DNA of 33,839 bases from assembly GCA_947857085.1 (NCBI GenBank), contig CANUDF010000014.1, positions 1-33,839 of the forward strand. The letters are read 5' to 3'. Positions within the stretch are counted from its first letter, which is position 1. Every line of letters begins with the position of its first letter. Of the stretch, positions 1-33,839 are shown piece after piece. The notes under the pieces are model-generated. The model saw only the letters and a list, made by a program, of their open reading frames with translations, had not been told where the DNA came from and made no database searches. A program made the translations under genes and the position numbers. The DNA is from Candidatus Gastranaerophilales bacterium. Lineage in GTDB: Bacteria > Cyanobacteriota > Vampirovibrionia > Gastranaerophilales > Gastranaerophilaceae.

Positions 1-2
1 TT

Positions 3-104
3 AAAAAACTTGATACAGAACACAATGCTCTGCAAACTGAATATGAATCTGTTAAAAGTGTTATTGACAAAAACGTTGAAAGGTCTTTCAAAGCATTTTC
101 ATAA
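3..104 (+). CDS. C-terminal end of an unidentified coiled-coil protein (partial)
   Basis: The window opens inside a reading frame that runs without interruption to a TAA at 102-104, giving about 33 residues rich in Lys, Glu, Asp, Asn and Gln with heptad-like spacing (LDTEHNALQTEYESVK, then VIDKNVERSFKAFS). This looks like a helical or coiled-coil C-terminus. It is followed within two bases by a strong terminator, which supports it being a real gene end. The frame was missed by length-limited ORF calling because the start lies outside the window. The function cannot be told from this fragment. Confidence 0.6.
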   Translation, partial: KKLDTEHNALQTEYESVKSVIDKNVERSFKAFS

Positions 105-105
105 T

Positions 106-135
106 AAAAAACGACACCAGATGGTGTCGTTTTTT
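106..135. terminator. Bidirectional intrinsic terminator
   Basis: An A6 run, the arm CGACACCA, a tight loop, the complementary arm TGGTGTCG and a T6 run make a symmetric hairpin with U-tracts readable on both strands. It lies between the end of the partial + gene (104) and the end of the - strand lytic transglycosylase (155), so it can serve both convergent transcripts. Confidence 0.9.
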
Positions 136-154
136 ATGTAAAACTTGAATAAAC

Positions 155-766
155 TTATATTGAAAAAGTCTCCGGATTTAAATCCAATTCAATAGGATAC
201 TCGTCAACAATTTCCAAATCAAGCTTATCTTCCACGCGTGTTACAACAGGTGCCGGTGCGGCTTTCGGCGCAGCAGTTTTTGGTTTAACAGCATTTGTCA
301 TAACAGGATCCGGATTTGCTTTTAATCTGTTGTAATCAGACATAATCTTTGCTATAAATCTTTTTGTTTCTGCATATGGGGGAACTTTGTTATTATATCT
401 TTTTACATTCCCCGGTCCTGCATTATATGCAGCCAGCGCCAGTTCCATTGAACCAAACATTTTGTACATGTTTTTGTAATACATAATACCGCCGCGGATA
501 TTATCATTTAAAGAATAGGCATTTAATCCCATTCTTTTTGCAGTTGACGGCATTAACTGAAATACCCCGACTGCCCCGTGAGCACTTCTGGCTTCATGTC
601 TAAAGCCGGACTCAGCTCTTGCGATACTTAAAGCTATTGCCGGATCAACTCCCATCTCAATAGAGTGTTTTACTATCGTTGCTTTAATTGAATTTACGTC
701 AGATGCCATTACTTGAGAACATGACATAAATACTATCGCAATAGTAAATAGTAATAATTTTTTCAA
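155..766 (-). CDS. Lytic transglycosylase, SLT domain, secreted
   Basis: Cleaves the MurNAc-GlcNAc bond of peptidoglycan in the periplasm with 1,6-anhydro product formation (family knowledge). Visible are the catalytic Glu in ARAESGFR, the GAVGVFQLMPSTA block, the NIRGG block and the AYNAGPGNVKRY motif, which define a family 1 SLT domain at about residues 25-145, followed by a Pro/Ala-rich tail. I place the start at TTG 766 (203 aa): it follows AGAGGA at good spacing and gives a clean signal peptide (KKLLLFTIAIVF, probable cut after VMA). The longer frame from 802 begins in a GGAGG-like site and would put 12 polar residues before the signal peptide. No lipobox is convincing (FMSC). A TATAAT lies upstream at 834-839 on this strand, without a clear -35. 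Confidence 0.9.
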   Translation of the reverse strand: MKKLLLFTIAIVFMSCSQVMASDVNSIKATIVKHSIEMGVDPAIALSIARAESGFRHEARSAHGAVGVFQLMPSTAKRMGLNAYSLNDNIRGGIMYYKNMYKMFGSMELALAAYNAGPGNVKRYNNKVPPYAETKRFIAKIMSDYNRLKANPDPVMTNAVKPKTAAPKAAPAPVVTRVEDKLDLEIVDEYPIELDLNPETFSI

Positions 767-960
767 AATGTAATCCTCTGGTTGTAAATTGAAATCCTCC
801 AAGCCTCGTTTAAACGTTTGTGTTTTTGTTTAAATTATAACTCTTTGGAATAATCTTTATATAAATATCGTAATACAAAAATTTAAAAATTCAAGTACAA
901 GTTTAAAAACAGGCAAAAGAAAAACAGCCAAAATTCTTACCGTACAAGCATTTTAGAAAC

Positions 961-989
961 TTAACATTTAGTGTAAAAAGTACTATAAT
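961..989 (+). promoter_or_regulatory. Sigma-70-type promoter of the mtnP-yggT-trk operon
   Basis: TTAACA (961-966), a 17-base spacer and TATAAT (984-989). The predicted transcription start near 996 leaves a leader of about 65 bases before mtnP. It lies in the largest gene-free gap of the window (767-1060), which otherwise shows only AT-rich sequence and the LT promoter region. Confidence 0.65.
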
Positions 990-1060
990 ATTTATTATTT
1001 TCAATAAATATCTTTTATGATAAAATAAATTTTGTAATATAAAATTAAATGAGGTATAAA

Positions 1061-1864
1061 ATGGATAAAAGAAATTTAGCAACAATCGGTGTATTTGGCG
1101 GTTCAGGTTTTTACAAGTTTTTGGAAGATATAGAAGAAATAAGAGTAGAAACACCGTATGGGATGCCCAGTGATAATATATTCTTAGGGAAAATAGGCCA
1201 GCATAAAGTTGCATTTATGCCAAGACACGGCCGTAATCACACTATATTACCTCATCTAATAAACTACAGAGCAAATGTATGGGCAATGAAATCAATAGGC
1301 TGTGAAAGAGTTATTTCACCATGTGCTGCCGGCAGTTTGCAAAAAGAAGTTAAACCTGGTGATTTTGTCATATGCGACCAATTTGTAGATTGGACAGACG
1401 GAAGAAAATCTACATTCTTTGAAGGTCCGATTGTTACACACCCGTCTGCAGCAGATCCGTATTGTCCTGAACTTAGAAAACTGGCTATTGAAGAAGGTAA
1501 AAAATTAGGTATTAATATTCATGAAACAGGAACTGTTGTTGTTATTAACGGACCGAGATTTTCAACTAAAGCAGAATCAAAATTCTTTACAAGCCAAGGA
1601 TGGCAGGTAATTAATATGTCGGCATTCCCGGAAGCATATCTTGTTAAAGAAATGGATATGTGTCCTTTAAATATATCTTTGATTACTGATTATGATGCAG
1701 GTCTGGTCGGCGATGTACCTCCGGTTTCTCACCACGCTGTTATTGAAGTATTTAACAACAACGTTGCTAATCTTAAAACTTTATTATTTAATATGATTGA
1801 AAATATTCCTGCAGAACGAAACCACTGCGAATGTGCATTAACCAAAAAACATTCTCAATTATAA
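1061..1864 (+). CDS. mtnP: S-methyl-5'-thioadenosine phosphorylase (MTAP)
   Basis: Phosphorolyses methylthioadenosine, the by-product of polyamine and SAM metabolism, to adenine and methylthioribose-1-phosphate in the cytoplasm. The trimeric PNP/MTAP family is recognised by GGSGFY (phosphate loop), MPRHGRNH, NYRANVWA, the NGPRFST block, NMSAFPEAYL (substrate Met/Glu region) and ITDYDAGL, where the two Asp match the adenine-selective pair of MTAP rather than the Asn of guanosine/inosine phosphorylases. Length 267 aa is normal. ATG 1061 is preferred over ATG 1049: the GAGG at 1051-1054 sits six bases ahead of it and would lie inside the coding region of the longer form. It is 12 bases from yggT. 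A methylthioinosine-preferring relative cannot be excluded. Confidence 0.9.
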   Translation: MDKRNLATIGVFGGSGFYKFLEDIEEIRVETPYGMPSDNIFLGKIGQHKVAFMPRHGRNHTILPHLINYRANVWAMKSIGCERVISPCAAGSLQKEVKPGDFVICDQFVDWTDGRKSTFFEGPIVTHPSAADPYCPELRKLAIEEGKKLGINIHETGTVVVINGPRFSTKAESKFFTSQGWQVINMSAFPEAYLVKEMDMCPLNISLITDYDAGLVGDVPPVSHHAVIEVFNNNVANLKTLLFNMIENIPAERNHCECALTKKHSQL

Positions 1865-1876
1865 GAAAGGAAAGGT

Positions 1877-2140
1877 ATGTCAGGATTAATATACGGCATA
1901 AATAACATTTTTAATTTATATTTCTTTTTAATTATATTAAGAATATTCTTAAGCTGGATTCCAAGCCTTCGCTGGGAAAACCAGCCCTGGAGAACACTGA
2001 GAGAAATTACCGACATATATCTTAATCTTTTTAGAAGGTGGATTCCACCTTTCGGCGGCCTTGATTTTTCTCCTATTGTAGCATTGATTGTTTTACAATT
2101 ATTACAAAATCTTATTATTTATATTTTGCTAAAGCTTTAA
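1877..2140 (+). CDS. YggT family integral membrane protein
   Basis: An 87-residue protein with an N-terminal hydrophobic helix (LYFFLIILRIFLSW), a short amphipathic middle containing the family pattern RxFxSWIP...PFRR-like (here LNLFRRWIPPFGGLDFSPIVAL) and a C-terminal hydrophobic helix. This is the YggT/Ycf19 layout, a small membrane family common in cyanobacteria and plastids and linked to membrane organisation or osmotic tolerance; the exact role is not settled. AGGAAAGG lies just before the ATG. It is 12 bases after mtnP and 38 before trkA, so probably cotranscribed. Confidence 0.85.
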   Translation: MSGLIYGINNIFNLYFFLIILRIFLSWIPSLRWENQPWRTLREITDIYLNLFRRWIPPFGGLDFSPIVALIVLQLLQNLIIYILLKL

Positions 2141-2178
2141 ATTAAATAATAAAAATTTTTAAGGGATATAAGTTAGTT

Positions 2179-3519
2179 ATGAAAATTATAATTTTTGGAG
2201 CAACAGAAATCGGATGTTTATTAGCAACTGAATTTTTTGAAGACCACGATATAACAATTATAGATAAAGAAGAAAATCGCACAGATGAATTTAATAAACT
2301 TGATATAAGTTTTGTGCAGGGTAATGCTTCTGATACAGAAGTGTTAAAGCAGGCGGATATAAAAAATGCCGATGTATTTATTGCCTGTACTGCAACAGAT
2401 GAAGCAAATATTGTTGCATGCCTTGCCGCAAAAAAAATAAGCGGAATACGTACAATTTGTTTTGTCAACAAAGAAGAATATAAAAATGCATTAACTTCAA
2501 ACAGTTGTGATGAATATTTTTGCGAATTCTTTATTGATTATATTATTTGGCCAGAAGAATTACTAACTCAGGATATTTTTCGGATTGTTACTGTTGCACA
2601 TGCGCTTGATGTTGAAAATTTTGCCGACGGTCAAGCCAGATTACTTGAATACAAAGTTAAAGCAGATTTATCCATAGTTAATAAAAGAATTAAAGATATA
2701 GGCTTTACTAAAGATACTATTATAGTCGGTCTTACAAGAGATTGTCAATTGTTTATACCTAACGGAGAAACTATTATAAAAGAAGATGACAAGCTTATAT
2801 TTATGGGTACACCGCATGCTCTGGACATTCTTGCAGGAACATTTTTCCATGAAAAAGAACAGGTAAAATCAGCAGCAATTATTGGCGGCGGAACAGTTGG
2901 GGCTATGCTCGCCAAAAATCTTAATGACTTAAAAATTAAAACTAAAATAATTGAAAAAAATTATGAACGCTGTCAATATTTGTCTAAGATATTAGAAAAG
3001 ACATTAATTATACATGGAGACGGAACAAACCTCAAAATTCTTGATGAGGAAGAAATCGGTTCCAGTGACATCGTGATAAGTGTTACAAATAACGATGAAC
3101 GAAATCTTTTGTGTTCGCTGTTGTCAAAACAGCTTGGTGTTAAACGGGTAATAGCCAGAGTATCAAAAGTTTTAAATATTCCTTTATTCGAAAAAGTAGG
3201 TATTGATGTTGCAATTTCACCAAAAAATTCTGCAATCAATGAAGTAAAAAATGATTTGGAAGAAAATGATGTTGATATACTGGCAACAGTAGAACAAGGG
3301 CAGGGTGAAGTTCTTGAAATAGTTGTTAAAGAAGAATTTAATAACAAAAGAATTATGGATTTTATATTTCCAAAAAGAGCTATTATCGGAGCTATTCACA
3401 GGAAAAATTTTGTAATTATTCCAAACGGTGACACTCCGGTTAAAACTGATGATGTTTTAATAACTTTCACAAAAGCTGATGATGCAGAAAAAATTAAGGA
3501 ATACTTTAAGGTAGGCTGA
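2179..3519 (+). CDS. trkA: Trk potassium uptake system, NAD-binding regulator TrkA
   Basis: Peripheral, cytoplasmic gating subunit of the Trk K+ channel. The 446 residues hold two tandem RCK units, each a Rossmann RCK_N plus RCK_C: the first at about 1-215 (MKIIIFGATEIG, GNASD, FIACTATDEAN), the second from about 233 (IIGGGTVGAMLAKNL, IHGDGTN, ISVTNNDERNLL). The second glycine-rich loop is canonical; the first reads GATEIG, with Thr where the middle Gly is expected, so nucleotide binding by the N-terminal unit may differ. The TGA stop overlaps the ATG of trkH (TGATG), the usual sign of translational coupling to its channel partner. Confidence 0.93.
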   Translation: MKIIIFGATEIGCLLATEFFEDHDITIIDKEENRTDEFNKLDISFVQGNASDTEVLKQADIKNADVFIACTATDEANIVACLAAKKISGIRTICFVNKEEYKNALTSNSCDEYFCEFFIDYIIWPEELLTQDIFRIVTVAHALDVENFADGQARLLEYKVKADLSIVNKRIKDIGFTKDTIIVGLTRDCQLFIPNGETIIKEDDKLIFMGTPHALDILAGTFFHEKEQVKSAAIIGGGTVGAMLAKNLNDLKIKTKIIEKNYERCQYLSKILEKTLIIHGDGTNLKILDEEEIGSSDIVISVTNNDERNLLCSLLSKQLGVKRVIARVSKVLNIPLFEKVGIDVAISPKNSAINEVKNDLEENDVDILATVEQGQGEVLEIVVKEEFNNKRIMDFIFPKRAIIGAIHRKNFVIIPNGDTPVKTDDVLITFTKADDAEKIKEYFKVG

Positions 3520-4988
3520 TGCGTTTAAATTATTTATCTTATGCAATCGGATTAGTAATGATATATGTAGGACTTATGCTTTTGGTCCCTGTTGTAGTAG
3601 CGCTGTATTATAGAGATTTTTATTCAATTATACCATTTTTAAGTGCCGGTATACTATCTACAATATTGGGGTTTGGGCTTAGAAAATATACACCTGCAGC
3701 TTCCCGAATTGAAAACTTGAATGACATAAAAAAATCCGAAGCTTTATTCATTGTTGCATTATCCTGGTTAATTTTCGGCATTATTGCAGCAATACCATAC
3801 CTTTATTACGGATTTTCACCCGTAAATGCATTATTTGAATCAGTTTCCGGAATAACAACAACCGGAGCAACAATATTAACAAACTTTAACTATCCTAAAG
3901 CAATGTTTTTCTGGCGCTCTTTCACACAATGGCTGGGAGGTATGGGTATAATAGTTTTATTTATAGCCGTATTGCCGCAATTTGCTGTTGCCGGACGTCA
4001 AATGTTTTTTGCGGAGGCACCAGGTCCTACGGAGGATAAACTTTCACCGAGAATTCGTAATACAGCGTCTGCTCTATGGGGAATATATTTAGGATTAACA
4101 GTTCTTGCGGCAGTTTTATTGTCTTTTGCCGGAATGCCTAAATTTGATGCTATTTGCAATGCAATGTCAACACTTGCCGCCGGAGGATTTTCTCCAAATC
4201 CGCAAAGCACTATGGGATATCATTCTGATTTGATAACCTGGATAATAGCTGTATTTATGTATTTTGCAGGTGTAAGTTTCATATTACAGCTTAAGGCTTT
4301 TAAACAAAAAAATCCTTTTATTCTGTTTAAAAGTGAAGAATTCAGATACTATACATTTTCAATATTAATCTTATCAAGTCTTATTGCTTTTGTATTGTAT
4401 TTTAACAACGAATACAGTGCGTTTGACGCAATTACCTCAGCACTATATCAGGTTACAAGCTTGAGCACATCAACAGGAAGCGCAAGTGTTGATTATTATC
4501 ACTGGAGTTTTTCGGCAAAACTTTTGCTTTTTGTCGCAATGTTTACAGGCTCTTGCGCCGGTTCTGCCGGCGGCGGTATAAAAATGACGAGGTGGATTCT
4601 GGTTTTCAAATCTATGAAAACTGAAATTTTTAGAATATTACATCCAAATGCTATAACAAATATTAAAATTGACAATACAATTGTCCCGCCTGATGTACTC
4701 AGACAAATTATTGTTTTTATCTTTTTCTACTTTTTTATTTTTGGTTTAAGTGCAATACTTGTGTCTTTAATTGAACAAAATGCAGTAATAGGGATTACAG
4801 GCTCAATAACTACACTGGGAGATACAGGTCCGGGATTTGGGGCAATAATTGGTCCAATGGGAAACTTTAACGGACTGAATATATGGTCAAAAATTATCTT
4901 TATATTTAATATGCTGGTGGGTCGTCTGGAATTAATCCCGTTTTTAGTTTTATTTCAGCATGATTTCTGGACAATCAAGCAAAATTAA
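3519..4988 (+). CDS. trkH: Trk potassium uptake system, channel subunit TrkH
   Basis: Polytopic inner-membrane K+ translocating subunit of 489 residues. The four pore-loop regions of the TrkH/KtrB fold are visible with their selectivity-filter glycines: SGITTTGATIL, STLAAGGFSPN, TSLSTSTGSAS and TTLGDTGPGFG, alternating with long hydrophobic segments. The conserved GSCAGSAGGGIKMTRW and the C-terminal VGRLELIPFLVLF also match the family. It starts by a one-base overlap with trkA. The 81 bases that follow before the exporter genes show no clear hairpin, so read-through into tolC is possible. Confidence 0.94.
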   Translation: MRLNYLSYAIGLVMIYVGLMLLVPVVVALYYRDFYSIIPFLSAGILSTILGFGLRKYTPAASRIENLNDIKKSEALFIVALSWLIFGIIAAIPYLYYGFSPVNALFESVSGITTTGATILTNFNYPKAMFFWRSFTQWLGGMGIIVLFIAVLPQFAVAGRQMFFAEAPGPTEDKLSPRIRNTASALWGIYLGLTVLAAVLLSFAGMPKFDAICNAMSTLAAGGFSPNPQSTMGYHSDLITWIIAVFMYFAGVSFILQLKAFKQKNPFILFKSEEFRYYTFSILILSSLIAFVLYFNNEYSAFDAITSALYQVTSLSTSTGSASVDYYHWSFSAKLLLFVAMFTGSCAGSAGGGIKMTRWILVFKSMKTEIFRILHPNAITNIKIDNTIVPPDVLRQIIVFIFFYFFIFGLSAILVSLIEQNAVIGITGSITTLGDTGPGFGAIIGPMGNFNGLNIWSKIIFIFNMLVGRLELIPFLVLFQHDFWTIKQN

Positions 4989-5069
4989 TTTGAATAAATG
5001 ATTAAAATGAACAAAAAATATGTTTAAATCGTTATAAAGATGAATAGCAATTTTTGAGGTTCAGCAATT

Positions 5070-6533
5070 TTGCATTTTAATATAAAAAAGTTTATTTTAC
5101 TGGCTTTGTCATTTTTATTAATGACAAATACTTCCGTATACGCTATTCAAGAAGTCAAAATTGAAAAAGACAGCATTGTTTCTTTAAATGAATGTATAAA
5201 AATCGCCCTTGAAAACAGTCCGGTTATAAAAAAATACAGGTATAATTACGGAATTTCAAAAAGCAATGTAGGAATAGCAAAAGCTGCTTATTTTCCGACA
5301 ATTGGTATTGGAACCGGATATAATGTTAACGAAGTATCCTCATCAAGCCGTTTGCGAAGTGCTTATAATTCAAACACTTACAGCGTAGAAGCCTCACTAA
5401 ACCAGCTTATATGGAACTTTGGCAAAACGAATGCAAATATTAGGATGCAAAAATTTAATATGATAACCGCATTATTCAACTTTGATGACAGTGTTCTGGA
5501 CACTATTTTTGAAGTTAAAACAAATTATTACGGTGTTTTAGCAGCAAAAGCGGCTGTTGATATTAACAGAGCAAATGTGCAGATTAACGAACGCAACTAC
5601 CAAAGAACAAAAGCTTATTTTGAAGAAGGAATAAAATCTAAAATAGACCTTGTTAATGCAGAAGTAAATCTAAGCGATTCAAAAGTGACACTTGTTGATG
5701 CAGAAAAAGCTTACAAAAATGCAATGGTTAAACTTAATAATTCAATGTATATTGCATTTACTCCAGATTATGAAATTGAACCTACAGAAACTTTTAACTT
5801 TAATGAAAGCACATACTCAATTGATTTGGCAGAGTTAGATAAAAAAAATGATTTGAGTGTACTTCCTGAAGACGTTTCTAATGCTATGCTGACATCTAAA
5901 GTTGAAAAAATGGATGTTTTAACGGACTATAAATTTCAAGAATTTCCCTACACTTTTGAAAAATCAGTGGAACTTGCCTATAAAAACAGACCTGATTTAA
6001 AAGCTTATGATGCAACTTTAAAAGCAATGAAAGAGAATCTGCTTTATATTAAACGCGAATATTATCCCGAAATAAGCGCAAAAGCAGGCTATGGTTTCCG
6101 CGACATAAATTCAACAAACTCATTTAATGTTGGGATAAATTTATCAAGCAGTGTTAATATTTTGAGTAAAAAGCATGAAATTGACAGCGGAAAACTTCAG
6201 GTAGCACTGGCTGAGAATGAAATAGACTTACTGAAACAAAACGTATATTTTGAAGTACAAAATGCATATGTAAACATGATAGAATTAGAAAAACAAGTTC
6301 CGCTGCTGGCAGTAAAAGTCCGGCAGACACTTGAAAATTTTGAACTTGCAGACGGCAGATATGCCGTAGGTCTAGGTGATTTTATTGAATTGCAGGATGC
6401 AAAAGTTCAATACAACAATGCTCAGCATAATTATGTGGAAACAATTTATAACTATAATGTAGCACGCGCCACTCTGGAAAAGGCAATGGCACTGCCGCAG
6501 GAAATAACAATAACCATTGAGGATGTGAAATAA
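5070..6533 (+). CDS. TolC family outer-membrane efflux protein
   Basis: Outer-membrane channel-tunnel of a tripartite exporter. The 487 residues start with a signal peptide (KKFILLALSFLL, probable cut after VYA at residue 25) and carry two OEP repeats, visible as the duplicated pattern SLNECIKIALENSPVIKKY...GIAKAAYFPTIGIG near 37-80 and SVELAYKNRPDLKAY...REYYPEISAKAGYG near 300-345, each followed by long amphipathic helices. I accept the TTG at 5070: GAGG lies 10 bases upstream and no ATG is available before the signal peptide. Its TAA overlaps the ATG of the next gene, so it belongs to the MacAB-type operon. Confidence 0.9.
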   Translation: MHFNIKKFILLALSFLLMTNTSVYAIQEVKIEKDSIVSLNECIKIALENSPVIKKYRYNYGISKSNVGIAKAAYFPTIGIGTGYNVNEVSSSSRLRSAYNSNTYSVEASLNQLIWNFGKTNANIRMQKFNMITALFNFDDSVLDTIFEVKTNYYGVLAAKAAVDINRANVQINERNYQRTKAYFEEGIKSKIDLVNAEVNLSDSKVTLVDAEKAYKNAMVKLNNSMYIAFTPDYEIEPTETFNFNESTYSIDLAELDKKNDLSVLPEDVSNAMLTSKVEKMDVLTDYKFQEFPYTFEKSVELAYKNRPDLKAYDATLKAMKENLLYIKREYYPEISAKAGYGFRDINSTNSFNVGINLSSSVNILSKKHEIDSGKLQVALAENEIDLLKQNVYFEVQNAYVNMIELEKQVPLLAVKVRQTLENFELADGRYAVGLGDFIELQDAKVQYNNAQHNYVETIYNYNVARATLEKAMALPQEITITIEDVK

Positions 6534-7693
6534 TGAAAATAAAGAAAAGATATTTAATCTCTGTTATAGCTGCCACTTTAGCAATCATAGTCCTGTTTAT
6601 TATTAATAATCAAACAAACGGCGTCAAATATGAAACAAAAAAAATCAAGCGCTGCACTATAACAGAGGTAGTAGAAGCTTCCGGAACAATAAATCCTGTA
6701 AATACTGTTTCTGTCGGTTCTACAGTATCAGGTCTTATAAAAGAAATTTATGTAGACTTCAACTCTGAAGTTAAAAAAGGACAGATATTAGCCCAGATTG
6801 ACCCTGCAAACTTTCAAGCATCAGTAGATCAGGCAACTGCTCAGATAAACAATGCCGAGGCCAACCTTGCAAAGCTTAATGCCGTGACGGAAATGTCAAG
6901 AAAAACATACGTAAGATACAAAAACCTTTATGCAAAAAATTTCATTGCAAAAAGTGAACTTGATCAGGCTGAAAGTGATTACCTGTCAAATATAGCACAG
7001 GTAGGTGCCGCAAAAGCACAGATTGCACAGGCAAGAGCAACATACAATACGGCAATGACAAACCTCGGTTATACAAAAATTATTGCACCTGTAGACGGTA
7101 CAATAATTTCACGTGAAATCGACCTCGGGCAGCCGGTTGCTGCAAGTTTTCAGGCTCCTGAATTATTCACGATAGCTCAGGATTTAACCAAAATGCAGAT
7201 TGAAGTTAATGTCTCAGAGGCAGACATAGGTAAAGTAAAAGTAGGGCAGGAAGTAACTTACACTCTCGACGGATACCCTGACAGTACATTTTCCGGAAAA
7301 GTTACACAGGTAAGGATTTCCCCAACAACTGTATCAAATGTAGTTACCTACGTTGTCATTGTTGATGTTAATAATGAAGATTTAAAACTTATCCCCGGGA
7401 TGACTGCAAATGTTTCAATAATAACAGATAAAAGCGAAAACGTTCTGTGTGCCCCGAATGTAGCATTAAAAGTTACTCCGGAAACTGACGGACAAAAATA
7501 CAAAAACCAGGGCATCTGGATTTTAAGAAAAAATAAACCAGTCCGAATTGAGATAGAACAGGGGGCAAGTGACGACTCTAAATTTGAAGTCATATCAAAA
7601 CAAATTAATGAAGGCGACTTGGTATTGACCGGCACAAGCAGTTCAAAATCCAAATCTCAAAATAGAAGACGCAAAGGTCCGGGAATGTTCTAA
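6533..7693 (+). CDS. MacA-like periplasmic adaptor (HlyD/RND membrane-fusion family)
   Basis: Periplasmic adaptor linking the inner-membrane ABC transporter to the TolC-type tunnel. The 386 residues show one N-terminal transmembrane anchor (about 8-24), a biotinyl-lipoyl half motif (VGSTVSGLIKEIYVDFNSEVKKGQILAQIDP), a long Ala/Gln-rich coiled coil (about 95-175), the second lipoyl half (TKIIAPVDGTIISREIDLGQPV) and beta-barrel domains. The C-terminus is basic (KSKSQNRRRKGP). The start overlaps the tolC stop by one base and the stop overlaps the ATPase start by one base, so the four genes are translated as a unit. Confidence 0.91.
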   Translation: MKIKKRYLISVIAATLAIIVLFIINNQTNGVKYETKKIKRCTITEVVEASGTINPVNTVSVGSTVSGLIKEIYVDFNSEVKKGQILAQIDPANFQASVDQATAQINNAEANLAKLNAVTEMSRKTYVRYKNLYAKNFIAKSELDQAESDYLSNIAQVGAAKAQIAQARATYNTAMTNLGYTKIIAPVDGTIISREIDLGQPVAASFQAPELFTIAQDLTKMQIEVNVSEADIGKVKVGQEVTYTLDGYPDSTFSGKVTQVRISPTTVSNVVTYVVIVDVNNEDLKLIPGMTANVSIITDKSENVLCAPNVALKVTPETDGQKYKNQGIWILRKNKPVRIEIEQGASDDSKFEVISKQINEGDLVLTGTSSSKSKSQNRRRKGPGMF

Positions 7694-8379
7694 TGGCACT
7701 AATAGAAGTAAAAAATGCAATAAAAACATATCAGACTGGTGACGACAGTTTCAATGCGATGAACAATGTCTCTCTAAGCATTGAAAAAGGTGAATTTGTC
7801 GCCATAATGGGGGCATCAGGTTCCGGCAAATCCACTTTTATGAATATGCTTGGAACATTAGATAAACCCAACAGCGGAAGTTATTATCTTGATGGAGTTG
7901 ACATGCTATCATTAGACTCTAATGAACTTGCTGAAGTTAGAAATGTAAAAATGGGATTTGTATTTCAGGGGTTTAATCTAATTTCAAGAACTACAGCACT
8001 TGAAAATGTTGAACTTCCAATGATTTACAAAGGAATCCCCGAAGAAGAACGAAAAATTAGAGCCAAAGAAGCATTGAAAATTGTTGGCCTCGAAAATAGA
8101 GAAGACCATATGCCAAACCAGATGTCCGGCGGCCAGCAGCAGCGTGTTGCAATTGCAAGAGCAATAGTAAACGACCCGCCGTTAATTCTCGCTGATGAGC
8201 CTACGGGTAATCTTGATACAAAAACAAGTATAGAAGTAATGGAATTCTTTGTTAAATTAAACGAAAAAATGGGCAAAACAATTGTATTAGTTACACACGA
8301 ACCTGATATTGCAGAATACTGCAAACGTGTTGTGCGTTTCAAAGACGGTAACATTATTTCTGATGAGGTTAAAAAATGA
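7693..8379 (+). CDS. MacB/LolD-type ABC transporter ATP-binding protein
   Basis: Cytoplasmic ATPase subunit of 228 residues. Walker A is GASGSGKST, the Q-loop FVFQGFNL, the signature SGGQQQRVAIARA, Walker B LILADEPTGNLD and the H-loop LVTHEPD. The length and the sequence NMLGTLDKPNSGSYYLDG match the MacB/LolD/FtsE subfamily. Here the ATPase is a free-standing protein rather than fused to the permease as in Escherichia coli MacB. It overlaps the adaptor by one base upstream and the permease by four bases (ATGA) downstream. Confidence 0.93.
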   Translation: MALIEVKNAIKTYQTGDDSFNAMNNVSLSIEKGEFVAIMGASGSGKSTFMNMLGTLDKPNSGSYYLDGVDMLSLDSNELAEVRNVKMGFVFQGFNLISRTTALENVELPMIYKGIPEEERKIRAKEALKIVGLENREDHMPNQMSGGQQQRVAIARAIVNDPPLILADEPTGNLDTKTSIEVMEFFVKLNEKMGKTIVLVTHEPDIAEYCKRVVRFKDGNIISDEVKK

Positions 8380-9605
8380 TAGATTTTAAATCAACTTTAA
8401 AAATGGCGATTGTATCTTTAAAAATAAATAAAATGCGCTCTATTTTAACCAGCTTAGGTATAATTATAGGTGTAAGTGCCGTCATTATTATGCTTGCAGT
8501 GGGTTCAGGTGCAAGCAGGAAAATTGCAAAAGATATGGAATCAATGGGCAGTAATCTTTTAATGATACGCTCTGCTTCTGCAACATCAGGCGGGGTTCGT
8601 ATGGGATACGGGACAAAACCTTCGCTTACCTTGAAAGATTCTGAAGCCATTGAAAAAAACTGCAGAGGAATTCTTGCCGTAGCCCCCTACTCATCAGAGA
8701 CACAGCAATTAACTTTCGGAAACCAGAACTGGTCTACAACAGTCGGCGGAACAACTGCACCGTATCTTTTTATAAGAAATTATGAAATTGAAATGGGAAG
8801 AAATTTTATACCTGAAGATATAAAAAATAATACAAAAGTCGCGATAATTGGAAGTACCATAGCAACAGAACTTTTCGGAGATATGAATCCAATAAATAAA
8901 ACAATGCGTATCGGTAATGTTCCTTTTAAAATAATCGGTCTGCTAAAAACAAAAGGACAAAGCGGTATGGGTATGGATCAGGATGATTTAGTCTTTATCC
9001 CTATAACAACCGCACAAAAAAAGGTTTTTGGTACAGATTTTCCCGGTACAGTAAAAATGATACATGTCAAAGCGCAGAATGCAGAAATCTTGAACACTAC
9101 AGAAAGTGATATAACCGACCTTTTGCAAAACCGCCACCATATAGGAAAAAACCAGGAAGATGATTTTGAAATAAGAAATTTGGCAGAAATGCAGGAAACT
9201 ATAAAATCTTCCGCCAAAACAATGGCAATACTTTTAGGTGCAATTGCTTCTGTTTCACTCCTTGTAGGCGGTATAGGAATTATGAATATTATGCTTGTTT
9301 CTGTTACTGAAAGAACAAAAGAAATAGGTATAAGAATGGCTATAGGTGCAAAGGCCTCAGATATTAGAGTACAGTTTCTTATTGAATCATTTCTTCTTTC
9401 AATCATAGGAGGTGTAATTGGTGTATTGATAGGCGTTTTGGGTGCTAAAATAGTAGAATTGACAGATGCTATGACGGTAGCTATCTCCAGCGGTTCAATT
9501 ATTCTATCATTAGGATTTTCAGGGGCTATTGGAGTATTATTCGGGTATTATCCGGCATATAAAGCATCTTTGCTGAACCCTATTGATGCACTAAGATATG
9601 AATAA
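8376..9605 (+). CDS. MacB-like ABC transporter permease
   Basis: Inner-membrane mechanotransmission-type permease of 409 residues. It has one N-terminal transmembrane helix (about 22-42), a large periplasmic MacB_PCD domain (about 45-270), then the three-helix FtsX domain with the typical LLVGGIGIMNIMLVSVTERT and KEIGIRMAIGAKASDI sequence and the C-terminal YPAYKASLLNPIDALRYE. With the preceding ATPase, adaptor and TolC-type protein it completes a tripartite export system. The substrate (macrolide, peptide, lipid or toxin) cannot be read from the sequence. No strong terminator follows; the 214 bases to the next gene hold only a weak ATCC/GGAT hairpin and T-runs. Confidence 0.92.
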   Translation: MIDFKSTLKMAIVSLKINKMRSILTSLGIIIGVSAVIIMLAVGSGASRKIAKDMESMGSNLLMIRSASATSGGVRMGYGTKPSLTLKDSEAIEKNCRGILAVAPYSSETQQLTFGNQNWSTTVGGTTAPYLFIRNYEIEMGRNFIPEDIKNNTKVAIIGSTIATELFGDMNPINKTMRIGNVPFKIIGLLKTKGQSGMGMDQDDLVFIPITTAQKKVFGTDFPGTVKMIHVKAQNAEILNTTESDITDLLQNRHHIGKNQEDDFEIRNLAEMQETIKSSAKTMAILLGAIASVSLLVGGIGIMNIMLVSVTERTKEIGIRMAIGAKASDIRVQFLIESFLLSIIGGVIGVLIGVLGAKIVELTDAMTVAISSGSIILSLGFSGAIGVLFGYYPAYKASLLNPIDALRYE

Positions 9606-9737
9606 AATTAATTTTAAAAAATCCGACGGATGGGTAATTTTATTTGTTTAATTATATAGATAAAATTTTGATATAAATCATTTAACAACTGTACTAAAAT
9701 TTTTTTCATCATAGGCCTTATGTTAAGAATTGTATCG

Positions 9738-9763
9738 TTATGATATCTCATACGATATGATAA
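9738..9763. repeat. Imperfect palindrome upstream of the small HTH gene
   Basis: Arms TTATGATATC (9738-9747) and GATATGATAA (9754-9763) are inverted repeats with one mismatch, separated by six bases. It lies about 20 bases upstream of the -35 of the gene for a helix-turn-helix protein, a usual place for an autoregulatory operator. The ten bases GTTATGATAT (9737-9746) recur at 24859-24868 upstream of the second HTH gene. Confidence 0.35.
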
Positions 9764-9781
9764 TATACTATAACATTCTAA

Positions 9782-9812
9782 TTGTCAACATATGTTATAC
9801 AACAAATATAAT
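9782..9812 (+). promoter_or_regulatory. Promoter placed for a leaderless HTH transcript
   Basis: TTGTCA (9782-9787), a 19-base spacer and a perfect TATAAT (9807-9812). Only seven bases separate the -10 from the ATG at 9820, so transcription is expected to begin at or next to the start codon. No Shine-Dalgarno sequence precedes that ATG, which agrees with a leaderless message. Confidence 0.45.
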
Positions 9813-9819
9813 ATTAATT

Positions 9820-10023
9820 ATGATAAAGATTAAATTAAGAGAAATCATGTGGGATAAAGATATATCTGCTGCCGAAATAAACAGAGCAACCGGACTAAAT
9901 AAAGCAAACTTATCTAAAATTTCAAGAAATAAACATACAAACTTAAGTCTGAACACTATTAATACATTGTGTAATTATTTAGGTTGCAGTTTAACAGATT
10001 TAGTTGAATACACACCGGATTAA
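9820..10023 (+). CDS. Small Cro/CI-type helix-turn-helix transcriptional regulator
   Basis: A 67-residue XRE protein that is little more than an HTH_3 domain: MIKIKLREIMWDKDISAAEI, then the turn NRATGLNKANLSKISRNKHT and SLNTINTLCNYLGCSLTDLVEY. The frame is open from 9730, but the upstream 30 residues are a run of Ile/Tyr/Asn encoded by promoter-like AT sequence; ATG 9820 gives the standard family N-terminus. The stop codon interlocks with that of aroE on the other strand (TTAA shared, 10020-10023). DNA target unknown; a nearby imperfect palindrome is a candidate. There is no toxin-like partner next to it. Confidence 0.8.
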   Translation: MIKIKLREIMWDKDISAAEINRATGLNKANLSKISRNKHTNLSLNTINTLCNYLGCSLTDLVEYTPD

Positions 10024-11084
10024 AGTACTTCTAAAAGCGCGATTTTCATTGCATCAGTATTTGGGGTATGACCTGTCCAAATTTCTTCAGCCGCTGCAGC
10101 TTGTCCTATAAACATATCTACTCCGTTTACGGTTTTATAACCAAGCTCCTTAGCTAGTTTAAGCAAAACGGTATTTTTAGGGTTGTAAATAACATCATAA
10201 ACTAAAGCTCCCTGCGGCAGAGTTGCAAGCTGGGGCTTTTCTACCGGTGTCATATCAGCTGAGCGGCCTAACATTCCGATAGGTGTAGTATTTACCAAAA
10301 TATCCAACATAGATAAGTCTCGTATAAATTCTATTTGGTATGCATCAAACTGAACTTTCGGGAAAAGCCTGCGCATATAATTTAATAAATCTAAGGAGTT
10401 AGGAATATTTCTCGTATAAAAACGGATTTCTTTTACACCTGCATCAGCTAATGCAACGGAAGCTGCATGAGCGGCACCGCCGGTTCCCAAAATACCTGCA
10501 GTTTTGCCGCTTAATTTAAAATCTTGAGGAATAGCACGTTTGAATCCTATTACATCTGTATTATATCCTTTCATTGTTCTGTCGGGATTTATAATAACCG
10601 TATTAATAGCGCTGGCAATATCTGCATATTTATCCACTTCATCCACAAACAATGCAACAGGCAGTTTTAAAGGAATTGTAACATTGAAACCTTTATAGTT
10701 GTTGTTTTTCAAATACTTAATTCTTTCTACCAAATTCTCCGGCTCAGTTTCTAAAGTCTCGTATTGAGCGTCTATACCCAGACTTTTAAATCCTGCTTTA
10801 TGAATGATTGAAGATAAAGAATGTCCTAAAGGATAGCCGATAACACAAAATTTATTTTCACGTCTGTCAATAACAGAAGTTTGTTCTTCGGCTTTATCCG
10901 GCTGAAAAAAGGTCTCACTATTACTATAAAAATCCGGCTTTGATTCAGGTTGTGAATATTTATTAGGTTCAACAGCTTGAGACGACAGCGTTTCTTTTTT
11001 TTTGCCGCGTAATTCTTCAACTGAAACTCCTAACTTTTTAGCTTTTTTTTGCAAATACCTTTCATAAAGATCTTTATTCAGCAT
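10020..11084 (-). CDS. aroE: Shikimate dehydrogenase with an N-terminal extension
   Basis: Reduces 3-dehydroshikimate to shikimate with NADPH in aromatic amino-acid synthesis. Core motifs are complete: GYPLGHSLSS (substrate Ser pair), NVTIPLK with the catalytic Lys140, NTDVIGF with the catalytic Asp177, the GTGGAAHA dinucleotide loop, NTTPIGM and GVDMFIGQAAAAEEIWTG. The core starts at about residue 78; before it lies a charged, low-complexity segment (ERYLQKKAKKLGVSVEELRG, then Ser/Pro/Gln-rich) not found in typical AroE of about 275 aa. I choose ATG 11084 over TTG 11105 because GAGG stands nine bases ahead of it. The start overlaps the end of topA by 11 bases, so it is translated from the same message. 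Confidence 0.92.
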   Translation of the reverse strand: MLNKDLYERYLQKKAKKLGVSVEELRGKKKETLSSQAVEPNKYSQPESKPDFYSNSETFFQPDKAEEQTSVIDRRENKFCVIGYPLGHSLSSIIHKAGFKSLGIDAQYETLETEPENLVERIKYLKNNNYKGFNVTIPLKLPVALFVDEVDKYADIASAINTVIINPDRTMKGYNTDVIGFKRAIPQDFKLSGKTAGILGTGGAAHAASVALADAGVKEIRFYTRNIPNSLDLLNYMRRLFPKVQFDAYQIEFIRDLSMLDILVNTTPIGMLGRSADMTPVEKPQLATLPQGALVYDVIYNPKNTVLLKLAKELGYKTVNGVDMFIGQAAAAEEIWTGHTPNTDAMKIALLEVL

Positions 11085-13386
11085 CTTCAACAACCTCTTC
11101 AACAACCTCTTTTTTATAACCGCATTTTAGATTTGAACAAACAATTGTTGTTCCTTTTTTCAAAACTTTTTTAACTAATAATGAGTTACATTCTGGACAA
11201 ACTTCACCTGTTGGTTCATTCCACAGAACAAAGTCGCAGTCAGGATATTTGTTACAGCCAAAAAATACAGTTCCGCGTTTTGATTTACGTTCAACAATCT
11301 CGCCGCTGCCGCATTTCGGGCATTTTACACCAGTTGACTTTCTGTAAGGTTTTCTGTGTTTGCAGGTTTCATTTGTACATTCCATATATTTTCCATAAGG
11401 TCCCGTTTTAAATATCATATCAGAGCCGCATTTTTCACATTTTTCCTGACATATTTCTTCCTGCTTTTCTTCTGAATTTTCGTCATTTTGTTCGGAAAGA
11501 ACATTCATTGACATAACTGTTTTACAATCAGGGTAACCTGAACAGCCAAGGAATTGTGTACCAAATTTGCTTGTTCTTACAACCATAAGCTTACCGCAGT
11601 TCGGACATTTAACGTTTGTTTCTATATTAATTTTTTGAGCAGTTTTCATAACTGTATTTACTTCTTCCATAAACGGATCGTAAAATTCTTTTAAGACTTT
11701 GTTCCAAACAGCTTTTTTATCAGCGATTTTATCAAGTTTTTCTTCCATGCCGGCAGTGAATTTATAGTCCATAATATCAGAAAATTGTGTTACTAACTGC
11801 TTTGACACAGCCCTGCCTAAAATTGTCGGGTGGAGTGCTTTTTCTTTTTTCTCAACATATTTTCTGGTCTGTATAACCGTAATAATAGTTGCATATGTGG
11901 ACGGACGACCTATTCCGTATTCTTCTAACGCTTTTACAAGAGAAGCTTCATTATAACGCGGAGGCGGCTGCGTAAAGTGCTGTTTCGGATTAATCTTCTT
12001 ACAATCAACCTTATCGCCTTTTTCCAAATCAGGAATTTTAGAATCTTCAGTCTTTTCCTTATCGTCTTCAGCGTCATTGTAAAGTTTCAAAAAACCGTCA
12101 AATGTAACCTTACTTGTACCGGCTTTCAGTGTATAATCTCCGGCAGTTATTTCAATTGACTTATTAGCCATTTCAGCATTTGACATCTGGGAGGACATAA
12201 ATTTTTCCCATATTAATTTATACAATTTATACTGATCATTGTCCAAATACTGCTTAATGCTTTCGGGAGTCCTTTCGGGATAAGACGGTCTGATAGCTTC
12301 GTGAGCGTCCTGAACATTTTGTTTCCCTTTAACGTAAATATTAGGAGTTTCAGGATAATATTTTTCACCGTAATTATTAAGAATAAAATCTTTTGCCATT
12401 GCCATAGCATCATCAGAAATTCTTACACTATCAGTTCTCATATATGTAATCAACCCGGCCGCACCGTTCTCCAGCTCAATACCTTCGTATAGCTTTTGTG
12501 CCACCTGCATTGTTTTTTGTACGCCAAAGCCTAATTTTGAACTTGCAGCACGTTGTAAGGTTGAGGTTATAAAAGGCGCTGTCGGTTTTCGTTTTGTTGA
12601 TTTATTTGTCACCTTTGAAACAATGAATTCTGCTTCTTTAAGATAATCAACAATTTTTTGGGCTTCTTCTTCATTTTTGATTGTTTTTTCAATCGGAGTA
12701 TTTTTATATTTAGAAACCTCTGCTTCAAAAACTTTATCCTCTTTTGCAAGATCAGCATGAATTGACCAGTATTCCTGCGGAACGAATGCTTCAATCTCAT
12801 CTTCGCGCTCGCAAATCATTCTTAAAGCCACTGACTGTACCCTGCCGGCTGAAAGATTATAATTTCCCATTTGTTTCCACAAAACAGGGCTTAATTTATA
12901 ACCAACCAGCTTGTCAAGGATTTGTCTTGTCTGCTGTGCCTGAACCATATCCATGTTAATCATACGCGGATGTTCAACAGAATAGCGGACAGCCTTGGGT
13001 GTAATTTCGTTAAATTCAATTCTTTTAATTTTCTCGTCCGGAACTTTTAATATCTGGCGGACATGCCATGCTATTGCTTCCCCTTCGCGGTCAGGGTCGG
13101 AGGCAAGGTAGATGTTATCAAACTTTTGCGCTAAATCATTCAATTTTTTGACAACAGCTTTTTTACCCGGAATAATTTCAAATTTAGGCTCAAAATCCTT
13201 ATCCACATCAAAGCCAAGATTATCAGTTTTCGGGTCTTTTGTCGGCAAATTTCTTATATGGCCAAAACTGGCTTCTATCTGAAACCCGTCGCCTAATATT
13301 TTTTTAATTGTTTTTGATTTTGCAGGCGACTCAACTATGACCAGTGATTTTTCTTTTTTACTTTGTTTTTTTGCTGTCTCTACCAA
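11074..13386 (-). CDS. topA: DNA topoisomerase I
   Basis: Type IA topoisomerase that relaxes negative supercoils; 770 residues. Visible are the TOPRIM domain (LVIVESPAKSKTI with Glu19 and the acidic LASDPDREGEA, D97/D99/E101), the gate region, and the active-site Tyr315 in ITYMRTDSVRIS. The C-terminus carries four C4 zinc ribbons (CPNCGKLM...CSGYPDC, CEKCGSDM...CTNETC, CPKCGSGE...CNKYPDC, CPECNSLL...CSNLKC). The start is TTG 13386, with AAAAGG seven bases upstream; no ATG is near. The stop of dprA lies two bases ahead. The last residues EVVEEVVE come from a 12-base tandem duplication. Confidence 0.95.
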   Translation of the reverse strand: MVETAKKQSKKEKSLVIVESPAKSKTIKKILGDGFQIEASFGHIRNLPTKDPKTDNLGFDVDKDFEPKFEIIPGKKAVVKKLNDLAQKFDNIYLASDPDREGEAIAWHVRQILKVPDEKIKRIEFNEITPKAVRYSVEHPRMINMDMVQAQQTRQILDKLVGYKLSPVLWKQMGNYNLSAGRVQSVALRMICEREDEIEAFVPQEYWSIHADLAKEDKVFEAEVSKYKNTPIEKTIKNEEEAQKIVDYLKEAEFIVSKVTNKSTKRKPTAPFITSTLQRAASSKLGFGVQKTMQVAQKLYEGIELENGAAGLITYMRTDSVRISDDAMAMAKDFILNNYGEKYYPETPNIYVKGKQNVQDAHEAIRPSYPERTPESIKQYLDNDQYKLYKLIWEKFMSSQMSNAEMANKSIEITAGDYTLKAGTSKVTFDGFLKLYNDAEDDKEKTEDSKIPDLEKGDKVDCKKINPKQHFTQPPPRYNEASLVKALEEYGIGRPSTYATIITVIQTRKYVEKKEKALHPTILGRAVSKQLVTQFSDIMDYKFTAGMEEKLDKIADKKAVWNKVLKEFYDPFMEEVNTVMKTAQKINIETNVKCPNCGKLMVVRTSKFGTQFLGCSGYPDCKTVMSMNVLSEQNDENSEEKQEEICQEKCEKCGSDMIFKTGPYGKYMECTNETCKHRKPYRKSTGVKCPKCGSGEIVERKSKRGTVFFGCNKYPDCDFVLWNEPTGEVCPECNSLLVKKVLKKGTTIVCSNLKCGYKKEVVEEVVEDAE
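11086..11109 (-). repeat. 12-base tandem duplication at the end of topA
   Basis: GAGGTTGTTGAA is present twice in a row on the - strand, encoding EVVE EVVE near the TopA C-terminus. The second copy places a GAGG nine bases before the aroE ATG, so the duplication also supplies the apparent ribosome-binding site for aroE. Confidence 0.85.
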
Positions 13387-13388
13387 AT

Positions 13389-14471
13389 TTATACCTTTTT
13401 ATATCTGTCTCCGCCGACTTGTTTTATTATGCCCTTAAGCTCCATTGTTGTCAAGCCGGTCAATAAATTTTCCACATTTAACCCTGTTAGCGTAAGGAGT
13501 TCATCAACGCCTTTTTCTTCTATTTCTAATTCTTTAAAAATTTTCAGCTCATCATCTGTTAATAAGGGGAGTTCTTTTTGAACATCTTCGAATTTGATTT
13601 CCCAGTTCAAGGCATTTAAAATATCTTCAGCAGATGTAACAAGTGTTGCACCGTTTTTTAACAATTTATAAATACCTTCGGTATTAGGATTGGAAATTAG
13701 GCCGGGAATACACATTAATTCACGCCCCTGCTCAAGAGTTAAGTTTGCAGTAATCAAGGCTCCGCTTTTTAATGACGCTTCTGCAACAAGTGTTCCGTAT
13801 GATAAACCTGATACTATCCTGTTTCTTTGCGGAAATCTGAATTTTAACGGTTCAAATGTCGGAAAATATTCACTGATTACAGCACCGTTTCCATTTTCAA
13901 TACGTTCATATAAGTGTTTATTGCTTGCAGGATAGAAAAAGTCCAGCCCGCTTGCTATAACACCAATTGTTTTAAGATTATTTTCCAGAGCTGCCAGATG
14001 TGCCTGTGAATCTATACCTGCTGCAAGTCCAGAAACGATACAAATATCAGTATTACCCAGTTGTGAAATAATTTTATTCAATTCTTCTTTTGCACTGTAA
14101 CTTGCACGTCTTGAGCCAACAACCGCAAGAGTTTTATCAAGATTGCAAGCATCAAGGTTTCCTTTATAATATATAACAGCCGGAGGATTTTCTATATTTT
14201 TCAGCATTTTAGGGTACTTGTCATCTTCCAGCGTAAGATATTGAATATTCCTTTTTGTAACTTCATCCAATACTTTATCCGGATTAACTTTATTTCGCAA
14301 AGCCGCAAATGTTTCGGCTTTCTTTATATTCAACCCGTCAATATGCATTAAAGAAGCTAGCGATGCGTTAAAAGCTTCTTCTATATCTCCGAAGTAATTA
14401 TATAATCGTTGAATAAAACGACTGTCAATTTGTTCAATCGACGATAGCGCAATCCAGTATTTATTTTTCAT
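13389..14471 (-). CDS. dprA: DNA-processing protein DprA
   Basis: Binds incoming single-stranded DNA during natural transformation and loads RecA (family role). The 360 residues show an N-terminal helical SAM-like region (about 1-80), the extended Rossmann core with VVGSRRASYSA, VSGLAAGIDSQAHLAAL, GVIASGLDFFYPASN, FPQRNRIVSGLSYGTLVAEA and GALITANLTLEQGRELMCIPG, and a C-terminal winged-helix-like segment (about 300-360). The start overlaps the end of the TPR gene by 11 bases. Prepilin-like genes occur in the same window, which is compatible with a competence pilus, though no competence channel gene is present here. Confidence 0.93.
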   Translation of the reverse strand: MKNKYWIALSSIEQIDSRFIQRLYNYFGDIEEAFNASLASLMHIDGLNIKKAETFAALRNKVNPDKVLDEVTKRNIQYLTLEDDKYPKMLKNIENPPAVIYYKGNLDACNLDKTLAVVGSRRASYSAKEELNKIISQLGNTDICIVSGLAAGIDSQAHLAALENNLKTIGVIASGLDFFYPASNKHLYERIENGNGAVISEYFPTFEPLKFRFPQRNRIVSGLSYGTLVAEASLKSGALITANLTLEQGRELMCIPGLISNPNTEGIYKLLKNGATLVTSAEDILNALNWEIKFEDVQKELPLLTDDELKIFKELEIEEKGVDELLTLTGLNVENLLTGLTTMELKGIIKQVGGDRYKKV

Positions 14472-15237
14472 CTCTTTTCTTCTTTATCTTTTCAACTAAA
14501 GATTTTATATTTTCAATTTCTTCTTCTGAAATATCCAGCTTAAGGTAATCGTCTAAATACTCAAGAGCATCATCGTAATCACCGCGTGCCATAAATAAAA
14601 TTGCAACCTTTTTATAAGCTGGATGAAATTTATCATTTACAGTGATTGCTTTAAGGTAATTTGAAACAGCCTTGTCAATTTCGTCATTAGCTTCATAAGC
14701 CTGAGCAAGATAGTAATAGATAAATTCATTATTTTCTTTATATTCAAGAACATTTTCAAAATTTTCAACAGCCAGCTGATAATTGCCCAGTTCAAAATGA
14801 ACTTTGCCCAAATCATAATACGCATCGTAATTATCCGGCTGTCTGTCCAAAATTTGTTCCAATTCGTCAATTGCCAGATCCAGTCTTGCATCTTCCATAT
14901 AAAACCTTGCTAGATAGTGCGATAAGATTAACTCATCAGGCAGCTCATAAATTGCCGTATTCAAAAGCCCTATACCATGTTCAAAATCACGTTTTCTATA
15001 ATATATATCCGCAAGATTTATATAAGCCTGAGGAATTTTCGGATTAAGCTCAATAGATTTGAGATAATTCTTTTCAGCCCTATCATAGTCGCCTTTATTT
15101 GCATAACATAATGCAATGTTATTATAAATTTCTGCATTATCATTTTGAGTTTCTATAATTGACGAAAAAACATCAATCGCATTATCCCAGTCGCCTTTTT
15201 TGAAAAAATCAATTGCTTTATCTAATTTTTCGTGCAT
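14461..15237 (-). CDS. Tetratricopeptide repeat protein
   Basis: 258 residues built almost entirely of about seven 34-residue TPR units (for example IYNNIALCYANKGDYDRAEK, AYYDLGKVHFELGNYQLAVE, AYKKVAILFMARGDYDDALE), ending in a basic tail (KIKKKRDEK). No signal peptide or membrane segment, so a cytoplasmic protein-interaction scaffold is likely; the partner is unknown. AGGA lies seven bases before the ATG and inside the end of lptA, and its own end overlaps dprA, so it is part of the lptC-to-aroE operon. Its place between LPS export and DprA genes does not by itself tell the function. Confidence 0.88.
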   Translation of the reverse strand: MHEKLDKAIDFFKKGDWDNAIDVFSSIIETQNDNAEIYNNIALCYANKGDYDRAEKNYLKSIELNPKIPQAYINLADIYYRKRDFEHGIGLLNTAIYELPDELILSHYLARFYMEDARLDLAIDELEQILDRQPDNYDAYYDLGKVHFELGNYQLAVENFENVLEYKENNEFIYYYLAQAYEANDEIDKAVSNYLKAITVNDKFHPAYKKVAILFMARGDYDDALEYLDDYLKLDISEEEIENIKSLVEKIKKKRDEK

Positions 15238-15246
15238 ATTTATATC

Positions 15247-16227
15247 CTATAATCCTAATGTCATGCCGGAATCCTGATTGTTTCCGGAACCTATATTTTT
15301 GATAACCGTTCTGGTATTGCCTGTAGCCTGAAAATCTTTAGGCTCAATTGTCATTCTTATTTTATCAGCATAAATAGTCCTTACTCCCTGAGTTATGCTG
15401 GAACGTCCGGTAAAATAAATTTCATTCGGTTTTCCGGTCGTTTTATCAGGATAAAATGTAATTTTGGGTCCTACGGCAAAATAATCCTGATACCAAACAT
15501 GAACATTGCCGCTTGCATTGTACGTATTTTTCTTCTTGTTATATTCCTGATAAACAGATTTTAAAACAAGTTTATCCCCGCCGTCCATTGTTGCCTTTGA
15601 CGTTGTGTTTCCGGTTGCCGTTAAAATTTCAGTAACAGGATCGTATACAAATTTATCCGCAAAAGACTCATTATTTTTTTCTTTTACCCTTGCATTACCA
15701 ATTAAAGTAATATTTTTCAAATCACCGTTTTTGTCGGTTTTAATTGTTGCATGGTTAGAATAGGTTTCAATATCCTTATACTGGATAGTTACAGTACCAT
15801 CTGCATTCATAACACCTGTATTTGTATCATATTCCTGAGTATCTGCATTAATTACGACAATAGGAGTTTTACCGTCAAAGACAATTGATTGAGTGTCACC
15901 TTCTGCTTTTATGATTTTTGTAATTAATGAGACTTTTAATATATTAGCTTTTACCTCGCGTTTTTTGTTTTTCTTAACCTCATATGCATAAGGTTTATCA
16001 TAAAAAGTTGCAGTGTCCAGCTGCTGATCCTTTGTCATATTAACATCGGCAGTTTCTCCTACAACTTTCAAGTCATCAATAGAGACCTTAACATCTCCTT
16101 GAAATTTAATTTTATTTTCATTTTCTGCAAAACTTTGCGATTTTGATTCAATAACTAAATCAGATGCATTTACTGCGGCGGAAACAGTTAACAATGCTGC
16201 TGTTAATACTGTCAGTATTTTTTTCAT
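15247..16227 (-). CDS. lptA: LptA/OstA-like periplasmic LPS-transport protein
   Basis: Periplasmic bridge protein that carries LPS from LptC toward the outer membrane (family role). It has a signal peptide (KKILTVLTAALLTVSAAVNA, probable cut before SDLVIES) and repeated OstA-type beta-jellyroll sequence: SFAENENKIKFQGDVKVS near 32-50, then ETYSNHATIKTD, TLIGNARVKEKNNESFADKF, ATGNTTSKATMDGG and TFYPDKTTGKPNEIYFTGRS. At 326 residues it is much longer than Escherichia coli LptA (about 185), suggesting two OstA units in one chain. It overlaps lptC by four bases (ATGA), so the pair is coupled. Confidence 0.82.
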   Translation of the reverse strand: MKKILTVLTAALLTVSAAVNASDLVIESKSQSFAENENKIKFQGDVKVSIDDLKVVGETADVNMTKDQQLDTATFYDKPYAYEVKKNKKREVKANILKVSLITKIIKAEGDTQSIVFDGKTPIVVINADTQEYDTNTGVMNADGTVTIQYKDIETYSNHATIKTDKNGDLKNITLIGNARVKEKNNESFADKFVYDPVTEILTATGNTTSKATMDGGDKLVLKSVYQEYNKKKNTYNASGNVHVWYQDYFAVGPKITFYPDKTTGKPNEIYFTGRSSITQGVRTIYADKIRMTIEPKDFQATGNTRTVIKNIGSGNNQDSGMTLGL

Positions 16228-16814
16228 TTTATCTCCTTAGTATCATACATTTTAGATGTTGTATTACCTTTTATCTTAAAGCTGGTAAAATCAGGACTTA
16301 TCATAACTTCATCAGCAGTCGCAAGAAAATTATTATCCCGCGTAATTTTTACATTTCCGGTTGCAATAATCGGCTGCTCATTACCAGCATAACGTAACCT
16401 GTCTGCTTTTAATGTAGTTCCGTCTTCAAGCACAACAAAAGTGTCCTGATACAGTACTATAGTTTTTTTAGCCGCATTATAAGTTCCTTTGGAAGATTGA
16501 AAACTCATTGCGACTTTATTTTCTTTATAAAAATTACCTATGACATTATCCATCATTGCAACTTCATTTGTACTGTCATACGCCCCCGTTTCACCGTATA
16601 GCTCCCAGTATTTTTTTTCGTCTTTAGTTTCCGTGAGAATAATACCGTTTATTAAAGCTTCCTGACGGTCTTTATCTACAGATAACTGGCTTCTGTTAAA
16701 GTCATGAGTTATAACTCCAGCAGAAATAAATGCCCATAACATAATTGATGCAAGGACTACAAAAGCGCCTGCATATGCCTTTTTCTTCTTACTTAAATTA
16801 CTCCACCAGTTCAT
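16224..16814 (-). CDS. lptC: LptC-like LPS export protein
   Basis: Bitopic inner-membrane partner of LptBFG that hands LPS to LptA (family role). The 196 residues show a basic N-terminus (SKKKKAYAG), one transmembrane helix (about 14-34, AFVVLASIMLWAFISAGVI) and a periplasmic LptC jellyroll with the pattern LTETKDEKKYWELYGETGAY, DGTTLKADRLRYAGNE, PIIATGNVKITRDNNFLATADEV, typical of the family. The gene is the first of the - strand operon. The ATG lies six bases after a -10 element and lacks a Shine-Dalgarno sequence, so it may be translated from a leaderless message. Confidence 0.85.
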   Translation of the reverse strand: MNWWSNLSKKKKAYAGAFVVLASIMLWAFISAGVITHDFNRSQLSVDKDRQEALINGIILTETKDEKKYWELYGETGAYDSTNEVAMMDNVIGNFYKENKVAMSFQSSKGTYNAAKKTIVLYQDTFVVLEDGTTLKADRLRYAGNEQPIIATGNVKITRDNNFLATADEVMISPDFTSFKIKGNTTSKMYDTKEIK

Positions 16815-16820
16815 ACAAAA

Positions 16821-16849
16821 ATTTTAACACGAAGAAACAATATAATCAA
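16821..16849 (-). promoter_or_regulatory. Promoter of the lptC-lptA-tpr-dprA-topA-aroE operon
   Basis: On the - strand TTGATT (16849-16844), 17 bases, then TAAAAT (16826-16821) preceded by TG at the extended -10 position. Six bases later comes the lptC ATG (16814), so the start of transcription should fall on or beside the first codon. Confidence 0.6.
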
Positions 16850-16873
16850 TTTTAGAGGTTATCAAAAGTTAAC

Positions 16874-16906
16874 ACTAATAAAGAGCCCCAGGGGCTCTTT
16901 ATTAGT
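16874..16906. terminator. Perfect hairpin terminator at the end of prepilin 1
   Basis: Two 16-base arms (ACTAATAAAGAGCCCC and its exact complement) flank a single A, so the stem folds with a small CCAGG-type loop. The prepilin stop codon (16902-16904) lies inside the stem. The downstream U-run is short (TTTATTAG), so termination may be moderate. It separates prepilin 1 from the lpt operon promoter. Confidence 0.75.
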
Positions 16907-17630
16907 AATCCATTGTCCAGCCGTTCGCTTGCAAATAAGGGATAAACCATAACGCACACCTGCTAGTCGTACCTTCACCTTCATCGGAAAGACAACTCTC
17001 CTTAAAAGATTCAAAATCTGTGTTTGTAAATGAAACAGCCTCACTAGTGTCTGAATTTACCAATAATGAATAAAAATCATAACCCGCAATATTAGGCTTA
17101 TTTTTACCATTTACATCAATGCTGACCTGAACGGAATTGTTAGAACTTGTAAACGGCTTGAGGCATATAGCAGCTCCTGTATTTATAACTGCACAGGTAA
17201 CTAAAGTGCCTGAAATCATAGAAGTTGCACTCATTTGTCTATTTTTTTGAATATTTAAATAATTCTCTGCCAAACAATTCTTTATAGAATTTTTGTTACT
17301 GCCGTCTTCATCAGGCTTACAAAAAAGTACGGCTTTAAAATATTTTTTTAAGAATGCTTCAACACCTTCATCTGTTGATAACGACGAATCACTTAAATCA
17401 TCAACTTCTTCATCTAACATTACATTTGAAAATGCATTAAACAGCTGATTATACGCTTTTTGAATTTGCGCCACATAAACTTTCTTCTTATAATTTGAGA
17501 CCAAATTTGGTAATGTCAATGTCGCCACCACACCTATAATTCCTAATGTGATTAGTGTTTCTGCAAGGGTAAATCCTTTTCTATGAGAGGAGTTTTTTAA
17601 CGCCCCCCCCCTTTTCATGCCCTTTTTCAT
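16902..17630 (-). CDS. Prepilin-like protein 1, frame open through a G9 tract
   Basis: Type II secretion/type IV pilin-like protein of 242 residues. The leader MKKGMKRGGALKNSSHRKG is cut by prepilin peptidase before FTLAETLITLGIIGVVATLTLPN, with the essential Glu at +5 and a long hydrophobic helix. The globular part has paired Cys and ends in DVNGKNKPNIAGYDFYSLL and a Trp-rich tail, resembling pseudopilins of Gastranaerophilales-like genomes. The ATG has AAAGGAG nine bases upstream and a good promoter. Codons 7-10 (Arg-Gly-Gly-Ala) are encoded by nine consecutive G (C9 on the + strand, 17603-17611). In this sequence the tract length keeps the frame; gain or loss of one base would stop the protein. 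Surface or periplasmic fibre role is inferred. Confidence 0.85.
   Translation of the reverse strand: MKKGMKRGGALKNSSHRKGFTLAETLITLGIIGVVATLTLPNLVSNYKKKVYVAQIQKAYNQLFNAFSNVMLDEEVDDLSDSSLSTDEGVEAFLKKYFKAVLFCKPDEDGSNKNSIKNCLAENYLNIQKNRQMSATSMISGTLVTCAVINTGAAICLKPFTSSNNSVQVSIDVNGKNKPNIAGYDFYSLLVNSDTSEAVSFTNTDFESFKESCLSDEGEGTTSRCALWFIPYLQANGWTMDY
17603..17611 (-). repeat. Homopolymeric G9 tract inside prepilin 1 leader
   Basis: Nine C on the + strand, nine G in the coding sense, 19-28 bases into the gene and upstream of the prepilin cleavage site. A tract of this length is out of character for the AT-rich surroundings and matches the tract in prepilin 2 in length and relative position. Such tracts are classic slipped-strand sites. 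Confidence 0.9.
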
Positions 17631-17668
17631 AGTAAATAACTCCTTTCTTCATTATTATTACAAATATT

Positions 17669-17697
17669 ACTATAGCATATTTTATACCTATATGCAA
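17669..17697 (-). promoter_or_regulatory. Promoter of prepilin 1
   Basis: On the - strand TTGCAT (17697-17692), a 17-base spacer and TATAGT (17674-17669), with TG at the extended -10 position (TGC before TATAGT). The predicted start is about 32 bases upstream of the ATG, leaving room for the AAAGGAG site. Confidence 0.6.
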
Positions 17698-17707
17698 TTA
17701 TTGCATA
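17691..17707. promoter_or_regulatory. Palindrome over the prepilin 1 -35 box (candidate operator)
   Basis: TATGCAA (17691-17697), TTA, TTGCATA (17701-17707): seven-base perfect arms around three bases. It fully covers the -35 hexamer of the prepilin promoter and lies about 90 bases upstream of dapA on the other strand. A dimeric repressor or activator site is a reasonable guess; the factor is unknown. Confidence 0.4.
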
Positions 17708-17795
17708 AAAAATAAATCTATCTTAATATTTATAGTAAATTTAAGACTTTTGTTATATAATTATTTAGAAGATTAGGGAAAATGGGGGAATATAT

Positions 17796-18689
17796 ATGTC
17801 AGTAAGATATGATGCAGGTGAAGTTATAACAGCCATGGTTACACCAATGGATGTAAAACGGGAAATTGACTATAATAAAGTTGAATCTCTGACTAAATAC
17901 CTCATAAATCATGGCAGTGATGCTGTTCTTGTTGCTGGAACTACAGGAGAATCGCCTACCCTGACACACGACGAAGAAGTTGAATTAATAAGCACAGTAA
18001 AACGTGCAGCCGCAAATAACGCAAAAGTTATCGCAGGTGCAGGTTCTAATTCAACAGAAACAGCAGTTATGTCTGCAAAACTTGCACAAAAAGAAGAAGT
18101 TGATGCAATACTTTCCGTTGTACCTTATTACAATAAACCTTCACAGCGCGGTATGATTGAACATTTTTCAGCAATTGCTGAAGCTGTTGATATTCCTGTG
18201 ATAATGTATAATATTCCATCCAGAACAGGCGTTACAATGCAGCCTGCAACGGCTGCTTATCTTGCAGGGAAATACGACAACATTGTTGCATTAAAACAAA
18301 GCTGTCCGGATCTGGATATGGTAAGTGAATTAAGATTACTTTGTCCGGAAGATTTTGTAATCTATTCAGGCGATGACAGTCTTACTCTTCCAATGATGTC
18401 GGTAGGAGCATACGGAGTTATTTCAGTTGCATCTCATCTCTTTGGCTCTGAAATAAAATCAATGATTAGAAATTTCAAAACAGGAGAACCTGTTGCAGCT
18501 AGAAATATGCACACAAAATTATTCCCTGTATTTAAAAAACTTTTTATGGCACCAAATCCGGTACCCGTAAAAGCGGCGCTGGCTCATAGAAATTTGATTG
18601 AAGAGTATGTGAGAAGACCGTTAGTGGAACTTTCTGATGATGAAAAAATCATATTATTTTCAGCTATTGACGGTTTCCATGCAGATTAG
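17796..18689 (+). CDS. dapA: 4-hydroxy-tetrahydrodipicolinate synthase
   Basis: Condenses pyruvate with aspartate semialdehyde, the first committed step of lysine/diaminopimelate synthesis, in the cytoplasm. The 297-residue TIM-barrel matches the family length. Visible are GTTGESPTLTHDEE (Thr49/Thr50 of the proton relay), VVPYYNKPSQRG (Tyr111), MYNIPSRTG (Tyr138, Arg143) and VALKQS with the Schiff-base Lys167. ATG 17796 follows GGGGGA at suitable spacing. A TATAAT at 17756-17761 is a likely -10. The meso-DAP made here would supply the peptidoglycan of this diderm cell. Confidence 0.95.
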   Translation: MSVRYDAGEVITAMVTPMDVKREIDYNKVESLTKYLINHGSDAVLVAGTTGESPTLTHDEEVELISTVKRAAANNAKVIAGAGSNSTETAVMSAKLAQKEEVDAILSVVPYYNKPSQRGMIEHFSAIAEAVDIPVIMYNIPSRTGVTMQPATAAYLAGKYDNIVALKQSCPDLDMVSELRLLCPEDFVIYSGDDSLTLPMMSVGAYGVISVASHLFGSEIKSMIRNFKTGEPVAARNMHTKLFPVFKKLFMAPNPVPVKAALAHRNLIEEYVRRPLVELSDDEKIILFSAIDGFHAD

Positions 18690-18760
18690 CCCGTATCGGC
18701 TATAATGCAAAATTTATTTTTGATAAAATAATATCAGTATAGTTATAAGAGGAAAAAACA

Positions 18761-20068
18761 GTGAAAAACAAAATTATTATGTTTTGGGCAATCGTACTTA
18801 TTGTAATTGTATCAACAGTTATAATATTTGTAAAACCCACAAAACTGGGACTGGACTTGGTGGGCGGTTCAAGATTAATGCTTGAAGCACAAACTACCGA
18901 TTCAATCGCAAAAATCACCCCTGAAGTTATGGGGCGTTTACAGTTTGCAATCGAAAACCGCGTTAACAAACTTGGTGTTGCTGAAACTGTAGTACAACAG
19001 GTTGGCGAAAAAAGACTTTTAATTGAAATTCCAAACGTTACGGATCTAAAAGAAGCAAAAGCATTCCTTGGCGAAACAGCACAATTGGAATTTAAAAAAG
19101 AAGGAAAAGATAAAGACGGCAATCAAATATGGATTTCAACCGGCTTAAGCGGACAGGATTTATCCCGTTCTTCATTAAGCACTGACCAAACAGGTCAATG
19201 GGTTGTATCTTTGGAATTTAATGACGCCGGCGCAAAAAAATTCGCAGATTTAACAAAATCTCTTGTAGGGCAGCAAATGGCGATATTCTTTGACGGTGAA
19301 ATTCAATCAGCACCGGTTATCAGAGAAGCAATATACGGCGGCAAAGCTCAAATTTCAGGCGGAAATAGCGGCTTTGAATATGCAGAGGCCGAAAGAATGG
19401 TTAACCTGCTAAACGCAGGCGCCTTACCTGTTCCGGCTAAAATTGTTGAAGAAAATACAGTTGGTCCGACTCTTGGGGCAGACAGTATTGAAAAATCAAA
19501 ATTTGCCGGAATTGTAGGCTTAGGTGCCGTAATGTTATTTATGATAGCATACTATAGATTACCGGGATTAATTGCAGACATTGCATTGATTATTTACAGT
19601 TTAATCCTGTTTGCATTATTCAAAACAATTCCTGTAACATTAACCCTTGCGGGTATTGCAGGTTTTATCCTGTCAATCGGCATGGCTGTTGATGCTAATA
19701 TTTTGATTTTTGAAAGAACAAAAGAAGAACTTCGTGCAGGGCGTAATCTCTTTACTGCAATTAACTCAGGGTTTGACAGAGCTTTCACAAGTATCTTTGA
19801 TTCAAATATGACAACAATTATCACATGTACCATTCTTTATTTACTTGGAACAAGTATTGTTAAAGGTTTTGCTTTAACTCTTGCTCTTGGTGTTATTGTA
19901 TCAATGTTCAGTGCGATCACAATTACTAAAAACTTTATGCACTTAATATTCGGTACAGGTGAATTGAAATATCCTGCACTTTTCGGACTTTCTAAAGACG
20001 AAATCGGCAAGAGTTATGAAGCAACGGAAACCAAACGTGAAAAAGCTCGCTTTGGTATTTTAGACTAG
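18761..20068 (+). CDS. secD: Protein translocase subunit SecD
   Basis: Inner-membrane RND-like subunit that uses the proton gradient to complete Sec-dependent export. The 435 residues contain the first transmembrane helix (about 4-24), the D1 motif LGLDLVGGSRLMLE, a periplasmic P1 domain, and after about 240 the conserved five-helix block (AGIAGFILSIGMAVDANILIFERTKEELRAG, FTSIFDSNMTTIITCTILYLLG). It is shorter than Escherichia coli SecD (615 aa) but similar to the short forms of many other phyla. The start is GTG 18761 with AGAGG eight bases upstream. A TATAAT at 18701-18706 lies in the gap after dapA. Confidence 0.95.
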   Translation: MKNKIIMFWAIVLIVIVSTVIIFVKPTKLGLDLVGGSRLMLEAQTTDSIAKITPEVMGRLQFAIENRVNKLGVAETVVQQVGEKRLLIEIPNVTDLKEAKAFLGETAQLEFKKEGKDKDGNQIWISTGLSGQDLSRSSLSTDQTGQWVVSLEFNDAGAKKFADLTKSLVGQQMAIFFDGEIQSAPVIREAIYGGKAQISGGNSGFEYAEAERMVNLLNAGALPVPAKIVEENTVGPTLGADSIEKSKFAGIVGLGAVMLFMIAYYRLPGLIADIALIIYSLILFALFKTIPVTLTLAGIAGFILSIGMAVDANILIFERTKEELRAGRNLFTAINSGFDRAFTSIFDSNMTTIITCTILYLLGTSIVKGFALTLALGVIVSMFSAITITKNFMHLIFGTGELKYPALFGLSKDEIGKSYEATETKREKARFGILD

Positions 20069-20084
20069 GAAAGGATTGAATAAA

Positions 20085-21083
20085 ATGTTCTCACTAAAAA
20101 AACATGTAGTACATGTAGTTAAATATAGAGTTCTATGGATGGTATTATCTGCAATACTTCTGCTTCCGGGCATTGTTGCAATGATATATTCATCAGTAAC
20201 TTACCCTAATCATGCACCGATGAAAGTCGGCATTGATTATACAGGCGGTACTATTTTACAATATGGATTAAAACAGAAAATTACAAATAATGATTTGACA
20301 ACAACCCGTACAAATTTAGAAAAAATAGGTGTTGAAAATCCGTACTTACAAATCCTGAACGTAAACAATACACAGCAGGAAAACACAAAAAACAATATCA
20401 ATTCAATTATTTCAATAAGAACAAAATTTATTGGAGAAAGTTCTGATGATGTTGAAAACATTACAAATACATTAAATCAACAATATGAATCACCTGAGCT
20501 TATTCAGGTAAGTTCTGTTGGTCCTACAATGGGTAAAGAATTATTTAAAAATTCATTAATCGCTGTAGGTCTGGCATTTTTAGGAATATGTGTCTATCTT
20601 TCAATAAGATTCAAATTTGATTACGCACTTGCTGCATTGTTAGGTATTTTACATGACGTAGTATTTGTATGCGGTGTGTTTTCAATATTGGGGCTTTTGT
20701 ATAACGTACAAATTGACGGTTTATTCATAACCGCAATCCTTACTGTAATCGGTTTCTCTGTTCACGATACAATCGTTGTTTTTGACAGGATAAGAGAAAA
20801 CTTAAGATATTACTCTAAGAAAATGTCATTTGGAGAGATTGTAGACGCATCAGTAAACCAAACTTTAGCAAGAAGTATCAACACATCTTTAACAACATTG
20901 ATTACTCTTGGCGCTTTATATTTCTTCGGCGGAGTTACAACAAAAGACTTTGTTCTGGCAATGATTTTAGGTATTGCAATCGGTACTTATTCAAGTATCT
21001 TCTTCTGCAGTATGCTTGTGGATTTCTGGAATGACAAAAAACAAACACAAAAATCTGCGCCGAAAGAAACTCTGGCTGTATAA
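20085..21083 (+). CDS. secF: Protein translocase subunit SecF
   Basis: Partner of SecD in the SecDF complex. The 332 residues show the first transmembrane helix, the motif KVGIDYTGGTILQY, a small periplasmic domain and the five-helix core with IGFSVHDTIVVFDRIRENL and NTSLTTLITLGALYFFGG. I place the start at ATG 20085, because AAAGG (20070-20074) is ten bases ahead of it and only one base ahead of the in-frame TTG at 20076. It follows secD by 16 bases and is closed by a strong terminator at 21103. Confidence 0.94.
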   Translation: MFSLKKHVVHVVKYRVLWMVLSAILLLPGIVAMIYSSVTYPNHAPMKVGIDYTGGTILQYGLKQKITNNDLTTTRTNLEKIGVENPYLQILNVNNTQQENTKNNINSIISIRTKFIGESSDDVENITNTLNQQYESPELIQVSSVGPTMGKELFKNSLIAVGLAFLGICVYLSIRFKFDYALAALLGILHDVVFVCGVFSILGLLYNVQIDGLFITAILTVIGFSVHDTIVVFDRIRENLRYYSKKMSFGEIVDASVNQTLARSINTSLTTLITLGALYFFGGVTTKDFVLAMILGIAIGTYSSIFFCSMLVDFWNDKKQTQKSAPKETLAV

Positions 21084-21102
21084 AAACAATAATTAAATTA
21101 AC

Positions 21103-21130
21103 AAAAATCCTCCTTTTCAGGAGGATTTTT
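21103..21130 (+). terminator. Intrinsic terminator after secF
   Basis: AAAAATCCTCC, a six-base loop TTTTCA and GGAGGATTTTT give an 11-base perfect stem ending in a T-run. It closes the dapA-secDF group and insulates the prepilin 2 promoter that begins four bases later. Confidence 0.9.
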
Positions 21131-21133
21131 TAC

Positions 21134-21162
21134 TTGACAATTTACGAGAAATAATATTTAAT
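21134..21162 (+). promoter_or_regulatory. Promoter of prepilin 2
   Basis: A perfect TTGACA (21134-21139), 17 bases and TTTAAT (21157-21162). AGGAGG (21174-21179) follows, nine bases before ATG 21189. Intact transcription and translation signals argue that the ATG 21189 is the genuine start although its frame is broken at the C tract. Confidence 0.65.
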
Positions 21163-21188
21163 AAAGAGAGAATAGGAGGATTAATATC

Positions 21189-21928
21189 ATGAAAACGATT
21201 ACTACAAAAGCGGTTCAGGCAGTCACCCCCCCCCGAGTTATACATCTGGTTTAGTTTTTAGCAGATTTAAAGGTTTTACATTAGCAGAGGTCTTGATTAC
21301 CTTAGCTATTATCGGGATAGTTGCAGCATTAACCATACCAGTATTAATTAACAACTATCAAAAAAGAGAAACCATTGTTCGTTTCAAAAAAAGTTATTCT
21401 TTAATGAACCAAGCATTAAAAATGGCTCAAGTTGAAAATGGAGATATAAACACATGGTTAGACGCGGAAACATATGGAATTGAAAATTGGGGAGCAACAT
21501 ATATTGAACCTTATCTAAAAATTGCAAAAAAATGCACGACACATAACGAATGTGGTTACAAGAGTAAAAGCCCCTGGACCAGTGTTGACGGAACACTTGA
21601 TTATTTTAATGTAACAGATACAACCCGAGTAACTTATATGTTAAATGATGGTTCTGTAATAGTAGTTAAAGCATATGATTTAGGTAGTACTCCTGATACG
21701 AATACTATTACCAAAAACATAATTATAGATTTGAATGGACCATCCGGTCCCAATGTAGTCGGTAAAGATGTTTTTTCCTTTAACAGAACTGAAAAAGGTT
21801 TGGAAGACTATTGCAGAGAACAAAGCGAGCAATACATAAAAAATAACTGTAATGCTTCTGCCGGAAGATGCTGTTCCACAAAACTTATAAAAGATGGTTG
21901 GGAAATAAAAGATGATTACCCTTGGTAA
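21189..21928 (+). CDS. Prepilin-like protein 2, frame broken at a C9 tract (probable phase-OFF)
   Basis: From ATG 21189, with strong promoter and AGGAGG, translation runs MKTITTKAVQAVTPPRVIHLV and stops at 21252. One base out of frame the sequence encodes the whole prepilin: SYTSGLVFSRFKG, then FTLAEVLITLAIIGIVAALTIP (Glu at +5) and a globular domain with several Cys and DLNGPSGPNVVGKDVFSFN, the same motif as prepilin 1. The prepilin frame has no ATG, GTG or TTG between its upstream stop (21182) and the signature; the first TTG (21293) is inside the pilin helix. One extra C in the C9 tract (21226-21234) would join ATG and prepilin into 246 residues with a 29-residue leader, close to prepilin 1 (242). 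Phase variation, -1 frameshifting or a sequencing error could explain it. Confidence 0.75.
21226..21234 (+). repeat. Homopolymeric C9 tract inside prepilin 2 leader
   Basis: Nine C directly after GTCA, 38-46 bases into the gene and just before the cleavage site region. The downstream prepilin is in the frame that requires ten (or seven) C. Same length as the tract of prepilin 1. Confidence 0.9.
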
Positions 21929-21964
21929 AATTTACTTTTTTACATAATGGTTTAGACGAATATA

Positions 21965-22852
21965 CTACAATAGAGCTTTAATTGCTTCAATCATGCCGGT
22001 TTCATCGGCATGATTTTTTCCTGCTATATCAAACGCGGTTCCGTGACCCGGCGAGGTTCTTATCACATCCAGCCCGATTGTCATATTAACTGTTTTGGCT
22101 CCGGCAACTGTTTTTATCGGGATTAATCCCTGATCGTGGTAATTCGCTATAATACAATCATATTCTTGTGCTTTTATAAACAATGTATCGGCAGGCAGGG
22201 GATTTGTTATATTAATTCCATTTTCGCGCAAAACATCAACAGCAGGCTGTAAAATTTCTATTTCCTCATCACCTAAAATCCCGTCTTCGCCAGCGTGAGG
22301 ATTAAGCCCGCACAAAGCAAATTTCGGCTCTGAAATTCCAAACTTTTCAATAAAAAATTTCTGTAGATTTGCAACCTTTTCTATAACAAGTTCTTTTGTA
22401 AGCACTATATCTTTTAATGCACAATGCCGTGTTAAAAGCAAAACTCTAAAATTTCCTGCAACAAAAAGCATTTCCGCAAGCTGGTTATCGTGTGCAAGAT
22501 ATTTTTGCAAAATTTCCGTCTGCCCGTTAAAATTATGTCCGACAAGATGCAGTGCATTTTTTGCAACAGGAGCGGTAACAATTCCTTTCCCCTTGAGTTC
22601 ACAAGCTTTTTTTAATGATTGAAAGCAAAACTCACCGCAGGCTTTTGTAACATGTCCTGGCTGAACTTCTTCGTCAAAAGAGATTTCAAGAATTTCATAT
22701 TCTTTGTTCAGATTTCCGTAAAAATCAAGTATTTTTCTGTTAGAAATAAGCATAACTTTATCAGACGCCAAATCAAGCTTATTAAGGGCTTTAATCGTAA
22801 TTTCCGCCCCTATACCGTTCGGATCGCCTGTTGTAATAATAATTTTATCCAT
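21965..22852 (-). CDS. pdxA: PdxA family 4-phospho-hydroxyacid dehydrogenase
   Basis: Either 4-hydroxythreonine-4-phosphate dehydrogenase of vitamin B6 synthesis or the PdxA2 branch that oxidises and decarboxylates 4-phospho-D-threonate/erythronate. The 295 residues carry TTGDPNGIGAEI, GHNFNGQTEIL, GLNPHAGEDGILGDEE, NYHDQGLIPIKT and TSPGHGTAFDIAGKNHAD; the three His of the metal site are present. ATG 22852 is preferred to TTG 22879, which lies well inside the preceding kinase gene; the GAGG ahead of it is rather distant (12 bases). The adjoining four-carbon acid sugar kinase tips the context toward PdxA2, but the sequence alone does not decide. Confidence 0.88.
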   Translation of the reverse strand: MDKIIITTGDPNGIGAEITIKALNKLDLASDKVMLISNRKILDFYGNLNKEYEILEISFDEEVQPGHVTKACGEFCFQSLKKACELKGKGIVTAPVAKNALHLVGHNFNGQTEILQKYLAHDNQLAEMLFVAGNFRVLLLTRHCALKDIVLTKELVIEKVANLQKFFIEKFGISEPKFALCGLNPHAGEDGILGDEEIEILQPAVDVLRENGINITNPLPADTLFIKAQEYDCIIANYHDQGLIPIKTVAGAKTVNMTIGLDVIRTSPGHGTAFDIAGKNHADETGMIEAIKALL

Positions 22853-22856
22853 AAGC

Positions 22857-24173
22857 TTAAACAGCCTCGTGATGGTCAAAATATCTTAAAATATCAATTA
22901 AAGTATTAACACCGCCCAAATTGCCTGACTTTGTTACAATCCATTGTGCATTATGGTCTAAACACAAAGCAATTGCAGGAGAAACCTCATCAATTAACTG
23001 CAATTGAGTTGCACCTATTTCAGCACAGCATTTGTAAGAGGTTTCACCGCCTAGTGTTATAAGTATCAAATCTTTTTTCGCAACAACCTGACGGGTTAAC
23101 TCTGATAAAAAGTCCGTTATAACACTTGCTAATTCAGCTTTTGTTAACTCTGCACGCAATGATTCATCCGAAAAACCGTCAAAATTCTTTATTAAATTTG
23201 AAGTATGAACTACAACAATATTGTTCTCTGCAAGATTTGAAACTACTCTGTTTACAAGTTCTTCCTTAACTCCGCCAAGTATAGTCAGTAAATCCAGACT
23301 TATAATTAATGTGTTTTCGTCAAACTCATCACTCTGCTCTAACCGCTCAATCTGGCTGGCTGTAATCTGGGTAGCGCTACCGGACACAATAAATTTCGGA
23401 AGCTCGGGTAATGATTTTTTGATAGAATCCGCATCTATATCCGGAAACCATACATTACTGAAAGCTCTTGCCGCTGCTGCCGTACCGGCAGGCAATATAT
23501 TGTATTCTGACTTATTGATAGCAAGTACAAGTTGTTCAATATCTGTAGTTGAAACAGCATCTGCTATTATAAGTTTTTTACCTTCTGCTATAAGTTCATT
23601 AATTTTCCTTAAAACCGGACCAGCACCTTTCATAACAGTTGATAAGTCAATTGATGCAACAAAACTGTGAAATTCTTCAGGCAGTTGTGACTTTAACAAT
23701 GTCGGAAGATGGGATTCAAATATAGGTGAATGAGGGTCTCTAGCCATTTCTGTTCTTTCTATAGGTACTCCTTTTAAAAGGTGATACCCCCCTACGGTCA
23801 CTCTTCCTTCTGATGGAAATGCCGGTATTACAACTACTGCATCCCAACCGAGAACTTCTAGAATTCCCAAAGCTTCAACTGCAATATTTCCCCTTACGGT
23901 TGAATCAATTTTTTTATAAAAATAATCAGGCTTTAAAACATCAACAAACATCTGGGTTGTTTGCTTAACTTTTTCATAAGCATCGTGCGGGGTTACATTT
24001 CTTGACTCCGTAGAAATTGCCCAAGTCTGCGTTCCTGTAACATTAAGCGGTTCAACGTCATCTCTCAATAATATTTGAGTTCTGGCCCCTTTTAGATGAA
24101 ACTGCAATGCTGTATCGTTTGCACCTGTTAAATCGTCAGCAATTATACCAACTACATTTGAATTAATTATCAT
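22857..24173 (-). CDS. Four-carbon acid sugar kinase family protein (DUF1537)
   Basis: ATP-dependent kinase of threonate, erythronate or similar acids (family knowledge). The 438 residues have the N-terminal substrate domain with GIIADDLTGANDTALQF and the DSTVRGN motif, and the C-terminal nucleotide domain with ITLGGETSYKCC and VTKSGNLGGVNTL. It overlaps ssb by four bases (ATGA) and ends five bases before pdxA. In known pathways such a kinase makes the 4-phosphate that a PdxA2 enzyme then converts to dihydroxyacetone phosphate, which fits this gene pair. A C6 run at 23787-23792 is in frame and unremarkable. Confidence 0.87.
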   Translation of the reverse strand: MIINSNVVGIIADDLTGANDTALQFHLKGARTQILLRDDVEPLNVTGTQTWAISTESRNVTPHDAYEKVKQTTQMFVDVLKPDYFYKKIDSTVRGNIAVEALGILEVLGWDAVVVIPAFPSEGRVTVGGYHLLKGVPIERTEMARDPHSPIFESHLPTLLKSQLPEEFHSFVASIDLSTVMKGAGPVLRKINELIAEGKKLIIADAVSTTDIEQLVLAINKSEYNILPAGTAAAARAFSNVWFPDIDADSIKKSLPELPKFIVSGSATQITASQIERLEQSDEFDENTLIISLDLLTILGGVKEELVNRVVSNLAENNIVVVHTSNLIKNFDGFSDESLRAELTKAELASVITDFLSELTRQVVAKKDLILITLGGETSYKCCAEIGATQLQLIDEVSPAIALCLDHNAQWIVTKSGNLGGVNTLIDILRYFDHHEAV

Positions 24174-24505
24174 AAAACTTCTGCGTCTCTTTTAGAACCT
24201 AATAATCTTATGTTGTTAGCTATAATCATGAAGTTTTCTCTGTCATTTCCTGTAGCTTTATCAGTCCATTTGTTTTGACCAATTCTGCCGTCAACAGCAA
24301 CCTGAATACCTTTTTTAACGTATTCTCCTGCAAATTCAGCCTGCTTATCCCAAACATCAATATTAAACCAGTCGGCAACTTCAGACTTAGTTTTTGGATC
24401 CCATCGGTTTACTGCTACAGAAAAATTTGCTTTTACTTTTCCTGATTCAAAGTATCTAACCTCTGCGTCTCGTCCTACACGACCGACTATTACTACTGTA
24501 TTCAT
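24170..24505 (-). CDS. ssb: Single-stranded DNA-binding protein, short form
   Basis: OB-fold protein that coats ssDNA in replication and repair. The 111 residues show the SSB signature (MNTVVIVGRVGRDAEVRYF, ANFSVAVNR, DWFNIDVWDKQAEFAGEYV, KKGIQVAVDGRI). It ends (LLGSKRDAEVL) right after the OB fold and lacks the Gln/Gly-rich linker and the acidic tip (DDDIPF-type) that recruits partner proteins in most bacteria. Short SSBs occur in cyanobacteria, so this may be normal for the lineage. GAGG is seven bases before the ATG. Its four-base overlap with the sugar kinase is an odd pairing. Confidence 0.88.
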   Translation of the reverse strand: MNTVVIVGRVGRDAEVRYFESGKVKANFSVAVNRWDPKTKSEVADWFNIDVWDKQAEFAGEYVKKGIQVAVDGRIGQNKWTDKATGNDRENFMIIANNIRLLGSKRDAEVL

Positions 24506-24589
24506 TTATTACCTCTTTCTCGTTTTCTTTCATTTTACAATAAAAACGGAAATCTTGAGGCGAAAACCTTATTTATTAATTAAGAAATG

Positions 24590-24811
24590 TTAAACATCAA
24601 GCGGGATAAGCTTGTCTACAGTTATTCCCAGAGCCATTGCTAATTTTGCAATAACTACAAGTGAAGGACTGTATTTTTCATGTTCAACTCTAGCAAGATA
24701 TTCAGGTGTTATATCCGCTTTTTCCGCAAGATATTCCTGTGAAAATTTTTTTCTTGCACGTTCTGCTCTTAAGTTTTCTGCAAAAATTTTAATAATCTTT
24801 TCTCTTTCCAT
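24590..24811 (-). CDS. Small XRE family helix-turn-helix regulator
   Basis: A 73-residue protein made of one HTH_3 domain: IFAENLRAERARKKFSQEYLAEKADITPEYLARVEHEKYSPSL, then VIAKLAMALGITVDKLIPL. GGAG lies ten bases before the ATG. It is 84 bases upstream of ssb on the same strand with no evident terminator between, so it may head the ssb-kinase-pdxA transcript or control it. Target and ligand unknown; the ten-base string GTTATGATAT is shared with the region before the other HTH gene of this window. Confidence 0.82.
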   Translation of the reverse strand: MEREKIIKIFAENLRAERARKKFSQEYLAEKADITPEYLARVEHEKYSPSLVVIAKLAMALGITVDKLIPLDV

Positions 24812-24951
24812 ATAATTATATTACTCCTTTTTTTATCTCATGCTAATGATTTATAATTGTTATGATATGATTTATACATCACCAGTAGCTGATTATAAGC
24901 ATAAATTACAGCATGCAACAATAAATTAATTATATAAAACCCAATATTTTG

Positions 24952-24960
24952 TGCTACAAT
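24952..24960 (+). promoter_or_regulatory. Extended -10 promoter of thrS
   Basis: TGC followed by TACAAT (24955-24960) is an extended -10 element; the -35 region (ATATAA at ideal spacing) is poor, as often seen with extended -10 promoters. Predicted start near 24967, giving a leader of about 74 bases. Confidence 0.5.
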
Positions 24961-24982
24961 CTTAGAAGTAGAAATAGTTAGG

Positions 24983-25027
24983 GGGGTCCACCCCAAAATG
25001 ACTTCTCTCGAATGTTATCGATTGAAG
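24983..25027 (+). promoter_or_regulatory. Structured 5' leader of thrS
   Basis: Two hairpins precede the thrS ribosome site. The first is GGGG-TCCA-CCCC (24983-24994). The second has CTTC and TCGA arms (25002-25005, 25008-25011), loop ATGTTA and returning TCGA and GAAG (25018-25021, 25024-25027), ending at the GGGAAAGGA site. The loop contains UGU, an anticodon of tRNA-Thr. An 18-codon ORF (24998-25054) overlaps the thrS start. In Escherichia coli thrS is repressed by its own product binding tRNA-like leader hairpins; a similar control here is inference only. Confidence 0.35.
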
Positions 25028-25040
25028 GGAAAGGACGAAA

Positions 25041-26846
25041 ATGGAAAAAAATGAATCAACATTGGGTGTATTAAGACACTCTGCATCGCACATCATGGCA
25101 CAGGCTGTGCAAAAGTTGTTTCCGCAGGCAAAGTTAGCTATAGGACCATCTACTGATACAGGCTTTTATTATGATTTTGATTTAACTGACGGGCATGCTT
25201 TTACAGAGGATGATCTCGTTAAAATTGAAGAAGAAATGAAGAATATTGTTAAACAAAATCTTACATTTGAAAAATACTATGTTGAAGATGTGGATGCAAA
25301 AATCGCAGAATTTAAAAAGGAAGGCGAAATTTATAAGGCTGAGCTCTTGGAAGAACACAGGAATGACAATCCTACTTTGTATTTAACAAAGGACAAAGAC
25401 GGGAATGTATTATTTAATGATTTGTGTGCAGGCCCGCACCTTCCTAATACAAGTTATATAAAACCTAATGCGATTAAACTTTTAAAAGTTGCAGGCGCTT
25501 ACTGGAGGGGCAACGAAAAGAATAAAATGCTTCAAAGGATTTATGCAACCGCATTCTGGACAAAAGAAGATTTAGCTGAATACTTAAACTTTATAGAAGA
25601 AGCTGAAAAACGCGATCACCGAAAATTAGGTTCGAAACTTGATTTATTTTCAACACGAGATGAATTAGGCGGCGGTCTTGTATTGTGGCACCCAAATCTA
25701 GCAGTAGTAAGAGAAGAAATTGAAAATTACTGGCGTACTGAACACAGAAAACGCGGTTATGTAATTGTTAATACTCCTCATATTGCAAAATCTAAATTAT
25801 GGGAAATTTCAGGACACGCTGACCATTACAGAGAAAACATGTTCTTTATTCAAAAAGATGAAGACAGTGATGAACAGTTTATATTAAAACCAATGAACTG
25901 TCCGTTCCATATTTTGATTTATCAGTCAAACAGGTACTCTTACCGTTCATTGCCGTTAAGAATGGCTGAACTTGGAACTGTATACAGAAAAGAAAAATCA
26001 GGGGCTTTATCAGGCTTAACACGTGTACAAGGATTTACTCAAGATGATGCACACGTATTCTGTACTCCGGAACAGCTTGTTGATGAAATCAATGAGATTA
26101 TAGATTTTGTAGCAGACACTATGGCTATTTTCAAAATGGATTTTGAGGTTGAATTATCAACAAGACCTGAAAGCTTTGTCGGAGAAATAGAAAACTGGAA
26201 TCGTGCAGAAGCAGGCCTAAAAGAAGCAATGGACAGACGCGGAATGAAATATGAAATTAACGAGGGTGACGGTGCGTTTTACGGCCCGAAAATCGACTTT
26301 AAAGTAAAAGATGCTATAGGCCGGACCTGGCAATGTGCTACTATCCAGTTAGACTTCAACCTGCCTGAACGTTTTGATATAAAATATCAGGACAAAGACG
26401 GTTCGATGAAGACACCCGTAATGCTTCACCGCGTAATATTCGGATCTATGGAACGTTTCCATGGTATTTTAATCGAACATTATGCCGGAGCTTTCCCGAC
26501 ATGGCTTGCACCAACTCAGGTTGCAATCGTTCCTATCAGTAACGAAAAACACGTTGACTTCGCAGAAGAAGTATACAAAAAAATGCGCGCTGCAGGAATC
26601 AGAGCAAAACTTGATGACCGCTCTGAAAGTATGAATTACAAAATAAGAGAAAGCTTGCAGGATAAGAAAATTCCTTATGTTGTAGTAATCGGCGACAAAG
26701 AAATTGAAGCAAATTCTGTTGCTGTCCGTGCGCGCGGCATAGGTCAGGTGGGAACAATGAATGTAGATGAATTTATTTCTAAGATTGAAAAAGAAATTCA
26801 AACACGTTCATCTGAATCCTTTGCTAAAGACCTTGTTAAAGCTTAA
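25041..26846 (+). CDS. thrS: Threonyl-tRNA synthetase lacking the TGS domain
   Basis: Charges tRNA-Thr. The 601 residues begin directly with the N2 editing domain (LRHSASHIMAQAVQKLFPQA with the HxxxH pair, LCAGPH), then the class II catalytic core (LGGGLVLWHP, PMNCPFHILIY with the zinc Cys, DDAHVFCT, HRVIFGSMERFHGILIEHYAG) and the anticodon-binding domain (APTQVAIVPISNEKHVDFAEEV). The N-terminal TGS domain of the usual 640-residue enzyme is absent; an in-frame stop 16 bases upstream of the ATG excludes a longer start. Cyanobacterial enzymes share this layout. AAAGGA lies five bases before the ATG. A strong terminator follows. Confidence 0.95.
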   Translation: MEKNESTLGVLRHSASHIMAQAVQKLFPQAKLAIGPSTDTGFYYDFDLTDGHAFTEDDLVKIEEEMKNIVKQNLTFEKYYVEDVDAKIAEFKKEGEIYKAELLEEHRNDNPTLYLTKDKDGNVLFNDLCAGPHLPNTSYIKPNAIKLLKVAGAYWRGNEKNKMLQRIYATAFWTKEDLAEYLNFIEEAEKRDHRKLGSKLDLFSTRDELGGGLVLWHPNLAVVREEIENYWRTEHRKRGYVIVNTPHIAKSKLWEISGHADHYRENMFFIQKDEDSDEQFILKPMNCPFHILIYQSNRYSYRSLPLRMAELGTVYRKEKSGALSGLTRVQGFTQDDAHVFCTPEQLVDEINEIIDFVADTMAIFKMDFEVELSTRPESFVGEIENWNRAEAGLKEAMDRRGMKYEINEGDGAFYGPKIDFKVKDAIGRTWQCATIQLDFNLPERFDIKYQDKDGSMKTPVMLHRVIFGSMERFHGILIEHYAGAFPTWLAPTQVAIVPISNEKHVDFAEEVYKKMRAAGIRAKLDDRSESMNYKIRESLQDKKIPYVVVIGDKEIEANSVAVRARGIGQVGTMNVDEFISKIEKEIQTRSSESFAKDLVKA

Positions 26847-26851
26847 TAATA

Positions 26852-26887
26852 AAAAAATCGGAAGATAATATTATCTTCCGATTTTTT
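26852..26887. terminator. Bidirectional terminator between thrS and the orphan gene
   Basis: A perfect 36-base palindrome: A6, TCGGAAGATAAT, its exact complement, T6. It can stop both thrS (+) and the convergent orphan gene (-); the stop codon of the latter (26886-26888) overlaps the end of the stem. Confidence 0.9.
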
Positions 26888-27686
26888 ACATGATATTTTC
26901 AATAAAGTAATTTAATATATTATTTGCAATTGAAACAACTTTATTTTTTGCATTTTCATTAGTATAGATATCACTTTCTTTATACCAGTTTAAATCGTGG
27001 TTTATAGTTTTTACAGCTTCGATTTTGTAGTCATTAGCTTCTGCAGCAGAAAGCTTTGACAGGTCTTCATGGGCATATACAGGCATTCTGAACAAATCAT
27101 ACATACGCTCAAGTAATGTTTCACGGTCTTGATTTGATTTATATAAGTTTTTCTCATTTACATCACTAATTTCACTGAGGATTTTAATTAACTCTGCCTG
27201 ATTGTTATTAGAAAGTCTTGCAAATGAGCCGAATGGTTCTGTTGCGGTTTTAAGCTCATTTTCAGCGTATTCCAAAACACCGTAACGTTCTTTTTCGTTT
27301 TTGCCGGCTAATACTTTAACAAGCTGTTTTATTAAATTTTTATCCGGCTTTTCACAGGATAATTCATCTTCGAGCAGAAGTACCTCTTGAACAACTACCG
27401 GTTTATCATCGGATTTGCTGCATTTTTTCAAGGAAGTTATCATATCCTGAATATCAGGTTCAGTAAACTTTCTGCACCTGCCGGATCTTTCTTTGCGCAG
27501 AAGCTTTATACACTCCTCTTCAATTACATCAACGCCTTTAGCTAAACCGCAAAAGTAAATATTCATACCTTTTTTATCATAAATAGAAGTATATGGCTCT
27601 TTTACAGCCGCATCATTAACCTTTTTATTGTTCTGCGGTTTTAAATAAATACTATTATAATTAGAATTTACGCTATTAACTTTCAC
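26886..27686 (-). CDS. Hypothetical protein, no recognised domain
   Basis: 266 residues, not recognised. The N-terminus is Asn/Ser/Tyr-rich (VNSVNSNYNSIYLKPQNNKK) without signal peptide or membrane helix. The rest is charged and largely helical by appearance (RRFTEPD-like basic patch, then KNLIKQLVKVLAGKNEKERYG and AELIKILSEISDVNEKNLYK). A cluster of Cys occurs at about 46, 59, 72, 89 and 110. The start is GTG 27686 with AAGG eight bases upstream. It lies alone between two terminators. A similar Asn-rich opening is common among lineage-specific proteins of gut Melainabacteria (recall, unverified). Cytoplasmic role unknown. Confidence 0.7.
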   Translation of the reverse strand: MKVNSVNSNYNSIYLKPQNNKKVNDAAVKEPYTSIYDKKGMNIYFCGLAKGVDVIEEECIKLLRKERSGRCRKFTEPDIQDMITSLKKCSKSDDKPVVVQEVLLLEDELSCEKPDKNLIKQLVKVLAGKNEKERYGVLEYAENELKTATEPFGSFARLSNNNQAELIKILSEISDVNEKNLYKSNQDRETLLERMYDLFRMPVYAHEDLSKLSAAEANDYKIEAVKTINHDLNWYKESDIYTNENAKNKVVSIANNILNYFIENIM

Positions 27687-27708
27687 GACTTAAACCTTTT
27701 TTAATCCA

Positions 27709-27746
27709 AAAATCTTCCTGCATCTCTTAAATGACAGGAAGATTTT
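27709..27746 (-). terminator. Terminator after fprA
   Basis: Two perfect 12-base arms (AAAATCTTCCTG and CAGGAAGATTTT) around a 14-base loop; on the - strand the stem is followed by a T-run. It lies 26 bases beyond the fprA stop and ends the oxygen-defence transcript. Confidence 0.8.
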
Positions 27747-27771
27747 AAATTGCCTTTTTTTACTTTAAATG

Positions 27772-28944
27772 TTAACTTTTATGTCGTTCGATAATAGCTT
27801 GAGCCATTTCATCCAGTTTTTGATATGTATCTTGTTTAGCTTTACCTTTAATTAAAATCGGCTCAATAATTTCTACTTTTAAATTGCAAAGCATATTGCT
27901 AAGTTTACCTATAAGGTCGCCGCCCCAGCCGTATGAACCAATGATAGAGGCATATTTTGCTTTTGGATTTAAAAGGTTAACAAGATAAGCAGCATTTGCA
28001 GCCGCAGGATGGGGAGCCGCAAGAACCATTGACGCGCCTAAAATTATTGTCTTTGCGTCAACTATCGCCATAGCTAAATCACCTAAATCATCTGAAACAA
28101 TATCATGTTTGATTGTATCTATACCGGCAGAATTCAACTTGTCAGAAAGATACTTGATCATTTCTTCAACACTGCCATACATTGAAACGTAAGGTAAAAC
28201 AACAAGATTTTTTGCTTCATCAGATGACCAGTCTTCATAAAGATTAAGAATAAATTCAGGATTTTTATAAATAGGGCCGTGGCTTGGCAAAATCATTGAA
28301 GGGTTTAATTCTTTCACCTGTTTTGTATACTTTTGGCACATTTTTCTAAAAGGCATCATAATTTCTGCATAATAACGTTTTGCAGCATGTTCCAGTTCTT
28401 TACTGTCATTTGCAAAGATATCGTCAAAAGTATAGTGTGCACCTAAAAAGTCGCATGTGCATAACAAATTATCTTCAACAATATATGTAAACATAGTATC
28501 AGGCCAGTGTACACCCGGGGCCATAATAAATTTTAAAGTTTTATCTCCCAGTGAAAGTTCTTCTTCATTTTTTATAACCTGAATTCTGTTTTCCGGTATT
28601 AACAGCATTTCCATGATATTATTTTTACAGAATTGATTTGTAACTATCATTGCATCCGGATACTTTTCAATAAGTTTAGGCAAGGTGCCTGTGTGGTCTT
28701 GCTCACCATGATTTGCAATAATATAATCAATATGTGTTATATTATTTTCATCTAAATTTCTAAGATACTCTTCTGATTTTGGCGGGTACATTGTATCAAT
28801 CAGAGCTGTTTTTTCAGAGCCCTTAACAAGATATGAGTTATAACTCGTTCCCTGTTCAAGAGGAATAAGCTCATCAAAAATTTTTCGTTCTCTGTCATTT
28901 AATCCGCAATAAAATACGTTATTTTTGATTTCCCTAAATTTCAT
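27772..28944 (-). CDS. fprA: Flavodiiron protein, FprA family (O2/NO reductase)
   Basis: Reduces O2 to water, or NO to N2O, in anaerobes. The 390 residues have a metallo-beta-lactamase-like diiron domain with all ligands visible: H79-x-E81-x-D83 (NHGEQDHTG), H146 (GVHWPD), D165 (CDFLGAHY) and H222 (LPSHGPIY), then a flavodoxin domain (about 250-390) with the FMN loop VSMYGSVEEMI and GSYGWGGDLIG. GGAG is eight bases before the ATG. It follows the second rubrerythrin by 30 bases. Rubredoxin encoded in the same locus is the usual electron donor for this family. Confidence 0.94.
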   Translation of the reverse strand: MKFREIKNNVFYCGLNDRERKIFDELIPLEQGTSYNSYLVKGSEKTALIDTMYPPKSEEYLRNLDENNITHIDYIIANHGEQDHTGTLPKLIEKYPDAMIVTNQFCKNNIMEMLLIPENRIQVIKNEEELSLGDKTLKFIMAPGVHWPDTMFTYIVEDNLLCTCDFLGAHYTFDDIFANDSKELEHAAKRYYAEIMMPFRKMCQKYTKQVKELNPSMILPSHGPIYKNPEFILNLYEDWSSDEAKNLVVLPYVSMYGSVEEMIKYLSDKLNSAGIDTIKHDIVSDDLGDLAMAIVDAKTIILGASMVLAAPHPAAANAAYLVNLLNPKAKYASIIGSYGWGGDLIGKLSNMLCNLKVEIIEPILIKGKAKQDTYQKLDEMAQAIIERHKS

Positions 28945-28974
28945 TTGACATCTCCTTATTTATATTTCAACAGT

Positions 28975-29505
28975 TTAATTACTTTCCGGTGTTTTGAAAA
29001 AGAAAACATCCTCCTTCAAGCATAAAGGACAATAATCAGGTTCTTCCCGCTGAACCAATATGGCTCCGCACACAGAACAAGTCCAATTATATGTACCGTC
29101 ATTATTCGGTGTCACATCATCTTTTAGCTTGGAGATTACTTTTCTTAATCTGTCATAATGATTTTTTTCAATATTTTCTATATTTTCAAAAAGTCCGGCT
29201 ATATGTTCAAGACCGTCTTCACGAGCTTGTTGAGCGAAGGTTTCATACATACCCTCTATTTCGTCCCGTTCATTTTGCAGTGCAGACTCCATGCATTCAA
29301 CAAGAGACGGAAAACTACCTTTATTAAGCCATTTATACCACAATTTGGCATGTTCTTTTTCATGATTAGCAAACCTTGTAAGAAGTCTGCTGATATTATC
29401 AAATCCCTGTTTTTGAGCGATCAACGCATAAATATCATATTCAGTTCTTCGTTTTGTTTCTATTTCAAATGCTTTTAATAGATTTTTTTCTGTTTCTTTT
29501 GCCAT
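28975..29505 (-). CDS. Rubrerythrin-like protein 2
   Basis: Non-haem diiron peroxidase fused to a rubredoxin-like domain; 176 residues. The ferritin-like part has [25 protein letters not shown] and the second EIEGMYETFAQQAREDG...IENIEKNHYDR, giving the two ExxH-type ligand sets; the C-terminal domain has WTCSVCGA and DYCPLCLK. It diverges from rubrerythrin 1 (for example EIET instead of AGESEA). I start at ATG 29505: the longer frame from TTG 29568 runs through an intergenic hairpin and a -10 box. No good Shine-Dalgarno sequence precedes 29505 (AAAGG is about 20 bases away), so the start is less sure. Confidence 0.88.
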   Translation of the reverse strand: MAKETEKNLLKAFEIETKRRTEYDIYALIAQKQGFDNISRLLTRFANHEKEHAKLWYKWLNKGSFPSLVECMESALQNERDEIEGMYETFAQQAREDGLEHIAGLFENIENIEKNHYDRLRKVISKLKDDVTPNNDGTYNWTCSVCGAILVQREEPDYCPLCLKEDVFFFKTPESN

Positions 29506-29530
29506 AATTTTAAAAATTGTAACATCCTTT

Positions 29531-29547
29531 TTAAAAATATTATAACA
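29531..29547 (-). promoter_or_regulatory. Extended -10 promoter of rubrerythrin 2 with a PerR-box-like element
   Basis: On the - strand TGT precedes TATAAT (29544-29539), an extended -10. The 15 bases 29531-29545 fit the PerR box TTATAAT-N-ATTATAA at 12 of 14 positions (one half perfect) and overlap the -10, where a repressor would block transcription. In AT-rich DNA such matches carry limited weight. Confidence 0.4.
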
Positions 29548-29550
29548 TAA

Positions 29551-29573
29551 AGGCTTTGCAGATAGCAAAGCCT
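29551..29573 (-). terminator. Hairpin between the two rubrerythrin genes
   Basis: AGGCTTTGC and GCAAAGCCT form a nine-base perfect stem with a five-base loop, 13 bases past the stop of rubrerythrin 1; only a short T-run follows. It is a partial terminator or processing site that sets off the rubrerythrin 2 promoter. Confidence 0.6.
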
Positions 29574-29585
29574 CTTAAATTTATT

Positions 29586-30125
29586 CTAATAATTTTTAGC
29601 TTTTATAAAGAAATAAGCTTTTGGATGTTTGCACACCGGGCATAATTCCGGAGCATTTTCACCTTCAAATACATGACCGCAATTACCGCACTCCCAGGTA
29701 ACAACAGAAGGTTTATTGAATACTGAATTATTTTTTACATTTTCTAATAATTTTCTGTATCGTTCTTCATGTTCCTTTTCTATTTTAGCAACCATTTCAA
29801 AAAGGATTGCGAGCTGCTCAAACCCTTCTTCTTTAGCTTCTTTTGCAAACTGTGCATACATTTCAGTCCATTCGTAATTTTCACCGTTTGCAGCATCTTC
29901 AAGGGCAGCTAAAGTATCAGGAATTTTACCGTCATGAAGAAATTTAAACCACAATTTAGCATGCTCTTTCTCATTATTAGCAGTCTCTTCAAAAATTCTG
30001 CTGATCTGGACAAACCCTTCCTTTTTAGCCTGTGAAGCATAATAAGTATATTTATTTCTGGCTTCTGATTCACCGGCAAAAGCAGTCATAAGATTTTTTT
30101 CTGTTTTTGTTCCTTTTAATTCCAT
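29586..30125 (-). CDS. rbr: Rubrerythrin 1
   Basis: Classical rubrerythrin that reduces H2O2 with electrons from rubredoxin; 179 residues. The diiron ligands are visible in [12 protein letters not shown] (Glu19), [14 protein letters not shown] (Glu52, His55), ENYEWTEMY and [10 protein letters not shown] (Glu116, His119); the C-terminal rubredoxin-like domain has [10 protein letters not shown] and [16 protein letters not shown] is ten bases before the ATG. It follows the rubredoxin gene by 15 bases, so perR, rubredoxin and rubrerythrin form one operon. Confidence 0.95.
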
Positions 30126-30140
30126 ACAATTTAATCCTTA

Positions 30141-30287
30141 TTATTCTTCTGTAACTACTTCAAACATTTCTTTCGGCATAGCGCATAAAGGACATGTCCA
30201 ATCATCCTCAAGTTTTTTAAAAGGTACATCACCGTTTTCTGCAGGGTCATAAATATAACCGCATACTGTACATAAATACTTTTCCAT
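30141..30287 (-). CDS. Rubredoxin (48 aa)
   Basis: A short gene, easily missed by length cut-offs. The frame from ATG 30287 reads [20 protein letters not shown], then [20 protein letters not shown] and MFEVVTEE. The two iron-binding knuckles CTVCGY and CPLCAM, the YDPAxGD stretch and the DWxCPxC spacing are diagnostic of rubredoxin, an electron carrier for rubrerythrin and flavodiiron proteins. GGAG lies eight bases ahead of the ATG. It sits 12 bases after perR and 15 before rubrerythrin 1. The overlapping out-of-frame ORF 30155-30343 is a shadow. Confidence 0.95.
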
Positions 30288-30299
30288 AATATTTCTCCT

Positions 30300-30674
30300 T
30301 TACTCTTGACAGTCTTTACACAAACCTTTGAAAACAAGTTCATGATTCGTAATTTTAAAGCCTGTTTCTTCCTCTGTATTATTTACTACATCTTTGGCAA
30401 CATTACAGCTAACATCGAATACCCGCCCGCATTTTTCACAAATAAAATGATAATGCAAATGAGTATTATGGTCAAAGTGTGCTGATGTTTCAAGTCCGTC
30501 AATCTTTTTAATTATTCCGGCTTCTGCAAGCTGGCTTAAATTTCTGTATAAAGTTGCCTTGCTTACTTCCGGATATTCTATCTGAATGATTGAATATAAT
30601 TTTTCCGCAGTTGGATGTACAACATTTTGTTTTAATGTATCCAATACAACTTCTCTTTGTTTTGAATAATTCAT
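30300..30674 (-). CDS. perR: Fur family regulator with PerR-type metal site
   Basis: Metal-dependent repressor of 124 residues: winged helix (about 1-60) and dimer/metal domain. All five regulatory ligands of Bacillus subtilis PerR are present at identical spacing (His20, Asp68, His74, His76, Asp87 = His37, Asp85, His91, His93, Asp104) and so are the four structural zinc Cys (79, 82, 119, 122). The Asp87 is the PerR-type residue where Fur has Glu. However, the recognition helix has Arg44 (TLYRNL) where PerR has Asn61, the residue reported to separate PerR-box from Fur-box reading. GAGG is eight bases before the ATG. It heads the rubredoxin-rubrerythrin operon, a typical peroxide regulon. Confidence 0.9.
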   Translation of the reverse strand: MNYSKQREVVLDTLKQNVVHPTAEKLYSIIQIEYPEVSKATLYRNLSQLAEAGIIKKIDGLETSAHFDHNTHLHYHFICEKCGRVFDVSCNVAKDVVNNTEEETGFKITNHELVFKGLCKDCQE

Positions 30675-30690
30675 AACTTAAGCCTCAACT

Positions 30691-30705
30691 TGATAATAAT
30701 TCTCA
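30691..30705. promoter_or_regulatory. Fur-box-like operator over the perR transcription start
   Basis: TGATAAT-A-ATTCTCA matches the 7-1-7 Fur box TGATAATNATTATCA at 13 of 14 positions, including the outer G/C that distinguish Fur from PerR boxes. It touches the -10 and is centred on the predicted transcription start (about 30698), the place for autorepression. Confidence 0.6.
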
Positions 30706-30733
30706 TTTTAAACTAAATTTATTAATAAGTCAA
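30705..30733 (-). promoter_or_regulatory. Promoter of the perR-rubredoxin-rubrerythrin operon
   Basis: On the - strand TTGACT (30733-30728), a 17-base spacer and TAAAAT (30710-30705). Predicted start near 30698, about 24 bases before the ATG, leaving room for the GAGG site. Confidence 0.65.
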
Positions 30734-30741
30734 TGCAGAAC

Positions 30742-30767
30742 TATAATTATATTTTAATATAATTATA
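30742..30767. repeat. 26-base perfect AT palindrome between divergent genes
   Basis: A 12-base arm beginning TATAATTATA is followed by TT and its exact complement. Each arm contains a TATAAT, so it may hold a -10 for the + strand gene at 30789 and an operator. It lies just upstream of the perR -35. It fits the PerR box only weakly. Confidence 0.5.
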
Positions 30768-30788
30768 AAAAACAGGCAATTTTTATTT

Positions 30789-31091
30789 ATGTTTTGTTTT
30801 AATAGAGTTATGAGTGTAGTAGTGCAAGAAAATAAAGCAAATCAGCATATGAAGAACAAGCCGTTTGTTGTCGGGGTAATTCCAGCTCCCAACTGGCATT
30901 ATAAACCTGTATTATATTCACATACTCAAGCTACAAGAGATTTTAATAAGATTTGTGAAGACATTTATATAAAAGAAAGCAAAAATAAAGTTATTGACAA
31001 GAAAAAAACACCTGCATCTGTATTTTATACACTTGGTGCAGCAGCTTTATTCGGATTATACAAAATCGGAAAACATCTTATAAAGAAATAA
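30789..31091 (+). CDS. Small hypothetical protein with a C-terminal membrane helix
   Basis: 100 residues, not recognised. The middle is polar (KPFVVGVIPAPNWHYKPVLYSHTQATRDF) and the C-terminus has one hydrophobic helix (VFYTLGAAALFGLYKIG) followed by a basic HLIKK end, suggesting a tail-anchored or peripheral membrane protein. Neither ATG 30789 nor the in-frame ATG 30810 (MSVVVQEN) has a strong Shine-Dalgarno sequence; the first is kept because it is the longer form, but the second is just as possible. It is 59 bases upstream of the M16 peptidase gene on the same strand. Confidence 0.6.
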   Translation: MFCFNRVMSVVVQENKANQHMKNKPFVVGVIPAPNWHYKPVLYSHTQATRDFNKICEDIYIKESKNKVIDKKKTPASVFYTLGAAALFGLYKIGKHLIKK

Positions 31092-31150
31092 CCGTATAAC
31101 TACTTTCCATATAATAAACTTTATAGTAAAATTAGAAAAAAGGGGATATT

Positions 31151-33727
31151 ATGAGAAAAGTCGTTATATTTTTGTGCTTATTTATTTTGGGTAATTTTAC
31201 ATTTGCAGCTGATTTTGGCGTTTTTAAACTTGATAACGGTCAAACTGTAATAATTGAAGAAGTACATACAAATCCGATTGTAACAATAGACACATGGGTA
31301 AAAACAGGCTCTATTAACGAAAATTCAGGAAATAACGGAGTTTCACACTTTCTTGAGCACTTATTTTTCAAAGGAACAACAAACCACAAACCCGGAGAAT
31401 TTGACAGGGTTCTTGAAGCAAAAGGGGCAATAAATAATGCGGCAACAAGCAAAGATTTTACCCATTATTATATAACAATTCCATCAAAAGATTTTGATTT
31501 AGCTCTTAATATGCATGCCGACATGCTTCAAAATCCTTTAATACCAAGGAAAGAGCTTGAAAAAGAAAGAAAAGTTGTTTTGGAAGAAATATCTAAGGAT
31601 ATAAATTCCCCTTCAACAAAAGTATATAACAATATGATAGAAATGCTGTATGTTAACCATCCATATAGAAGGAAAGTAATAGGTGAAAACAGTATAATAG
31701 AAAATATAACAAGAGAAGAAATTTTAAATTACTTTAATACTTATTATTCCCCCTCAAACATGGTTACAATAATCGTCGGGGATGTTGATACCGAAAAAGC
31801 TTTAAAGAAAGTAACCGAGGAATTTAACGCTGAATATAAAAAAGTTCCTGATAATACATATCCAAAAGAACAACAACTAACTACCCAGTTAAGAAAAGTT
31901 GATTACGCACAAACACAATCCGGATACATGCTGATAGGATTTCGCGGTGTAAATATAACAAATAAAGATTCATATGCATTAGATATTCTGGCCGCAATAC
32001 TAGGCGACGGACGATCTTCAATACTTTATCAAAATATAAAAGATAAAAAACAACTTGCGTTCAGCATTTCATCTTCAAATGCAACATTTAAAGATGACGG
32101 CATTTTTTATATTTCAGCAAGCTTTAATCCTGAAAACTACAAAAAACTTGAGCAAAATATATTTGAAGAAATCACAAGGATACAAACAAACGGAGTAACA
32201 CCCGGGCAGTTAAAACTTGCAAAAAACATAATTGAACGTGATACTTATTACGCAAGAGAATCAATAACAAATATTGCACAGGAACTTGGTTATACAGTTG
32301 TTACTACCGGCGGTACAAAGTTTTATGAAAATTATCTGGATAATATCAAAAATGTAACCCTATCCGACGTAAAAAGGGTTGCAAATAAATATCTGGGAGA
32401 AAACAAAAGTGCAGTTTCTGTAATTCTGCCTGAGCAGGCAAAAGAGGTTAAAATATCTGCAAGAAAGCCTCTTAATACAAAGGCTGAATTAATTAATAAA
32501 AATTCAGAAACTCAAAAATACAAACTATCCAACGGGGCAACATTACTTTTAACACCTAATACTGCAAATGACATAATTGCAATAAATATAATCGCAAAAG
32601 GCGGCGAGTTCATAGAAAGAATACCAGGAACAGGTAAACTTACCGCATCTTTAATGACAAAAGCTACTAAAAATTATTCTTCGAACGAACTATCTCAAAT
32701 AATGGAAGATAAAGGAATAAAAATAGCTCCACAGTCAAAAGGCGATGCATTTTCTATTTCCGTTTTAACTACAAAACCTGAATATGATAAGACATTAGAA
32801 CTTTTAGGAGAACTGGTCAATAATGCTTTATTTGACGAGTATGAAATTGAAAAAACTAAAAAAGAAAAATTGAGTTCTATAAGAAAAAACAGAGATATAC
32901 CTTTACAAAGAGCCATTGAAGAATATAACACCCTTATTTATCAAGGATCTGTTTACTCAAACTCGACTAAAGTCATTGAAAAAACACTTCCTCAAATAAA
33001 CAAACAAGACATTATTCAATATTATAATTCAATCTTTGAGCCTAAAAATTTAGTAATCTCTGTTAACGGAAATGTAGACAAAGAAAAAACAATATCAGAA
33101 TTAACAAAAATATTTAATTCAAAAACAGGTTCAGTTTTTGATTACAGCAAATACAGCATTCCAAGCATAAGCGCACCGAGAATATCAAACCAGATTGATA
33201 AAACCACGGAGACCGCATGGATATTTTTAGGCTGGCAAACAGACGGCTTAACCAATTTAAAAGATTATGCAGCGCTTCAGGTAATTGATTCAATGCTCGG
33301 TATTGGAATGAGTTCAAGACTATTTAAAAACTTACGGGATCAGGAAGGCTTAGCCTATCAATTAGGTTCAGCATTCAATCCCAATATAAAAAGAGGCAGC
33401 CTGATTGTTTATATAGGTACAAACCCAAAAACTCTTGAACGTTCAAAAGAAAAACTTTTTGAAGAAATTAACAGGCTTAAAACAGAATATGTAGGTTCAA
33501 AAGAACTTCAGGAAGCAAAGGACAAACTTATAGGACAATTTGTAATCGGACAGGAAACCAACCTTGAAAAAGCTTCTGCAATCGGCTGGTTTGAAGCATC
33601 AGGACGCGGATATAATTTCAAAAATGATTATGTAAAATTAATAAATAGTGTAACCGTAAATGACATAATTGAGGCTGCAAACAAATATTTTAATGACAAT
33701 TATGTGATGTCAATCGTTAAAAATTAA
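31151..33727 (+). CDS. M16 family zinc metallopeptidase, secreted
   Basis: Periplasmic peptidase of 858 residues with a signal peptide (RKVVIFLCLFILGNFTFA, cut near residue 19-20). The N-terminal half has the inverted zinc motif HFLEH (His66, Glu69, His70) and the distal Glu in KVVLEEI (about 145-146). The second half (from about 455) repeats the fold (KYKLSNGATLLLTPN, GTGKLTASLMTKAT) without HxxEH, the usual inactive M16_C partner half. The single-chain layout resembles PqqL/YmxG-like bacterial M16 proteins. AAGGGG is seven bases before the ATG. The substrate is unknown; processing of exported peptides is a family-based guess. Confidence 0.92.
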   Translation: MRKVVIFLCLFILGNFTFAADFGVFKLDNGQTVIIEEVHTNPIVTIDTWVKTGSINENSGNNGVSHFLEHLFFKGTTNHKPGEFDRVLEAKGAINNAATSKDFTHYYITIPSKDFDLALNMHADMLQNPLIPRKELEKERKVVLEEISKDINSPSTKVYNNMIEMLYVNHPYRRKVIGENSIIENITREEILNYFNTYYSPSNMVTIIVGDVDTEKALKKVTEEFNAEYKKVPDNTYPKEQQLTTQLRKVDYAQTQSGYMLIGFRGVNITNKDSYALDILAAILGDGRSSILYQNIKDKKQLAFSISSSNATFKDDGIFYISASFNPENYKKLEQNIFEEITRIQTNGVTPGQLKLAKNIIERDTYYARESITNIAQELGYTVVTTGGTKFYENYLDNIKNVTLSDVKRVANKYLGENKSAVSVILPEQAKEVKISARKPLNTKAELINKNSETQKYKLSNGATLLLTPNTANDIIAINIIAKGGEFIERIPGTGKLTASLMTKATKNYSSNELSQIMEDKGIKIAPQSKGDAFSISVLTTKPEYDKTLELLGELVNNALFDEYEIEKTKKEKLSSIRKNRDIPLQRAIEEYNTLIYQGSVYSNSTKVIEKTLPQINKQDIIQYYNSIFEPKNLVISVNGNVDKEKTISELTKIFNSKTGSVFDYSKYSIPSISAPRISNQIDKTTETAWIFLGWQTDGLTNLKDYAALQVIDSMLGIGMSSRLFKNLRDQEGLAYQLGSAFNPNIKRGSLIVYIGTNPKTLERSKEKLFEEINRLKTEYVGSKELQEAKDKLIGQFVIGQETNLEKASAIGWFEASGRGYNFKNDYVKLINSVTVNDIIEAANKYFNDNYVMSIVKN

Positions 33728-33745
33728 ACCATGTTAAACAACTTA

Positions 33746-33774
33746 TTGACCATTTGTATTAAAACTGGTATAAT
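33746..33774 (+). promoter_or_regulatory. Near-consensus promoter of the gene leaving the window
   Basis: TTGACC (33746-33751), exactly 17 bases and TATAAT (33769-33774), with TG at the extended -10 position (TGG before TATAAT). It is the best promoter match in the window and suggests a highly expressed gene. Confidence 0.75.
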
Positions 33775-33807
33775 AATAAGGTATACAATTATACGGAGGA
33801 TTTAAGA

Positions 33808-33839
33808 ATGGGTGTAAATACGCACTATCACTACTTTGC
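33808..33839 (+). CDS. Start of an unidentified gene (partial)
   Basis: ATG 33808 has GGAGG eight bases upstream and a near-consensus promoter; ten codons remain in the window (MGVNTHYHYF). Too short to identify. Confidence 0.55.
   Translation, partial: MGVNTHYHYF

Follow-up and report, generated by a model that had tools for sequence, protein, structure and literature searches.

Poly-G and poly-C tracts in prepilin leaders point to phase variation of a large pilin repertoire in Gastranaerophilales

INTRODUCTION

In the opa genes of Neisseria, a family of about 11 gene copies, CTCTT repeats lie in the region coding for the leader peptide (PMC3960869; PMC3745409). The system described here is similar in that a multi-gene family of surface proteins has, in each copy, a putative independent switch made of a repeat in the part coding for a cleaved leader; however, the opa repeat is a pentamer, its leader is a Sec signal peptide and its products are outer-membrane beta-barrels, whereas here the repeats are homopolymers, the leader is of class III and about 80 genes are concerned. 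Neisseria pilC has a homopolymeric G/C tract (9-20) in its reading frame that gates a pilus-related protein (PMC5953494), and an in-frame G/C homopolymer with such a target is common to both systems. PilC, though, is a pilus-associated protein with two copies and no pilin, whereas the tracts reported here would gate the filament subunits. The Campylobacter poly-G phasome, with 5-81 genes per strain (PMC6321876), also consists of poly-G/C tracts spread over an AT-rich genome, with a length peak at G9/G10 and surface targets. Those targets are mainly surface modifiers (capsule, lipooligosaccharide), while about 86% of the tracts found here serve prepilins alone, via a small set of leader cassettes. 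Finally, Neisseria pilE/pilS likewise draws pilin diversity out of many gene copies, but does so by recombination into one expressed locus; in the present case each copy has start signals and a switch of its own.

Gastranaerophilales are gut bacteria, non-photosynthetic relatives of cyanobacteria. In the open-access literature, a scope that leaves out most subscription papers and preprints, we found no paper on phase variation in this order; for Melainabacteria there was one, which deals with flagellins. An earlier note on the DNA analyzed here had taken a contingency tract in a prepilin leader to be undescribed in Melainabacteria, and the open-access literature yielded no description of one. 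While the class of mechanism is already known, its scale, its target (the prepilins themselves) and the lineage are new, and the class III leader and the shared cassettes also set it apart from the systems above.

RESULTS

The starting point was a stretch of 33,839 nucleotides (the window) with two prepilin genes on opposite strands (Table 1). G/C runs of at least 7 occur in it only twice, each 9 long and each in a prepilin leader; overlapping G7 matches number 6, against 0.67 expected, and none of 100 shuffles reached that number. Both genes encode a class III signal, with a hydrophilic leader, F1, E5 and a hydrophobic stretch, and score above the cut-off for PF07963; in the type IV prepilin test TIGR02532 is also above its cut-off. 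Prepilin 1 begins ATG AAA AAG GGC ATG AAA AGG GGG GGG GCG, and its 242-aa open reading frame reads MKKGMKRGGALKNSSHRKG^FTLAET..., so that the G9 tract falls in codons 7-10 with the frame kept, just as the earlier note had read it. The interval singled out there, 17603-17630, does contain the tract, although its extent is that of the tract plus the gene start. The note had also reported a second tract in the other prepilin of the window, and this too is present, as C9, with the gene out of frame. With C10 or C7 (one base more or two fewer) prepilin 2 would read MKTITTKAVQAV...FTLAEVLI in an open frame.

Table 1. Positions of the features of the two prepilin genes in the window
Feature	Position	Strand	Remark
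Prepilin 1 gene, 242 aa	16902..17630	-	ON at assembled tract length; N_methyl PF07963 24.8 bits
Prepilin 1 Shine-Dalgarno AAGGAG	17640..17645	-	9 nt before ATG 17630; from sequence
G9 contingency tract, leader codons 7-10 of prepilin 1	17603..17611	-	ON if n divisible by 3 (G9, G12)
Prepilin 1 leader, 19 aa, last residue Gly, then FTLAE cleavage motif	17574..17630	-	
Mature pilin 1, 223 aa	16905..17573	-	Predicted: long N-terminal helix and beta-rich globular domain
Prepilin 2 Shine-Dalgarno AGGAGG	21174..21179	+	From sequence
Prepilin 2 gene, start ATG 21189	21189..21928	+	OFF at assembled tract length
C9 contingency tract in leader of prepilin 2	21226..21234	+	
TAG terminating the C9 (OFF) frame of prepilin 2	21252..21254	+	From sequence
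Mature pilin 2, 217 aa	21275..21925	+	N_methyl above cut-off

The pilin models have a pilin-like look in the predicted structures, with a long N-terminal helix followed by a beta-rich domain. Comparison of these models with PDB structures gave no significant match; weak C-type-lectin-like structure matches were confined to a 347-aa pilin class. A search for orthologs of prepilin 1 within the genus returned nothing above 46% identity. Its syntenic site adjoins dapA/secD, where the nearest species (L135-L140) are without a prepilin and more distant species have other tract-bearing prepilins, with tracts of 10-11 there versus 9 here.

The window pair is part of a tract system that extends over the genome. 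The assembly from which the window comes (G000) is a short-read MAG of 1.75 Mb in 88 contigs, with about 35% GC, and it contains 95 G/C tracts of at least 8; the prepilin N_methyl motif is matched 99 times, mostly above the Pfam cut-off. At least 69 of the 95 tracts, of which 56 read G and 13 read C in the coding sense, precede a prepilin motif by 10-257 bp, a zone that makes up ~1.5% of the genome (enrichment, P = 5e-103). Another 12 tracts belong to leader cassettes of an identical type that a contig end truncates; with the 70 complete cassettes, prepilin leaders hold 82 of 95 tracts. A scan for tract enrichment in prepilin leaders had been proposed as a check, and the outcome is strongly positive: what was noticed as a pair of genes extends to about 80, and the design recurs in further species of this genus as well as in a second genus of the family. 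The lengths of G/C runs follow a sharply bimodal distribution: 194 kb not selected for tracts contain 267, 28, 5, 1, 0 and 2 runs of 4, 5, 6, 7, 8 and 9, respectively. Among prepilins that have no tract, some have their start at the end of a contig, and others carry leaders of the ordinary short kind. The genome also encodes the pilus machinery, with one prepilin peptidase and four T2SSE-type ATPases.

By reading of the sequences themselves, most of the remaining 13 tracts that have a readable gene fall in genes of a surface type. Read in the same way, the non-prepilin tract genes include a 1191-aa adhesin-like repeat protein and a large membrane protein. L044 (C7) and L075 (C45) carry tracts in a cluster for sugar/glycan biosynthesis; one of these tracts occurs at two contig ends, with G10 at one and G11 at the other. 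Such clusters are typical contingency targets. A LicD-like gene in L079 (C49) has a C9 tract in its late part, at ~5282, and an aminotransferase-like gene comes next. As in phase-variable loci, the targets are surface structures: prepilin cassettes for the most part, with most of the other readable genes being glycan, LicD-like or adhesin-like.

A complete cassette consists of a Shine-Dalgarno sequence, a start codon, 15-41 nt, the tract and an open frame up to the cleavage motif. In the genome of the window, a good Shine-Dalgarno sequence and start were found in 65 of 70 complete cassettes, all tract positions lie 15-41 nt past the start codon, and in 70 of 70 a single open frame connects the tract with the cleavage motif. 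Over five genome sets, the frame is open to the prepilin motif for 194 of 257 tracts and passes through a stop for only 8; shuffling of 182 leader segments predicts about 38 open. In 124 of 185 genes, both OFF frames meet a stop no more than 10 codons past the tract; applied within mature pilin genes, this check gave 33 of 170. In two cassette families, GGGGGGGGGCGTCTCCTCTAAGTAG and GGGGGGGGGGCAGTAGCTTAACC, the stops of both off frames come from conserved bases downstream of the tract. The tracts are homopolymers of at least 8 G/C inside a reading frame, as in phase-variable loci, and their length modulo 3 would set whether the product is full-length or truncated.

Initiation at an alternative start downstream of the tract was considered and rejected: a strong one exists in only 7 of 70 genes, and any other in-frame start with a Shine-Dalgarno sequence after the tract is absent in 60 of 70. 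In a minority of leaders (L040, L065, L088 and L097), a GGAGG-ATG beside the cleavage motif persists downstream of the tract, which suggests that a switch cassette may have been put upstream of an ordinary prepilin start.

The claim that the leader tolerates added residues was borne out, with nearly any in-frame sequence accepted and the part after the tract spanning 10-540 nt. Within leaders there are apparent repeat insertions and duplicate copies of FTLAE, and the frame is kept throughout. Such inserts and freedom of length would be expected of a peptide that is cut off. Recurring in-frame inserts, e.g., HPEAKPKDLKRFFAGAQND and FLVPYCLSNLVSSKK, were seen in the leaders of L297-L316 (G008) and L277-L295 (G002) and resemble a collection of dispersed repeats. 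Positions 145-190 of the L142 leader carry a tandem duplication of the tract-bearing segment (G8 and G10), which the related L148 is without. The argument that coding for Gly in one gene and Pro in the other speaks against a need of the protein is sound, as G and C cassettes drive near-identical pilins. The ON-state leader has a median length of 51 aa in the whole set. Class III signal peptides have a reported length of 6-26 aa, which is not a strict requirement (PMC4471445); the 19-aa leader of prepilin 1 falls inside this range, but ON leaders would often exceed it, and cleavage of such long leaders is putative.

In the genome of the window, the tract lengths are G8 in 4, G9 in 36, G10 in 21, G11 in 8 and G15 in 1. 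G9 thus makes up 51% and G10 30% of tracts; the corresponding values for phase-variable poly-G in Campylobacter are 52-53% and 26-30% (PMC6321876). Tract length varies among paralogs (8-15) and among species, and at two contig breaks one-base differences occur between identical flanks: G10/G11 (flanks of 44 and 30 nt) and G11/G12 (43 and 7 nt). The breaks could reflect the behavior of an assembler when reads carry both lengths, although stutter could also produce them. Inside a leader family the length is fairly uniform (C9 in 12 of 13), and in one pair of related assemblies the two orthologous tracts, L142 and L148, are of equal length. With the tracts as assembled, only 28 of the 185 genes, which come from several species, are in the ON state (~15%), a share below one third (P = 3e-8).

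The uniformity inside families could be explained by programmed recoding, in which the ribosome or RNA polymerase slips on the run, so that apparently OFF genes are expressed at a set rate while the tract keeps a fixed length. The direction of the required change also seems to favor it, for exactly one added base (+1) would restore the frame of 45 of 56 OFF genes in the genome of the window, as it would for the majority of those in the same genus. However, the shift is mostly the opposite one in G024, where 22 OFF genes need -1 and 1 needs +1, so a fixed direction of recoding does not fit, and the GANTHxxY leader family is also one in which -1 is mostly needed. In addition, ON genes are present in each well-sampled genome, early stops are usual in both OFF frames, and tracts between identical flanks differ by one base. 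We consider recoding unlikely, and -1 frameshifting as a general mechanism was rejected on account of G024. Loss of mismatch repair as the cause of slippage was rejected as well: mutS is matched in 59 of 59 genomes and is full length in G000, so slippage would not stem from its loss.

We then compared leaders with pilin bodies. Among pilins of ~340 aa, the closest pairs have up to 190 N-terminal residues that are 92-100% identical, while the last 150 are widely different. Leader cassettes do not track the pilin body and differ in 120 of 160 close, near-identical pairs, so modules have been exchanged. This shuffling, together with the finding that about 85% of genes are OFF, is what one would expect of a silent reservoir, in which most tract genes are permanently OFF, act as recombination donors to a few expressed pilins and have a tract that keeps them silent. 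Yet OFF genes retain a start, a Shine-Dalgarno sequence and an open leader and pilin frame, all needless for a purely silent donor, and a single base would turn most of them ON. A purely silent reservoir is very unlikely because these expression signals and frames are retained; moreover, recombination and slippage are compatible and can act together.

It is highly improbable that the lengths are a sequencing or assembly artefact and the genes normally in frame, for although the assembly is a short-read MAG in which many contigs terminate at or close to tracts, errors cannot place runs of at least 9 in prepilin leaders in particular or generate open leader frames with stops in the off frames, the correction required differs between genera (+1 in one, -1 in another), and Illumina is reported to be accurate on poly-G of this length in Campylobacter (PMC6321876).

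The variable ends of the pilins may point to a second layer of variation. In seven of the ~340-aa pilins the C-terminal codons are mostly NNC, with C as third base in 47-68% of them, compared with 12-19% in the body of the gene. When five related regions are compared, columns showing at least three bases number 14, 10 and 3 by codon position, and 26 of these 27 contain A. This NNC pattern, with changes where a template would have A, is one that diversity-generating retroelements leave, and it was seen in a subset of the tract pilins to which the window genes do not belong. Variable C-termini rich in NNC were seen in L048, L052, L084, L039, L034, L040 and L082 (also in L054, L327, L333 and L334). 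The genome has a single reverse transcriptase (L317; G000:C65:588-1727), with the motif LPIGNLTSQ, which by sequence is of the right type to be a candidate partner of these pilins; its best solved relative is 8ub7 (E = 4.7e-43), which we take to be the enzyme of the Bordetella phage diversity-generating retroelement. Retroelements of that type resemble the present case in having a C-terminal variable region, the expected substitution pattern and one 8ub7-like reverse transcriptase. Unlike there, the template repeat, expected as an A-rich version of GTCTGGTCTGGTGAGGAG...CAGGCGGTTTGC, was not found on C65 or on the other stretches examined, which cover part of the genome, and this layer is separate from the tract. 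A diversity-generating retroelement probably acts on the pilin C-termini of the subset, and not directly on the two window pilins. There is about an even chance that two mutators are stacked, with leader poly-G slippage selecting among ~80 pilins and the retroelement rewriting the C-terminal, probably lectin-like domain of some of them, on top of recombination of leader cassettes.

The identical switch design occurs in G002 and G008, which are of the same genus, and in G024, from another genus of the family, in which the cleavage motif is FTMAE; it is present too in Candidatus Gastranaerophilales MAGs retrieved by SecD. In 36 genomes of the family, the tract count follows the prepilin count (rho = 0.88, P = 2e-12). 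Outside the family, the two counts are uncorrelated in 23 genomes, one of which has 89 prepilins and 2 tracts. G029 (L235-L251) is an exception within the family: there, the G10 tract belongs to a short ORF (MADTEIKNGQ...) that precedes the prepilins by 400-800 nt and is out of frame with them.

DISCUSSION

In our judgment, these tracts, which sit in a leader that is cleaved off, very probably serve the phase variation of a very large pilin repertoire by slipped-strand mispairing. The observations on which the proposal builds are the anatomy of the cassettes, their enrichment, frame gating, the stops in the OFF frames, conservation across species, and a prepilin peptidase with pilus ATPases. 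Points that weigh against it are the near-uniform lengths inside leader families, the equal lengths of L142 and L148, the presence of mutS, the arrangement in G029 and the many ON leaders that would surpass the reported class III range. In the proposed mechanism, about 80 poly-G or poly-C contingency tracts would each act between the start codon and the cleavage site of a separate prepilin gene. Slipped-strand mispairing during replication would alter a tract by one base; one length in three would join the start codon to the pilin frame, while the other two would reach early stops. The state of each pilin, ON or OFF, would be heritable and independent of the others, and at any moment the majority would be OFF. 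Prepilin peptidase would then cut the leader, and because it removes the leader, neither the Gly or Pro run nor the leader inserts would ever reach the filament.

An independent ON/OFF switch for each pilin was proposed from the window alone. Its placement in the leader and the gating of the frame stand, and switching within a population may be fast and reversible; from the tract lengths, the parallel with Campylobacter and the contig breaks, we infer a rate and a reversibility of slippage compatible with this. At the cell surface, switching may affect adhesion or serve escape from phage or from immunity.

If switching is true, the repertoire would be among the largest single-family phase-variable repertoires known to us, in an uncultured, widespread gut lineage. 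The number of genes would be near the maximum of 81 for a whole Campylobacter phasome, yet directed almost wholly at pilins. Consensus MAGs are then predicted to mis-annotate most prepilin genes as broken. Phase variation of this kind would explain why about 100 prepilin genes are retained in these genomes, and it would be a clear case of a design rule in which a mutable tract is placed in a peptide that is cut off.
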